Source: a virus. From it: a stretch of 39,119 nucleotides of DNA. The notes beneath the pieces were generated by a model, which did not search any database, had not been told where the DNA came from, and saw nothing but the letters and a program-made list of their open reading frames with translations. Positions 1-39,119 of the stretch are shown one piece after another. A program made the position numbers and the translations under genes. The first letter of the stretch is position 1; each line of letters opens with the position of its first letter. Location of the stretch: the IMG/VR virus record IMGVR_UViG_3300025671_000174, positions 1 through 39,119 of that record; one strand, 5' to 3'.

Positions 1-475
1 TCTCCCGACCGTGGGTGCGTCAACTGACACATGGGGCACCACCCTTAATACGGGTCTTGAAGCCCTTGAAAGCACGTTAAACGGTACTGGCACTGGAAAA
101 GCAAAAATTGAGCCGGATCTCACGGAAGGCTCATGGTCAATTAATGGCACCGCGGTTGCCTCGACGGCGGCTGAATTAAATAAATTAAATACTGCGTCCG
201 TAACTACCGCGGAGCTTGACCTGCTTAACACTGCCGTTAGCAATACAGTCGTAAACTCAAAGGCGGTCATTTATGGGTCAGCGGGTGAAATAGCCAGCGG
301 GGCGCTTACAGCAACAAGCTCTGTTACTGGAACCAGCTTTGAAATTGGAGACTGGAAGATCTACGTTTCCGGTACAGATTTAAAGTTTCAGTACAGTAGC
401 GTTGATGTTTTCAAGCTATCGACTACGGGCGAAGTGACCGCAGAGGGTGACATTACAGCATTTGGAAGTGCATAA
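1..475 (+). CDS. Tail fibre/adhesin protein, 5' end cut by window start
   Basis: The reading frame is already open at the first base (it runs back through base 2 as Leu-Pro-Thr-Val), so the start codon lies outside the window. About 158 residues remain. They are rich in Thr, Ser, Gly and Asn, with a short heptad-like stretch (TAAELNKLNTASVTTAELDL) typical of the stalk of trimeric phage fibres. It ends with TAATG, overlapping the start of the next adhesin, which suggests translational coupling. The first 213 bases are a 94%-identical copy of the end of the window, where the same protein begins with MAISITRPTVGAS. In a circular genome both pieces are one gene. A fibre role is inferred from composition and from the neighbours; no catalytic domain is visible. 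Confidence 0.7.
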   Translation, partial: LPTVGASTDTWGTTLNTGLEALESTLNGTGTGKAKIEPDLTEGSWSINGTAVASTAAELNKLNTASVTTAELDLLNTAVSNTVVNSKAVIYGSAGEIASGALTATSSVTGTSFEIGDWKIYVSGTDLKFQYSSVDVFKLSTTGEVTAEGDITAFGSA

Positions 476-1509
476 TGACAATAACGTCCTTAGATAATTT
501 CGGTCATGGCAATACTCCGGTGTCCATGAGCGAATTACGCACCTACTTCGGCGGCACAAACCCCATTTCGCTAAATGGCTCTTTTAACGGCGGTATTGCT
601 TCTGTTCCTGACACTCTCCCCGCTTCTGGCGCGGAAACATCTTTTTCTGACTTTCGCAGTAAAAACCGCATCTTGAAAAAGAAAGGAACTACTCAAGTCG
701 TTGCTTCTGGCACTTCATGGACGCCAGCGCAGTCAGGCTGTGTTCAATATAATGTGTATGTTCTGGGTGGCGGCGGCTCTGGTGGGGGATGCTCTACAAG
801 CAGTGGGCGCGAAAAAGTATCATCTGGCGGTGCCGCTGGGGGCGTAGCTTTTCGCAGATATAGTGCACAAGATGATGGAATTACATCGGCCTCTATCTCA
901 ATTGGAAGTGGTGGAGCGGGAATATCCTACCCAAATAGCTCTGACTTTAAAATTACAGGGCGCAACGGCGGGACGACTACATTCAACCCAAATGGAACTG
1001 GCGCAACCATTTCTGCAACGGGTGGAAGTAGGGGCTTCGCTAGTCAATTAGGCACGTCAGCGGGGGAAGCAGCAAGTAGCCCTTTAACGGCGGGTTTTGG
1101 ATATTGTGCCGCATCTTTTGGCGGGACAGGTTCGGGCGGCGAAAGTAATTATACGGGCGGGTATGGCGGCGGTTTTAATATAAGCGACGATGAAGCGGCG
1201 GTTTCTGGCGGGGGTTCTCCAAATTTAGGTTCCGGTGGTGTAAACGGCACTTCGATAAGTACATATGGTCAAGCATCAACAGGCACAACGGGGGCACCAA
1301 CAAAGCCAAGCGAGTGGGGTTCGGATGTCACTGCAACTTTTCAAGGGGGTTCGGGGGTGCAAGATACTGATGCTTCGGCGGGGGCGTCTGACGGGGGCAC
1401 TAATTATGGCGCTGGGTCTGGTGGTTCTTCTAGTGAAAATGGTGCAGGTTCTACGGGAAATGGCTCGCAAGGCGCAATCTTTGTAACTTATTACGAGTTA
1501 AACTCATGA
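475..1509 (+). CDS. Glycine-rich tail adhesin
   Basis: A 344-residue protein in two parts. The N-terminal ~70 residues (ISLNGSFNG ... PASGAETSFSDFRSKN) form a small domain I know as an N-terminal module of marine phage fibres, probably for attachment to the tail. From about residue 95 the protein is dominated by GGG, GSGG and GGYGGG runs spaced along the chain, as in the polyglycine-sandwich tips of phage adhesins such as S16 gp38, and it ends in a beta-like FVTYYEL segment. This suits a receptor-binding tip that contacts the host surface. The start overlaps the previous stop (TAATG) and the stop overlaps the next start (ATGA), so it lies in a tightly coupled tail operon. The receptor cannot be read from sequence. 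Confidence 0.75.
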   Translation: MTITSLDNFGHGNTPVSMSELRTYFGGTNPISLNGSFNGGIASVPDTLPASGAETSFSDFRSKNRILKKKGTTQVVASGTSWTPAQSGCVQYNVYVLGGGGSGGGCSTSSGREKVSSGGAAGGVAFRRYSAQDDGITSASISIGSGGAGISYPNSSDFKITGRNGGTTTFNPNGTGATISATGGSRGFASQLGTSAGEAASSPLTAGFGYCAASFGGTGSGGESNYTGGYGGGFNISDDEAAVSGGGSPNLGSGGVNGTSISTYGQASTGTTGAPTKPSEWGSDVTATFQGGSGVQDTDASAGASDGGTNYGAGSGGSSSENGAGSTGNGSQGAIFVTYYELNS

Positions 1510-3017
1510 CACTTTTAGCTTTGGACATCCCCGCGGGGTTTTACCGCAACGGCACAGACCTTGAACAGTCAAACCGCTGGCGCGATGGCAGCTTGGTGCG
1601 TTGGCGTGATGGCAGCTTGCGCCCCGTAAAGGGATGGAGCGAGCGCAAAACGTCATTTAGTACAAACACCATTCGCGGAATGCATGCGTGGGAAAGTTTA
1701 GACGGATCTGTATATCTTGCTGGAGGATCGTACAACGAGCTTGTGGCAATGGTTGGCAGCAACACGCTCTACGATATTACGCCTTCCGACTTAAACTCAG
1801 GCTTGGAAAGGGCTTCCATAATTACCGGCTACGGATACGGCGATTATGGCGCAGAAGATTATGGAAATGAGCGTGAAGACTACGGAAACTACTCAGAAGC
1901 GGCAGTGTGGTCGCTAGACAACTTTGGGGAATACTTAGTCGCGTGCAGCGCCAAGGTGGCCGGCAATGGAGATGGACGGCTTCTTGAGTGGCAGCTTGGT
2001 GCCAGTGCTGAGGCGGCAGCAATCAGCAATGCGCCGATAGATTGCCTTGGCCTAGTTGTAACGGAAGAGCGTTTTTTATTTGCTCTTGGCGGCAGGTTTC
2101 CGGCGGAAAGCTACGCAAACCCGCGCAAAGTATACTGGTGTGACCAAGAGGACAATACGACGTGGACCGCGGCCACCACAAACCAAGCGGGCAGTCAGGA
2201 GCTTCAGACAAGCGGAATGATAATGCAGGGCTTACGGACGCGCGGCCAGACGTTAATCATTACAGACATAGACGCCCACGTCGCTCGCTTTGTTGGCAGC
2301 CCGTTTATCTTTGGATTTGAAAGGGTAGGCACCGCATGCGGCGCCATATCGCGCAAAGCCGCAGTCGATGTTGATATGGGTGCCTTTTGGATGGGTCAGA
2401 GAGGGTTCTTTACATTCCAAGGAAACACCGTGCAGCAACTGCCGTGCGCCGTGCACGACTACGTGTTTGATGACTTTGAAAGAAGTCAGCAAAGCCAGAT
2501 ATGGGCATGGTCAAATGTTGAGTATGGAGAGATTTGGTGGTTCTATCCGTCTTCAAATAGCCAAGAAGTAGATCGTTATGTGGCATACAACTATAACGAT
2601 AATTATTGGATAACTGGAAACCTGTCCAGAACGGCTGGCGTTCCCCGCGGCGTTTTTAAACACCCGCTCTTAATAGCAACGAATAAAACTGTATACGAGC
2701 ATGAAAGCAGCCTCAGTTATGACGGCGCAGACGTTTTTGCTGAGACTGGCCCAATCTCCTTGGGCAACGGCGACCAGACAATGAACGTCATGCAGCTTAT
2801 ACCGGACGAAAAAACTCAGGGCGAAGTCAGTCTAAAATTCAAGACGAGGTTTTATCCAAACGACACCGAAACAACGCATGGCCCGTATACACCAGTTAAC
2901 CCAACCGGCGTGCGTTTTGCTGGTCGTCAATTCCGCATGCGTGTAGACGGCACCGCGGGTAAAGATTGGCGCGTAGGTAACATGCGTGTCGATGCGTTCC
3001 CCGCAGGTAAACGATAA
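1506..3017 (+). CDS. Packaged-DNA stabilisation / tail hub protein, gp10-like
   Basis: A 503-residue protein that begins LALDIPAGFYRNGTDLEQ and continues NRWRDGSLVRWRDGSL. I know this start from a conserved short-tailed-phage virion protein placed with the P22 gp10 type 'stabilisation' or tail-knob proteins (P22 gp10 is of similar length, about 470 residues). In this family the protein sits under the portal and adaptor ring, closes the head and carries the tail needle or fibres. The body is rich in Trp, Tyr and Gly and looks all-beta; no membrane segment is seen. It lies between adhesin genes and the internal virion proteins, which agrees with a tail-hub role. The family name is from memory of sequence style and needs a profile search. 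Confidence 0.65.
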   Translation: MTLLALDIPAGFYRNGTDLEQSNRWRDGSLVRWRDGSLRPVKGWSERKTSFSTNTIRGMHAWESLDGSVYLAGGSYNELVAMVGSNTLYDITPSDLNSGLERASIITGYGYGDYGAEDYGNEREDYGNYSEAAVWSLDNFGEYLVACSAKVAGNGDGRLLEWQLGASAEAAAISNAPIDCLGLVVTEERFLFALGGRFPAESYANPRKVYWCDQEDNTTWTAATTNQAGSQELQTSGMIMQGLRTRGQTLIITDIDAHVARFVGSPFIFGFERVGTACGAISRKAAVDVDMGAFWMGQRGFFTFQGNTVQQLPCAVHDYVFDDFERSQQSQIWAWSNVEYGEIWWFYPSSNSQEVDRYVAYNYNDNYWITGNLSRTAGVPRGVFKHPLLIATNKTVYEHESSLSYDGADVFAETGPISLGNGDQTMNVMQLIPDEKTQGEVSLKFKTRFYPNDTETTHGPYTPVNPTGVRFAGRQFRMRVDGTAGKDWRVGNMRVDAFPAGKR

Positions 3018-3673
3018 TGCCTATACCCGCCCTACCTCCAATTGGCCCTGACTTACGCCAATGGGGCAGACAGATTTCTTTGTACCTGCAAAGAAACTTA
3101 GCCAAGCTGTCTTTTAAAACGGCGGACGATAACCCGTCGGAAAACGGCGTGATCTTGTGGGACGATGTGAACGGGTATCCCGTTGTGTCAAAGAATAATG
3201 AGTTTGTGCAAATCGTCTTAGAAGACGGACACGCAAACTTTATCAAAACGTCTGATGTCGTGCCGGTAGCTGCAAACACAGCATATAAGCTGACTTACGA
3301 TGCCCCCACCGGCAATGTTGGAATAACACAAGGGACGCCGGCGTCAAGGATAGTTTTTGAGGAAGCCGGCGAATATCTGATTTCTTTTTCGGCGCAGATT
3401 TCTTCGACGTCTGCGAGCACCGTGCACTTCTATTTCTGGCCAAGCATTGATGGAACAGACGTCGCTAACAGCGCAATGACTACGGCGCTGCATCAGAACA
3501 ACGCGACGCTTGTTGTTTCACGCGCTCAGATCTTCACAGTAACGGCCGGCCAATATCTCGAAGTAAACTACATGATGGATAGCACAGACGGCTTCCTTAA
3601 CTACACGGCGGCGTCGTCGCCCGTGCCGGCATTACCTGCCTCTACGCTTTCGATTACTAGGGTTCACGGATGA
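3017..3673 (+). CDS. Virion adhesin with C1q/TNF-like jelly-roll domain (candidate)
   Basis: A 218-residue protein. Residues ~1-85 carry a short helical segment (LRQWGRQISLYLQRNLAKL) and a linker. Residues ~85-215 show alternating strands with the pattern FEEAGEYLISFSAQIS ... VHFYFWPSIDGTDV ... GQYLEVNYMMDS ... LPASTLSITRVHG, which is typical of C1q/TNF-like jelly rolls at the tips of phage fibres. This fold usually forms trimers and binds a host receptor. It overlaps both neighbours by a few bases (TAATG and ATGATTGA), so it is co-translated with the tail hub and the GNAT-like gene. It resembles in style the adhesins at 34998-36702. The fold assignment is an inference from strand pattern only. 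Confidence 0.6.
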   Translation: MPIPALPPIGPDLRQWGRQISLYLQRNLAKLSFKTADDNPSENGVILWDDVNGYPVVSKNNEFVQIVLEDGHANFIKTSDVVPVAANTAYKLTYDAPTGNVGITQGTPASRIVFEEAGEYLISFSAQISSTSASTVHFYFWPSIDGTDVANSAMTTALHQNNATLVVSRAQIFTVTAGQYLEVNYMMDSTDGFLNYTAASSPVPALPASTLSITRVHG

Positions 3674-4116
3674 TTGATAATGTTGTACAATTGCGAGCAA
3701 AGCCACGGATCACCGTGCTGCCCGTTGTTGACGAACCTGAGAGGGTACTGGTAAAGGCACTGCCATTACTACTCCCCGCGATTGGGGTGAACGAGCGCAA
3801 CGCCAGTAAAGAGGATGTCGTTGGAGATATTATGAGTGGGCTGTCCTTACTTTGGACTGTCCACATGGAGGACACGCTGGTTGCCGCGTTCATAACGAGC
3901 GTCGTGAAGCACCCTCAAAGAAACACCTTACTGCTAGAATACGTGGGCGGCATGGACATGAAATTATGGATTGAGGACGCGGTGCGTATCTTGAGGGAAT
4001 TTGCAAAAGCCGGAAAGCTCGACGCGATTGAAGCGGACGGGCGTATTGGCTTTTCGAGGATCGCCAAGAAAGCGGGCTTTAAAGAAATGTATAGACACTT
4101 CGAGGCGGAGGTTTAG
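3670..4116 (+). CDS. GNAT-like phage virion protein (T7 gp13 / P22 gp14 position)
   Basis: A 148-residue protein. The segment from about residue 58 to the end (LLWTVHMEDTLVAAFITSVVKH ... LLLEYVGGMDMKLWIEDAVRILREFAKAGKLDAIEADGRIGFSRIAKKAGFKEMYRHFEAEV) has the order of a GNAT acetyltransferase fold: the strand pair, a long helix and a terminal 'kkaGFkemyr' hallmark. Phages of the T7 and P22 groups keep a GNAT-like protein just before their ejection proteins, where it acts in assembly or as a minor internal virion protein. The same position here, directly before three ejection-protein candidates, supports this. A clear acetyl-CoA loop (Q/RxxGxG/A) is not obvious, so catalysis is uncertain. Confidence 0.6.
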   Translation: MIDNVVQLRAKPRITVLPVVDEPERVLVKALPLLLPAIGVNERNASKEDVVGDIMSGLSLLWTVHMEDTLVAAFITSVVKHPQRNTLLLEYVGGMDMKLWIEDAVRILREFAKAGKLDAIEADGRIGFSRIAKKAGFKEMYRHFEAEV

Positions 4117-4118
4117 AG

Positions 4119-4976
4119 ATGGGTAGTAAGACTACAACAAAACAAGAAATGGACCCGATCCAGAAGGAGTTCATTACAGAAACGCTCATCCCCTTTGCAA
4201 AAAACATAGCGGAAACTCCTTTCGAGCAATACACGGGCGAGTTTGTCCAGCCGTTTGACCCACTGCAAGAAACTGCATACGGCGGCTACGGCGCTCTTAC
4301 ATTACCCAGCGAGTTAACTGAAGCCGCGGACATATACCGCAGATTTGCCACTGAGACGCCAGAGCAACGCGCCGCAGATCTTAATGCGTATACACAACAG
4401 TATACACAAAACATCATTGACCCAACTATGGCGCGCATGGAGCGGCAGCGTGAAGAGCGGATGGTGGATCTCGCGCAGCGCCGCGGTAAAGGATTTGGCA
4501 ACACTGCATTTGGAGTGCGTGCCGGCTCCGAGCTCGACACATATGATATTGGCATGGCGGAAACTTTGGGGCAGTTACAGACGCAAGGCTACCAGAGCGC
4601 CGTGGCCAGAAAGGCGGCGGAAGACGCCCAGCGCATGCAGGCGGCGGGCTTGCTGGCTGGCACGGGGCAAACGGGCCTCAGTAATCAACTTGGCATCCTT
4701 GGCGCTCAAATGACTGCCGGCGAGGCGGCGCGGAGCTTGGGGCAGGCTGACTTGGATGCTCTGTATAGAGAGTTCGGCTTGGCACGCGCCTATCCTTTGA
4801 CACAGTTTGGCGTGCTCTCTGGCGCCAATGCGGGCTTCCCAGCGGGTATTGGCACAACGACCCAGACGACGGGTGGCTTGGGTACTATGATGTCTGGGCT
4901 TGGCAGAGGGTTGAGCGCATTTGGCTCTCTTGCATTTGGCGGGCCAACAGGATTAGGCGGATTTAGCGGGTTATAA
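4119..4976 (+). CDS. Internal virion / DNA ejection protein (candidate)
   Basis: A 285-residue protein. The N-terminal half is helical and charged, including ARMERQREERMVDLAQRRGKG near residue 105. The rest is rich in Gly, Ala and Gln with repeated GLLAGTGQTG-like turns. The C-terminal 45 residues (GGLGTMMSGLGRGLSAFG...) are hydrophobic and glycine-rich, as in phage proteins that insert into the host envelope during DNA entry. Position and style match the first of the usual three ejection proteins of short-tailed phages (T7 gp14, P22 gp7). The start has a reasonable ribosome site (GGAGG at 4108-4112) and the next gene begins two bases after the stop. The function is inferred from context. Confidence 0.6.
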   Translation: MGSKTTTKQEMDPIQKEFITETLIPFAKNIAETPFEQYTGEFVQPFDPLQETAYGGYGALTLPSELTEAADIYRRFATETPEQRAADLNAYTQQYTQNIIDPTMARMERQREERMVDLAQRRGKGFGNTAFGVRAGSELDTYDIGMAETLGQLQTQGYQSAVARKAAEDAQRMQAAGLLAGTGQTGLSNQLGILGAQMTAGEAARSLGQADLDALYREFGLARAYPLTQFGVLSGANAGFPAGIGTTTQTTGGLGTMMSGLGRGLSAFGSLAFGGPTGLGGFSGL

Positions 4977-4978
4977 TT

Positions 4979-6184
4979 ATGGAACAAAGTTACATCTTAA
5001 CAGACGAAGACGCGCAGCGCATAGTCGATTACTACTCCCAGCAAGGAATATATCCAGACTTCACTGTGGAAAATTACGCTGGGTTTGAGGCAACGCCAGA
5101 AGAGATGAAAATATTACAGATGCCTGCAAACGCCCCCGTGCAACCTAAAAGTATGGACCCTAGTCAAGCGACTGTGGTTCCTCAAAGTAACGCACCTGTC
5201 AACGCACCCATAGACATTGTGCCTGAGTACATGAGAGAGGGAACTCCAGTAACTCCGGCGCTCTTGCAGAGAATACGCCAAGAGGAAGCGGCAAAAGTTG
5301 CACCGCAAGCGGCGGTGCCAGATCCCAATGACCCATATGCAAACCTTTCCAAGACGCAGCGCAGAATGCTTTCATTCGCAGCTATCAAGGACGCTGGGAT
5401 GGCGTTGCAGGGTCTTGAGGGCAACAGCGTACAGAATTTACTGTCAGACTTCACCACGCGCTCCGATCAGGCGCGTAAAGCGCAGGCGGCGCAGGCGCGG
5501 CAACAGATGATGCAGCAAATGTTTGGCGGCGGAGATGCAATGGGCGGAGGCATGACCGGCGGCATGGATCTTTCGCAAATGTCTCCAGAGCAAATGCGCG
5601 CAAGGGCGCAGCAACTCGCGCAGTTTCAAGCAATGAACCCAACCGTTACACTGACGCCAATGATAGATATGCTGGTTAAAGAGGCCGACAGAATAGAGAC
5701 AACGCAAAAAGCGCAGACGGCCGCTGCGACTGGCGCAGGCGAAACGCTTGAGACAATAGAAGATTTACTAAGAACGGTCAAAGAGGAAGAAGGCACGACA
5801 GGGGTTTGGGGTATGATATTCGGGCAAGTGCCGTTTACTAAAGCGGGGCAGTTACGAATTGACGTTCAAACACTAAGATCAAATATGGCTCTCGACGCAC
5901 TTATGAACTTAAAAGCCAGCGGGGCAACTTTAGGATCTGTCTCCGAGAAAGAGCTCGAACTACTTGAGAGTGACATTCAAAAGTTAAATCTTAACCAAAG
6001 CAAAGACAAAGTCTTACAAGACTTGAATAAAATCAAACGCAGATACCAAAAAGCAATTAGAAGTGCTTATCTAAATATAGGCGATAAAACCAAACTCGAC
6101 CAAGCATTGGGCGGGCGGCCTGCTTGGCTGGAGGGCGATCCAGAGCCAGAGGCTGAACAAGATCCTTTAGGCATTTTACAGTAA
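4979..6184 (+). CDS. Internal virion protein (candidate)
   Basis: A 401-residue protein. The N-terminal ~75 residues are acidic. A proline-rich linker (~45-90) follows. From ~145 there is Ala/Gln/Met-rich low-complexity sequence (QARKAQAAQARQQMMQQM, then FGGGDAMGGGMTGGMD). Residues ~245-390 look like a coiled coil (GETLETIEDLLRTVKEEEG ... SEKELELLESDIQKLN ... LNKIKRRYQKAIRS). The Gln/Ala-rich and helical make-up and the place between two other ejection-protein candidates suggest the second internal virion protein (T7 gp15 position). It shows no catalytic motif. Its stop is followed 10 bases later by the next start, so the three genes form one unit. Confidence 0.55.
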   Translation: MEQSYILTDEDAQRIVDYYSQQGIYPDFTVENYAGFEATPEEMKILQMPANAPVQPKSMDPSQATVVPQSNAPVNAPIDIVPEYMREGTPVTPALLQRIRQEEAAKVAPQAAVPDPNDPYANLSKTQRRMLSFAAIKDAGMALQGLEGNSVQNLLSDFTTRSDQARKAQAAQARQQMMQQMFGGGDAMGGGMTGGMDLSQMSPEQMRARAQQLAQFQAMNPTVTLTPMIDMLVKEADRIETTQKAQTAAATGAGETLETIEDLLRTVKEEEGTTGVWGMIFGQVPFTKAGQLRIDVQTLRSNMALDALMNLKASGATLGSVSEKELELLESDIQKLNLNQSKDKVLQDLNKIKRRYQKAIRSAYLNIGDKTKLDQALGGRPAWLEGDPEPEAEQDPLGILQ

Positions 6185-6194
6185 GGTGTGAAAG

Positions 6195-8591
6195 ATGTCA
6201 GACTTTTTAAAGCGTTTCAGATCTAAAAACCCTGAGTTAAGCGAGATGGACGACCAGACATTAGCCGAATACTTATATAATAAGCACTACACGGATAATT
6301 TCGACGACTTTTCCAGCTTTGCCAATAAAATCAAATTGCAGGGATACACTAAGCCGGCGCCCGCCGGAACGGAAGTTGTCGAGCGATTTGCTGGCGGCGG
6401 CATGATCGTTAAGATGCCAGACGGGTCGGAAACATATTTCGACGAAGGCTTTTCGACGACAGACCCAGCAAGGATAGCGCAAATCAGAGCCGCCAAGGGA
6501 GACGTTGGCTCAGTCGGAGACGTTGGCTCAGTCGTAAAAGGAGAAACCGCTCAAGAGTTGATTGGGGAGCTTCCGACGCGCGTATTGTCCGCCGCAAAAG
6601 GCATACCGTTTTTACGTGGATATATTGAACCGGTAGCTGGCCAAATGGCCTCCACAATAAGTAAAACCGGCATTCCGTATTTATTTGAGGGCGGCGAAGG
6701 CATCTCGCCAGAAGCAGCCACGGGATTAATTGGCCAAGCCATAGAGCGCAGAGAGCAAGAGGCGCCCATCACCTCTGGCCTCTCCCGCCTCGGCGCCGGC
6801 GTGGCAACGGCGGCTCCTTTTGCGCCGACGCTGCGCGCCGACAGTATGATAGGTAAAATAGCTGAAGGTGGCCTTTATGGAACCACGCTTGGCGGCTTGG
6901 AGGGGCTAATTGCCGGATACGGTGAAGGCGGCGTCGATGAGGCGCAGAGGCAGGCAACATCCGGCGCCATTGGCGGCGGGCTCTTTGGCGCCGCGGGTGC
7001 GCCGATTGCGGGCGCCGTAGGCTACGGGTACAAGAAATACTTAGAGCGCCCAGTCAAGGACATTATCGAAAGCCTTGGCTTCAAAAGGGAAGCGGCATCA
7101 GTGGTGGCGGATACCTTAGCCAAGGACGCGGCGGACGCCGTGCAGTCCGTAGAAAACTCTGGCCCATACGGCAGCTTGGTTGCGGTGGGTCCGAATACCG
7201 CAAGCCTACTTGACACAATTTCACAAAGCAGCGGCAAAGGCGCCAAAATAGCAATAGACAACTTAAACGAGACAGCCGTTGCAGCGTCTAACGACTTAAA
7301 CAAAACCCTCGACACCGTGCTTGGCGAGGTGACTGACGGCATTAAAACGCAAAAATCTGGCATCATGGAGAGTACCAGTAAACAACGCAGAGAGATATAT
7401 GGTGAGGCGTACAGCGCCAAGATTGACCCAGATACAGAACAAGGCGCCAGAGTTATTGAGCTTGTAAACAGAGCGACGCCAGAAGAGCTCTCACAAGCTA
7501 AAAGAGCGTTAAGAAGGGAAGGCATCCCCACTGACTTCTTGGGCGGACAGCGCGTGAAAGAGGCCGAGTTAAATGAGGTGCTTGCAGATATACCAGCCTC
7601 ACAAAGAGCGGATCTAAGCGTAACCTCAAACGCAGATGGATCGTATACAGTATTTCGCGTGCCTACAGTCGAAATGGTAGACGTTCTGTCAAAGAGGCTT
7701 TTTGGTTTAAGTGATGCAGCTAAGCGCGCCGGTGATATGGACGAGTATATGTCGCTGCGTAAATTCGCATTTGACTTGCGAAAATCGCTGGATGACGTGA
7801 GCCCATCGTATGCAGACGCGCGCGCCGCTGGCAAAGATGCCATAGACATGAGAAACGCCGCGGACCTTGGCAATGACATACTCAACCCAAGGATCACACG
7901 CGAAGATGTTATGCTTTCCGTCCAGCAAATGGATGACGTAGCCGCGGGGCAGCTTCGCCAAGCTCTACGCAATCGTATAGACGAGATTGCGGCAAACGCT
8001 AAAAAGCCGGTGACGGCGTCAAGCGAGCAAGAAATAATTGAGGCTCTGGCAACTTTAAAGGCAATGAACACGCGCGCCGTGGCGACGAAGCTGCGTATGG
8101 TCCTTGGCGACGACGACGCAGATATAATCGGCAAGCAGATCCGCGACACGTCTGAAGCCATGATGATGCGGGCGCTGGCGTCGAGAAACTCAGCGACGTT
8201 TAATCGTCAAGTCGTAATGGAGCGTCTCAAAGAAATCACCGGCAAGTCTTTGGCGGAAGAAGTCGGAGAGCAAGGCCCTCTTACGGTCGGGGCTAGAAAG
8301 GCGACAGAGGCGCTGGTTGGCGGCACGCGCCAGTCGCAGCGCATAGAGCGGCTGACAGAGGAGATGGCGCCTGTCTTGACGCAACGTCTGACGCCGGAGC
8401 AATTGCTGCTACAGGCGTCGCGCTTGCAGTCTTTGGCGCCGGCCATAGAGCGCGCGCAATTAGGCAGTCAAAGCGCCGCAGAGGCGGTCCAAAGGGGCGC
8501 AATGAGCTTAGGTATAACTCAGGCCCAGCAAGACGAAAGGCTGAGCCCCACGCAGCAACTCATGCGCGCTTTGGGGATGCCTTCTTACTAG
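6195..8591 (+). CDS. Large internal virion / DNA ejection protein
   Basis: A 798-residue protein, the longest in the window. Residues ~1-90 form a small head (MSDFLKRFRSKNPELSEMDDQTLAEYLYNK...), a module often seen at the start of phage ejection proteins. Residues ~195-275 are glycine/alanine-rich and hydrophobic with GXXXG spacing (GAIGGGLFGAAGAPIAGAVGYG), fit for membrane insertion. From ~285 to the end it is mostly helical and charged. The size and position match the largest ejection protein of short-tailed phages (T7 gp16, P22 gp16/gp20). No lytic transglycosylase signature was found, unlike T7 gp16. A perfect 18-base tandem repeat at 6498-6533 encodes GDVGSV twice. The last 32 bases overlap a small opposite-strand gene. 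Confidence 0.65.
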   Translation: MSDFLKRFRSKNPELSEMDDQTLAEYLYNKHYTDNFDDFSSFANKIKLQGYTKPAPAGTEVVERFAGGGMIVKMPDGSETYFDEGFSTTDPARIAQIRAAKGDVGSVGDVGSVVKGETAQELIGELPTRVLSAAKGIPFLRGYIEPVAGQMASTISKTGIPYLFEGGEGISPEAATGLIGQAIERREQEAPITSGLSRLGAGVATAAPFAPTLRADSMIGKIAEGGLYGTTLGGLEGLIAGYGEGGVDEAQRQATSGAIGGGLFGAAGAPIAGAVGYGYKKYLERPVKDIIESLGFKREAASVVADTLAKDAADAVQSVENSGPYGSLVAVGPNTASLLDTISQSSGKGAKIAIDNLNETAVAASNDLNKTLDTVLGEVTDGIKTQKSGIMESTSKQRREIYGEAYSAKIDPDTEQGARVIELVNRATPEELSQAKRALRREGIPTDFLGGQRVKEAELNEVLADIPASQRADLSVTSNADGSYTVFRVPTVEMVDVLSKRLFGLSDAAKRAGDMDEYMSLRKFAFDLRKSLDDVSPSYADARAAGKDAIDMRNAADLGNDILNPRITREDVMLSVQQMDDVAAGQLRQALRNRIDEIAANAKKPVTASSEQEIIEALATLKAMNTRAVATKLRMVLGDDDADIIGKQIRDTSEAMMMRALASRNSATFNRQVVMERLKEITGKSLAEEVGEQGPLTVGARKATEALVGGTRQSQRIERLTEEMAPVLTQRLTPEQLLLQASRLQSLAPAIERAQLGSQSAAEAVQRGAMSLGITQAQQDERLSPTQQLMRALGMPSY
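6498..6533 (+). repeat. Perfect 18-bp tandem duplication inside the ejection protein gene
   Basis: The 18-base unit GGAGACGTTGGCTCAGTC occurs twice in direct tandem (6498-6515 and 6516-6533). It keeps the frame and adds six residues (GDVGSV). It lies in a flexible glycine-rich linker, where copy-number change by slippage would be tolerated. Confidence 0.9.
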
Positions 8592-8739
8592 GCGACGTCT
8601 GCAACTCCTTAATCCGCATCTCCATTTGCTCTATGAGTATGGCGGCTTCCTCGCACGCGCGGTGAAGCGCGTTCTGGTTCATCACGCGATGCGGGCGCTT
8701 CAGCTTGTCAATGAGCTCTCTGTACTGGTCTTCACCCAT
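8560..8739 (-). CDS. Small helical protein, unknown, opposite strand
   Basis: Read leftwards from an ATG at 8739 to TGA at 8560-8562, this gives 59 residues starting MGEDQYRELIDKLKRPHRVM and ending in a Lys/Ser/Pro tail. The start has a very strong ribosome site (AGGAGG seven bases upstream on the minus strand), which is the main reason to call it. The sequence is charged and looks like one long amphipathic helix with heptad features (ACEEAAILIEQMEMRIKEL). Its 3' end overlaps the convergent ejection-protein gene by 32 bases, so its transcript would be antisense to that mRNA's end. No family recognised. It resembles the small minus-strand gene at 23916-24062 in size and situation. Confidence 0.65.
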   Translation of the reverse strand: MGEDQYRELIDKLKRPHRVMNQNALHRACEEAAILIEQMEMRIKELQTSPSKKASPKRA

Positions 8740-8856
8740 CGTATCCTCCTTAAAATATTACGTTAACTTGTTTTAAACATTATTGTGCTTCTTGTGAAGT
8801 ATGTGTAAAGCTATTGGTGTAGAAGGTTGTTCTTTTACTTCTCCTCCCTGTTGAAC

Positions 8857-8887
8857 TGGCCCTGCTTTCGAGCGGGGCCATTTTTTT
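8857..8887 (+). terminator. Rho-independent terminator
   Basis: A 9-bp stem, TGGCCCTGC paired with GCGGGGCCA (one T-G wobble), has a short TTTCGA loop and is followed by seven T residues (8881-8887). It lies after the ejection-protein operon and directly before the early promoter at 8889, so it would insulate late virion transcription from the early gene block. Confidence 0.85.
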
Positions 8888-8888
8888 G

Positions 8889-8917
8889 TTGACCGCCTGT
8901 TCACCACATGTTAACAG
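8889..8917 (+). promoter_or_regulatory. Putative early promoter, TTGACC-17 bp-TAACAG
   Basis: TTGACC (8889-8894) is a good -35 hexamer. Exactly 17 bp later is TAACAG (8912-8917), part of GTTAACA. The same arrangement with the same spacing occurs at 13245-13273 and 13593-13621. It begins right after the terminator T-run and 25 bp before the start codon of the first early gene. The -10 is a weak match to TATAAT, so GTTAACA could instead be an operator. Confidence 0.5.
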
Positions 8918-8941
8918 GGGGTATCAGGAATGGAGAGAAAA

Positions 8942-9187
8942 ATGTCAAACACATACGAAATCAGAGCCTTTAACCAAAAAGGTAATTGTTACTCAGTTCG
9001 CACTTTTGGCAACGAGAAAGAAGCATTAATATCTTTCGACAAAATTTGTAACAAAATGCAGGGGTACTACGATGTCTGCAAGGAAAATGACCTTACAACA
9101 AGTTTTCTTGCCGCTGATTATCAGCTTGTTGCTTACAATGAAGCAATGACATGGCTTGAAGAAATTAAAACATGGGAGCCAGCATAA
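8942..9187 (+). CDS. Small hypothetical protein, first gene of early block
   Basis: An 81-residue protein starting MSNTYEIRAFNQKGNCYSVR. The start was set at 8942 because GGAGAGAAAA directly precedes this ATG; an upstream in-frame ATG at 8930 would lie within that ribosome site. The same GGAGAGAAAAATG leader occurs before the gene at 13301. The sequence is alpha/beta with no motif I recognise, and it ends in TWLEEIKTWEPA. The stop overlaps the next ATG (TAATG). It is first behind the putative early promoter, where phages often keep host-takeover proteins; that role is an inference from position. Confidence 0.7.
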   Translation: MSNTYEIRAFNQKGNCYSVRTFGNEKEALISFDKICNKMQGYYDVCKENDLTTSFLAADYQLVAYNEAMTWLEEIKTWEPA

Positions 9188-9447
9188 TGAAACGCTTCTG
9201 CGCAGAATTTATTCAATCTGGCACAAACGAGAGGCTGTCGGTCAACGCCGACACCCTCGAAGAATTGGACACTTTGCTGTATGGCCGGCCGTATCCCGCC
9301 AAGCGTAGCTCAGTAAAAATTTACGAGCGTTCAGCCGCAGCGCGGCGCGTTGACTTCAACACGAAGGTCGCGTTGGGCAGCGCGAAAAAACATCAGCAAA
9401 ACATGAAGGTCACACTGGACCGCGCACCTTGGGAGGAGGGCAAATGA
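9187..9447 (+). CDS. Small hypothetical early protein
   Basis: An 86-residue protein starting MKRFCAEFIQSGTNERLSVN. The ATG at 9187 overlaps the previous stop, and an upstream in-frame ATG at 9172 would overlap the previous gene more. It is basic in the C-terminal half (RSAAARRVDFNTKVALGSAKKHQ). No recognisable domain. The stop overlaps the start of the 31-residue membrane peptide (ATGA), so these genes are likely translated as one coupled series. Confidence 0.65.
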   Translation: MKRFCAEFIQSGTNERLSVNADTLEELDTLLYGRPYPAKRSSVKIYERSAAARRVDFNTKVALGSAKKHQQNMKVTLDRAPWEEGK

Positions 9448-9539
9448 ATATCGACAAGCAAGACTGGATCATCTTCACCATCGTCATACTTATGGCAATG
9501 ATTTTCGTAACAGGTATCAGCGCGGGGTGGTGGCTATGA
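9444..9539 (+). CDS. 31-residue single-span membrane peptide
   Basis: A very short gene encoding MNIDKQDWIIFTIVILMAMI followed by FVTGISAGWWL. After a charged N-terminus (residues 1-8) one hydrophobic helix of about 20 residues fills the rest, so it is almost only a membrane span. A strong ribosome site (GGGAGGAGGG) sits just upstream. The ATG overlaps the previous stop (ATGA), and its stop lies inside the start of the XRE gene (CTATGATG). Such peptides in early phage operons can alter the host membrane or block superinfection; nothing in the sequence decides between these. Confidence 0.65.
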   Translation: MNIDKQDWIIFTIVILMAMIFVTGISAGWWL

Positions 9540-9838
9540 TGACCGAAAAATTCAACGGCAAAATCTTACGAAAAGTTCGGGAAGAAAGGGGCATCACGCA
9601 AATAGCACTGTGTCAGGATTTGGGGTTAGATCAGGCAAGCTATTCCAAATATGAAAGAGGGGTTGTCAAAAACCCCCCTGCCGCAAAAGTAAAAGAATTT
9701 GCTAAGTACTTTGATGTCCCATACGAAAGTTTCTTTGCTGAAATGGGAAAAGAAAATATCCTAATCAAAAGGAACTCAAGCATTCCAGAGCGCATTGACG
9801 TTCATATCCATGTAAAGATTGATTGGGGGTTTCAATGA
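9536..9838 (+). CDS. XRE/Cro-family helix-turn-helix regulator
   Basis: About 100 residues. Residues ~5-62 (NGKILRKVREERGITQIALCQDLGLDQASYSKYERGVVKNPP...KVKEFAKYFDVPYESFF) show the full five-helix XRE pattern: 'GITQIALCQDLGLDQASYSKYERG' holds the turn and recognition helix, and 'VKEFAKYFDVPYESFF' is the classic end. It binds DNA as a dimer and probably represses phage or host promoters. The C-terminal tail (RIDVHIHVKIDWGFQ) may help dimerisation. Two ATGs (9536, 9539) are both possible. No integrase is present, so it is more likely a timing regulator than a lysogeny repressor. The GTTAACA sites near early promoters are candidate targets (inference). Confidence 0.85.
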   Translation: MMTEKFNGKILRKVREERGITQIALCQDLGLDQASYSKYERGVVKNPPAAKVKEFAKYFDVPYESFFAEMGKENILIKRNSSIPERIDVHIHVKIDWGFQ

Positions 9839-10068
9839 TTGAGTTCTTTACCGTTCTGATGATCGACTACGAAATGGCGTCATTCAATGCAGCGCCGCTC
9901 GCATCCATCGTCTACGCTTCAGAGAGCCATTGCCAGCAAGTAATGGATCAAGGTCTAGCTGATCCGATCTATGACCATATCGTCAAGCTCTACGGCAATG
10001 ACATCTTTATGACCTGCGTGGAGACTGATGTTGTTTCATCCGCAATTAGACCGAGGGCAAGACCATGA
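9835..10068 (+). CDS. Small hypothetical early protein
   Basis: A 77-residue protein beginning MIEFFTVLMIDYEMASFNAA. The ATG at 9835 overlaps the XRE stop (ATGA), preferred over an in-frame ATG at 9823 inside the XRE gene. It contains two cysteines (ESHCQQ, MTCVET) but no metal-site pattern. The hydrophobic first ten residues are too short for a clear membrane span. No family recognised. Confidence 0.6.
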   Translation: MIEFFTVLMIDYEMASFNAAPLASIVYASESHCQQVMDQGLADPIYDHIVKLYGNDIFMTCVETDVVSSAIRPRARP

Positions 10069-10304
10069 CTAAATTAAGGGCAGTTATGCTTATTGATATA
10101 GAAGTCCCAAAAGATGTAATTTTGATTGGGCAAATCGGCGAAAAATTTAAACAAGAAACGGAAATTATTAAAGATATAATTGGAAACTTCAAGAATGTTA
10201 AAGTTGTACATTCTGACAGTGCGATAGTGTCAAGAAGGAAAGGAACGGATTTTGCTTTAATAAAAGATATAACTTTCCGAGGAAATAAGGACGAAGAACA
10301 ATGA
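10065..10304 (+). CDS. Small hypothetical early protein
   Basis: A 79-residue protein, MTKLRAVMLIDIEVPKDVIL onward. The alternation of strand and helix (LRAVMLIDIEV ... FKQETEIIKDIIGNFKNVKVVHSDSAIVSRRKG...FALIKDITFRG) suggests a small ferredoxin-like alpha/beta fold. The DNA is clearly more A+T-rich than the replication genes. ATGA overlaps link it to both neighbours. Function unknown. Confidence 0.6.
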   Translation: MTKLRAVMLIDIEVPKDVILIGQIGEKFKQETEIIKDIIGNFKNVKVVHSDSAIVSRRKGTDFALIKDITFRGNKDEEQ

Positions 10305-10534
10305 CTGAGAAATGTGTGTACTGCGATAGGGATGCTCTAATAAAATCTGACTATGATACAATGTGTGCCGAATGTTACATGCGTATTTACGCGGAAAGGG
10401 AATGCAATGGAAATAACACCCGCAGACAAGGCCCATCTGGAGTTTCTATCTCGAATGGTGGATCGGCTACAAGACGAGAGCTTCCGGCTCGACAAGCACC
10501 CAAACGTGCAACAGGATCTCTGGCACGCCCGTGA
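10301..10534 (+). CDS. Zinc-ribbon protein, possibly frameshifted at its 3' part
   Basis: The frame encodes 77 residues. Residues 5-30 (CVYCDRDALIKSDYDTMCAEC) carry two CxxC pairs spaced as in a small zinc ribbon, commonly a DNA- or RNA-binding or protein-docking unit in phage early proteins. After about residue 38 the sequence becomes Arg/Pro/Gly/Ser-rich and unlike a folded protein. The last 128 bases overlap the better-supported gene at 10407-10586 in another frame. The true protein may therefore be only ~40 residues with a sequencing error or frameshift, or the tail may be a by-product of overlap. The zinc-binding part is convincing; the end coordinate is not. Confidence 0.55.
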   Translation: MTEKCVYCDRDALIKSDYDTMCAECYMRIYAERECNGNNTRRQGPSGVSISNGGSATRRELPARQAPKRATGSLARP

Positions 10535-10586
10535 GGAACTCAAGAAGTTCGTCAACACGCTGAGACAAGACGGCGTGAAGATATGA
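10407..10586 (+). CDS. Small helical hypothetical protein
   Basis: A 59-residue protein, MEITPADKAHLEFLSRMVDR onward. The ATG at 10407 is chosen because GGAAAGGG (10393-10400) is an adequate ribosome site six bases upstream; the longer in-frame start at 10353 would add unrelated residues. It looks like a two-helix coiled coil (HLEFLSRMVDRLQDESFRLDKH...DLWHAREELKKFVNTLRQDG). It overlaps the zinc-ribbon frame by 128 bases. The stop overlaps the next ATG. Unknown function. Confidence 0.6.
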   Translation: MEITPADKAHLEFLSRMVDRLQDESFRLDKHPNVQQDLWHAREELKKFVNTLRQDGVKI

Positions 10587-10786
10587 CAGAGGACGAGCTA
10601 CGCTTGCTCATGCTTGAGGACGCTGAACGGTGCAGGGAAAGAGCGACCGACTTTTACAAGCGGTCAGGTGGACACCGTCGCTACGAGCTTATGAAGAAAG
10701 CCAAGCAATACGAGCGTAATAACAATTGTAAGAACAGACCGCGCAGAACCAAGCCCCTGCATAATAAAATTAAAACTTGGTTTTAA
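10583..10786 (+). CDS. Small basic hypothetical protein
   Basis: A 67-residue protein, acidic at the N-terminus (MTEDELRLLMLEDAERCRER) and strongly basic after residue 25 (YKRSGGHRRYELMKKAKQYE, then NRPRRTKPLHNKIKTWF). The basic C-terminus would suit nucleic-acid contact. The ATG overlaps the previous stop, and the gene ends 20 bases before the terminator hairpin at 10806. No family recognised. Confidence 0.6.
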   Translation: MTEDELRLLMLEDAERCRERATDFYKRSGGHRRYELMKKAKQYERNNNCKNRPRRTKPLHNKIKTWF

Positions 10787-10805
10787 GTATCTGTAAAAAG
10801 TGATA

Positions 10806-10836
10806 AACTTCCCGCAGCCAAAGTGGGAAGTTTTTT
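10806..10836 (+). terminator. Rho-independent terminator / hairpin at HNH gene start
   Basis: AACTTCCC (10806-10813) pairs perfectly with GGGAAGTT (10825-10832) across an 11-base loop, followed by a T-run through 10836. It would end the early small-gene transcript. The right arm also contains the only ribosome-site-like sequence (GGGAAG) for a TTG start of the HNH gene at 10835, so folding could also hide that site. Confidence 0.7.
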
Positions 10837-11185
10837 GCCATACAAAGATAAACAAAAGCGCGTTGCGTACGCCAAAGCGTACGGATCAAAGTGGTATCAA
10901 AGAAACAAAGAAAAAGTTATCGCCAAGAACAGGCAACGCAGAAAGAGACAAAAGAAAGAGTGGATTGAGTGGAAAGCTCAACAGGCGTGCAACGACTGCG
11001 GCTTCAGCCACCCCGCTGCGCTGGACTTTCATCACATAAACAAAGATGACCCAGAAAACCGTGCCGTCTATCAACTTGTGCAGGGCGGGCAGTACAATAC
11101 GGCGGTCAAGGAGGCGGAGACAAAGTGCGTCTGCCTATGCGCAAACTGTCACCGCATCCTTCACTGGAACGAGCACTACGGATAA
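10835..11185 (+). CDS. HNH-family endonuclease-like protein
   Basis: About 116 residues from a TTG start at 10835 (GTG at 10823 is an alternative start in the same frame). The N-terminal third is very basic (YKDKQKRVAYAKAYGSKWYQ...RNRQRRKRQKK). The catalytic part shows CNDC, then LDFHHIN, then CVCLCANCHRILHW: two CxxC pairs that hold a structural zinc around the HNH beta-beta-alpha-metal core, with the HH pair as catalytic base region and the CHRILH helix. Such proteins nick or cut DNA and may act in packaging, as homing enzymes, or on host DNA. It is far from the terminase genes and overlaps the convergent M15 peptidase gene by 10 bases. Confidence 0.75.
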   Translation: MPYKDKQKRVAYAKAYGSKWYQRNKEKVIAKNRQRRKRQKKEWIEWKAQQACNDCGFSHPAALDFHHINKDDPENRAVYQLVQGGQYNTAVKEAETKCVCLCANCHRILHWNEHYG

Positions 11186-11562
11186 TCTTTCCACGGAAGC
11201 TGCCAATGCGGGCCGTCTGGAAATTTCCGCCAGTCGCCGCCCCACTCAATTTTGACTTTCTCATGGTCAGCGGCTTCCTTAATGATTGGCGCGATCTTAT
11301 GATACAGCGGCCAGTCCCAGCGTATCGCCCCGTCAACGTATGGCGCCATGTCTATGGCGTGTCCGGTCAGGTGCCGCGAGCGCATGGTGGTCGAGGCGCC
11401 TTTGGCGAGGAGCTCCTTCTGGCGCTCGACGGTACGCATGCCTTCGATGATGCACCAGTCAACGTCGTCGCTCCAGTCAATCGCAGTCTTCATAACGCGC
11501 ACAAGATCCTCGTGCACGCCCTCCAGCCGCTCCAGCGAGCGTTTGCCAAACTTAAAACCCAT
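11176..11562 (-). CDS. Endolysin: M15-family D-Ala/L-Ala peptidase
   Basis: A 128-residue protein with the M15 (VanY-like) pattern. SRHLTGHAIDMAP gives zinc ligands H64 and D71 in the SxHxxGxAxD motif, EGMRTVERQKELLAKG is the usual substrate-cleft helix, and DGPHWQLP provides the third ligand H119 with nearby acid D116. It would cut peptide links in cell-wall murein, like the T5 and A500 endolysins. There is no signal peptide or anchor helix, so it must pass through a holin pore. Several membrane proteins encoded just upstream on the same strand fit that. It is the last gene of the minus-strand cluster, one base after the previous stop. Confidence 0.85.
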   Translation of the reverse strand: MGFKFGKRSLERLEGVHEDLVRVMKTAIDWSDDVDWCIIEGMRTVERQKELLAKGASTTMRSRHLTGHAIDMAPYVDGAIRWDWPLYHKIAPIIKEAADHEKVKIEWGGDWRKFPDGPHWQLPWKDYP

Positions 11563-11563
11563 T

Positions 11564-12022
11564 TTACAACTTACCTTTCATATATTTTGATACGCTACGA
11601 CCCCCAAACCAGAACGACACTATGCAAGCAAAGAGGCCAGAGCTAGCGTCATCCCATATCAACGAAAGGGAGCGCCCCAAGTCATTTCCATTATTCATCA
11701 GAGCAATCAAAGCCGTCACCTTGATGGCCACGAAAAGGCCAAAAAACACGTAAGTGATGACAGGACGGACAGAACCTCTAAGTCCGTTAATAAACCACCC
11801 AGCGTCCATACTGTCATGTTTGTACAAGCCTTCCGTTTCTTTTATGTCTGCCTGCTTGTCTAAGATATTAAGCTGCAACTCGTTACGTTTTGCCATCATA
11901 TCCATTTCAAGTTTCATGCGCTCAAGATTGTGTTTGTGCTCTTGACCCGCTTTGAAATAGTTCAAAATTTCTGGCAAAAATGATGTGCCAAAGCCTATAA
12001 GGCTTCCAATAAGTGTAATCAT
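11564..12022 (-). CDS. Membrane protein, candidate holin (3TM type)
   Basis: A 152-residue protein. The N-terminus (MITLIGSLIGFGTSFLPEIL) is hydrophobic. Residues ~25-68 are a charged helix (HKHNLERMKLEMDMMAKRNE). Two membrane segments follow (VRPVITYVFFGLFVAIKVTALIAL, and GLFACIVSFWFGG), with a short basic tail. The layout recalls the '3TM holin' family described for gene transfer agents and alphaproteobacterial phages, which releases the endolysin. It lies directly before the M15 peptidase gene, one base apart, as holins commonly do. The family match is from memory of architecture, so the role is likely but not proved. Confidence 0.65.
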   Translation of the reverse strand: MITLIGSLIGFGTSFLPEILNYFKAGQEHKHNLERMKLEMDMMAKRNELQLNILDKQADIKETEGLYKHDSMDAGWFINGLRGSVRPVITYVFFGLFVAIKVTALIALMNNGNDLGRSLSLIWDDASSGLFACIVSFWFGGRSVSKYMKGKL

Positions 12023-12031
12023 AGCTCGACC

Positions 12032-12289
12032 TCAACGCTTATCATATTTTTCTTCGTGCACAACCTTATCGGATGTAACCGTTGTTTTGCTTTCTTTGCC
12101 CATCCAAATGCCGAAGCAACCTGTAAGTGCGCCCATGCAAACTGATACAAGCCCTGATTGTGCTACGGATGGATCGGGCAAAGCCATAAACCAGTGCACC
12201 GCCTGATAGGTGAGCACAGTCACCGCTAACATCATTGCGCGGGGTAGAATGCGAAGGCTATCAATGTAGCTCGCAGTAATTTGTACCAT
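12032..12289 (-). CDS. Small membrane protein, second holin candidate
   Basis: An 85-residue protein, MVQITASYIDSLRILPRAMM onward. The ATG at 12289 is used because GGAGG lies just upstream on the minus strand; a longer frame to 12358 would overlap the previous gene. It has two membrane helices (RAMMLAVTVLTYQAVHWFMAL and LVSVCMGALTGCFGIWMG) with both ends on one side and a basic, acidic-ended tail (TSDKVVHEEKYDKR), the usual pattern of small class II holins. It may be the holin or antiholin of the cassette. Confidence 0.6.
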   Translation of the reverse strand: MVQITASYIDSLRILPRAMMLAVTVLTYQAVHWFMALPDPSVAQSGLVSVCMGALTGCFGIWMGKESKTTVTSDKVVHEEKYDKR

Positions 12290-12290
12290 A

Positions 12291-12524
12291 TCATACCTCC
12301 ATATCCACAATCTGACCCTGCGGTTGCAGCCCAGTATTGTGCGCTCCAAACCTATCATATGACAACATTAAATCAAGTTGTGCGCGCTCCAGCGCCTTGG
12401 CGAGCTTGTGGGCGCGTAAATGCTCTACCTGCACACGTTGCTGCGCCTGATGGTTCTCTATGCTCTCGCGCGCTCTCTCAGGCGTTATGGCGAAGGGGAG
12501 ATTGCCAACTGGATCAAGCATCAT
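12291..12524 (-). CDS. Small soluble protein of lysis cassette, unknown
   Basis: A 77-residue protein, MMLDPVGNLPFAITPERARE onward, mostly a helical, Gln/Glu/Arg-rich stretch (SIENHQAQQRVQVEHLRAHK) and no membrane span. It starts in an ATGA overlap with the previous gene and stops two bases before the next start, so it is part of the same transcript. No family recognised. It could be a structural or regulatory partner of the lysis proteins; nothing in the sequence decides. Confidence 0.6.
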   Translation of the reverse strand: MMLDPVGNLPFAITPERARESIENHQAQQRVQVEHLRAHKLAKALERAQLDLMLSYDRFGAHNTGLQPQGQIVDMEV

Positions 12525-12964
12525 ATCTTTCCCTGCAAACCCATAATGACGACCACAATGATGCCCGTCAACAATCCAACCACTGCAATAGATCCACCGA
12601 AGATCACGATAGCCTCCAGCCGCTGTTGACGCTTCAGCTTCTCCGCTGCTTCGCGCTCCTTGCGCTCACGCCGGACGCGCGCGCGGATCTCTTGGAGCTC
12701 GCCCCAAGCGGAAAATCCACGGGTGGCGATTACAATTTGACGTAGCTCTTCCTCGGCGTCTTTTGCACGCTGAAGTTGTACAAACGTCTCCATCGCATTT
12801 TCGTCGCCAGTGCTAAAGACGCTGTTCTTTTTCTTTGTGTGCTTGTTGCGCAGGTCATCGACGCCATCGAAAAACTCGCCGATCTGCTTAGTCACAGAAA
12901 CGAGCTCCTTACCCGCGGATACGGCTGCTTTTATGCCGGCTAAAGCGGTGAATGGGTCAATCAT
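12521..12964 (-). CDS. Membrane-anchored coiled-coil protein (spanin- or holin-associated candidate)
   Basis: A 147-residue protein. The N-terminal part (DPFTALAGIKAAVSAGKELVSVTKQIGEFFDGVDDLRNKHTKKK) is an amphipathic helix followed by a basic patch. The middle is a long charged coiled coil (ELQEIRARVRRERKEREAAEKLKRQQRLE). Residues ~119-142 form one membrane span (IVIFGGSIAVVGLLTGIIVV). I know this architecture from marine phage genomes, usually near lysis genes, but not with a proven function. It overlaps the next gene by four bases (ATGA) and begins two bases after the upstream gene. Confidence 0.6.
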   Translation of the reverse strand: MIDPFTALAGIKAAVSAGKELVSVTKQIGEFFDGVDDLRNKHTKKKNSVFSTGDENAMETFVQLQRAKDAEEELRQIVIATRGFSAWGELQEIRARVRRERKEREAAEKLKRQQRLEAIVIFGGSIAVVGLLTGIIVVVIMGLQGKI

Positions 12965-12966
12965 AT

Positions 12967-13182
12967 CTACTTACGCAGTGAGTGCTCTATGCTGTCGAGC
13001 TTTTTAAATATTGCTTTGATCGTGTCGCGCATTTCGTCGAAATTACGGCTCTGCGCTTCGAGCTTGGCGTTCAACACGGCAACGTCGGTCGTGTTCTTGT
13101 TGGTGCGGTTAAATAAATACCAGACAAACGCTACGAGAGGCGCAATTAGCCAACGTAAAACAGGTTCTATCATGTCAATCAT
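12967..13182 (-). CDS. Small single-span membrane protein, first gene of minus-strand operon
   Basis: A 71-residue protein. Residues ~5-24 form one membrane helix (IEPVLRWLIAPLVAFVWYLF). The rest is a charged coiled coil (NAKLEAQSRNFDEMRDTIKAIFKKLDSIEHSLRK). This resembles small phage membrane proteins of the DUF2730/holin-partner kind in shape only. GAGAGG precedes the ATG at 13182 on the minus strand. It is the first gene transcribed leftwards from the divergent region at 13183-13300. Confidence 0.6.
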   Translation of the reverse strand: MIDMIEPVLRWLIAPLVAFVWYLFNRTNKNTTDVAVLNAKLEAQSRNFDEMRDTIKAIFKKLDSIEHSLRK

Positions 13183-13300
13183 ATGCGCCTCTCTTTTATC
13201 CTTTTTACCATAAAAACTTTTTCAAAAAAAGTGCTCGAAGGGGCTTGCATATGTGTTAACTATTTGTTAACAAGATGGGGAAGGAACAAAGGAGAGAAAA
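13183..13300. promoter_or_regulatory. Divergent control region with paired GTTAAC sites
   Basis: This gap separates the leftward lysis operon from the rightward replication block. It is A+T-rich next to the lysis side (A-runs at 13211-13230). On the right it holds two GTTAAC sites (13255-13260 and 13266-13271) 11 bp apart, close to one helical turn, the second within the palindrome TTGTTAACAA. One overlaps the putative rightward promoter (13245-13273). Two sites one turn apart are typical of an operator for a dimeric repressor such as the phage's XRE protein; that pairing is an inference. Confidence 0.5.
13245..13273 (+). promoter_or_regulatory. Putative promoter, TTGCAT-17 bp-TAACAA
   Basis: TTGCAT (13245-13250) is followed after exactly 17 bp by TAACAA (13268-13273) within GTTAACAA, repeating the layout at 8889 and 13593. 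The downstream leader GGAGAGAAAAATG is also shared with the 8942 gene. The -35 fits sigma-70 moderately and the -10 weakly. Confidence 0.45.
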
Positions 13301-13567
13301 ATGACAACGATTACTCAAAAAGGCCCAATCACCTACGTCAACAACCGCATCGCACTTTGCGGTAGAATTGATGAGATTAGCAAAAAAGGTAATGGTCATT
13401 GGACTGGAACCGTCGGAAACGGCTGGTACAACTTTGAACTTGTCGGCGGCAGAGAGAGCGGCGGTGGCTCTAAAGAGTGGTATCTTCGCTTTCCGCTTGG
13501 CTTCGGCGACCAGTGGATCCGCTACAACAGCGCCAAGGCAGCCATCGAAGCAATCGGCAAAGTATAA
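13301..13567 (+). CDS. Small hypothetical protein
   Basis: An 88-residue protein, MTTITQKGPITYVNNRIALC onward, rich in Gly, Trp and Tyr with a strand-like middle (HWTGTVGNGWYNFELVGGRE) and a C-terminal helix (SAKAAIEAIGKV). It is probably a small beta-rich protein. The start is preceded by the same leader as the 8942 gene, it sits behind a like promoter, and it is closed by its own terminator at 13575, so it is expressed as a single-gene unit. Such isolated early units often make abundant host-takeover proteins (inference). Confidence 0.7.
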   Translation: MTTITQKGPITYVNNRIALCGRIDEISKKGNGHWTGTVGNGWYNFELVGGRESGGGSKEWYLRFPLGFGDQWIRYNSAKAAIEAIGKV

Positions 13568-13574
13568 TCAACAC

Positions 13575-13598
13575 GGGGCGCTACGGCGCCCCTTGCTT
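13575..13598 (+). terminator. Hairpin terminator with TACG loop
   Basis: GGGGCGC (13575-13581) pairs perfectly with GCGCCCC (13586-13592) around a TACG loop, which in RNA gives a very stable C(UACG)G tetraloop. Only a short T-rich tail follows (TTGCTTAT), so it may be a weak terminator or an mRNA-stabilising end. The tail doubles as the -35 region of the next promoter. Confidence 0.65.
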
Positions 13599-13621
13599 AT
13601 CCGCCAACACTACGTTAACAC
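13593..13621 (+). promoter_or_regulatory. Putative promoter, TTGCTT-17 bp-TAACAC
   Basis: TTGCTT (13593-13598) and TAACAC (13616-13621, within GTTAACAC) are exactly 17 bp apart, the third example of this layout. It lies immediately after a hairpin and 20 bp before the RHH gene, and would drive the replication and recombination block. Confidence 0.45.
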
Positions 13622-13641
13622 GGTGCTAAAGGAGATCTACC

Positions 13642-13806
13642 ATGCAAGATTTAAAGCAGATTGGTCCACGCATACGCGAGGACGTATACGAGGCGCTTCA
13701 GAAGTACAGCGAGACAAGCCGCATGAGTATGTCATTACTGGTCGAATTGGCTCTCAAAGATTTACTCTCAGACGCGGGGTACAGCTTCGATGATCGTCGG
13801 TATTGA
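13642..13806 (+). CDS. Ribbon-helix-helix (Arc/CopG-type) DNA-binding protein
   Basis: A 54-residue protein, MQDLKQIGPRIREDVYEALQ onward. The pattern is a short basic strand (QIGPRIREDV), a first helix (YEALQKYSETSR), a turn, then a second helix (SMSLLVELALKDLLSD). This is the classic RHH fold, which works as a dimer inserting the strand pair into the DNA major groove. AAGGAG precedes the ATG by about eight bases. The end overlaps the RuvC-like start by 17 bases. As first gene behind its own promoter it probably controls that operon itself or copy number (inference). It was found by reading the frame directly because it is short. Confidence 0.75.
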   Translation: MQDLKQIGPRIREDVYEALQKYSETSRMSMSLLVELALKDLLSDAGYSFDDRRY

Positions 13807-14236
13807 TTGCGGATACCGCACAGGCGGCGTGGCGCTGATGAAAGGCGACTGGTCCGAAGTGCACGACCTGCCCACGTTTGACGAGGGCGGCGTTGACGTG
13901 CATGAGCTTGCCGCAATCCTTAACAGCGCAGGCACCGTCGATCACGTCTACATCGAAAAGCAGCAAGCGATGCCCAAGCAGGGCGTGTCAAGCACCTTTA
14001 AGCTGGGCTTTGCATATGGACAGATCGTCGCAGCCGTGGCACTGTCGAGTATACCCTACACGATTGTGACACCGTCAACGTGGAAGCGGTCTATGAACTT
14101 ACCCAAGGATAAGGACGCGGCAAGACGTCTGGCGGTGCAGTGGTTTCCAAAGCAAGCGGAAAGGCTGAAGCGCAAGAAAGATGAACACCGCGCGGAGGCT
14201 CTGCTTATCGCGCTATACGGAGGAGGAACGCAATGA
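13790..14236 (+). CDS. RuvC-like Holliday-junction resolvase
   Basis: A 148-residue protein with the RNase H-fold resolvase pattern. MIVGIDCGYRTGGVAL gives the first acidic residue D6, HVYIEKQQAMPKQGVSS gives E56 on strand 4, and DEHRAEALLIALYG near the end provides D131/E136. These would bind metal ions and cut four-way DNA junctions. In phages this resolves branched DNA before packaging. It overlaps the RHH gene upstream and the exonuclease start downstream (ATGA), so it belongs to the recombination operon. Confidence 0.8.
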   Translation: MIVGIDCGYRTGGVALMKGDWSEVHDLPTFDEGGVDVHELAAILNSAGTVDHVYIEKQQAMPKQGVSSTFKLGFAYGQIVAAVALSSIPYTIVTPSTWKRSMNLPKDKDAARRLAVQWFPKQAERLKRKKDEHRAEALLIALYGGGTQ

Positions 14237-15024
14237 CGGTCGTCTATGACATGTCAAACGAGGAGTATCACCTCGACCCATCGCTGAGCGCGTCAGGCGC
14301 CAAGAAGATCGCCATGGAAAGTTTGGCCGACTTCAAGTACGGCGAGTACCAGCCAAGCCCAGCCTTAGACGTAGGCAGCGCCACGCACACTCTGATCTTG
14401 GAGCCGCACCGCAGCAACACCGTTTGGTGCGGACCAGAAACGCGCAGGGGTAAGGCGTGGACCGACGCCAAGGACGAAGCGGACGCGGCGGGCGCAATAC
14501 TGTTGACCGAAAGCGATTACGCCTTGGCCAAGAATATGGCGGACGCCGTGCGCGCAAATGCCGCGGCGGCGGCGTTGCTCAGCGGCGACTTGGTCTGCGA
14601 AGCCAGCGTGTTTGCAATCGACGCGAACACCAACGTCAACATGCGCTGCCGGCCAGACGCATGGCGCAAGGACATCGCGGCGCTGATCGACGTCAAGACG
14701 ACCATCGATAGCTCACCGGCGGGCTTTGCGAAGCAGGCGGCGAACTTTGGCTATCACATACAGGATCAATTTTACCGCAGATGCATGGCCTTTGACGGCC
14801 ATGAAATAGACCGCTTCATCTTCATCGCGGTGCAAAAGAAAGCGCCCTACAAAGTGGGCGTATACGAACTGGACCTCTTGTCCCTTGAGGAAGGGCATCA
14901 TGCGGTCGAGTACGCGCTGGCGGCGTATGCCACGGCGCAACACACGGGCGTGTGGGGCTATGACTACGGCGAACTACAGACGCTGCAAATCCCGCCCTAT
15001 GCGTTCAAATTTTCGGCAACTTAG
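14233..15024 (+). CDS. PD-(D/E)XK exonuclease, RecE-like (DUF3799 type)
   Basis: A 263-residue protein. YDMSNEEYHLDPSLSASGAKKI is the known N-terminal signature of phage RecE-like exonucleases. ALDVGSATHTLILEP contains the conserved G..H pair (H52). Further on, RCRPDAW (about residues 138-143) and LIDVKTT (about 152-157) give the catalytic D...D-x-K set, and HIQDQFYRR is the following motif IV with its conserved glutamine. It should degrade one strand of double-stranded DNA ends to feed annealing or recombination. The next gene encodes a candidate single-strand-binding protein, a natural partner. The length is normal for the family. Confidence 0.85.
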   Translation: MTVVYDMSNEEYHLDPSLSASGAKKIAMESLADFKYGEYQPSPALDVGSATHTLILEPHRSNTVWCGPETRRGKAWTDAKDEADAAGAILLTESDYALAKNMADAVRANAAAAALLSGDLVCEASVFAIDANTNVNMRCRPDAWRKDIAALIDVKTTIDSSPAGFAKQAANFGYHIQDQFYRRCMAFDGHEIDRFIFIAVQKKAPYKVGVYELDLLSLEEGHHAVEYALAAYATAQHTGVWGYDYGELQTLQIPPYAFKFSAT

Positions 15025-15038
15025 TCAAGGAGACAAAC

Positions 15039-15596
15039 ATGCCAATATCTTTCGGAAGTGACAACACGGGCGGCGAGCTTTTCATTCGCTCAAACTTACC
15101 ACAAAACCGCTGGTACTATAAGGACGACGGCGTTGACGTCGCCATCGACATGGACCGCGGCTTCGCCATCGACATTAAGGAGGTCGTGTTCGGGTGGCTG
15201 CATATCGACGTCGGCGTGCGGGATTGGGTGCCGTGGCCAAGCCCAAGCCAGCAAATTGCCAAGCCAAGCGATAGCCACAAGAATGGTTTCGAGGTGAAAT
15301 GCTGGCTCAGTGACGGGCGCGAGGCGTCCATGAGTGGCAACAGCTTTGGCTTGGGTCAGTTTATCGCCAAGCTGTACAACAAGGCGGAACAGGCGCCAGA
15401 GTTTACGCAGGGCATGGTGCCAGTGGTGCAGATCACAAGCTCTACGCCTGTCGTCGTCGGCAAGGGCACGTCTTACGACGTCGGCTTTAACATCCGCACT
15501 TGGATCAATAAGCCTACGGGCGAGCCCGTCGCAGCGCCTGCACCAGCACCAGCGCCCGCGGCGCCAGCGTCCAGTGACGATAACTTTGGCTTTTAG
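15039..15596 (+). CDS. Candidate single-stranded-DNA-binding protein
   Basis: A 185-residue protein. Residues ~1-155 look all-beta with aromatic residues (NRWYYKDDGVDVAIDMDRGFAI; VVFGWLHIDVGVRDWVPWP). A Pro/Ala-only linker follows (APAPAPAPAAPAS), and the end is acidic with a terminal aromatic residue (SSDDNFGF). An OB-like core, a flexible linker and an acidic, aromatic-ended tip is the layout of bacterial SSB and T7 gp2.5, where the tip recruits replication enzymes. Its place between an exonuclease and the helicase/primase agrees. I do not recognise the core family, so the call rests on architecture and context. AAGGAG lies upstream of the ATG. Confidence 0.6.
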   Translation: MPISFGSDNTGGELFIRSNLPQNRWYYKDDGVDVAIDMDRGFAIDIKEVVFGWLHIDVGVRDWVPWPSPSQQIAKPSDSHKNGFEVKCWLSDGREASMSGNSFGLGQFIAKLYNKAEQAPEFTQGMVPVVQITSSTPVVVGKGTSYDVGFNIRTWINKPTGEPVAAPAPAPAPAAPASSDDNFGF

Positions 15597-15607
15597 GTAA
15601 GGCAGGG

Positions 15608-15646
15608 CGGCGCCGGACATGTGCTCGTAGCAGGCGTCCGGCGCCG
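15608..15646 (+). other. Long intercistronic hairpin before primase/helicase gene
   Basis: CGGCGCCGGAC (15608-15618) and GTCCGGCGCCG (15636-15646) form a perfect 11-bp G+C-rich stem with a 17-base loop. No T-run follows, so simple termination is unlikely. It lies between the SSB-like and primase/helicase genes and could limit read-through, mark RNA processing or protect the upstream mRNA. Confidence 0.7.
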
Positions 15647-15672
15647 TATAAACAGCCAACGGAGAGAGAAGA

Positions 15673-17871
15673 ATGAGCGAGGCATACTTCAGCAAAGTGC
15701 GTGAAAGCACCGTCAGCGAAATGCTCACAACCATAAAAGGCGGGCGCAACGAAATGCTCAACAAGGCGGCGTACACGCTGGGGCGCCACGCGCACTTGGC
15801 GCCGTCAAACATAGACGCGGCCATCATAGATCTGCACGCAGCGGCAAAGCAGGTCGGGCTGCACGACATCGAAATCAAAGCCACAATCGGCAGCGGCTTC
15901 AAGCGCGGCGGGGAAAACCCCAAGGTGCTCGAAGACAGCGACGCAAAGCCATTCACGGCCAGCGAGTTTGACCGTCTCATAGGCAAGCTGGCCAGCAAGG
16001 AAATGCTCACACGCGACGAGGAAACGCGCAAGGACAAGATCGACAAGGCGCGCAAGGCGTGGGAGGGAGGTGTCCCGATTTCTAGAGAAAGTAAGGACGC
16101 AGTGCGTCCTGCATTACTTTACCTAAACAATCGCGGCTTGCGCGCGTCTGCCGCGGTGGGCGCCGCAAGGTTCAGCCCAAACGTATACGACGGGCCAGCG
16201 ATACTCTTTCCCGCGCTGGATGAAGCCGGAGAGGTGCAGGGCATACAGGCAGTGCTCATCACGGCGGAGGGAAACAAGCGCGAGCACAGAGGCATCACGA
16301 AATACTCACGCGGCGTGATCGCCGGCAACTCAATGAGGATCGGCGACGAGCACGACGGGGGCGCCATCATCTTGGTCGAGGGGCCAGAGGATGCGCTCAG
16401 CGTAAAGCAGGCGGTGCAGGGGCACGCGGAGGCGACAATCGTGTGCACCTTCGGCAAGGCCGGCATGGCCACGTACAACGCGCCACGGGCGTCCGACGTG
16501 ACGATCTGCGCGGACCCTGACCTCGACGTGGACAAGGTGGCCGACGTCATACGCGGCGACGGGAGCACGTCGGTTTACGTCGTGCGCTTCAACGAGCTCG
16601 GCGTGGAGAACGTCGCCGACGCAAACGACTACCTACGCGAAGCCGGTGAAGAGAAGCTGCGGGAGGCGCTATCCTTGGCCAAGCCGGTCGAGCAAGCGCA
16701 GCAAGAGGCGGCGGAGGCGGAGATGAATTGGCCGACGCCATACGAGCCAGTTGATCCGGCAAGCATCCCACGTCGGCGCTGGATCTACGGCGCGCACTAC
16801 ATCCGCGGATACGTCAGCGTCGTGGCATCGCAGGGCGGCGCCGGAAAGACGTCCATGCAGAACGTGGAGGCGACGAGCATATGCCTCTGCCGTCCGCTGC
16901 TAGAGGAGCCGGTGCATGAACAGGTCAACGTGTGGGTGATCAACGGGGAAGATCCCTACGAGGAAATGCAGCGACGGTTCGCGGCAATCATGATCCACTA
17001 CAACATCAAGCCAGAGGAACTGCGCGGGCGCCTGTTCCTAGACGCGGGCCGCGACCTGATGATACAGTTTGCCAAGCAAACGCGCGACGGCATCGTGACA
17101 AATGACCAGCTTGCCGAGAAAATGATTGAGCGGATCAAGCAAAACAAAATCGGCTTGGTGATGTTGGACCCGTGGGTCGGGTTCAACGACATCAACGAAA
17201 ACGATAACGTCGCCATGAACGCGGCCGTGGCGCAGGCGCGGTGGATCGCGGACCAGACCGACGCGGCGGTGGTGCTAACGCATCACATACGCAAGTCAAA
17301 CGGCGAGGACGCGACAATCGACAGCGTCCGCGGCGCAGGTTCGCTGATCGGGGCGGCGCGTGCGGCGCGCATCATCAATAAGGTCAGCCAAGAAGACGCA
17401 CTGAAGCTGGGCGTGAACGAGCTCGAAAGCCTCGGCATATTCCGTGTGGACGACGGCAAGTCCAACTTGGCGCCTCCGGCCGCGAAGGCTCTGTATCGAC
17501 GTATGCACGGCGTGGAGCTACCAAACGGGGAATATGTGGGTGTGTGCATTCCGTTTAAAATGCCCGACTTATTCGACGGTGTAAGCGCCCGTGACGCGCA
17601 GGAGGTGCAGCGCCTGATCGGGGCGGCGGCGTCACGGGAGGAGCCGTATCGGTTGGATGCACGCGCCAAGCACTGGGCGGGCAACGCGGTGGCGGTGCAG
17701 CTTGATCTTGACGTGGCCAAGAAAAACGAAAAGGCGCGGGCAAAGGCGATACTCGCCAAGTGGGTCGAGACAAACGTGCTCAGCGTGGAGGAGTGGCCGG
17801 ATAAACGTGCGGGGCGCGACGTGCAGTGCGTCGTCGTGGGTGAATGGATCAGTGGAACGGAGATAGGGTGA
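15673..17871 (+). CDS. Toprim-AAA primase/helicase-type replication protein
   Basis: A 732-residue protein. An N-terminal ~190 residues without clear motif (a poxvirus D5/VirE-like or accessory part is possible) precede a Toprim domain: ILVEGPEDALSV (about 231-242, catalytic Glu) and TICADPDLDVDK (about 276-287, D-x-D). A RecA/RepA-like ATPase follows: Walker A SQGGAGKTS at about 386-394, Walker B IGLVMLDPWVGF near 495, and VVLTHHIRKS near 535 as a sensor motif. It should unwind DNA at the fork and may prime. No zinc-binding primase domain or polymerase is visible. No DNA polymerase gene exists in the window, so host polymerase is presumably recruited. GGAGAGAAGA precedes the ATG. Confidence 0.85.
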   Translation: MSEAYFSKVRESTVSEMLTTIKGGRNEMLNKAAYTLGRHAHLAPSNIDAAIIDLHAAAKQVGLHDIEIKATIGSGFKRGGENPKVLEDSDAKPFTASEFDRLIGKLASKEMLTRDEETRKDKIDKARKAWEGGVPISRESKDAVRPALLYLNNRGLRASAAVGAARFSPNVYDGPAILFPALDEAGEVQGIQAVLITAEGNKREHRGITKYSRGVIAGNSMRIGDEHDGGAIILVEGPEDALSVKQAVQGHAEATIVCTFGKAGMATYNAPRASDVTICADPDLDVDKVADVIRGDGSTSVYVVRFNELGVENVADANDYLREAGEEKLREALSLAKPVEQAQQEAAEAEMNWPTPYEPVDPASIPRRRWIYGAHYIRGYVSVVASQGGAGKTSMQNVEATSICLCRPLLEEPVHEQVNVWVINGEDPYEEMQRRFAAIMIHYNIKPEELRGRLFLDAGRDLMIQFAKQTRDGIVTNDQLAEKMIERIKQNKIGLVMLDPWVGFNDINENDNVAMNAAVAQARWIADQTDAAVVLTHHIRKSNGEDATIDSVRGAGSLIGAARAARIINKVSQEDALKLGVNELESLGIFRVDDGKSNLAPPAAKALYRRMHGVELPNGEYVGVCIPFKMPDLFDGVSARDAQEVQRLIGAAASREEPYRLDARAKHWAGNAVAVQLDLDVAKKNEKARAKAILAKWVETNVLSVEEWPDKRAGRDVQCVVVGEWISGTEIG

Positions 17872-18101
17872 TGTCAAAAGATTTCGAGTATTGGTATGGG
17901 CGCGTAAGGCTGTTTGATGACAGCTTGGAAGTCGCGGACGGCGTCGATAGCTTATATGGGGAAGGGCATGGGCTTAACTATTGGCCGCGCGAGGCTTCCC
18001 TGCACATAATTGGTTTATGGGAAGTGACAAAGCATTTAGCGGCGCACGGAAAACGTATGCGGCGACGGATCGAGGAACTTGAGGCGCAGCTAAATGACTA
18101 G
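17871..18101 (+). CDS. Small hypothetical protein
   Basis: A 76-residue protein, MSKDFEYWYGRVRLFDDSLE onward. The start at 17871 shares a TGATG overlap with the helicase stop and has AACGGAGA upstream; the in-frame ATG at 17844 lies inside the helicase gene. The C-terminus is a basic-acidic helix (HGKRMRRRIEELEAQLND). No family recognised. It overlaps the next gene by eight bases. Confidence 0.6.
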   Translation: MSKDFEYWYGRVRLFDDSLEVADGVDSLYGEGHGLNYWPREASLHIIGLWEVTKHLAAHGKRMRRRIEELEAQLND

Positions 18102-18525
18102 GCCAATATACGAAAGCGAAGAGGACCGTAAAAACGAACAGGCGCTGGCGGATTATCTGGCGGAGCGTCACGACTTGCTGATGTATAAAATGCCGATCAA
18201 GCTGCACCTCGACTACTTTGCTACGAGAGGCGGCAGGGGCGTGGGCTTCTTCGAAATGCGGCGGCGAAAGGTCAATATGTACCACTACGACACGATGATG
18301 CTGGGGATGCATAAAATACAGTCGGCGCATAACTTAACGGCGGCGACCGGTTTGCCGTGTTTCTTCGTCGTGCAGTGGAACGACGCCAAGGGAATATGTA
18401 GGATACCGCCGGAGGAAAACGTAAGCGTCAGGTGGGATTGGGGCGGGCATAATAACCGCAACGACCCACAGGACATGGAGCCAGTGGCGTATTGGAACAT
18501 ATCTACATTTAAGGAGCTCAAGTGA
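18094..18525 (+). CDS. Conserved phage PD-(D/E)XK-like protein
   Basis: A 143-residue protein. An N-terminal glutamate helix (NEQALADYLAERHD) is followed by KLHLDYFA, then GFFEMRRRKVNMYHYDTMMLGMHKI, then TGLPCFFVVQWND and a terminal strand. A D on one strand, an E-x-(R/K) on the next strand, then a helix and a hydrophobic strand is the core order of PD-(D/E)XK nucleases. I know this phage family as a small protein near replication genes, without proven activity. D46 or so and the Glu of FFEMRRR would be catalytic; the lysine normally at the third position is replaced by Arg, which makes activity uncertain. Confidence 0.6.
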   Translation: MTRPIYESEEDRKNEQALADYLAERHDLLMYKMPIKLHLDYFATRGGRGVGFFEMRRRKVNMYHYDTMMLGMHKIQSAHNLTAATGLPCFFVVQWNDAKGICRIPPEENVSVRWDWGGHNNRNDPQDMEPVAYWNISTFKELK

Positions 18526-18794
18526 TGGCGGTGGACATTGACGTCGAAGAGTGGCCAGACATGGAGCGCCTTCAAAACGCGCCTCTGATCGGCAAGATCG
18601 TGTGGGACGAGGAGGATGGGATGGCGCGCATCATGTGGGCGCAGGCGCATTTGCCGTCAAACTTTGACCAGTACGGACGGAAGCAGGCGGAGCTCACTCT
18701 GGAGATGTGCAAGGACATCGTCATGCAGGCGGCGTTGCTGGGTGATGCCATGCTAGAGCAAATAAAGTGGGCCAAGGATGAGATGGAGCACTGA
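18525..18794 (+). CDS. Small acidic hypothetical protein
   Basis: An 89-residue protein, MAVDIDVEEWPDMERLQNAP onward. The ATG at 18525 is used because AAGGAG lies nine bases upstream; a GTG at 18522 is an alternative. The N-terminus is acidic, the middle contains strand-like IGKIVWDEEDGMARIMWAQ, and the C-terminal half is helical (CKDIVMQAALLGDAMLEQIK). The stop immediately precedes the repeat cluster at 18805. Function unknown. Confidence 0.6.
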   Translation: MAVDIDVEEWPDMERLQNAPLIGKIVWDEEDGMARIMWAQAHLPSNFDQYGRKQAELTLEMCKDIVMQAALLGDAMLEQIKWAKDEMEH

Positions 18795-18804
18795 GTGGGA
18801 CGTT

Positions 18805-18939
18805 CCACAGTTACCACAGTTCAACTGTGGAAGACTGCGGAACTGTGGTAAAAGAGGCCACTTTCAGTTCCACCACAGTTGTTGCATATATATATGCAAC
18901 TGTGGTGGTAACTGTGGACTAGGTGGAAACGAACTGTGG
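18805..18939. repeat. Iteron-like cluster: eight copies of AACTGTGG in both directions
   Basis: AACTGTGG starts at 18823, 18841, 18898, 18910 and 18932. Its complement CCACAGTT starts at 18805, 18814 and 18873. All eight are exact copies inside 135 bp with no real gene. The centre is a perfect 20-base palindrome, GTTGCATATATATATGCAAC (18881-18900), with an AT-only core flanked by inverted repeat copies. An AT-rich centre among oriented binding sites is what a replication origin or a strong operator looks like. It lies right after the replication genes and before the packaging genes. Which protein binds is unknown; the RHH, XRE or helicase proteins are candidates. Confidence 0.9.
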
Positions 18940-18958
18940 AAGGAGGAGGATCATTACC

Positions 18959-19558
18959 ATGGCTATCAGAAAGAAAAGGGTTACCGCGACGCAAGCAAAG
19001 CAGAGGGGGCGGGACGCAATGGGGCGGGTGGACGATCAGGCGCAGGTCATTAAGGCGGCAGTCTGGGGTCAGCTTAAACCGCTCGACGAGAAGGCGCGGG
19101 AGAAGACGAGTAAGTGGGGCGATAGGTTGCAGTCACTTGTGGCTCCGGATCTCGCTGGCCGCTTTGAGGCGGCATACGAGGCGCTGGGTGAGGCGGTGGA
19201 CGCAAACGACGTGAAGCGGACGCATGACATCGCAACGCAGCTTCTGAGAGCGTGGGACGTGCTGGAGAAGGCTGCGTTGGACGCGGGGCATCATCCGCTG
19301 CATGAGGATGCATACTGCATGGAGATGGACGACGGGCGCATCGTGTGCATCGCACTCGACGGCTGGGCGTCGCTGCGGCAAAAGTATCCAGAGTGGATCG
19401 TGTACAGCTTCAGCGACGCGGCAAGGGTGCTCTGCGCTGACTTCAGCGCGCGGTTTCTGGACGAGGCATTCAGTGCCTTCCCGAAAGCGCATGTGAAGAG
19501 TATAATTCGCAACGGCGAAGAGCATAGCCGTGACATCAATGACGAGATACCATGGTGA
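18959..19558 (+). CDS. Hypothetical protein, possible phage DNA-metabolism factor
   Basis: A 199-residue protein starting MAIRKKRVTATQAKQRGRDA. The start at 18959 is set by an exceptionally strong ribosome site (AAGGAGGAGGATCATT); an in-frame ATG at 18923 lies inside the repeat cluster. The first 25 residues are basic. Helices follow (LAGRFEAAYEALGEAVDANDVKRTHDIATQLLRAWDVLEKAALDAG), then a beta part (YCMEMDDGRIVCIALDGWASL). No motif recognised. As it begins 20 bp after the last repeat copy, it may be controlled by whatever binds there. Confidence 0.65.
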   Translation: MAIRKKRVTATQAKQRGRDAMGRVDDQAQVIKAAVWGQLKPLDEKAREKTSKWGDRLQSLVAPDLAGRFEAAYEALGEAVDANDVKRTHDIATQLLRAWDVLEKAALDAGHHPLHEDAYCMEMDDGRIVCIALDGWASLRQKYPEWIVYSFSDAARVLCADFSARFLDEAFSAFPKAHVKSIIRNGEEHSRDINDEIPW

Positions 19559-19569
19559 AGGAGAGAAGG

Positions 19570-19836
19570 ATGTACAGGACAGAGTTACTTGAGAAGGCGG
19601 CAGACATCACGACGCATGATCGCAACAACGACTACGGCGAGGCGAAGGAGAGCTTTGGAAGGATTGCGAGCATGTGGTCAACTTACCTCGGTCAGCCTGT
19701 GAGCGAGGCGGACGTCTGTGCGATGATGGTGTTGCTGAAGGTAAGCAGGTCACGCGCGTCACCGCAGAAGATGGATAACTGGATCGACATGTGCGGGTAC
19801 GCTGCGCTGGCGGGGGAGATGGTCAGTGGTGGGTGA
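19570..19836 (+). CDS. DUF6378-like phage protein
   Basis: An 88-residue protein, MYRTELLEKAADITTHDRNN onward. The ATG at 19570 has GGAGAGAAGG right upstream; the in-frame ATG at 19552 would overlap the previous stop. The pattern 'DRNNDYGEAKESFGRIASMWSTYLG...ADVCAMMVLLKVSRSRASPQKMDNWIDMCGYAALAGEM' is one I associate with a widespread phage family (DUF6378) thought to be helical and related in outline to MazG-like nucleotide pyrophosphohydrolases. The activity is unproven. It overlaps the small-terminase start by 11 bases. Confidence 0.7.
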   Translation: MYRTELLEKAADITTHDRNNDYGEAKESFGRIASMWSTYLGQPVSEADVCAMMVLLKVSRSRASPQKMDNWIDMCGYAALAGEMVSGG

Positions 19837-20260
19837 GGTCGGCAAGGCAAAGATTATGGCGCTGGAAAAGCTCGGAGAGGACGAGATCTTCGAGCGCATC
19901 GCAAGCGGCGTGTCGCTGGCATCAATCAAGCGTGACTTCAACATAGGTCATAAGTTGTGGGCGAAGTGGCTTGACGCAAGCGACGGGCGGCGTGGACGCT
20001 ATCAGGCTGCGCAACTTGAGGCTGGCCACTTTTACGCTGAGCGTGCGCTGGAGACGGCGCAGCTTGCTGAACGTGACAACGTCAACGTGGCGCGCTTGCA
20101 AGTGGACACGGACAAGTGGATGGCGAGCAAGCTGAACGCGCAGTACGATACGAGACAGCGTGACGTGGCAATCAACATCAGCGTGAACGACTTGCATGCG
20201 CAGGCTGCGCAGTTGCTTGGCGACGTGATAGAGGGCGAAGTGTTCGAGGATGACGATTGA
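19826..20260 (+). CDS. terS: Terminase small subunit
   Basis: A 144-residue protein from a GTG start that overlaps the previous gene. The N-terminal part (EDEIFERIASGVSLASIKRDFNIGHKLWAKWLDA) is a helix-turn-helix for binding the packaging site. The middle (AGHFYAERALETAQLAERDNVNVARLQVDTDKWMASKLNAQYDTR) is the helical assembly region shared by many phage small terminases, and the end is acidic (EGEVFEDDD), fitting contact with the large subunit. It recognises phage DNA and starts packaging as a ring. It lies two reading frames upstream of the large subunit, separated by a 47-residue frame and a structured gap. Confidence 0.8.
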   Translation: MVGEVGKAKIMALEKLGEDEIFERIASGVSLASIKRDFNIGHKLWAKWLDASDGRRGRYQAAQLEAGHFYAERALETAQLAERDNVNVARLQVDTDKWMASKLNAQYDTRQRDVAINISVNDLHAQAAQLLGDVIEGEVFEDDD

Positions 20261-20393
20261 GCGCGAAAATACGCATCGGAACGCACTCACGCACGCGGGC
20301 GCGCGCGTGCTCGCAGATGCAGCAAAAGTCAACGCAAAATGCACGTTTAAGGCGAGAGTGCAGGCGCAGCAACGAGGTGGATCTGCTAAGTGA
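20250..20393 (+). CDS. Possible 47-residue basic protein
   Basis: An ATG at 20250 overlaps the terminase small-subunit stop by 11 bases, and the frame runs to TGA at 20391-20393. It would give MTIERENTHRNALTHAGARV then LADAAKVNAKCTFKARVQAQ and a basic tail. Basic and helical composition, and the coupled start, support it. The ribosome site (GAGG) is too close to be good, and there is no family, so this may be chance. Confidence 0.4.
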   Translation: MTIERENTHRNALTHAGARVLADAAKVNAKCTFKARVQAQQRGGSAK

Positions 20394-20592
20394 TTGATTT
20401 TAAACGATCTGCACTTAACATAATACGTATTATCGGCCTTTTGCGCGGTATTATGTTAATTTTGGCCGATTTTTGTGCTGCGGCGCAGAAAAAGCGCGTT
20501 TTTGACCCCCCCTTTGCTCAGCGCGGACCGGTGCAAATGCAAAGGACCTCCCCACGCCTCCCCGCCCCCTTTTTCCGTAAACAGGTGTTAAC
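20394..20592. promoter_or_regulatory. Structured leader of the large terminase gene with interleaved inverted repeats
   Basis: No convincing gene lies here. Two perfect inverted repeats interlock: TTAACATAATAC (20415-20426) with GTATTATGTTAA (20448-20459), and ATCGGCC (20432-20438) with GGCCGAT (20464-20470), the latter followed by TTTTTG. They cannot both form simple hairpins at once, so either alternative hairpins or a pseudoknot would arise. A 14-base palindrome, ATAATACGTATTAT, sits at 20420-20433. Downstream are C-rich runs and GTTAAC (20587-20592) touching the terminase ATG. It may be an attenuator or a packaging site. Confidence 0.65.
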
Positions 20593-22005
20593 ATGACCCA
20601 GCCCCAAGAAAACCCGTTTATCAAGTTAATGGCGCGCTACCGCGACGACCCCGTTGCCTTCGCCCGCGAGGTAGCCGGCATTGAGCCGGACGAGTGGCAA
20701 GTTGAGCTCCTCGACGCCGTCGCAGCCCCCGCGATACGGCGTGTCAGCGTGCGTTCTGGCCACGGCGTCGGGAAGTCCACGGCGGTCGCTTTGGCGGCTG
20801 TATGGCACGTTCTGATGCGCGTGCCGAGCAAGACCGTTGTGACCGCCCCCACGTCGTCCCAGCTTTTCGACGCCTGCTTCGCTGAGATGAAAAATGTCGC
20901 CAAGCGGCTGAAGCCGCCCTTTGACAATTTGCTGGAGCTCAAGTCTGATCGGATTGAGTTGAAGAGCCACCCAGAGAGCACGTTTATATCGTGCCGCACG
21001 TCGCGCGCGGAGCAGCCGGAGGCGCTCGCTGGGGTTCACTCGCCTTCGGTGCTTTTGATTGCCGACGAGGCCAGCGGTATCCCCTCCAGCGTCTTCGAGG
21101 CCGCGTCTGGCAGTATGTCTGGCCACTCTGCGACGACGATCCTGACCGGCAACCCCACGCGGAATACGGGTTTCTTTTACGACACGCACAATCGCCTACG
21201 TGACGACTGGTACACGATGCATGTGTCTTGCGTGGATAGCCCGCGTGTGAGCGAGGATTTCGTAGAGGATATGAGGCGTCGGTACGGGGAAGACAGCCCC
21301 GCCTATCATGTGCGCGTCTTGGGCAACTTCCCCCCGTCAGAAGAGGACACGGTGATACCTGTTTCGCTTATTGAGCATGCCATGGCCAACGACATCAAGG
21401 TGCATGAGGACACGATTGCCATATGGGGCTTGGACGTCGCGCGTCAGGGCGGCGATGCCAGCGTTTTATGCAAGCGTCAGGGGCCGGTGATACATCCGCT
21501 GACTGTGTGGCGCAACTTGGACCTGATGCAGCTTACGGGCGCCGTGAAGGCGGAGTATGATGCCATGCCGCCGAGTAAGCGGCCGGCGGAGATCATCGTG
21601 GATAGCAATGGCTTTGGCGCTGGAGTGCTCGACCGCTTGCGCGAGCTTGGCCTGCCGGCGCGTGGTTTGAACGTGTCGGAGCGCGCCATGGCGAAGGACA
21701 CGTATTTGAACTTGCGCGCGGAGATCTGGTTTAAGATGAAGATGTATCTCGAAGGCATGGACGTGTCACTGCCGCGCGACGATGCGCTGTATGCGGAGCT
21801 TGCGGCGCCGCGGTACCACTTTACCAGCGCGGGCAAGCTGCAAGTCGAGAGCAAGGATAGCATGAAGAAGCGCGGCGTTGCGTCGCCTGACAGGGCGGAT
21901 GCGGTGGCGTTGTCGCTTGCGAATGATCACACGACCATGGCGTTTGGAACGAGCGCCGCGGGATCTTGGAATAAGCCGCTGCGTCGTGGTTTGAGCGTGG
22001 TTTAG
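20593..22005 (+). CDS. terL: Terminase large subunit
   Basis: A 470-residue protein. The ATPase part has Walker A SGHGVGKST (residues 55-63) with the preceding Q-motif region DEWQVELLDAV, and Walker B SVLLIADEASG near residue 154, followed by the coupling motif TTILTGNPT. The nuclease part begins with WGLDVARQGGDASVL (first Asp) near residue 280, continues with EIIVDSNGFGAGVLDRL, and ends with SPDRADAVALSLA (third acidic site). It pumps DNA into the procapsid through the portal and cuts it at the end. The length is usual for the family. The start is taken at ATG 20593. Confidence 0.95.
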   Translation: MTQPQENPFIKLMARYRDDPVAFAREVAGIEPDEWQVELLDAVAAPAIRRVSVRSGHGVGKSTAVALAAVWHVLMRVPSKTVVTAPTSSQLFDACFAEMKNVAKRLKPPFDNLLELKSDRIELKSHPESTFISCRTSRAEQPEALAGVHSPSVLLIADEASGIPSSVFEAASGSMSGHSATTILTGNPTRNTGFFYDTHNRLRDDWYTMHVSCVDSPRVSEDFVEDMRRRYGEDSPAYHVRVLGNFPPSEEDTVIPVSLIEHAMANDIKVHEDTIAIWGLDVARQGGDASVLCKRQGPVIHPLTVWRNLDLMQLTGAVKAEYDAMPPSKRPAEIIVDSNGFGAGVLDRLRELGLPARGLNVSERAMAKDTYLNLRAEIWFKMKMYLEGMDVSLPRDDALYAELAAPRYHFTSAGKLQVESKDSMKKRGVASPDRADAVALSLANDHTTMAFGTSAAGSWNKPLRRGLSVV

Positions 22006-22009
22006 AAAA

Positions 22010-22045
22010 AGTTTGCAAAAAAGTCCACTTAGTTTTTCGCAAACT
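22010..22045 (+). other. Hairpin after the large terminase gene
   Basis: AGTTTGC (22010-22016) pairs with GCAAACT (22039-22045). Five A-T pairs continue inward after one mismatch, leaving a 10-base loop. It begins five bases after the terminase stop. No clean T-run follows, so it is more likely an mRNA 3' structure than a full terminator. Confidence 0.55.
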
Positions 22046-22113
22046 CTGTGGTACTCTTTTGGCAGCGGCGTTCCTCCCCATGGCCGCAGACGGCGTGTTT
22101 TCCTTCACGTCTC

Positions 22114-22154
22114 CCCCGCGCGGGTATGCTCGACGCCCGCGCGGGGTTTATTTT
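22114..22154 (+). terminator. Strong G+C-rich rho-independent terminator
   Basis: CCCCGCGCGGG (22114-22124) pairs perfectly with CCCGCGCGGGG (22136-22146) over an 11-base loop and is followed by TTTATTTT (22147-22154). It ends the transcript carrying the large terminase and lies 49 bp before the next small gene, which must then have its own promoter or depend on read-through. Confidence 0.85.
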
Positions 22155-22202
22155 GCGCGAAATTCCTGTATTATGTGTGTGAGTTGCACAAGGAGACGAC
22201 AT

Positions 22203-22334
22203 ATGCCTATGGTTGCGGGGAAGCATTACGCATACACGAAAAAAGGGAAGGCAGCGGCCAAGAAGGCAGCGGCAAAAAGTGGCAAAAAGGTGCAATATGG
22301 CACCACCACCAAGCGCCGCATGAAAAATAAATAA
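22203..22334 (+). CDS. Very basic 43-residue protein
   Basis: MPMVAGKHYAYTKKGKAAAK, then a KAAAKSGKK core and the end TTTKRRMKNK. About one third of residues are Lys or Arg. AAGGAG precedes the ATG at 22203. I know this kind of tiny lysine-rich protein from marine phages just downstream of the terminase; it may help condense or package DNA, or be a minor head protein, but the function is unproven. The stop overlaps the next ATG (TAATG). Confidence 0.7.
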   Translation: MPMVAGKHYAYTKKGKAAAKKAAAKSGKKVQYGTTTKRRMKNK

Positions 22335-22519
22335 TGTGGACCGCGGTCCTGATGCTTTGCAATACCTCTGCGCAATGCTTTGCATTTGGCGGTCCGGTGT
22401 TGCCGAGCGAGGACCAATGCGTTGCCAGTATACGCGCTGGCTTTGATTACGCGATACAGATATTTCCAGCTTACACGCCTGTCGATTGGCAGTGCATAAG
22501 CTGGGACGAAGAGGCATAG
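22334..22519 (+). CDS. Small cysteine-containing protein, possibly exported
   Basis: A 61-residue protein, MWTAVLMLCNTSAQCFAFGG onward. The N-terminus is hydrophobic (about 12 residues) without a leading basic residue, so it is only a weak signal-peptide candidate. There are four cysteines (CNTSAQC ... QCVAS ... WQCIS) and an acidic end. The start overlaps the basic-protein stop and the next gene starts directly after its stop, indicating one transcript. Family unknown. Confidence 0.55.
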   Translation: MWTAVLMLCNTSAQCFAFGGPVLPSEDQCVASIRAGFDYAIQIFPAYTPVDWQCISWDEEA

Positions 22520-22780
22520 ATGGCAGAAAAAAAGCGTAAACGCAAATCTGGCCCAAGCCTCTCAGTGGGTCGCGGCGAGAAGCTATCCGTTAAGCAAGGC
22601 GGAGGATTGACCGCGAAGGGTAGGGCGAAGTACAACCGCGCGACTGGTTCAAATTTAAAGGCGCCTGCGCCCAACCCGAAGACCAAGAAGGACGCGGCGC
22701 GCAAGAAGTCGTTCTGCGCACGCTCCAGCGGATGGACGGGCGAGCGTGGCAAGGCGGCACGTAGAAGATGGAAGTGTTAG
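22520..22780 (+). CDS. Basic DUF6321-like protein
   Basis: An 86-residue protein rich in Lys, Arg and Gly. The stretch GGGLTAKGRAKYNRATGSNL followed by KAPAPNPKTKKDAARKKSFCARSSGW is a conserved motif I recall as DUF6321 from phages and phage-like regions. It ends in a basic RRRWKC. It probably binds DNA or sits in the head, as suggested by charge and by its place between terminase and portal. No catalytic site. Confidence 0.7.
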   Translation: MAEKKRKRKSGPSLSVGRGEKLSVKQGGGLTAKGRAKYNRATGSNLKAPAPNPKTKKDAARKKSFCARSSGWTGERGKAARRRWKC

Positions 22781-23932
22781 ATGGGTAAGGTAGAGCAGGC
22801 AATACGTGGCGCAGGCAGCTTATTAGACTTTGTCATCAAAGGGTCCGACTATTTTACGCCGCCGCGAACCGGTACTAGTCGTGCAAAAGATCCTGCGCTC
22901 TATAGCCCGTTTTCCATGGTTAAGCATAAAAACGCCCCTTATAATTATGTTGTGAAGGGGCAGCAATTATCAGACCAGCTTATACCGCCTTCAGTGATTG
23001 ATCCCGCAAGTCTTCTTGGAAAGACGATGTCTTTTGCGACAGGCGACCGTACATCTAATCAGCGCATGATTGACGAAGTAAACGAATATCTTTTGAGAAA
23101 CCGCCCGCTTACCTTCGGGGGTCCAGAATATATGGATCAGATTATGCGTGGCGCATGGGCGTCGGAAAAGAACCCCATGAAAGCCAAGGCGAATGCGTTG
23201 AAGGGAGTTTCTGATCTAGATAACATACTTGCTTATATGCCAATGAGTGAAAGATCCGGCGACTTTTCGCGCCATATGGCGGAAGTGTACGGAGATATGC
23301 TTTCGTCCAGTGGAAATTTAAACAACTTTAGGGCTAACGCCAAAAAAATTGACGAAGTTTTACGTGATCGTTTTCCAAGTGTTAAAAACATGCCAAGCAT
23401 CGCAGACCCGACGTTCCCTGACTGGCTTGCAAATCAAAAGGGCGGACGGCGCGCTCAGTTTATAAAGTTTTTCGATAGCAATAAGATGCGCGAGCTTGGC
23501 GTCCCTGACGTGGCCGCAGCGCGCTTTGCGGTGACAAATCCTGACTTGATGCTTTCAGACACTGCAAGCGTAGGATACAGGTTCGCAACGCCCAAAAAGG
23601 GCGCCGACATTGTCATCTCAGACGATCACCCGTCATACAACGCACTTTTACCCCGCGAGGAGGGTTCAAAGTCAATGACATTTGGCTTTGAAGTGCCATA
23701 TACAATCGGCGCTCGTGACACGGCGTTACCTAAAGCGGCAAAGACTGGAACAATCTTAGCCCAGCCAAAAGACGTCAAGTCGTATATGGGCAACCCAAAT
23801 TTACGTCAATTCATCGACCAGCAATTTGTGGACGAAGTAAGCACATATGGCGACTACCTCAAGCGTCACGGTAAAAAACGTGCCGACGAGTATGCAACAA
23901 GCCTTTTAAGACGTTTTATGAGTTCGCAATGA
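22781..23932 (+). CDS. Polyvalent-protein-type accessory protein, unknown activity
   Basis: A 383-residue protein. Residues ~200-265 (PSIADPTFPDWLANQKGGRR ... FFDSNKMRELGVPDVAAARFAVTNPDLM) and the following 'GYRF...YNALLPREEGSKSMTFGFEVPYTI' match, from memory, a region that recurs in large 'polyvalent' proteins of phages and conjugative elements. Those proteins are delivered into hosts with DNA. No nuclease or protease triad is visible. Its position between terminase and portal, together with the ART-like gene, suggests a packaged or capsid-linked effector (inference). It overlaps by 17 bases the 3' end of a small minus-strand gene. Confidence 0.55.
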   Translation: MGKVEQAIRGAGSLLDFVIKGSDYFTPPRTGTSRAKDPALYSPFSMVKHKNAPYNYVVKGQQLSDQLIPPSVIDPASLLGKTMSFATGDRTSNQRMIDEVNEYLLRNRPLTFGGPEYMDQIMRGAWASEKNPMKAKANALKGVSDLDNILAYMPMSERSGDFSRHMAEVYGDMLSSSGNLNNFRANAKKIDEVLRDRFPSVKNMPSIADPTFPDWLANQKGGRRAQFIKFFDSNKMRELGVPDVAAARFAVTNPDLMLSDTASVGYRFATPKKGADIVISDDHPSYNALLPREEGSKSMTFGFEVPYTIGARDTALPKAAKTGTILAQPKDVKSYMGNPNLRQFIDQQFVDEVSTYGDYLKRHGKKRADEYATSLLRRFMSSQ

Positions 23933-24062
23933 GATCCTTAATTTCCTCAATCGTGTCATCGATCATCTCTTGGATCTCTTCGGGTAGATCCTCTGGGCTC
24001 GTCCAGAGCATCATTACCGTCGCTTCGATACTGCGGCGAATTTGTTCCAGTTCCTCGCTCAT
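23916..24062 (-). CDS. 48-residue acidic helical protein, opposite strand
   Basis: Read leftwards from ATG at 24062 to TAA at 23916-23918: MSEELEQIRRSIEATVMMLW, then TSPEDLPEEIQEMIDDTIEE and IKDLIANS. GGAGGAAAAG directly precedes the start on the minus strand, a strong ribosome site. Strongly acidic, probably two helices. It overlaps the convergent gene by 17 bases and is divergent from the ART-like gene. No family recognised. With the gene at 8560-8739 it forms a second case of a tiny well-initiated gene inverted between late genes. Confidence 0.65.
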   Translation of the reverse strand: MSEELEQIRRSIEATVMMLWTSPEDLPEEIQEMIDDTIEEIKDLIANS

Positions 24063-24114
24063 CTTTTCCTCCAAATCGTGTTATAATCCACGACGTTAAC
24101 ATAGGACTAACACC
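24063..24114. promoter_or_regulatory. 52-bp divergent gap with TATAAT and GTTAAC
   Basis: Between the minus-strand small gene and the ART-like gene lie TATAAT (24082-24087), a perfect -10 hexamer on the plus strand without a good -35 at normal spacing, and GTTAACA (24095-24101). It probably holds a weak or activated promoter; which direction is served is unclear. Confidence 0.4.
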
Positions 24115-25398
24115 TTGGCAACCCTAGACCCATACTGGCGCACGCAGCAATCTGAACGGCAAGCTCAGCTTAATCAAGCTGACTTGGATGCGTGGAACGA
24201 GATGCAAGTCGAAGAAGGCTTACGAGAGCTTGATGAATGGAGACGCCAGCGTCAGGGAACGATTGAAGCCGCGCCGCCTCCGAGCTTTACCGAGAAGGTG
24301 CGTCGCGGGTTTACAAGCCTTCTGGACACGGCTGGCATGTCTCCCTACATGGCGCGCCGCACCAGCGAAGGCATATTTGGCCGTCCGTTTGCGCGTCCTC
24401 AGTCTGAGCTTGGCTTCATTGAGGAAATGGGAGCCTTTCCCGCTGTTGCCTCTGTTCTTAGACCAGCTTTGATGGCGGGCGTTTCTGGCATCGAAGCCCT
24501 TCTAGCTTCTGCTCGCGGCGAGCGCGGAAAGGCGTTGGGATACGCTGGCTTGGGGCTTCTGGAAGCCTCTGGCGCAAAGGGTATGAATAAATACATTAAT
24601 GCAGACAAGCCAGACATATTGGGCTATTTAAAATCGCGTAACGAAACCCTTGACGTCAATCCGGCGGCGTTGTTGCCACGTCGTTCCAGCGACGACATCT
24701 CGTATGAGGACGCTTATCACTTTATGAAGAGCAACAAGATGATAGGCGATAAACTCATGCCGCCCTCAGAGGGTGCGCGGTTTGATCGTCTGGGTGTTCA
24801 CGTTGGCACGCCAAGGCAGGCGGAAGACAGGTTTTTCGCAAAACACGGCGTCTCAGGACATAAAAATCTTAAAGAAGTTTGGGATGCGGTGGGGCTGTAT
24901 GGAGACAGCGGCGTGACGCAAGGGCTCAAGGTGAGAACAGAGAAGCCTTTTGAGATAAAAGACTTTGAAGATTTCGGGATCAATAAGGAATTTTTAGAAG
25001 ACCCTCTAAATACCGAAATAATTGACGGAAAAACTGTTTTATCTGAAGAGGGCGTTATAGACGCAATGAACGCATATGCCGATAATAAGGGGGTCGGACT
25101 AGACGAGGGTCTTGCTCTATTCAAAAAAGAGCTAACGGACAAAGGATACACCAACATTCCATATGTCAATAGAATTGAGGGCATAAAGAGGAGCGACGTT
25201 GGAAGTAAAGACTTTAAATACACGCCAGAAAACATAAGCAACGTCATGCTTGTGGAGCGTACCGCCGCAGATCCCGAAGTTATTAGAAGCAGGTTTGCAG
25301 CTATGAAAGATCCATATGCTCAATCAATTATGGCGTCGGGTTTACTTGGCGCTGTAATAGGTCAAAACGCAAACAGTCAACGTGGCTCACAGTATTAA
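24115..25398 (+). CDS. Candidate ADP-ribosyltransferase-like (ART-PolyVal type) virion protein
   Basis: A 427-residue protein from a TTG start (no better ATG at this end; its ribosome site is weak). Residues 8-19 (WRTQQSERQAQL) are almost identical to a segment of the scaffold protein. Residues ~50-165 are basic then hydrophobic/glycine-rich. Residues ~205-410 follow the order I know for ART domains of polyvalent proteins: FDRLGVHVGTPRQAEDRF, then GLKVRTEKPFEIKDFEDFG, then ELTDKGYTNIPYVNRIEG, then ISNVMLVERTAADPEVIRSRF. If real, it would modify host targets with ADP-ribose after delivery. The catalytic H-Y-E set is not clear, so activity may be lost. Confidence 0.55.
   Translation: MATLDPYWRTQQSERQAQLNQADLDAWNEMQVEEGLRELDEWRRQRQGTIEAAPPPSFTEKVRRGFTSLLDTAGMSPYMARRTSEGIFGRPFARPQSELGFIEEMGAFPAVASVLRPALMAGVSGIEALLASARGERGKALGYAGLGLLEASGAKGMNKYINADKPDILGYLKSRNETLDVNPAALLPRRSSDDISYEDAYHFMKSNKMIGDKLMPPSEGARFDRLGVHVGTPRQAEDRFFAKHGVSGHKNLKEVWDAVGLYGDSGVTQGLKVRTEKPFEIKDFEDFGINKEFLEDPLNTEIIDGKTVLSEEGVIDAMNAYADNKGVGLDEGLALFKKELTDKGYTNIPYVNRIEGIKRSDVGSKDFKYTPENISNVMLVERTAADPEVIRSRFAAMKDPYAQSIMASGLLGAVIGQNANSQRGSQY
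24136..24171 (+). repeat. 36-bp segment shared with scaffold gene, copy 1
   Basis: Positions 24136-24171 match 28312-28347 at 34 of 36 bases, in the same reading frame. Both encode WRxQQSERQAQL (11 of 12 residues equal). Identity at DNA level suggests copying by recombination rather than convergence. Confidence 0.85.
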
Positions 25399-25407
25399 GA
25401 GGCAAAG

Positions 25408-27528
25408 ATGCAGAACGAAATAAATCAACTTGTGAGCGCCCTCGAAGAAGAGCTCGAACCAAACGTAATGGGCGACGACGAGCTACAGGGCATCGTCGGC
25501 AAGGAAATCGAAGACGCGATTGACTACTCCGACAATTGGGTGTCGCCATATCGCGCCACGGCAACCGAGTATTATCGCGGCGACCCGTTTGGCGACGAGG
25601 AAGAGGGCCGCAGCCAAGTGGTCAGCATGGACGTGCGGGATACCGTACAGGCTATCATGCCGTCGCTGATGCGGATATTCCATAGCACCGACCGCACGGT
25701 GGAATACGCGCCGCAGGGGCCGGAAGACGTTGCCGCGGCGAAACAGGCGACCGAGTACGCAAATTACATCATCAACCGTGACAACAACGGCTTCTTGCAT
25801 ACGCACGCCGCGTTCAAGGACGCACTGATCCGCAAGGTGGGCGTGCTAAAGTGTTATTGGGACGATCAGACGAAATTCGAGACACACGACCTCACGGGGC
25901 TCGACGATAACGCTCTGGCGGCGTTGATGTCAGATCCGGCGGCGGAAATTGACATCCTCGCCTCCGAGCCGTTTGGCGAGCCCTCAATGGACCCCATGAC
26001 CGGCGAGATGTTACCGCCCGCCATGATGCACGCCGTGCGCGTAACATATACGCACCCAGATGGCCGCGTGAAGCTGGAAGCGGTGCCGCCCGAAGAGTTC
26101 CTTATATCGCGCGAGGCGAAGTCCCTTGAAGACGCCGATTACGTTGCGCACCGGCGCATTTTGACCGTCTCCGAGCTTGTGGCGATGGGCTACGACTACG
26201 ACGAGGTTGTGAAAATGTCTTCGGCGCATGAAGACATGGCGACGAACATTGAGCGCACCACGCGAAACCGCGCGCTGAATAACGAGATGAACGAACGCCA
26301 CGATCCCGCGATGAAGAAGGTGCTTTATGTCGAAAACTACATCAAAGTTGACTACGACCAAGACGGCATCGCGGAGTTGCGTAAAATCTGCACCGCCGGC
26401 GACGGCAACAAGATCCTTATGAACGAGCCGTGCGCGATAGTTCCGTTTGCGACGTTCTGCCCCGACCCAGAGGCGCACGACTTCTATGGCATGTCCACCG
26501 CGGATGCGGTGATGGACATCCAGCGGATCAAGTCTTCAATTATGCGCAACACATTGGATAGCTTGGCGATGTCAATTCACCCTAGAGTTGCAATCGTCGA
26601 GGGCATGGTCAACATCGAAGACGTTATGAACAACGAAGTCGGCGCCATCATTCGGCAGCGCGCAGCCGGCCAAGTGCAGCCAATGTCCATGCCATTCGTT
26701 GGCCAACAGGCGTTTCCTGTTCTGCAATACATGGACGAGATCAAAGAGGCCCGCACGGGCATTTCAAAGGCGTCTGCGGGCTTGGATGCCGGCGCCTTGC
26801 AGTCATCCACCGCGTCGGCTGTACAGGCCACTGTCAGCGCCGCTCAGCAACACATAGAGCTTATCGCGCGGATCTTTGCGGAAACCGGCATGAAGCAGTT
26901 ATACAAGATCGTGCTTCACCTGATCACAACGCATCAAGACCGGCCACGTATGGTTCGGCTGTCCAATGAGTTTGTGCCGATTGATCCGCGCGTTTGGAAC
27001 GCCGACATGGATGTCAGCATCAACGTCGCGCTTGGCCGCGGCACCGACACCGAGCGCATGATGATGCTGCGCCAGATCGCGGACATGCAGAAAGAGGCGA
27101 TGGCCACTATGGGGCCGGTCAATCCGCTTACCGATATGGCTAAACTATCGAACACGTTGAAGGCAATGACGGAGCTTGCCGGCTTCAAGGATGCGTCGCA
27201 GTTTTGGTCAGATCCGGCGCAGTTCCAGCCTCCACCACAAGAGGACAAGCCGGACATCAACGAGCAACTCATCGCCGTTCAGATCCAACAGATCCAAGCT
27301 GACATACAGAAGAAGGCGGCAGAGTTGCAGCTTGAACGTGAAAAGATGATCATGGAAGACGACCGCAAGCGCGACGAGCTCGACGCCGAGCTCTTTGTGA
27401 AGGCGGAGGAGATGCAAGCTAAATATGGCACGCAACTCAACGTCGAGAAGATACGATCAGACTTGGCGATTAACCGCGAAGTCATGAGAGCGCAAGCGGA
27501 CGTCATCAAAGGATCTATTGATGACTAA
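25408..27528 (+). CDS. Portal protein, P22-like
   Basis: A 706-residue protein, close to P22 gp1 in length (about 725). The N-terminal region EIEDAIDYSDNWVSPYRATATEYYRGD ... VVSMDVRDTVQAIMPSLMRIF is the hallmark start of this portal family. The centre (FCPDPEAHDFYGMSTADAVMDIQRIKSSIMRNTLDS) is the wing/crown region. Residues ~600-706 are a long charged coiled coil (QIQQIQADIQKKAAELQLER...), as in the portal barrel. Twelve copies form the ring through which DNA enters and leaves. It lies upstream of scaffold and coat as expected and overlaps the next gene by eight bases. Confidence 0.9.
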   Translation: MQNEINQLVSALEEELEPNVMGDDELQGIVGKEIEDAIDYSDNWVSPYRATATEYYRGDPFGDEEEGRSQVVSMDVRDTVQAIMPSLMRIFHSTDRTVEYAPQGPEDVAAAKQATEYANYIINRDNNGFLHTHAAFKDALIRKVGVLKCYWDDQTKFETHDLTGLDDNALAALMSDPAAEIDILASEPFGEPSMDPMTGEMLPPAMMHAVRVTYTHPDGRVKLEAVPPEEFLISREAKSLEDADYVAHRRILTVSELVAMGYDYDEVVKMSSAHEDMATNIERTTRNRALNNEMNERHDPAMKKVLYVENYIKVDYDQDGIAELRKICTAGDGNKILMNEPCAIVPFATFCPDPEAHDFYGMSTADAVMDIQRIKSSIMRNTLDSLAMSIHPRVAIVEGMVNIEDVMNNEVGAIIRQRAAGQVQPMSMPFVGQQAFPVLQYMDEIKEARTGISKASAGLDAGALQSSTASAVQATVSAAQQHIELIARIFAETGMKQLYKIVLHLITTHQDRPRMVRLSNEFVPIDPRVWNADMDVSINVALGRGTDTERMMMLRQIADMQKEAMATMGPVNPLTDMAKLSNTLKAMTELAGFKDASQFWSDPAQFQPPPQEDKPDINEQLIAVQIQQIQADIQKKAAELQLEREKMIMEDDRKRDELDAELFVKAEEMQAKYGTQLNVEKIRSDLAINREVMRAQADVIKGSIDD

Positions 27529-27766
27529 GTCAAAACAGCAAATTATTGACGACGGCCACGCGGCTGATCGTCTTTTGCGCGACACTGATCTCAGCCGTTT
27601 TCTGGATGAGATCAAACAGGATTGCTGGGTCGAGTTTGAAGCCACAGCAATGGGAGACGGGGAAGTACGGGAAGGCATCTACATGAAACTGCGAGGGGTT
27701 GAGACAGTGCGTCAGGCTCTTCGTGCCATGGTAGATAACGCATCTATTGAAAAAAAGGTTAAGTAG
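27521..27766 (+). CDS. Small conserved head-module protein
   Basis: An 81-residue protein, MTKSKQQIIDDGHAADRLLR onward. The ATG at 27521 is preferred to a TTG at 27518. The pattern 'GHAADRLLRDTDLSRFLDEIKQDCWVEFEATAMGDGEVREGIYMKLRGVETVRQALRAMVDNA' recurs, to my knowledge, between portal and scaffold genes of related phages; it is helical and of unknown function. Overlap with the portal end and short spacing to the scaffold gene suggest an assembly accessory role. Confidence 0.65.
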   Translation: MTKSKQQIIDDGHAADRLLRDTDLSRFLDEIKQDCWVEFEATAMGDGEVREGIYMKLRGVETVRQALRAMVDNASIEKKVK

Positions 27767-27786
27767 ATGCATAATAGGAGACAACG

Positions 27787-28785
27787 ATGTCAGAAGCCAA
27801 CACCCCGTCACCACTTGGGATTGATCTGAACACTGCACAAAATGCCATCAGGGCCATGATCGCCCCCGAAGAGGATACTGCGAAGACCACTGAGGCGCTT
27901 GAGGCTGAACCGACTGAACAGGTCGATGATGCCGAAATGCCGGAAGATGACGCCTCATATGAGGAATATTCTGAAGGCGAGCTTGAAGTTGAAGCGGAAG
28001 CTGAAGAACAGGACGACCAATCCTTTGACATACTTGGCGCATTAGTCGAAGTAGACGGCGAAGAGATTACAGTCGAAGAGTTACGACGCGGAAACCTGAG
28101 ACAGAAAGATTATACGCGAAAGACGCAGGAACTTGCCGAAACTCGAAAGCAGTATGAGGCACAGTATTCTGAGCTTGAGCGTGAGCGGGCACAATACGCT
28201 CAGCTATTGCCTGCATTGCAGCAACGGCTGGAGCAACCGGCAGAAAGAGAGCCAGACTGGGACACGCTGTACGATACAGACCCCACCATGGCAGCGAAAG
28301 CAGAACGTCAGTGGCGCAAGCAGCAATCTGAGCGGCAAGCTCAGCTTGAGGCGGTGCAACAGGAGCAGGCAAGAATGGCGCAGATACAGCAACAGCGCAT
28401 GCAGCAAATGCAGGCACAGTATGTTGATCAGCAACGCGAAGTCTTACCTGATCTGATACCCGAATGGCGCGACAGTAAAGTCGCGGCAAAAGAGGCGACA
28501 GAATTGCGTGATTTTCTCTTGGAAGAGGGATTTACGGAAGAAGACGTCAGCGGGCTGGCCAATGCATCACTTGTTAAACTGGCCAGACAGGCCATGCTTT
28601 ACAGTCGAGGTCAAACTCGCGCGACGCAGGCGAAAGCCAAGCCGAGGCCGAAAACCAAGACAATGAAGTCAGGATCGCGCGGATCTCAGCCGAAACCCAG
28701 AGCCCCTCAAGAGCAAGCGCTCCAGCGCGCACGTCAAACTGGCCGCGTCGATGACGCCGCGGCTGCAATTAGATCTCTTTTGTAG
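27787..28785 (+). CDS. Capsid scaffolding protein
   Basis: A 332-residue protein. Residues ~20-85 are very acidic (EEDTAKTTEALEAEPTEQVD ... EEYSEGELEVEAEAEEQDD). Residues ~115-225 are a Gln/Glu/Arg-rich coiled coil (ETRKQYEAQYSELERERAQY ... QQQRMQQMQAQYVDQQRE). The C-terminal 40 residues are basic (KAKPRPKTKTMKSGSRGSQP), which in scaffolds binds the coat protein. The place immediately before the coat gene confirms the role: it guides coat assembly and leaves or is degraded before packaging. It also holds the WRKQQSERQAQL segment (residues 176-187) shared with the ART-like protein. Confidence 0.85.
   Translation: MSEANTPSPLGIDLNTAQNAIRAMIAPEEDTAKTTEALEAEPTEQVDDAEMPEDDASYEEYSEGELEVEAEAEEQDDQSFDILGALVEVDGEEITVEELRRGNLRQKDYTRKTQELAETRKQYEAQYSELERERAQYAQLLPALQQRLEQPAEREPDWDTLYDTDPTMAAKAERQWRKQQSERQAQLEAVQQEQARMAQIQQQRMQQMQAQYVDQQREVLPDLIPEWRDSKVAAKEATELRDFLLEEGFTEEDVSGLANASLVKLARQAMLYSRGQTRATQAKAKPRPKTKTMKSGSRGSQPKPRAPQEQALQRARQTGRVDDAAAAIRSLL
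28312..28347 (+). repeat. 36-bp segment shared with ART-like gene, copy 2
   Basis: Same segment as at 24136-24171, with two differences (28319 and 28332). It lies in the coiled-coil part of the scaffold gene, where Gln/Glu/Arg-rich sequence continues on both sides; this copy is therefore more likely the donor. Confidence 0.85.
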
Positions 28786-28794
28786 GAGGCCATT

Positions 28795-29748
28795 ATGGCA
28801 ATCGTAACCAACACATTTACCTCGCACAGCGCGGTAGGTATCCGTGAGAGTTTGGCGGACATCATTTCGTCCATCTCTCCAGAAGAAGTTCCATTCCAAA
28901 GTAACGTCGGATCTGAAAATGTTTCCAACACATACTTCGAGTGGCAGACTGACAGCTTGGCATCAACAAGCACAACGCCCGTCATCGATGGGGACGATGT
29001 ATCGTCTTTTGACGCGACGTCCGCAACGACCCGCGTCGGCAACTACACGCACATCCGTCGTCGTACAACCATTGTCGCTGACAACCTTGCCGCGCAAGAC
29101 CTTGCCGGCCGCAACGACGAATTGAGCTATCAAATCGCAAAACGCGGAAAAGAGCTCAAAAGGGATATAGAAGCTACCCTTACGGATAATAACGCTCAAG
29201 TTGCAGGCAACTCTTCGACTGCACGCGAAACGGGTGGCCTTGGTGCGTGGATTGCGACCAACGACAACCTCGCAGGCGACGGCGCGGCTCCGACTGGTAA
29301 TGGTACTGACGCCCGCACAGACGGTACTCAGCGCGACTTCACCGAAGCCATGCTGAAAGACGCAATGCAGCAAGCATTTGTCTCCGGCGGTCAGCCAAGC
29401 ATCCTCATGGTAGGACCACACAACAAGACGGTCGTATCAGGGTTTGCTGGTATCGCGGCTCAGCGTTACATGGCGCCAAGCGACAGCCCAACGACAATCA
29501 TTGGCGCGGCAGACGTATATATGTCTGATTTTGGGACCCTAAATGTGGTCGCCAACCGCTTTTCGCGTGAACGCGATGCGTGGCTGCTTGACCCAGAGTA
29601 TGCATCTGTATGCTACCTGCGTCCGATCCAGAACGTAGAGCTCAGCAAAACCGGTGACGCTTCCAAATCAATGGTTATCGCAGAATTTGGCTTAAAAATT
29701 CTCAACGAAGCGGCCCACGCCGTCGTGGCAGACCTCAACGTATCATAA
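28795..29748 (+). CDS. Major capsid protein, HK97 fold, DUF5309 (SU10 MCP) type
   Basis: A 317-residue protein. The start MAIVTNTFTSHSAVGIRESL followed by ADIISSISPEEVPFQSNVG, and the later 'RTTIVADNLAAQDLAGRNDELSYQIAKRGKELKRDIEATL', are the marks of the DUF5309/SU10-type coat proteins used by many marine short-tailed phages. 'AAQRYMAPSDSPTTIIGAADVYMSDFGTLNVVANRF' and 'WLLDPEYASVCYLRPIQN' form the C-terminal A-domain. It assembles into the icosahedral shell. A clear AGGAGG ribosome site precedes the ATG, and a terminator follows the gene, in line with high expression. Confidence 0.93.
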   Translation: MAIVTNTFTSHSAVGIRESLADIISSISPEEVPFQSNVGSENVSNTYFEWQTDSLASTSTTPVIDGDDVSSFDATSATTRVGNYTHIRRRTTIVADNLAAQDLAGRNDELSYQIAKRGKELKRDIEATLTDNNAQVAGNSSTARETGGLGAWIATNDNLAGDGAAPTGNGTDARTDGTQRDFTEAMLKDAMQQAFVSGGQPSILMVGPHNKTVVSGFAGIAAQRYMAPSDSPTTIIGAADVYMSDFGTLNVVANRFSRERDAWLLDPEYASVCYLRPIQNVELSKTGDASKSMVIAEFGLKILNEAAHAVVADLNVS

Positions 29749-29755
29749 GTCTAAG

Positions 29756-29784
29756 CGGGGCGGCTTCGGTCGCCCCGTTACTTT
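29756..29784 (+). terminator. Terminator after coat gene with TTCG loop
   Basis: Nine pairs (CGGGGCGGC at 29756-29764 with GTCGCCCCG at 29769-29777, one G-T wobble) close a TTCG loop, giving the very stable C(UUCG)G tetraloop in RNA, and TTACTTT follows. The weak T-run suggests partial termination, which would keep coat mRNA above that of downstream genes. Confidence 0.75.
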
Positions 29785-29794
29785 GGAGATAGGC

Positions 29795-30097
29795 ATGAAG
29801 AAGCGTTTATTTGGCCACGATCCACTTACCGGCGTCACCGAATATTGGCACGTCACGGACAAGGGAGAGTACGTCATTGAGAAGATACAAGACGTCACGT
29901 CAATTGTTGAGGCGAATAAGCGCCAATACAATGAGGCGCCGCAAAAATACGGCGACATGAATAAGGTGGCGTCAATTCCTCTTTCAGTGTATTATGAGCT
30001 CAAGCGCCAAGGGATTGCCGACGACCCAAAGGCATTTAGGAAGTGGTTGAATGATAGCAATAATCAAGCGTTCAGAACGCGATTAGGTACGCTGTAA
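29795..30097 (+). CDS. Small head-module protein, unknown
   Basis: A 100-residue protein, MKKRLFGHDPLTGVTEYWHV onward. The ATG at 29795 is preceded by GGAGATAGGC, preferred to an in-frame ATG at 29783. Conserved-looking parts are the 'DPLTGVTEYWHVTDKGEYVIEKIQDVTSIVEANKRQYNEAP' region and the C-terminal 'DPKAFRKWLNDSNNQAFRTRLGTL' helix. I have seen this kind of gene between coat and adaptor genes of related phages; the function is unproven, perhaps head decoration or completion. Confidence 0.65.
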   Translation: MKKRLFGHDPLTGVTEYWHVTDKGEYVIEKIQDVTSIVEANKRQYNEAPQKYGDMNKVASIPLSVYYELKRQGIADDPKAFRKWLNDSNNQAFRTRLGTL

Positions 30098-30134
30098 TGA
30101 AGCTACATTATAGACAGCCGTCAAGGAGATAGGC

Positions 30135-30827
30135 ATGGCACTAGCAACATATGCAGACTTGAAAACTGCAATTGGAGATTGGTTGAACCGCGCCGATCTC
30201 GACCAAAAAATACCTGACTTCATCAGCCTCGCGGAAAGCACGCTAAACGACGTTTTGCGGCAAGCTGATATGATCACACAGTCAACCGGCGTTACCATCA
30301 CGTCTGGGCGGGCAACCTTACCAGCGGATGCTTTGGAAGTTGTGTATGCTCAAGTTGCATCCGCGGAGGATGAACCCTTGGAGCAAATCTCTCCACAACA
30401 ACTTACGATGCTCCGCAGAACGCGCACCCGTGACGCGGCCAACCCGCGTTTCTTCGCAATCGTTGGACGTCAGATTGTAGTCACACCCACTCCAGCGTCA
30501 GGCAGCTTGGACATTGACTACTACCAGCGCATCCCAACGCTTGTGGGTGGCGCTGAGGACGGAACAAACTGGCTTTTAACTGATGCGCCGCACGTTTATC
30601 TGTACACATCTCTGCTTCATGCAACGCCGTTCCTGATGGATGACGCGCGCTATCAAGTGTTCCAGAACACCGTATCTCAGCAAGTCATGGCATCCGTCAA
30701 GTCGCAGCAAACTCTGTCTCTTGACGACATGAAGTCAGCGGGCTTCAGTTTACGAGCGCCGACTGACCTTGCCGCGCAGGCGATGGACGCAAAAGCCGCT
30801 GTCAGCAACGCTGCAAATAACATGTAA
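30135..30827 (+). CDS. Head-tail adaptor-like protein 1
   Basis: A 230-residue protein. The start TYADLKTAIGDWLNRADLDQKIPDFISLAESTLNDVLR is the helical N-terminus of phage adaptor proteins of the P22 gp4 / T7 gp11 kind that dock under the portal. The beta part contains IEVTPTP-like sequence (GRQIVVTPTPASGSLDIDYYQRIP), then NWLLTDAPHVYLYTSLLHATPFLMDDARYQVF. It closes the filled head and joins the tail. It is a clear paralogue of the next gene. GGAGATAGGC precedes the ATG, the same leader as the gene at 29795. Confidence 0.75.
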   Translation: MALATYADLKTAIGDWLNRADLDQKIPDFISLAESTLNDVLRQADMITQSTGVTITSGRATLPADALEVVYAQVASAEDEPLEQISPQQLTMLRRTRTRDAANPRFFAIVGRQIVVTPTPASGSLDIDYYQRIPTLVGGAEDGTNWLLTDAPHVYLYTSLLHATPFLMDDARYQVFQNTVSQQVMASVKSQQTLSLDDMKSAGFSLRAPTDLAAQAMDAKAAVSNAANNM

Positions 30828-30835
30828 GGTGCGTA

Positions 30836-31453
30836 ATGCCGTCTACTTATTCAGAGCTAAAAGACCAAGTTATAAACTTTCTAAATAACATGGCGGCAGA
30901 GCAAACTGTTGACACGTTCATTGACTTGGCAGAGGCAGACATGTCGCGCCGCGTGCGTCATTGGCGCATGGAAAAGCGCAGTACGGCAGATCTGGACACG
31001 CAATATAGCACTCTGCCCACTGACTTTTACGAGCCGATCAGGCTTAGCATTACGAGCGGCAACACACACCGCTTGGAGTTGGTCAGTCAGGGCGAGATGA
31101 TGGACAAACGGATGCGCGGATTAAACACTGCCGCGCGTCCAAAATACTACGCTTTAACGGATGGCACGATTGAGGTGTATCCCACGCCGGATACAACATA
31201 TACCTTGGAAATGGTGTATTACTCAAAAATTGTTCCACTGGATAGCATTAACACAAGCAACTGGCTGCTAACATATTTTCCAGATGCCTATCTGTACGGT
31301 ACGCTTATGCACAGCGCGCCATACTTAGGCGAAGACGCCAGAATGCAAGTTTGGTCTGCGTTGTACGAAAAGGCAATTGATGGTATTAATGCAGACAGCG
31401 ATAAGGCAAAATTTGGTGGCTCCGGCCATCGCATCAAAATAAGGAGCTACTAG
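30836..31453 (+). CDS. Head-tail adaptor-like protein 2, paralogue of the previous gene
   Basis: A 205-residue protein with the same order of motifs as its neighbour: TYSELKDQVINFLNNMAAEQTVDTFIDLAEADMSRRVRH, then ARPKYYALTDGTIEVYPTPDTTYTLEMVYYSKIVPL, then NWLLTYFPDAYLYGTLMHSAPYLGEDARMQVW. Overall identity looks low but order and key residues agree. The two genes are eight bases apart, so they arose by tandem duplication. They may form successive rings or a mixed ring at the portal. Confidence 0.75.
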   Translation: MPSTYSELKDQVINFLNNMAAEQTVDTFIDLAEADMSRRVRHWRMEKRSTADLDTQYSTLPTDFYEPIRLSITSGNTHRLELVSQGEMMDKRMRGLNTAARPKYYALTDGTIEVYPTPDTTYTLEMVYYSKIVPLDSINTSNWLLTYFPDAYLYGTLMHSAPYLGEDARMQVWSALYEKAIDGINADSDKAKFGGSGHRIKIRSY

Positions 31454-31825
31454 ATGGCAAGTTTAGGTGATCGCGTTTTTGATGAGGGTCTAACGGTCCT
31501 TTCAGACGAGGCAAATAAAATTTCAATTACTTCGCAGGAAGCAACCACATATACGGGCGGCAATTCTACATATGCGCTTGGGTCCAGTACCTCACTATCA
31601 ATCGGTTCACCCGCTGATCGTTCTGGTGGTGGTCGTGAAGTAACCGTGTCGGCTATTTCAGACGGCAGCGTCAGCGGCACTGGCACGGCAACACATTACG
31701 CCATTTTGGACACATCAAACTCAAGGCTGCTTGCAACTGGTAGTTTGTCGGCGTCTCAATCTGTGACTAACGGGAACTCATTCACATTAGCATCCTTCAA
31801 AATCGGCATACCAGATCCTTCTTAA
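31454..31825 (+). CDS. Small virion structural protein (tail/fibre base)
   Basis: A 123-residue protein, MASLGDRVFDEGLTVLSDEA onward. The phrase 'GDRVFDEGLTVLSDEANKISITSQEATTYTGGNSTYALGSST' is a conserved opening of a family I know from marine phages next to fibre genes. The rest is Ser/Thr/Gly-rich and beta-like. It directly follows the adaptor stop. Likely a minor tail protein or decoration protein; the exact role is unknown. Confidence 0.65.
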   Translation: MASLGDRVFDEGLTVLSDEANKISITSQEATTYTGGNSTYALGSSTSLSIGSPADRSGGGREVTVSAISDGSVSGTGTATHYAILDTSNSRLLATGSLSASQSVTNGNSFTLASFKIGIPDPS

Positions 31826-31838
31826 TTAGGAGACACTC

Positions 31839-32534
31839 ATGCCTGTTGTCGGCAATCGCATAAAAGTTGCTAGTAGTGATACGGGTACTGGCAACATTAC
31901 TCTTGGAAGCGCAGAGGACGGCTACCAAACCTTCGCGGATGGCGGCATCAGTAATAATGATGTTGTAAGATACGTCATTACCGAAGGCTCAAGCTGGGAA
32001 ATTGGCAAGGGAACCTACCTCACAAGTGGGCCTACGCTGGTTCGCACATCCGGCAATTTACTTGAAAGCTCCACGGGGTCGCTTCTGAATTTAAGCGGCT
32101 CCGCAACCGTGTTTGTGTCTCTCGCAGATGTTGACGTTATGCAGACGGACGGTGGGACTTTCACGGGTGCAGTCACGTTCAATTCAGACACAGACTTGAA
32201 TGGTATAACAGCGGGTAATCAAGCAATATATCGTGGAAACGGAGCCTTAAAACTCACTGGCGGCGGGCCTCAAAACAGTAGAAATTTAATCAATTTAAGT
32301 AACAGTGCAGGGGCCACTATATATGGTGGCTCAGCTTCGACCAACGCGACATTACGGTCAACTTATGGTGTAACTATTGATGGTGGCGATGGCGATATTG
32401 ACGTAACAGGCAACATAACAGTCTCAGGCACCGTTGATGGTCGTGATGTTGCAACAGATGGGACAAAATTAGACGGAATAGAGGCAGGGGCAAATGTTGG
32501 GCCATCTCTCGCCGTGGCAATAGCGTTAGGATAA
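31839..32534 (+). CDS. Tail fibre protein with DGRDVATDGTKLDGIEA motif
   Basis: A 231-residue protein. Its N-terminal ~110 residues ('GNRIKVASSDTGTGNITLGSAEDGYQTFADGGISNNDVVRYVITEG..WEIGKGTYLTSGPTLVRT') are the usual base domain of marine phage fibres. The middle carries Gly/Asn/Thr-rich beta-helix-like repeats. Near the end VDGRDVATDGTKLDGIEAGAN is a widely used motif in fibres that marks the shaft-to-tip boundary. Here the protein ends soon after, so the tip is short or lost, and binding may be done by the separate adhesins downstream. Confidence 0.75.
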   Translation: MPVVGNRIKVASSDTGTGNITLGSAEDGYQTFADGGISNNDVVRYVITEGSSWEIGKGTYLTSGPTLVRTSGNLLESSTGSLLNLSGSATVFVSLADVDVMQTDGGTFTGAVTFNSDTDLNGITAGNQAIYRGNGALKLTGGGPQNSRNLINLSNSAGATIYGGSASTNATLRSTYGVTIDGGDGDIDVTGNITVSGTVDGRDVATDGTKLDGIEAGANVGPSLAVAIALG

Positions 32535-32537
32535 AAA

Positions 32538-32882
32538 ATGGCAGACACATTCAAACTAGTTACAAAGGCAGGGGTCACAACGCTAGATGATATTTACACC
32601 GTTGCGTCCTCTACCACGACTATCATCATTGGCTTGCTCTTAGCTAATACTACGTCCTCTCTGATAACGGCTACCGTAACACTTAGCAGCAACACGGCAA
32701 ACCGCGCGGGCGCAAATAACGAAGCCAACCAAGACGTTGAATTGGTCAACTCTGTTCCCATCCCCGCCAACTCAGCTTTAAGTGTTCTTGACGGTAAGGT
32801 TATCATGGAGACAACAGACATACTCAAGGTATCGGCATCTGGCGCAACGGACGTTGCTCTCAGCATTCTGGAGCAAACCTGA
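32538..32882 (+). CDS. Small virion structural protein
   Basis: A 114-residue protein. The sequence 'ADTFKLVTKAGVTTLDDIYTVASSTTTIIIGLLLANTTSSLITATVTL ... VPIPANSALSVLDGKVIMETTDILKVSASGATDVALSILEQT' reads as a small beta-sandwich and belongs to a group common beside fibre genes of marine phages. The hydrophobic IIIGLLLANTT is an inner strand, not a membrane span. Its stop overlaps the next start (TGATG). Function unknown beyond a probable virion part. Confidence 0.65.
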   Translation: MADTFKLVTKAGVTTLDDIYTVASSTTTIIIGLLLANTTSSLITATVTLSSNTANRAGANNEANQDVELVNSVPIPANSALSVLDGKVIMETTDILKVSASGATDVALSILEQT

Positions 32883-33805
32883 TGAGTAAGGCACGACAGT
32901 TAGCAGACTTAGGTAACGTCTATGACGATGGTGCCTTGTCGAACAGGAATTTGATTATCAATGGGGCTATGCAAGTTGCGCAGAGGGGGACAAGTTTTAG
33001 TGCTGGCGATGGCTATACATTAGATAGGTTTGTTTGCGTTAATCACACATCGGCATCACAATCTTCATCTTGCCCTTCTGGTTTTATAAATAGCCTTGAA
33101 GTAACTGGAACAAATGTTCTTGTTCGACAACCAATAGAAAACTCTCACTTTCGTTTGTCTGCTAATTCATTTACTGTTTCTTTTTACATAAAAGGAAATG
33201 CTGCCTATTCTGGGACTGTTGATATAAATGACGGTACACAACAATCCTTTTCTATTACAACTACATGGCAACGCATTGTAAAAACATTTGATGCCTTAAC
33301 CTCTCCATCTGCTGTTTATGGAAATAATAACGATTACCTTGACATACAGGTGTCAGACACATCTGCGACATGGCAAATCACAGGCGTTCAATTGGAGGTT
33401 GGCGATTTAAGCACAGCCACCCCGTTCGAGCATCGGTCATACGGGGATGAACTGGCGAGGTGCCAGAGGTACTACTATAAAACTTATAACGATAGTACCG
33501 CCCCCAGTACTGCAACAAACGTTGGGATTGTTTCTTCTACACTTAGTCAGTCCTTTCAAAACACAGGATATATAGAGTTGTATAATGTTCCATATGCAGT
33601 AAAAATGCGAGCTTCACCCACAATTACAGTTTATGATACGTCTGGAAATTCTGGAAAATGTAATTATTATCAAAGTGCAACTCTTGTTGTTAATAACACA
33701 ATAACTAGCCATGCAATGTCTGAGAATGGATTTGCTGTTTATTCTGACAACGTTACAAGCAAGGGTGGAATTGGTTTTCACTTTACAGCAGATGCGGAGT
33801 TATAA
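32882..33805 (+). CDS. Tail fibre/adhesin with carbohydrate-binding-like domain
   Basis: A 307-residue protein. Opening: 'SNRNLIINGAMQVAQRGTSFSAGDGYTLDRF', middle: 'SFTVSFYIKGNAAYSGTVDINDGTQQSFSITTTWQRIVKTFDAL', then 'WQITGVQLEVGDLSTATPFEHRSYGDELARCQRYYYKTY'. This is a well-known fibre architecture in marine phages with a CBM-like beta-sandwich in the middle, which would bind surface sugars. The DNA is distinctly more A+T-rich than the replication genes, a sign of exchange. It lies within the adhesin array. Confidence 0.75.
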   Translation: MSKARQLADLGNVYDDGALSNRNLIINGAMQVAQRGTSFSAGDGYTLDRFVCVNHTSASQSSSCPSGFINSLEVTGTNVLVRQPIENSHFRLSANSFTVSFYIKGNAAYSGTVDINDGTQQSFSITTTWQRIVKTFDALTSPSAVYGNNNDYLDIQVSDTSATWQITGVQLEVGDLSTATPFEHRSYGDELARCQRYYYKTYNDSTAPSTATNVGIVSSTLSQSFQNTGYIELYNVPYAVKMRASPTITVYDTSGNSGKCNYYQSATLVVNNTITSHAMSENGFAVYSDNVTSKGGIGFHFTADAEL

Positions 33806-33808
33806 GTT

Positions 33809-33991
33809 ATGAACGAAATAGCAATTACAAACGCACAATATTACAACGACAAAGATGGTAATCAATCTAACGTCAAAGTCACCATTGACGGCACTGAGAT
33901 GTTTGTCCCCCTAGACCCAGCAAACCGCCACTACGCAGAGATCCTGCGGCAGGTTGAGGCTGGGACGCTTACAATAGAGGACGCTGAATAA
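33809..33991 (+). CDS. Small hypothetical protein between fibre genes
   Basis: A 60-residue protein, MNEIAITNAQYYNDKDGNQS, then VKVTIDGTEMFVPLDPANRH and YAEILRQVEAGTLTIEDAE. The strand-strand-helix pattern with 'VPLDPANRHYAEILRQVEAG' recurs among phage proteins near fibre genes and may act as a fibre assembly factor or small virion protein. The stop overlaps the next ATG (TAATG). Confidence 0.65.
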   Translation: MNEIAITNAQYYNDKDGNQSNVKVTIDGTEMFVPLDPANRHYAEILRQVEAGTLTIEDAE

Positions 33992-34545
33992 TGAGCGGTT
34001 ATATTGGCGCGCAAACTCCATCCTTTGCTGTTGCACCAGAAGGCATTCCCACTGGCGTTATTGTTATGTGGAGCGGTTCGATCAGCGCAATTCCAAGTGG
34101 CTGGTATTTGTGTGACGGCAACAATGGAACGCCAAATCTGACGGGTAAGTTCGTCGTCCACGCAGATGCTGATAGTGGTGGGACGTATGCCCCTAATGCG
34201 ACAGGCGGTTCCGATAGTGTAACACTGAGTACAGCAAACCTTCCAAGTCACTCACACTCAAGTGGAACATTAGCAACAGCCAGCGCAGGAAACCACAGGC
34301 ACGGGCTTAACGGAGGATCGAACGGAGGTAGCCTCAAGATATTGGGCACTCAATCCAACAGAATTGGTGGTATAGATTATCAAGCTGGCGAAATATGGCG
34401 CTACTCTTATGCTGGTTATTACCACATGGAAAACACGGGCGCTCACACTCACAGCATGTCAGGATCGACTGCTTCAACGGGTAGCGGCTCAAGTCACGAA
34501 AACAGACCGCCTTACTATGCTTTGGCGTACATTATGAAAGCGTAA
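33991..34545 (+). CDS. Phage tail collar-domain protein
   Basis: A 184-residue protein. After the MSGYIG start, 'IPTGVIVMWSGSISAIPSGWYLCDGNNGTPNLTGKFVVHAD' is the tail collar domain signature (GxIxxWxGxxxxIPxGWxLCDGxNGTPxLxxxF). The rest is rich in His pairs typical of metal-holding fibre needles: LPSHSHSSG, NHRHGLNGG, GAHTHSMSG, then ENRPPYYALAYIMKA at the end. It would form the tip of a trimeric fibre. It shares the MSGYIG start with the next gene. Confidence 0.85.
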   Translation: MSGYIGAQTPSFAVAPEGIPTGVIVMWSGSISAIPSGWYLCDGNNGTPNLTGKFVVHADADSGGTYAPNATGGSDSVTLSTANLPSHSHSSGTLATASAGNHRHGLNGGSNGGSLKILGTQSNRIGGIDYQAGEIWRYSYAGYYHMENTGAHTHSMSGSTASTGSGSSHENRPPYYALAYIMKA

Positions 34546-34547
34546 TT

Positions 34548-34997
34548 ATGTCAGGTTACATTGGAAATATCCCTACACCACAATTATCACAGAGTAGGCA
34601 GACCTTTACGTGTACGGCAGGTCAGACGACTTTTACAACCATAGGATTTGTTGATAAGTTTTTAGACGTATTTCTCAATGGTGTAAAATTAGTATACGCA
34701 ACAGATTTTTCAACGTCTGGCGGCAATCAGATCATTCTTACTTCTGGGGCTGCAACAGGTGACACTCTGGATGTTGTCTTGCAAACAGCAAACACTGACA
34801 CCGTGAGTAATGGTGGAAGGTACAAGGGCGAGAGAGGCACTTTAGGGGGTTCGGCGGCGGCTGGTGACATTTTTCGGGTGCATGAGCAAACACTGAATAC
34901 GAATGTTACTATAGAAAGCTCAGAAAATGCGCTTGCGGCGGGTCCATTGACACTAAATGCTACGCTAACAGTAAACGGTAATTTAACGGTGGTATAG
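34548..34997 (+). CDS. Fibre base/shaft protein with MSGYIG start
   Basis: A 149-residue protein. 'MSGYIGNIPTPQ' is followed by 'SRQTFTCTAGQTTFTTIGFVDKFLDVFLNGVKL', a small beta domain found at the base of many marine phage fibres. The C-terminal part (FRVHEQTLNTNVTIESSENA, then LAAGPLTLNATLTVNGNLTVV) is a short beta-helix capping repeat. It probably forms a short side fibre or attaches others. It is separated by only a few bases from both neighbours. Confidence 0.75.
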   Translation: MSGYIGNIPTPQLSQSRQTFTCTAGQTTFTTIGFVDKFLDVFLNGVKLVYATDFSTSGGNQIILTSGAATGDTLDVVLQTANTDTVSNGGRYKGERGTLGGSAAAGDIFRVHEQTLNTNVTIESSENALAAGPLTLNATLTVNGNLTVV

Positions 34998-35582
34998 ATG
35001 GCAGGGACATTAACAGTACAAAACCTACAAGGCCCGTCTAGTGGGGCTAATGCGAATAAGGTGATTATCCCGTCTGGGCAGACGTTGTATGCGGCAGGGC
35101 ATGTGGTGCAGGTGGTGCAGGGAACACTTGGCAGCACTGCTTCTGGCGGTGGCGATAGCGGAAATGTGTGGTACGATAGTGGGCTTTCTGTAAGTATCAC
35201 GCCTACCTCTGCGTCTAGCAAGATACTTGTATCCTACACAATGCACATAGGGGTTTCATATTACCAAGCAAGAAGCAGAATAGTAAGGAACAGTACAGTT
35301 GTTGGGACTGGCACAAACGAAGGAGCTAGGGGTGAAGCATCTTCGGCATATATTCTATATGACGACGTTACAGCCACAAACGAATACAGGCATGCGCCAC
35401 TTGGCATTAGCTATTTAGATAGCCCGTCAACAACGGCATCCCTAAATTACAAAATACAAGTTTCTGCGTATACTGGGAATACATGGTATGTTAACAGAAG
35501 TTATACGTTTCAAAACTCTGGTGATTATAGTTACGATAGCATCCCATTATCAGAAATAACCCTAATGGAGATCGCACAATGA
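34998..35582 (+). CDS. Adhesin with jelly-roll-like domain, array member 1
   Basis: A 194-residue protein. The N-terminal ~45 residues (AGTLTVQNLQGPSSGANANK...IPSGQTLYAAGHVVQVVQGTL) are a fibre-base segment. The rest (SVSITPTSASSKILVSYTMHIG ... RSRIVRNSTVVGTGTN ... ISYLDSPSTTASLNYKIQVSAYTGNTWYVNR) is a jelly-roll-like beta sandwich common in marine phage and virus adhesins. The C-terminus SEITLMEIAQ is shared with the next gene (IILEEIAQ). It overlaps that gene by four bases. Likely host-receptor binding. Confidence 0.75.
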   Translation: MAGTLTVQNLQGPSSGANANKVIIPSGQTLYAAGHVVQVVQGTLGSTASGGGDSGNVWYDSGLSVSITPTSASSKILVSYTMHIGVSYYQARSRIVRNSTVVGTGTNEGARGEASSAYILYDDVTATNEYRHAPLGISYLDSPSTTASLNYKIQVSAYTGNTWYVNRSYTFQNSGDYSYDSIPLSEITLMEIAQ

Positions 35583-36088
35583 GTACACTCTACGTTGATA
35601 ATCTCCAGCCTAACTTGGGTAGCCAAGTTGAGATACCGAACCTAAAGCCGTTGGCTGGGTCTGTGGTGCAATTAATTAGCAATCAAAGCACAGCCCATTT
35701 TACTTCAAGTGGCGGGGATCAGTCCATGTCTAATGTTCTATCCGCTACTATTACACCTACAAGCACATCTAGTAAGATAAAGATAACTACATGCGGGATA
35801 TATTACTGCACTAATAGTAATGCCTCTGTAAGCCACCTGTTTAGACTTGTTCGTGACGGTAGTGCTTTGTCAGATTACAACGGATCACAACTTAGCGACA
35901 CAGCGCAATATCTTCAGTATCGTGCATCTGCTATTAATAATCACATTCCTGTACCTTTTAATTTTACATGGATAAATAGCCCCAGCACAACCTCTGCCAC
36001 TACTTACACATTGCAAGTACAGGCGGAGACAGCTTCCATGATGTTTTACAAAGGTATGTTTATCATCTTAGAGGAAATCGCACAATGA
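35579..36088 (+). CDS. Adhesin with jelly-roll-like domain, array member 2
   Basis: A 169-residue protein built like its upstream neighbour: a short base (STLYVDNLQPNLGSQVEIPNLKPLAGSVVQLI), 'SATITPTSTSSKIKITTCGIYYC', 'SHLFRLVRDGSALSDYNGS', 'FTWINSPSTTSATTYTLQVQAE' and the end IILEEIAQ. The shared phrases S(A/V)xITPTSxSSKI and SPSTTxxxxYxxQV show that the two are paralogues. It overlaps the next gene by four bases. A receptor-binding role is inferred. Confidence 0.75.
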   Translation: MSTLYVDNLQPNLGSQVEIPNLKPLAGSVVQLISNQSTAHFTSSGGDQSMSNVLSATITPTSTSSKIKITTCGIYYCTNSNASVSHLFRLVRDGSALSDYNGSQLSDTAQYLQYRASAINNHIPVPFNFTWINSPSTTSATTYTLQVQAETASMMFYKGMFIILEEIAQ

Positions 36089-36702
36089 CCAGCATAATCA
36101 AAGTCGATACTATTCAGACTGCCGCTGGTAGTGTGCCTAACACAGCAGATTTAGGTTTTGCGCAAGGGAGTGTCATAGAAGAAATTTACGGCATTTGTGA
36201 CGGACGCACGGTAAATGGAGTTACGTTTGGTGATGTTGATGCTACGCAAACAACAACAACAAGTTATGTTGACATCACAGGGTCAAGCGTAAGTTATACG
36301 CCACCAACTGGTGTAGGTACAGTCGTGTATCAGTTTCAATTTAATTTTTATTATGCAGGATACGGTAGCATAACGCACTTTAGGTGTTTCTTGGATAGCA
36401 CAGAGATAACCTTATTGCGCACAACTTTGGCTGCAAACTACCAGACAGTCAATGAACACGAGCATGTTTTGACTACGTTATCTGTGCCAATCTTAATTGA
36501 TAGTTCATTGGCGTCCGATGACGTTGCGAATGCAAAGTTAAAATCGTGGACATCGGCAAAAACATTAAAATGGCAAGCGCGAGCGTACAGCACCAGTTAT
36601 GATGGTGGTTACTTTCATCGAAACCATTGGTGGGATGGCGGTGGCGCATCAGGCGATAGCCTTGTAAGGCAACCTCATGTAACCCTTAAAGCAATAAGGT
36701 AA
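36085..36702 (+). CDS. Adhesin, array member 3
   Basis: A 205-residue protein. The base (TSIIKVDTIQTAAGSVPNTADLGFAQGSVIEEI) has the 'I(K/R)VDTIQTAAGSVP' phrase I know from phage fibres. The body (TSYVDITGSSVSYTPPTGVGTVVYQFQFNFYYAGYGSITHFRCFLD ... WQARAYSTSYDGGYFHRNHWWDGG) is a beta sandwich richer in aromatic residues than the other two, including a FHRNHWW patch that may bind sugar or metal. It ends in VTLKAIR. It diverges more than members 1 and 2. Confidence 0.7.
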   Translation: MTSIIKVDTIQTAAGSVPNTADLGFAQGSVIEEIYGICDGRTVNGVTFGDVDATQTTTTSYVDITGSSVSYTPPTGVGTVVYQFQFNFYYAGYGSITHFRCFLDSTEITLLRTTLAANYQTVNEHEHVLTTLSVPILIDSSLASDDVANAKLKSWTSAKTLKWQARAYSTSYDGGYFHRNHWWDGGGASGDSLVRQPHVTLKAIR

Positions 36703-36715
36703 CGGAGTTTAAACG

Positions 36716-37099
36716 ATGACAACAATAGCAAACGCATTAAGCGAACTAGGCGTCACAGAGTGGGTACTCCGTGGTGAGCCAACAACAGAAGCGGAGTTCA
36801 ATGAGATGTTCCGCAAGGTAACTGGCGCAGACGCCAATGGTACAGCAATCGAAAGCAGCAACCCTGATGATTGGGGTACTACATGGGCAACTGTCTCAGG
36901 CAAGAAAGACGAACTGATCGCAGCGGAACCCATGCGTTTACTCCGCGCAGAACGTGACCGCCGCTTGGCTGAAACAGATTGGTGGGCCGTGGCAGACCGC
37001 ACGATGACGTCTGAGCAAACTGTTTACAGACAAGCATTGCGTGACATAACAACAAGCGCCACGTCCTTAGATGATGTTGTGTGGCCCACAAAGCCTTGA
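36716..37099 (+). CDS. Tail fibre assembly-like protein (Phage_tail_APC type)
   Basis: A 127-residue protein. The C-terminal half 'LLRAERDRRLAETDWWAVADRTMTSEQTVYRQALRDITTSATSLDDVVWPTKP' matches the well-known phage motif LRxxRDxxLxxTDWWxxxDxxMTxExxxYRQALRDIT...W(P)xxP found in fibre-assembly or fibre-linked proteins (Phage_tail_APC/DUF4376 group). These assist fibre folding or attachment. The N-terminal half is specific to this phage. Its place inside the fibre array supports the role. Confidence 0.8.
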   Translation: MTTIANALSELGVTEWVLRGEPTTEAEFNEMFRKVTGADANGTAIESSNPDDWGTTWATVSGKKDELIAAEPMRLLRAERDRRLAETDWWAVADRTMTSEQTVYRQALRDITTSATSLDDVVWPTKP

Positions 37100-37108
37100 G
37101 GTAACTAA

Positions 37109-38860
37109 ATGCTGGGTTTCACGCCTCTTGCTTCTGCCCCACTCGCGGATAGCGGCAGTCAGGTTTATGACCTTACCGCGTCTGCTATCACAACAGGTGC
37201 GCCAAGCGTAGCCAGCGTTACACTCACGCAGACACATGCTCTAACTGCAACAGCGATTACGGCGGGATCGCCAAGTGTTGCGTCAAGCGCAATAACGCAA
37301 ACACACACCCTCACTGCAACAGCAATTACGACAGGCACTCCGTCTGTTGCTTCAAGTGCAATCACGCAGACCCACTCATTAGGTGCGAATGGCGTCACAA
37401 CGGGATCGCCTGTTGTCAATGACTGCACAATGAGTGAGGAAGAAACCTTTAGTACAAGTAGCCTTGAGACGCAAAGCCCCGTCCTTGGCTCTCCCACAAT
37501 CACTCAGGAGCACGGCCTCACCGCAAGCGCGATTACCGCGCAAAATCCAAACGTAGCAAGCACCGCGTTTACGCAGGGTCACGTATTTACCGCCACGGGC
37601 GTCACGGCTGGCGCTCCAAGTGCTGCAAGCACCGCCTTCACCCAAGCACATGCTCTATCAGGAACAGGCGTCACGGCTGGCTCTCCGATACTGGCAAGCA
37701 CGTCTCTCACGCAGAGCCACACCTTTGCGGCTTCCGCAAATCTTGTCACGGGTGCGCCATCTGTCGGTTCTGCCGCGATGGTGCGGATTGTTGCGCTTTC
37801 GCCAACTGGCTTTGTGGCGGGATCGCCCGCGCTTGATAGCCCATCATTTACTCAGAGCCACACATTTACAGCGGCAGCAATTACAACGGGTGCGCCTGTT
37901 TTGGGTGAACCGCAAGCGCTTCTAAGCACGCCGCTGACTGCAAATGATGTTACAACACAAGCGCCCGTTGTTGACAGTGTAGACATAGACCAAACACACG
38001 TTTTGACAAGCGATGATGTCGTCACTGGAAACCCCGTCACTGAAGCGCCAGCGATTACTCAAACGCACATCTTCGGATCAAACGGCATCACAACAAATGC
38101 GCCCGTTGTTGATGATTGTAATATGTCCGAAGAGGAAACTCTAGCAACGGCTGATCTTGTCGCTGGACAGCCAAGCGTGGCGGCGACTGCAATCACACAA
38201 GAGCACGTTCTTGGCGGCGCAGACATAGCCACACAAGCGCCAGAGTTGGCTTCTACGCAAATCAATCAGGGCCACGTTCTTACCGCCTCTGACATCACTT
38301 CTGCCGCGCCTGTCGTCGATGATCTTACAATGTCCGAAGAGGAAACGCTTGCGGGTGATGATGTCACAACGGGTGCGCCTGTCATTGATAACGTGGTGTT
38401 CCTACAAGAGCATGTTCTGGGTGGTGACGGATTTGTGGCTGGCAATCCTGTTGCTGGTTCGCCAAGCATTACTCAAACGCACGTTTTAACGCTTTCTGAC
38501 GTTACGGCTGGCGCTGTTGAAGTCCAAAGCCCAAGCATTAATCAAACGCACGTTATAACTCCGACAGGTGTTGAAGCGGGTGCGCCTGTGCTTGGCTCCC
38601 CAGCAATGCTGGTGAAATATAATTTTGTTGCAAACGATCTAACAAGCTCTGCGCCTGTTGCGGGTCAACCTCCAATAACGCAAGAGCATGTGCTTGGCGC
38701 TGACAATGTTTTGGCTGGTGTGATTGTTCTTGATGGGCTGGTCAGATTTGTCTGGGAGGAGCAAGCGATTACAGCGGAAACTTGGACCGATCAAACAACA
38801 GGGTCGGAGATTTGGACTGATCAAACGGTAAGTGCGGAAACATGGACGGAAGCCGCATAG
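37109..38860 (+). CDS. Long fibre protein made of 23 tandem 23-residue repeats
   Basis: A 583-residue protein. After ~18 residues, 23 units follow in tandem, all of 23 residues except one of 24. The consensus is HxLTAxxITxGxPxVxSxxITQT, for example HALTATAITAGSPSVASSAI. A conserved His (or Glu) begins each unit and G-x-P lies in the middle. Three units end in MSEEE instead of ITQT, a second-order variation. The tail has three ~11-residue AETWTDQT-type repeats. This would form a long stiff rod or beta-solenoid fibre. Comparable proteins are frequent in marine phages and bacteria, without known structure that I can cite. Confidence 0.8.
   Translation: MLGFTPLASAPLADSGSQVYDLTASAITTGAPSVASVTLTQTHALTATAITAGSPSVASSAITQTHTLTATAITTGTPSVASSAITQTHSLGANGVTTGSPVVNDCTMSEEETFSTSSLETQSPVLGSPTITQEHGLTASAITAQNPNVASTAFTQGHVFTATGVTAGAPSAASTAFTQAHALSGTGVTAGSPILASTSLTQSHTFAASANLVTGAPSVGSAAMVRIVALSPTGFVAGSPALDSPSFTQSHTFTAAAITTGAPVLGEPQALLSTPLTANDVTTQAPVVDSVDIDQTHVLTSDDVVTGNPVTEAPAITQTHIFGSNGITTNAPVVDDCNMSEEETLATADLVAGQPSVAATAITQEHVLGGADIATQAPELASTQINQGHVLTASDITSAAPVVDDLTMSEEETLAGDDVTTGAPVIDNVVFLQEHVLGGDGFVAGNPVAGSPSITQTHVLTLSDVTAGAVEVQSPSINQTHVITPTGVEAGAPVLGSPAMLVKYNFVANDLTSSAPVAGQPPITQEHVLGADNVLAGVIVLDGLVRFVWEEQAITAETWTDQTTGSEIWTDQTVSAETWTEAA
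37163..38743 (+). repeat. 23-fold 69-bp coding repeat
   Basis: DNA encoding the 23-residue units is repeated about every 69 bases. The units are diverged at DNA level, though short stretches such as ACTCAAACGCACGTT recur. Repeat number could change by recombination, altering fibre length. Confidence 0.8.
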
Positions 38861-38889
38861 TGTGATATTTTGCACAAAAGGAGTTTAGC

Positions 38890-39119
38890 ATGGCTATTTC
38901 GATCACTCGCCCGACCGTGGGTGCGTCAACCGACACATGGGGCACTACTCTTAATACGGGTCTTCAAGCCCTTGAAAGCACGTTAAACGGTACTGGCACG
39001 GGCAAAGTTACAATTGAGCCGGATCTCACGGAAGGCTCATGGTCAATTAACGGCACCGCGGTTGCCTCGACGGCGGCTGAATTAAATAAATTAAATACTG
39101 CGTCCGTAACTACCGCAGA
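38890..39119 (+). CDS. Tail fibre/adhesin protein, 3' end cut by window end
   Basis: The start is MAISITRPTVGASTDTWGTT and the frame runs off the window after 76 residues. AAAGGAG lies upstream of the ATG. The MAISITRPTVGAS opening is that of fibre base domains in marine phages. From 38907 onward the DNA matches the first 213 bases of the window with 12 differences, which change a few residues (for example E to Q, AK to VT). In a circular molecule this is the beginning of the gene that is headless at position 1. Confidence 0.75.
   Translation, partial: MAISITRPTVGASTDTWGTTLNTGLQALESTLNGTGTGKVTIEPDLTEGSWSINGTAVASTAAELNKLNTASVTTA

Follow-up and report, generated by a model that had tools for sequence, protein, structure and literature searches.

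The window analysed here, a complete IMG/VR virus record of 39,119 bases, carries a compact array of short repeats that in all likelihood is the replication origin of the phage, bound by its own helicase-primase, which would act as initiator through a C-terminal winged helix. Comparison of related genomes strongly suggests that binding of the array is a property of the helicase C-terminus, in which residues 713 and 664 each set one base of the repeated word. The origin function, like the assembly of a helicase hexamer and the melting of a central palindrome, is read from the anatomy of the locus and from precedent. The new element is an apparent natural specificity code, and the logic resembles that of SaPI Rep and P4 alpha, here set on an unrelated RecA-type motor.

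The initial annotation had drawn attention to eight identical 8-mers, five in one direction and three in the other, around a perfect palindrome, and both a count and 200 simulated windows bear this out. On the two strands of the whole record AACTGTGG occurs exactly eight times, five on the plus and three on the minus strand, always within 18805-18939 and nowhere else in the 39,119 bases searched. Shuffling predicts 1.1 copies over the full window, and no more than 4 appeared in any of 100 shuffles. The best 8-mer cluster per 135 bp reached at most 5, usually 2-3, in the 200 first-order Markov windows; the real value is 8 and drops to 3 when the array is removed. The perfect 20-bp palindrome GTTGCATATATATATGCAAC has sites on both sides. 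On the likely annotation the interval is non-coding, since it lies between a stop at 18794 and an ATG at 18959. Its elements are as follows, with site centres given relative to the palindrome centre.

18805..18812, minus strand, putative binding site 1, reading AACTGTGG; centre -83
18814..18821, minus strand, putative binding site 2; centre -74
18823..18830, plus strand, putative binding site 3; centre -63
18833..18840, plus strand, ninth, degenerate site GACTGCGG (CTGCGG at 18835-18840); centre -53
18841..18848, plus strand, putative binding site 4; centre -45
18849..18872, no strand, spacer TAAAAGAGGCCACTTTCAGTTCCA from the left block to the inner site; its core recurs in relatives
18873..18880, minus strand, putative binding site 5, inner, left of the palindrome; centre -15
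18881..18900, no strand, AT-rich palindrome GTTGCATATATATATGCAAC; an inverted repeat in most relatives, with variable sequence
18898..18905, plus strand, putative binding site 6, inner, right of the palindrome; centre +12
18910..18917, plus strand, putative binding site 7; centre +24
18932..18939, plus strand, putative binding site 8; centre +46, adjoining the ribosome site of the 18959 gene
18959..19558, plus strand, the 18959 gene, which follows the array in relatives and forms its right-hand boundary

The array sits between replication and packaging functions: the gene for the helicase-primase (15673-17871) is followed by three small genes, including one for a PDDEXK nuclease, then by the array, the 18959 gene, a DUF6378 gene and the two terminase genes, small subunit first. 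The 18959 product matched no Pfam or PHROG family above noise. Elsewhere in this otherwise forward genome, a minus-strand block contains a Peptidase M15 domain (11176-11562, minus strand), a probable endolysin. Single-strand folding of the array region is strong (z -8.3), and the inverted binding sites account for it; an RNA or hairpin function was not adopted on this ground. The scan of the same region returned one weak terminator-like match and no Rfam family. The cumulative GC-skew minimum that might have marked an origin at 18.8-18.9 kb is absent: the skew climbs through the region with neither a minimum nor an inflection, which says little because nearly all genes point one way.

Three proteins, the large terminase, the helicase and the product of the 18959 gene, served as queries to gather relatives and yielded more than 300 loci, many of them overlapping records; the phage collection searched held no DNA-level relative of the record. 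The cluster is strongly conserved among these viruses and keeps its place between the same two genes: nearly all viruses with a complete interval have it after the helicase and ahead of the 18959 homologue. It follows the helicase stop directly in L058 and L080, and elsewhere up to ~2 kb of small genes intervene. Slot centres are kept at about -83, -74, -63, -53, -45, -15, +12, +24 (or +31) and +46 with fixed orientations, and these offsets and orientations are usually retained although the word itself differs. The -53 slot, degenerate in this record, holds a consensus site in L047, L081, L086 and others, and near relatives, L011 among them, have AAGTGTGG in place of site 4. Palindrome sequences vary (GTTACGTATATATACGTAAC, CTAGCGTATATTATACGCTAG, CTTGCATATATATATGCAAG and others) and are usually still inverted repeats; odd-centred versions missed by the automatic palindrome finder were identified by eye. 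The palindrome is likely to be the point of melting or assembly. An AGGCC / AGCC-TAAA-like core is kept in the spacer (18849-18872) of most relatives, and the spacer is a possible priming or melting element.

Across relatives the core of the word is [C/G]TGNGG, and a single N, which may be T, A, C or G depending on the virus, dominates each array. That some eight dispersed sites switch together is as expected if one protein reads them all. The arrays of L040-42 are only partly regular. The two inner sites (18870-18908, and the same slots in relatives) extend to [C/G]TGNGGNGG, where the second N often shifts with the first, which might reflect reading in an additional, overlapping register.

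The candidate reader is encoded upstream, and its relevant features are these.

15673..17871, plus strand, helicase-primase of 732 aa, the proposed initiator; identified by Pfam and by a PDB sequence match of its motor
17563..17868, plus strand, predicted winged-helix DNA-binding domain, residues 631-732; AlphaFold2, pLDDT 90.8
17662..17664, plus strand, codon of Arg664, a residue that varies together with motif position 3 (Arg with C, Gln with G)
17809..17811, plus strand, codon of Ala713, a wing-tip residue that varies together with motif position 6 (N)

The protein combines a Toprim domain (232-326), a RepA/RecA-type motor (AAA_25, 362-543) and the predicted C-terminal winged helix. Pfam assigns AAA_25 (E=1e-34), Toprim_3 and DUF7146, the motor matches RSF1010 RepA (1g8y, E=3e-4) in a PDB sequence search, and the P-loop GG.GK is invariant. 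No close cultured relative of the helicase was found, the best match having 35% identity over 44%. Residues 631-732 have no Pfam family and no PDB sequence relative; modelled by AlphaFold2 with 56 relatives, they form three helices and a two-stranded wing (mean pLDDT 90.8). In a structure search with this model the PDB matches listed are generic winged helices, with a best Z of 7.7 (all below 8); the entry for the P4 origin-binding domain, to which the domain may still be related, is absent among them. The model places residue 713 in the wing turn, at its tip, and residue 664 in the loop before the second helix; as 664 lies outside the recognition helix, its contact with the base may be indirect.

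The link between this domain and the array comes from covariation. When N was scored against every column of nine proteins encoded nearby, the single leader among broadly sampled columns was helicase residue 713, which lies close to the C-terminus within the motif DKR-A-GRD and had a normalised score of 0.66 that covered 0.94 of the label entropy. Columns of the PDDEXK nuclease also scored high, but on 20 rows from few clades only. A larger scan of 389 columns from the motor and C-terminal part of the helicase-primase in 90 genomes sharpened the picture: residue 713 mispredicted N in 2/90 genomes and the next best of the 389 columns in 20/90, while residue 664 made 0/90 errors for motif position 3 and the next best column 10/90. 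At residue 713, Ala, Thr or His goes with T, Gln with A, Asp or Asn with C, and Lys with G. Pairing of Gln with A, of Asp or Asn with C, of Lys with G and of a small or methyl side chain with T is chemically usual. The initial proposal of a phage-encoded binder is very probable, and covariation singles out the helicase, one of the candidates it had named. The 18959 product, another of them, gains no such support, as the motif was not predicted by columns from the rest of the scored neighbours, a set without the XRE protein.

The residue-base rule was fixed in writing before the next scan. Applied to new unique viruses, several from previously unseen clades (L163-L169, L182, L185), it named N correctly in 34/34 and position 3 correctly in 34/34. 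A further scan, mostly of a new group, again paired Gln with A (15 sequences) and Thr with T (one); the new residues seen there, Lys with G and Asn with C, extend the code and were not predicted beforehand. Context also appears to matter. Helicases with Gln at residue 711 (DQKKGR) go with GTGGGA instead of GTGGGG in five of six cases (L248, L252, L256, L260, L268 group), and those with DQKRGR have GTGTGC arrays (L249, L254), which suggests that further wing positions read further bases. An exception to the Gln-A pairing is AKRQAR, where Gln reads G (L085, L104). Among L085 and L102-L105, helicases ~97% identical have either G (AKRQAR) or A (DKRQAR) arrays, and the difference found consistently in the C-terminus is Ala or Asp at residue 710, a sign that context influences the wing. 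The apparent natural recognition code comprises two residues, possibly three.

These observations suggest a model of initiation. The C-terminal winged helix of each helicase-primase subunit would bind one octamer, with Ala713 at the wing tip reading motif position 6 and Arg664 reading position 3. Several subunits might then gather on both blocks of sites that flank the AT-rich palindrome; the palindrome would melt, allowing the RepA-type hexameric motor to load there and the Toprim domain to prime.

The covariation is compatible with any role of the bound helicase, and the array could instead be mainly an operator that switches the 18959 and terminase genes as helicase accumulates, the origin lying elsewhere. 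The last site adjoins the ribosome site of the 18959 gene, and the position between replication and packaging genes would suit such a switch. We nevertheless consider this unlikely. No sigma-70-like promoter was found at 18500-19100, the array lies behind the helicase gene and not ahead of it, and a helicase-primase would be an odd choice of dedicated repressor. The conserved AT-rich inverted repeat is, in addition, a feature of origins, and arrays directly behind the helicase gene are also found in bacterial loci of distant relatives.

It is very improbable that the covariation is an artefact of shared ancestry and that some other protein binds the array. The relatives are not independent and the comparison covered only proteins encoded near the array, yet a tree built without the last 82 helicase residues requires at least 15 changes of N and at least seven of position 3. 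In supported independent pairs, wherever the residue differed it moved with the base and never in the opposite direction: 7/7 cases at N=T, 5/5 at N=C and, for position 3, 4/4; for N=A, 3/3 pairs agree and one more has an unchanged residue, with only one of these tests reaching p<0.05 on its own. Where two closest relatives have a different N, they almost always have different residues at 713 as well, or at 710 in the G class. The large gap to the next column and the 34/34 on the test set argue in the same direction.

Binding by the small terminase, with the array as a packaging (pac) site, would fit a small terminase gene that begins ~0.9 kb downstream, as pac sites are often nearby, but is hardly credible when the best small and large terminase columns predict the motif poorly (0.44 and 0.49, against 0.66 for helicase 713) and the array remains behind the helicase in the bacterial loci of distant relatives; neither terminase was retained as a candidate binder. 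A host initiator or nucleoid protein, of which DnaA and IHF act at many phage origins, is about as improbable: the octamer does not match a DnaA box, and among the nearly identical viruses L019, L020 and L021 the motif changes together with the phage residue. L019 and L020, the closest pair, have a single difference in the 300-residue body and five C-terminal ones, including Q713D, and their arrays read A and C, respectively; L021, with His713, has a T array. The initial annotation had already excluded a DnaA-box cluster, and rightly so: the sites read AACTGTGG, and the flanking bases restore no TTATCCACA-like 9-mer.

A replication origin read by the helicase-primase has clear parallels. Through a C-terminal domain, the helicases SaPI Rep and SCCmec Cch2 recognise short repeats that directly follow the gene for the helicase itself, and a self-loading initiator has been proposed for them (PMC7581432). 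The phage locus shares the short repeats near the helicase gene, and here the C-terminal reader is predicted from the model and from covariation. The motors of SaPI Rep and Cch2 belong to the DUF927 and D5_N/Primase_Cterm families, with archaeo-eukaryotic-type primases, whereas the phage protein has a RepA/RecA-type motor fused to Toprim and, according to Pfam, neither DUF927 nor D5_N/Primase_Cterm. In the phage system, moreover, specificity maps to single residues across ~130 natural genomes.

P4 alpha joins primase, helicase and a C-terminal winged-helix origin-binding domain in one polypeptide, and its ori and crr contain octamers in both orientations. The phage protein likewise unites primase, helicase and a predicted winged-helix reader, with octamers in both orientations, but its motor and primase are of other families, and P4 has a second array (crr) where this record has one. 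RSF1010 oriV is also an iteron-based origin, and its RepA (1g8y) is the match of the phage motor; there, helicase, primase and iteron binder are three proteins (RepA, RepB and RepC), whereas here they are apparently one. Origins of the oriC type similarly have clustered short sites adjoining an AT-rich stretch, those sites being DnaA boxes, of which this sequence has none, and the probable reader here is the phage helicase. As SaPI Rep and P4 alpha work on the same principle, this is not a wholly new type of origin; of the earlier suggestion of an origin or operator of an unlisted type, origin is the best reading, and the claim of full novelty falls away.

We lean towards the view that the locus belongs to a widespread family of replicators in phages and prophages that has so far gone undescribed. 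In this family one RepA-type helicase-primase would carry its own winged-helix origin reader and a readable residue-base code (713 and 664, with 711 affecting the last base), the origin word of an unseen phage would be predictable from the protein alone, and close phages would diverge into mutually non-recognizing replicons. Neither the code nor the family was found in the open papers searched, a search that left subscription journals aside. Origins of uncultured phages are usually guessed from sequence composition, and here a candidate origin and its reader are identified jointly, within a large aquatic phage group and, in less complete form, in alphaproteobacterial loci. The natural variants form a ready-made specificity series of near-identical domains, each apparently specific for A, C, T or G at a single position. 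With this series two questions become testable, namely how a wing reads a single base and why the origin word keeps changing at all sites together; for the latter, one explanation may be that related phages compete with or exclude one another.

The more distant relatives extend the pattern. Among 28 bacterial loci, mostly alphaproteobacterial and probably prophages, with helicases mostly of 31-58% identity, the stretch behind the helicase gene held a denser cluster of short words than any control from the same locus in 17 (chance expectation ~0.9). The words include GTGGGGC, GTGCGGC, GTGGCGC, GGTGGAG and ATGGCGC, and several of the arrays likewise flank a TTATA-centred inverted repeat. A second type of helicase C-terminus with a QRK-containing wing occurs in L224, L231, L232, L237, L296 and L318, where clusters of ATGGCGC / GGCGCA words lie behind the gene. 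A Bartonella run-off replication origin near a phage helicase was also considered; that helicase has been termed Twinkle-like (PMC2697382). Of the cultured phages, Rhizobium phage RHph_X2_26 has no array near its helicase. Microcystis phage Mae-Yong1326-1 (L327) may carry the same kind of replicator; at ~4230-4450, directly behind a RecA-family ATPase gene, it has GACTGGCGCAA-like repeats in both orientations.

What the first reader, a model, noticed from the sequence alone, without database searches (positions are those of the whole stretch)
24115..25398. Candidate phage-delivered ADP-ribosyltransferase-like protein inside the packaging module
The C-terminal half follows the motif order of ART domains known from polyvalent proteins (LGVHVGTP, LKVRTEKPFEI, LTDKGYTNIPYVNRIEG, NVMLVERTAADPEVIRSRF). 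It sits between terminase and portal, not among early genes. That is the place for a protein carried in the capsid rather than made after entry. The full H-Y-E triad is not clear, so it may be an inactive or diverged form.
Basis: partly seen in the sequence, partly recalled or inferred. Interest (0 to 1): 0.75.

Follow-up and report, generated by a model that had tools for sequence, protein, structure and literature searches.

The report
ADP-ribosyltransferase-fold protein encoded beside portal
An uncultivated phage carries, next to its DNA-packaging genes, a protein with an ADP-ribosyltransferase-type fold and an unusual, strictly conserved active site; many other uncultivated phages share it, and it may be an enzyme injected with the phage DNA to reprogram the host cell.

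Summary
The ORF is real (24115-25398, 427 aa, TTG start) and lies between the terminase large subunit and an SU10-type portal gene. Its C-terminal half (residues about 188-405) is a domain with no Pfam or PHROG match. Profile searching found 153 relatives among uncultivated phages. An AlphaFold model (pLDDT 82, pTM 0.80) re-aligned to solved structures gives a list of ADP-ribosyltransferases (PARP2, ParT, MbcT, RES toxins, KptA, Arr); the best match is a cyanophage A4 ejection protein that carries its own ART motifs. All Z are below 8 and plain Foldseek found nothing. These residues are invariant in 47 aligned sequences under purifying selection, so 'degenerate' is unlikely. The site is H-H-T plus a conserved E, not H-Y-E nor the H-Y-D of ART-PolyVal. 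In 58 of 73 relatives the gene touches the portal gene, in phages with unrelated terminases, and the domain is swapped between different flanks. Packaging, injection and activity remain inferred. Verdict: a new variant of the known phage ART/polyvalent-protein theme.

The parts
24115..25398 (+). ORF of 427 aa (TTG start); the C-terminal half is the ART-fold domain; the N-terminal half is unassigned
   Evidence: relatives share the same frame and start
24676..25329 (+). ART-fold domain, residues 188-405
   Evidence: AlphaFold model of residues 188-407 with a 47-sequence alignment, pLDDT 82.2, pTM 0.80; structural matches
24709..24726 (+). strand-1 motif DAYHFM, with H202 (bases 24718-24720), invariant 47/47
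   Evidence: aligned by hhalign to the YHG[TS] motif of ART-PolyVal
24790..24834 (+). strand-2 motif LGVHVGTPRQAEDRF, with H229 and R239, invariant 47/47
24925..24957 (+). strand-3 motif LKVRTEKPFEI (L271 and P278 invariant)
25132..25182 (+). motif LTDKGYTNIPYVNRIEG, with invariant L340, G344, T346, P349, Y350, N352, E355
25237..25299 (+). motif SNVMLVERTAADPEVIRSRFA, with invariant S375, M378, L379, R382, V389
22781..23932 (+). 383-aa partner ORF; a related domain is fused C-terminal to the ART domain in other phages and encoded next to it here; no Pfam or PHROG match
25408..27528 (+). portal protein, SU10 type, immediately downstream
   Evidence: PF23899 E 2.3e-209, phrog_1216 E 8.7e-166
20593..22005 (+). 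terminase large subunit
   Evidence: PF03237 E 3.7e-7 and PHROG terminase hits
27787..29748 (+). scaffold (27787-28785) and SU10-type major capsid protein (28795-29748)
   Evidence: phrog_3927 and PF17236

Best explanation
The ORF encodes a late protein whose C-terminal domain has the ADP-ribosyltransferase (ART) fold and belongs to a phage family, unnamed in the libraries searched, that is related to ART-PolyVal. It is made with the head and packaging proteins, is probably taken into the capsid near the portal, enters the host with the DNA, and uses NAD+ to ADP-ribosylate a host molecule (or consume an NAD-derived defence signal) in the first minutes of infection. Shown: the ORF, the gene order, the family, its invariant residues, purifying selection, and a confident ART-like model for the domain. 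Inferred: late expression (from gene order), NAD binding, catalysis by H202/H229 with E355 (or S375) as partner, packaging, injection, and the target.
For: Structure: model pLDDT 82, pTM 0.80. VIA-align of 373 of Foldseek's highest-ranked chains lists 21 entries with Z 2.7-6.6; 19 of 21 are ARTs by title plus known class (class partly recalled), and the other two are 9k3a (cyanophage A4 ejection protein, whose sequence in that range reads LYHGT...GSGTYFS) and 6kyf (an anti-CRISPR, recalled to be the ART AcrIF11). BFVD best E 8e-5; four of its nine best rows (ranks 6-9, E 0.006-0.012) are named ART-PolyVal-like. Profile: hhalign to 7 canonical ART-PolyVal domains scores 29.2, against maxima of 24.8 and 20.4 in 150+150 shuffles of the gap-trimmed alignments, in register with the YHG, GxYLT and NP motifs. 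Conservation: 19 invariant columns in 47 sequences; dN/dS 0.13-0.24 for the window against 4 relatives. Context: portal immediately adjacent in 58 of 73 loci, another terminase or head gene in the locus in 13, none recognised in 2. Portal adjacency occurs with three terminase types that BLAST does not relate (window, L046, L058/L064). Domain shuffling as in polyvalent proteins: the same domain C-terminal in the window, inside 710-711-aa proteins in L011-L015, joined to a PHROG 2579 domain in L025, in proteins up to 2025 aa. Precedent: LIMEstone1 ORF173, a PF18760 protein annotated as confirmed structural.
Against: No Pfam or PHROG hit for the protein; PF18760 not found in 4 family records even at E 10, and only 1 of 47 members rings it, at E 0.02, among other chance-level hits. 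Plain Foldseek against the PDB gave nothing below E 1 and no ART among the 50 rows listed; every VIA Z is below 8, which the tool calls middling. The Y/F and D of the H-Y-D site are H and T here. The A4 ejection protein is not matched by the family profile by sequence. In the L025 terminase group no portal was recognised beside the gene. No virion proteomics or isolate was found for this family: tblastn with P0001, L038, L092 and the L047 domain gave no relative among 50,697 phage records (only matches at E 4-5). In the untrimmed hhalign control 2 of 100 shuffles of the family alignment scored above the real value (up to 134.9); I did not explain these, and none of 150 did after gap-trimming.
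Confidence: 0.5

Rival explanations
1. An active ART-fold enzyme that is not packaged: it is expressed late and acts in the producing cell (for example on host proteins or RNA, on head proteins, or to exclude other phages).
For: Gene position alone only suggests late expression; the authors of PMC9503650 themselves mention that such ARTs could counter immune processes aimed at packaging components (passage).
Against: Portal adjacency is kept in phages with unrelated terminases, and both the LIMEstone1 structural protein and the cyanophage A4 ejection protein match point to virion-borne ARTs.
Confidence: 0.22
2. A catalytically dead ART-fold module used as an internal head or ejection protein, like the TASOR pseudo-PARP domain.
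For: Two of the three residues of the H-Y-D site are replaced (Y to H229, D to T346); TASOR pseudo-PARP is among the structural matches (Z 3.9).
Against: H202, H229, R239, E311, T346, N352, E355 and S375 are invariant in 47 of 47 sequences that are as little as 23% identical to the window. A purely structural module would not be expected to keep polar residues so strictly.
Confidence: 0.15
3. The site works like the H-H-h clade of ARTs (KptA type): it acts on RNA or DNA ends or small nucleotides rather than on proteins.
For: KptA has YHGT and VH[LIM][ST] motifs with both H invariant in 7 of 7 sequences aligned; the window family has YH and VHVG. The clade definition is in a passage of PMC9503650; that KptA belongs to it and which strands its H occupy is recalled. 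KptA appears among the structural matches (Z 4.1 and 2.7).
Against: Profile comparison with KptA is not above chance (15.4; shuffles reach 25.0), unlike ART-PolyVal (29.2); KptA family PF01885 is not found in 8 family records.
Confidence: 0.18
4. The domain is not an ART; the model and matches reflect a common small alpha/beta arrangement.
For: No significant plain Foldseek or sequence match; Z below 8.
Against: The VIA list of 21 entries holds none that is clearly not an ART, the profile match is in register with the ART motifs, and four of the nine best BFVD rows are named ART-PolyVal-like.
Confidence: 0.08

Closest known systems
ART-PolyVal (Pfam PF18760; ARTs of polyvalent proteins, Iyer et al. 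2017, PMC5512222)
   Same: Phage-encoded, same order of motifs (YH strand 1, G-x-[YF]/H strand 2, NP/KP strand 3, GY), found in multidomain shuffled proteins and near head genes
   Different: Not detected by the Pfam model; H replaces the strand-2 aromatic residue, T replaces the D of GYD, and it has invariant Y350-x-N352-x-x-E355, R239, E311 and S375 of its own
KptA/Tpt1 (PF01885), H-H-h clade of ARTs
   Same: H in the first and second motif; structural match at Z 4.1 to a KptA entry
   Different: No profile similarity above chance; KptA is a stand-alone RNA-repair enzyme (recalled), not a gene beside the portal
Cyanophage A4 pre-ejectosome protein (PDB 9k3a chain B; taken by me to be A4L_27 of Anabaena phage A-4L)
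   Same: Best structural match (Z 6.6 over 136 residues); sequence 1418-1600 of A4L_27 reads as an ART domain (LYHGT, GSGTYFS); inside the capsid according to titles
   Different: 8% identity; a 1717-aa protein with a canonical YHG/GxYF pair; not matched by the window family profile by sequence
T4 Alt
   Same: Phage ART carried in the head and injected with DNA (stated in PMC5512222, passages read)
   Different: R-S-E clade, a different active site (same passages)
LIMEstone1 ORF173 (Dickeya phage, HE600015)
   Same: Stand-alone phage ART-PolyVal protein annotated as a confirmed structural protein
   Different: Canonical YHG ... GFYLT ... GYD residues; no portal gene in the 8.2-kb region viewed

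Membership tests
ART superfamily (fold) | ART fold in a confident model, with solved ARTs as structural neighbours | tested here: met
   pLDDT 82.2, pTM 0.80; 21 entries with Z 2.7-6.6, 19 ARTs by title or class plus 9k3a and 6kyf; all Z are below 8 and plain Foldseek was not significant
ART superfamily (fold) | NAD+ binding and ADP-ribosyl transfer or NAD hydrolysis | not testable with these tools
   needs purified protein
ART-PolyVal (PF18760, Tox-ART-HYD2) | match to the Pfam model above its cut-off | tested here: not met
   0 of 4 records at E 10; 1 of 47 members, E 0.02. Positive control: 8 of 8 phage records with canonical members pass
ART-PolyVal (PF18760, Tox-ART-HYD2) | H in strand 1 | tested here: met
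   H202, 47 of 47, strand 198-204
ART-PolyVal (PF18760, Tox-ART-HYD2) | Y in strand 2 | tested here: not met
   H229 in 47 of 47; the seven canonical members aligned show Y or F here
ART-PolyVal (PF18760, Tox-ART-HYD2) | D in strand 5 (I take this to be the invariant D of GYD) | tested here: not met
   T346 in 47 of 47
ART-PolyVal (PF18760, Tox-ART-HYD2) | profile relationship | tested here: met
   hhalign score 29.2 against a maximum of 24.8 in 300 shuffles of gap-trimmed profiles; 2 of 100 shuffles of A8 exceeded it in the untrimmed version
KptA / H-H-h clade | H in strands 1 and 2 | tested here: met
   H202 and H229 invariant, strands; KptA motifs
KptA / H-H-h clade | sequence relationship with KptA (PF01885) | tested here: not met
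   hhalign 15.4, below shuffles; PF01885 in 0 of 8 records
Phage polyvalent protein | several effector-like domains in one polypeptide, with shuffled architectures | tested here: inconclusive
   True of relatives (L011-L015 fused to the 383-ORF domain, L025 with a PHROG 2579 domain, up to 2025 aa); in the window the two parts are separate genes
Phage polyvalent protein | packaged in the virion and injected | not testable with these tools
   needs virion proteomics of a cultured relative; no isolate with the domain was found

The most novel reading that the evidence does not exclude
A new ART family, found in many uncultivated phages and in none of the isolates searched, that uses an H-H site with a conserved Y-x-N-x-x-E motif in place of the catalytic H-Y-D/E. 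It would be exchanged as a cassette between different virion proteins beside the portal, ejected with the genome, and act early on nucleic acid ends or NAD-derived nucleotides (an anti-defence activity) rather than on protein.
Probability: 0.2. Interest if true: 0.78.

Novelty: new variant of a known kind. Interest (0 to 1): 0.5.

Why it matters
Phage ARTs encoded near head genes are already proposed as first-strike effectors, but the known ones are recognised by H-Y-[EDQ], R-S-E or H-H-h signatures and existing models. This family is missed by Pfam and PHROGs, has its own invariant signature, and sits beside the portal in phage groups with unrelated terminases. If active and injected, it would add a large set of candidate virion-borne NAD-using enzymes from uncultured phages, and it gives a concrete set of residues to test.

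Tried and rejected
Direct look-ups failed: Pfam and PHROGs on the protein and relatives, tblastn against phages, PDB sequence searches (hits with no link to ARTs, E 0.03 or worse), plain Foldseek on the PDB (nothing below E 1; no ART by title among the 50 rows listed). The first AlphaFold job (full length, 13 rows) was useless (pLDDT 40) and was not interpreted. Two pattern-limited scans of bacterial genome contigs confirmed no relative. NCBIfam and PADLOC were not searched, nor plasmids or metagenome contigs.

Isolates: proteins L046, L080 and L058 match isolates through other parts; two of the L058 matches run into the start of this domain. A profile search of the regions fetched from CRP-207, HMO-2011, CRP-603, Burkholderia phages FLC10 and KS14, and A-4L found no copy of the domain (best E 0.6); the other isolates in those lists were not opened.

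KptA membership was considered because of the two histidines and rejected as a sequence relationship. The idea that the small minus-strand gene upstream is an antitoxin of the ART is not favoured: L004 and L005 have different ART variants (86% identical) but the same small protein, whereas L106 and L107 have ART proteins 97% identical with different small proteins. Pfam found nothing for the 383-ORF domain beyond one chance-level hit. PMC12002296 (cyanophage A4 paper) was not held, so only its title in a reference list was seen.

Rows dropped: of 80 loci kept, 73 were analysed; L039, L054, L041, L014, L083, L008 and L045 were left out by hand as near-identical or truncated copies. The 73 were reduced to 44 at 92% identity; A8 is these plus the window, L003 and L111. 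A9 uses 7 of the 8 canonical records; EspM4VN was left out.

Full report
Observation. Upstream lie the terminase large subunit (20593-22005) and a 383-aa ORF (22781-23932). Downstream lie an SU10-type portal (25408-27528), a scaffold, and an SU10-type capsid protein. The protein has no Pfam or PHROG hit and no tblastn match in 50,697 phage records.

Relatives. Fifteen IMG/VR loci encode relatives. Their C-terminal domain (residues about 188-405 of the window) is 67-100% identical to the window's, while the flanks change: in L011-L015 the domain sits inside 710-711-aa proteins with a different N-terminus, and where tested (L015, L077, L084, L023) it is followed by a domain matching the window's separate 383-aa ORF. 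Stepwise profile searches reached 153 relatives out of 189 candidate stretches, of which 80 loci were kept. Two pattern-limited scans of bacterial genome contigs confirmed none. Of the 80, 73 were analysed and 44 are non-redundant at 92% identity.

Conservation. In the 47-sequence alignment A8 (window included; down to 23% identity to the window) 19 columns are invariant: H202, G227, H229, R239, L271, P278, E311, L340, G344, T346, P349, Y350, N352, E355, S375, M378, L379, R382, V389. dN/dS of the domain between the window and four relatives is 0.13-0.24; against two more distant ones synonymous sites are saturated. The domain is under purifying selection.

Fold. A first AlphaFold job on the full protein with 13 rows failed (pLDDT 40). 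With A8 the domain folds with pLDDT 82.2 and pTM 0.80. H202 lies in the first strand (198-204), H229 in the second (228-231), T346 just before the strand 347-351, E355 in the loop after it, S375 in the strand 374-378. Plain Foldseek against the PDB gave nothing below E 1 and no ART by title among the 50 rows listed. VIA-align of 373 of Foldseek's highest-ranked chains listed 21 entries with Z of 2.7 to 6.6: the cyanophage A4 pre-ejectosome (9k3a chain B, residues 1418-1600), ParT, MbcT, RES toxins, PARP2, NatT, an anti-CRISPR (6kyf), KptA, TASOR pseudo-PARP, Arr, and three bacterial holotoxins. By title and known class (partly recalled) 19 of 21 are ARTs. 6kyf is AcrIF11, recalled to be an ART. 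The A4 protein, which I take to be A4L_27 of Anabaena phage A-4L because it is the only annotated protein of that record longer than 1600 aa, reads LYHGT...GSGTYFSKSSQAA in that range; the family profile does not match it by sequence, and the ART-PolyVal profile matches it only weakly there (E 0.04 for one sequence). All Z are under 8, which the tool calls middling; the weight lies in the uniformity of the list. In the viral structure library one match is below E 0.001 (8e-5, unnamed), and four of the nine best rows are named ART-PolyVal-like (E 0.006-0.012).

Motif assignment. Canonical ART-PolyVal domains from eight phage records all pass the Pfam cut-off; seven of them were aligned (A9; invariants include Y-H-G and G-Y-D). 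Profile-profile alignment of gap-trimmed A8 with A9 scores 29.2 (P 6e-4); the best of 150 shuffles of A8 was 24.8 and of 150 shuffles of A9 20.4. In the untrimmed control none of 150 shuffles of A9 reached the real score (maximum 19.8), but 2 of 100 shuffles of A8 did, with a score as high as 134.9, which I did not explain. The alignment sets YHF (H202) on YHG, GVHVGT on GxYLT, and KVRTEKP on RVRLNNP. Against the H-Y-D site of polyvalent ARTs (H strand 1, Y strand 2, D strand 5; passage of PMC5512222), this family keeps the H, has H for Y or F, and has T where GYD has D. The two-histidine pattern recalls the H-H-h clade (passage of PMC9503650), to which KptA belongs (recalled); KptA shows YHGT and VHLS-like motifs. 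But A8 against a KptA alignment scores only 15.4, within shuffles (maximum 25.0), while the positive control ART-PolyVal against KptA scores 33.3 and the unrelated 383-ORF alignment 13.9. The family is best placed beside ART-PolyVal with a changed active site. It is not a member of ART-PolyVal by the defining residues.

Context. In 58 of 73 loci (34 of 44 non-redundant) the gene touches a portal gene: 37 with the portal immediately downstream, 21 immediately upstream. In 13 more (8 of 44) another terminase or head gene is in the fetched stretch, and in 2 none was recognised. By best phmmer hit the terminases fall into five types; L058 and L064 types are related (29% identity, E 2e-71), the other pairs have no BLAST match better than E 0.005, although PHROG phrog_2 covers both the window type and the L025 type. 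Portal adjacency was seen with the window, L046, L058 and L064 types, not with the L025 type. PHROGs give terminase and portal for L058 and terminase for L064; the L064 downstream protein has no PHROG hit and is called portal only by phmmer to the session's portal queries. Isolates of the HMO-2011 group have a protein at the same place that shares other parts; the three opened (CRP-207, HMO-2011, CRP-603) lack this domain.

How it may work. A protein with an ART fold, encoded beside the portal and exchanged as a cassette between different polypeptides, fits a virion-carried effector. Precedents are T4 Alt and the polyvalent proteins (PMC5512222 passages), the survey finding that about 44% of phage ARTs lie in contexts suggesting head packaging (PMC9503650 passage), and the LIMEstone1 ART-PolyVal protein annotated 'confirmed structural protein'. 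The A4 match adds a case where an ART-like domain appears in a solved pre-ejectosome. Shown here: family, fold model, invariants, context. Inferred: NAD use, catalysis, packaging, injection, target.

Novelty. Eight paper searches listed no paper that, from titles and abstract starts, describes this family; they were not exhaustive, and only passages of PMC5512222, PMC9503650, PMC8946771, PMC11654794 and PMC12810830 were read. ARTs beside packaging genes are a known theme, so this is a new variant of a known kind rather than a new kind.

Noticed in passing
window 23916-24062, minus strand: A hidden 48-aa acidic gene on the opposite strand between the 383-aa ORF and the ART gene, with GGAGG before its ATG. 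A homologue at the same place in L103, L104, L107 and L112 is 49% identical in protein (23 of 47, L103) and 48% in DNA, with synonymous change saturated (pS 1.1) and pN 0.37, so it looks coding. Its variants do not follow the ART variants.
   Followed up: partly
window 22781-23932; L015, L023, L055, L073, L077, L084: The 383-aa ORF defines a domain without Pfam or PHROG match that is fused behind the ART domain in some phages and a neighbouring gene in others: a likely functional partner.
   Followed up: partly
L025 2708-4402: The same ART-fold domain is fused behind a PHROG 2579 domain ('ParB C-terminal domain', E 1.1e-26) whose motifs (YRAVP, GDWITLS, NEFGY) look like a second ART of the R-S-E type (recalled impression, not tested).
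   Followed up: no
L106 388-603, minus strand: A different small ORF occupies the slot of the 48-aa gene behind nearly the same leader sequence, as if small genes are exchanged there.
   Followed up: no
Anabaena phage A-4L, A4L_27 (L148 20116-25269, minus): Annotated 'tail protein', it carries ART-like motifs at residues about 1423-1600 and seems to be the cyanophage A4 ejectosome chain 9k3a_B. I could not check whether its authors noted this.
   Followed up: partly
L009 5162-5761; also L011, L012, L026: A roughly 200-aa ORF between terminase and the ART gene looks like a 2-oxoglutarate/Fe(II) oxygenase (recalled impression, not tested); not seen at that place in the window.
   Followed up: no
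L006 2288-3376: The ART ORF is frameshifted within the domain in this contig (362 aa instead of about 430); sequencing error or a real break.
   Followed up: no
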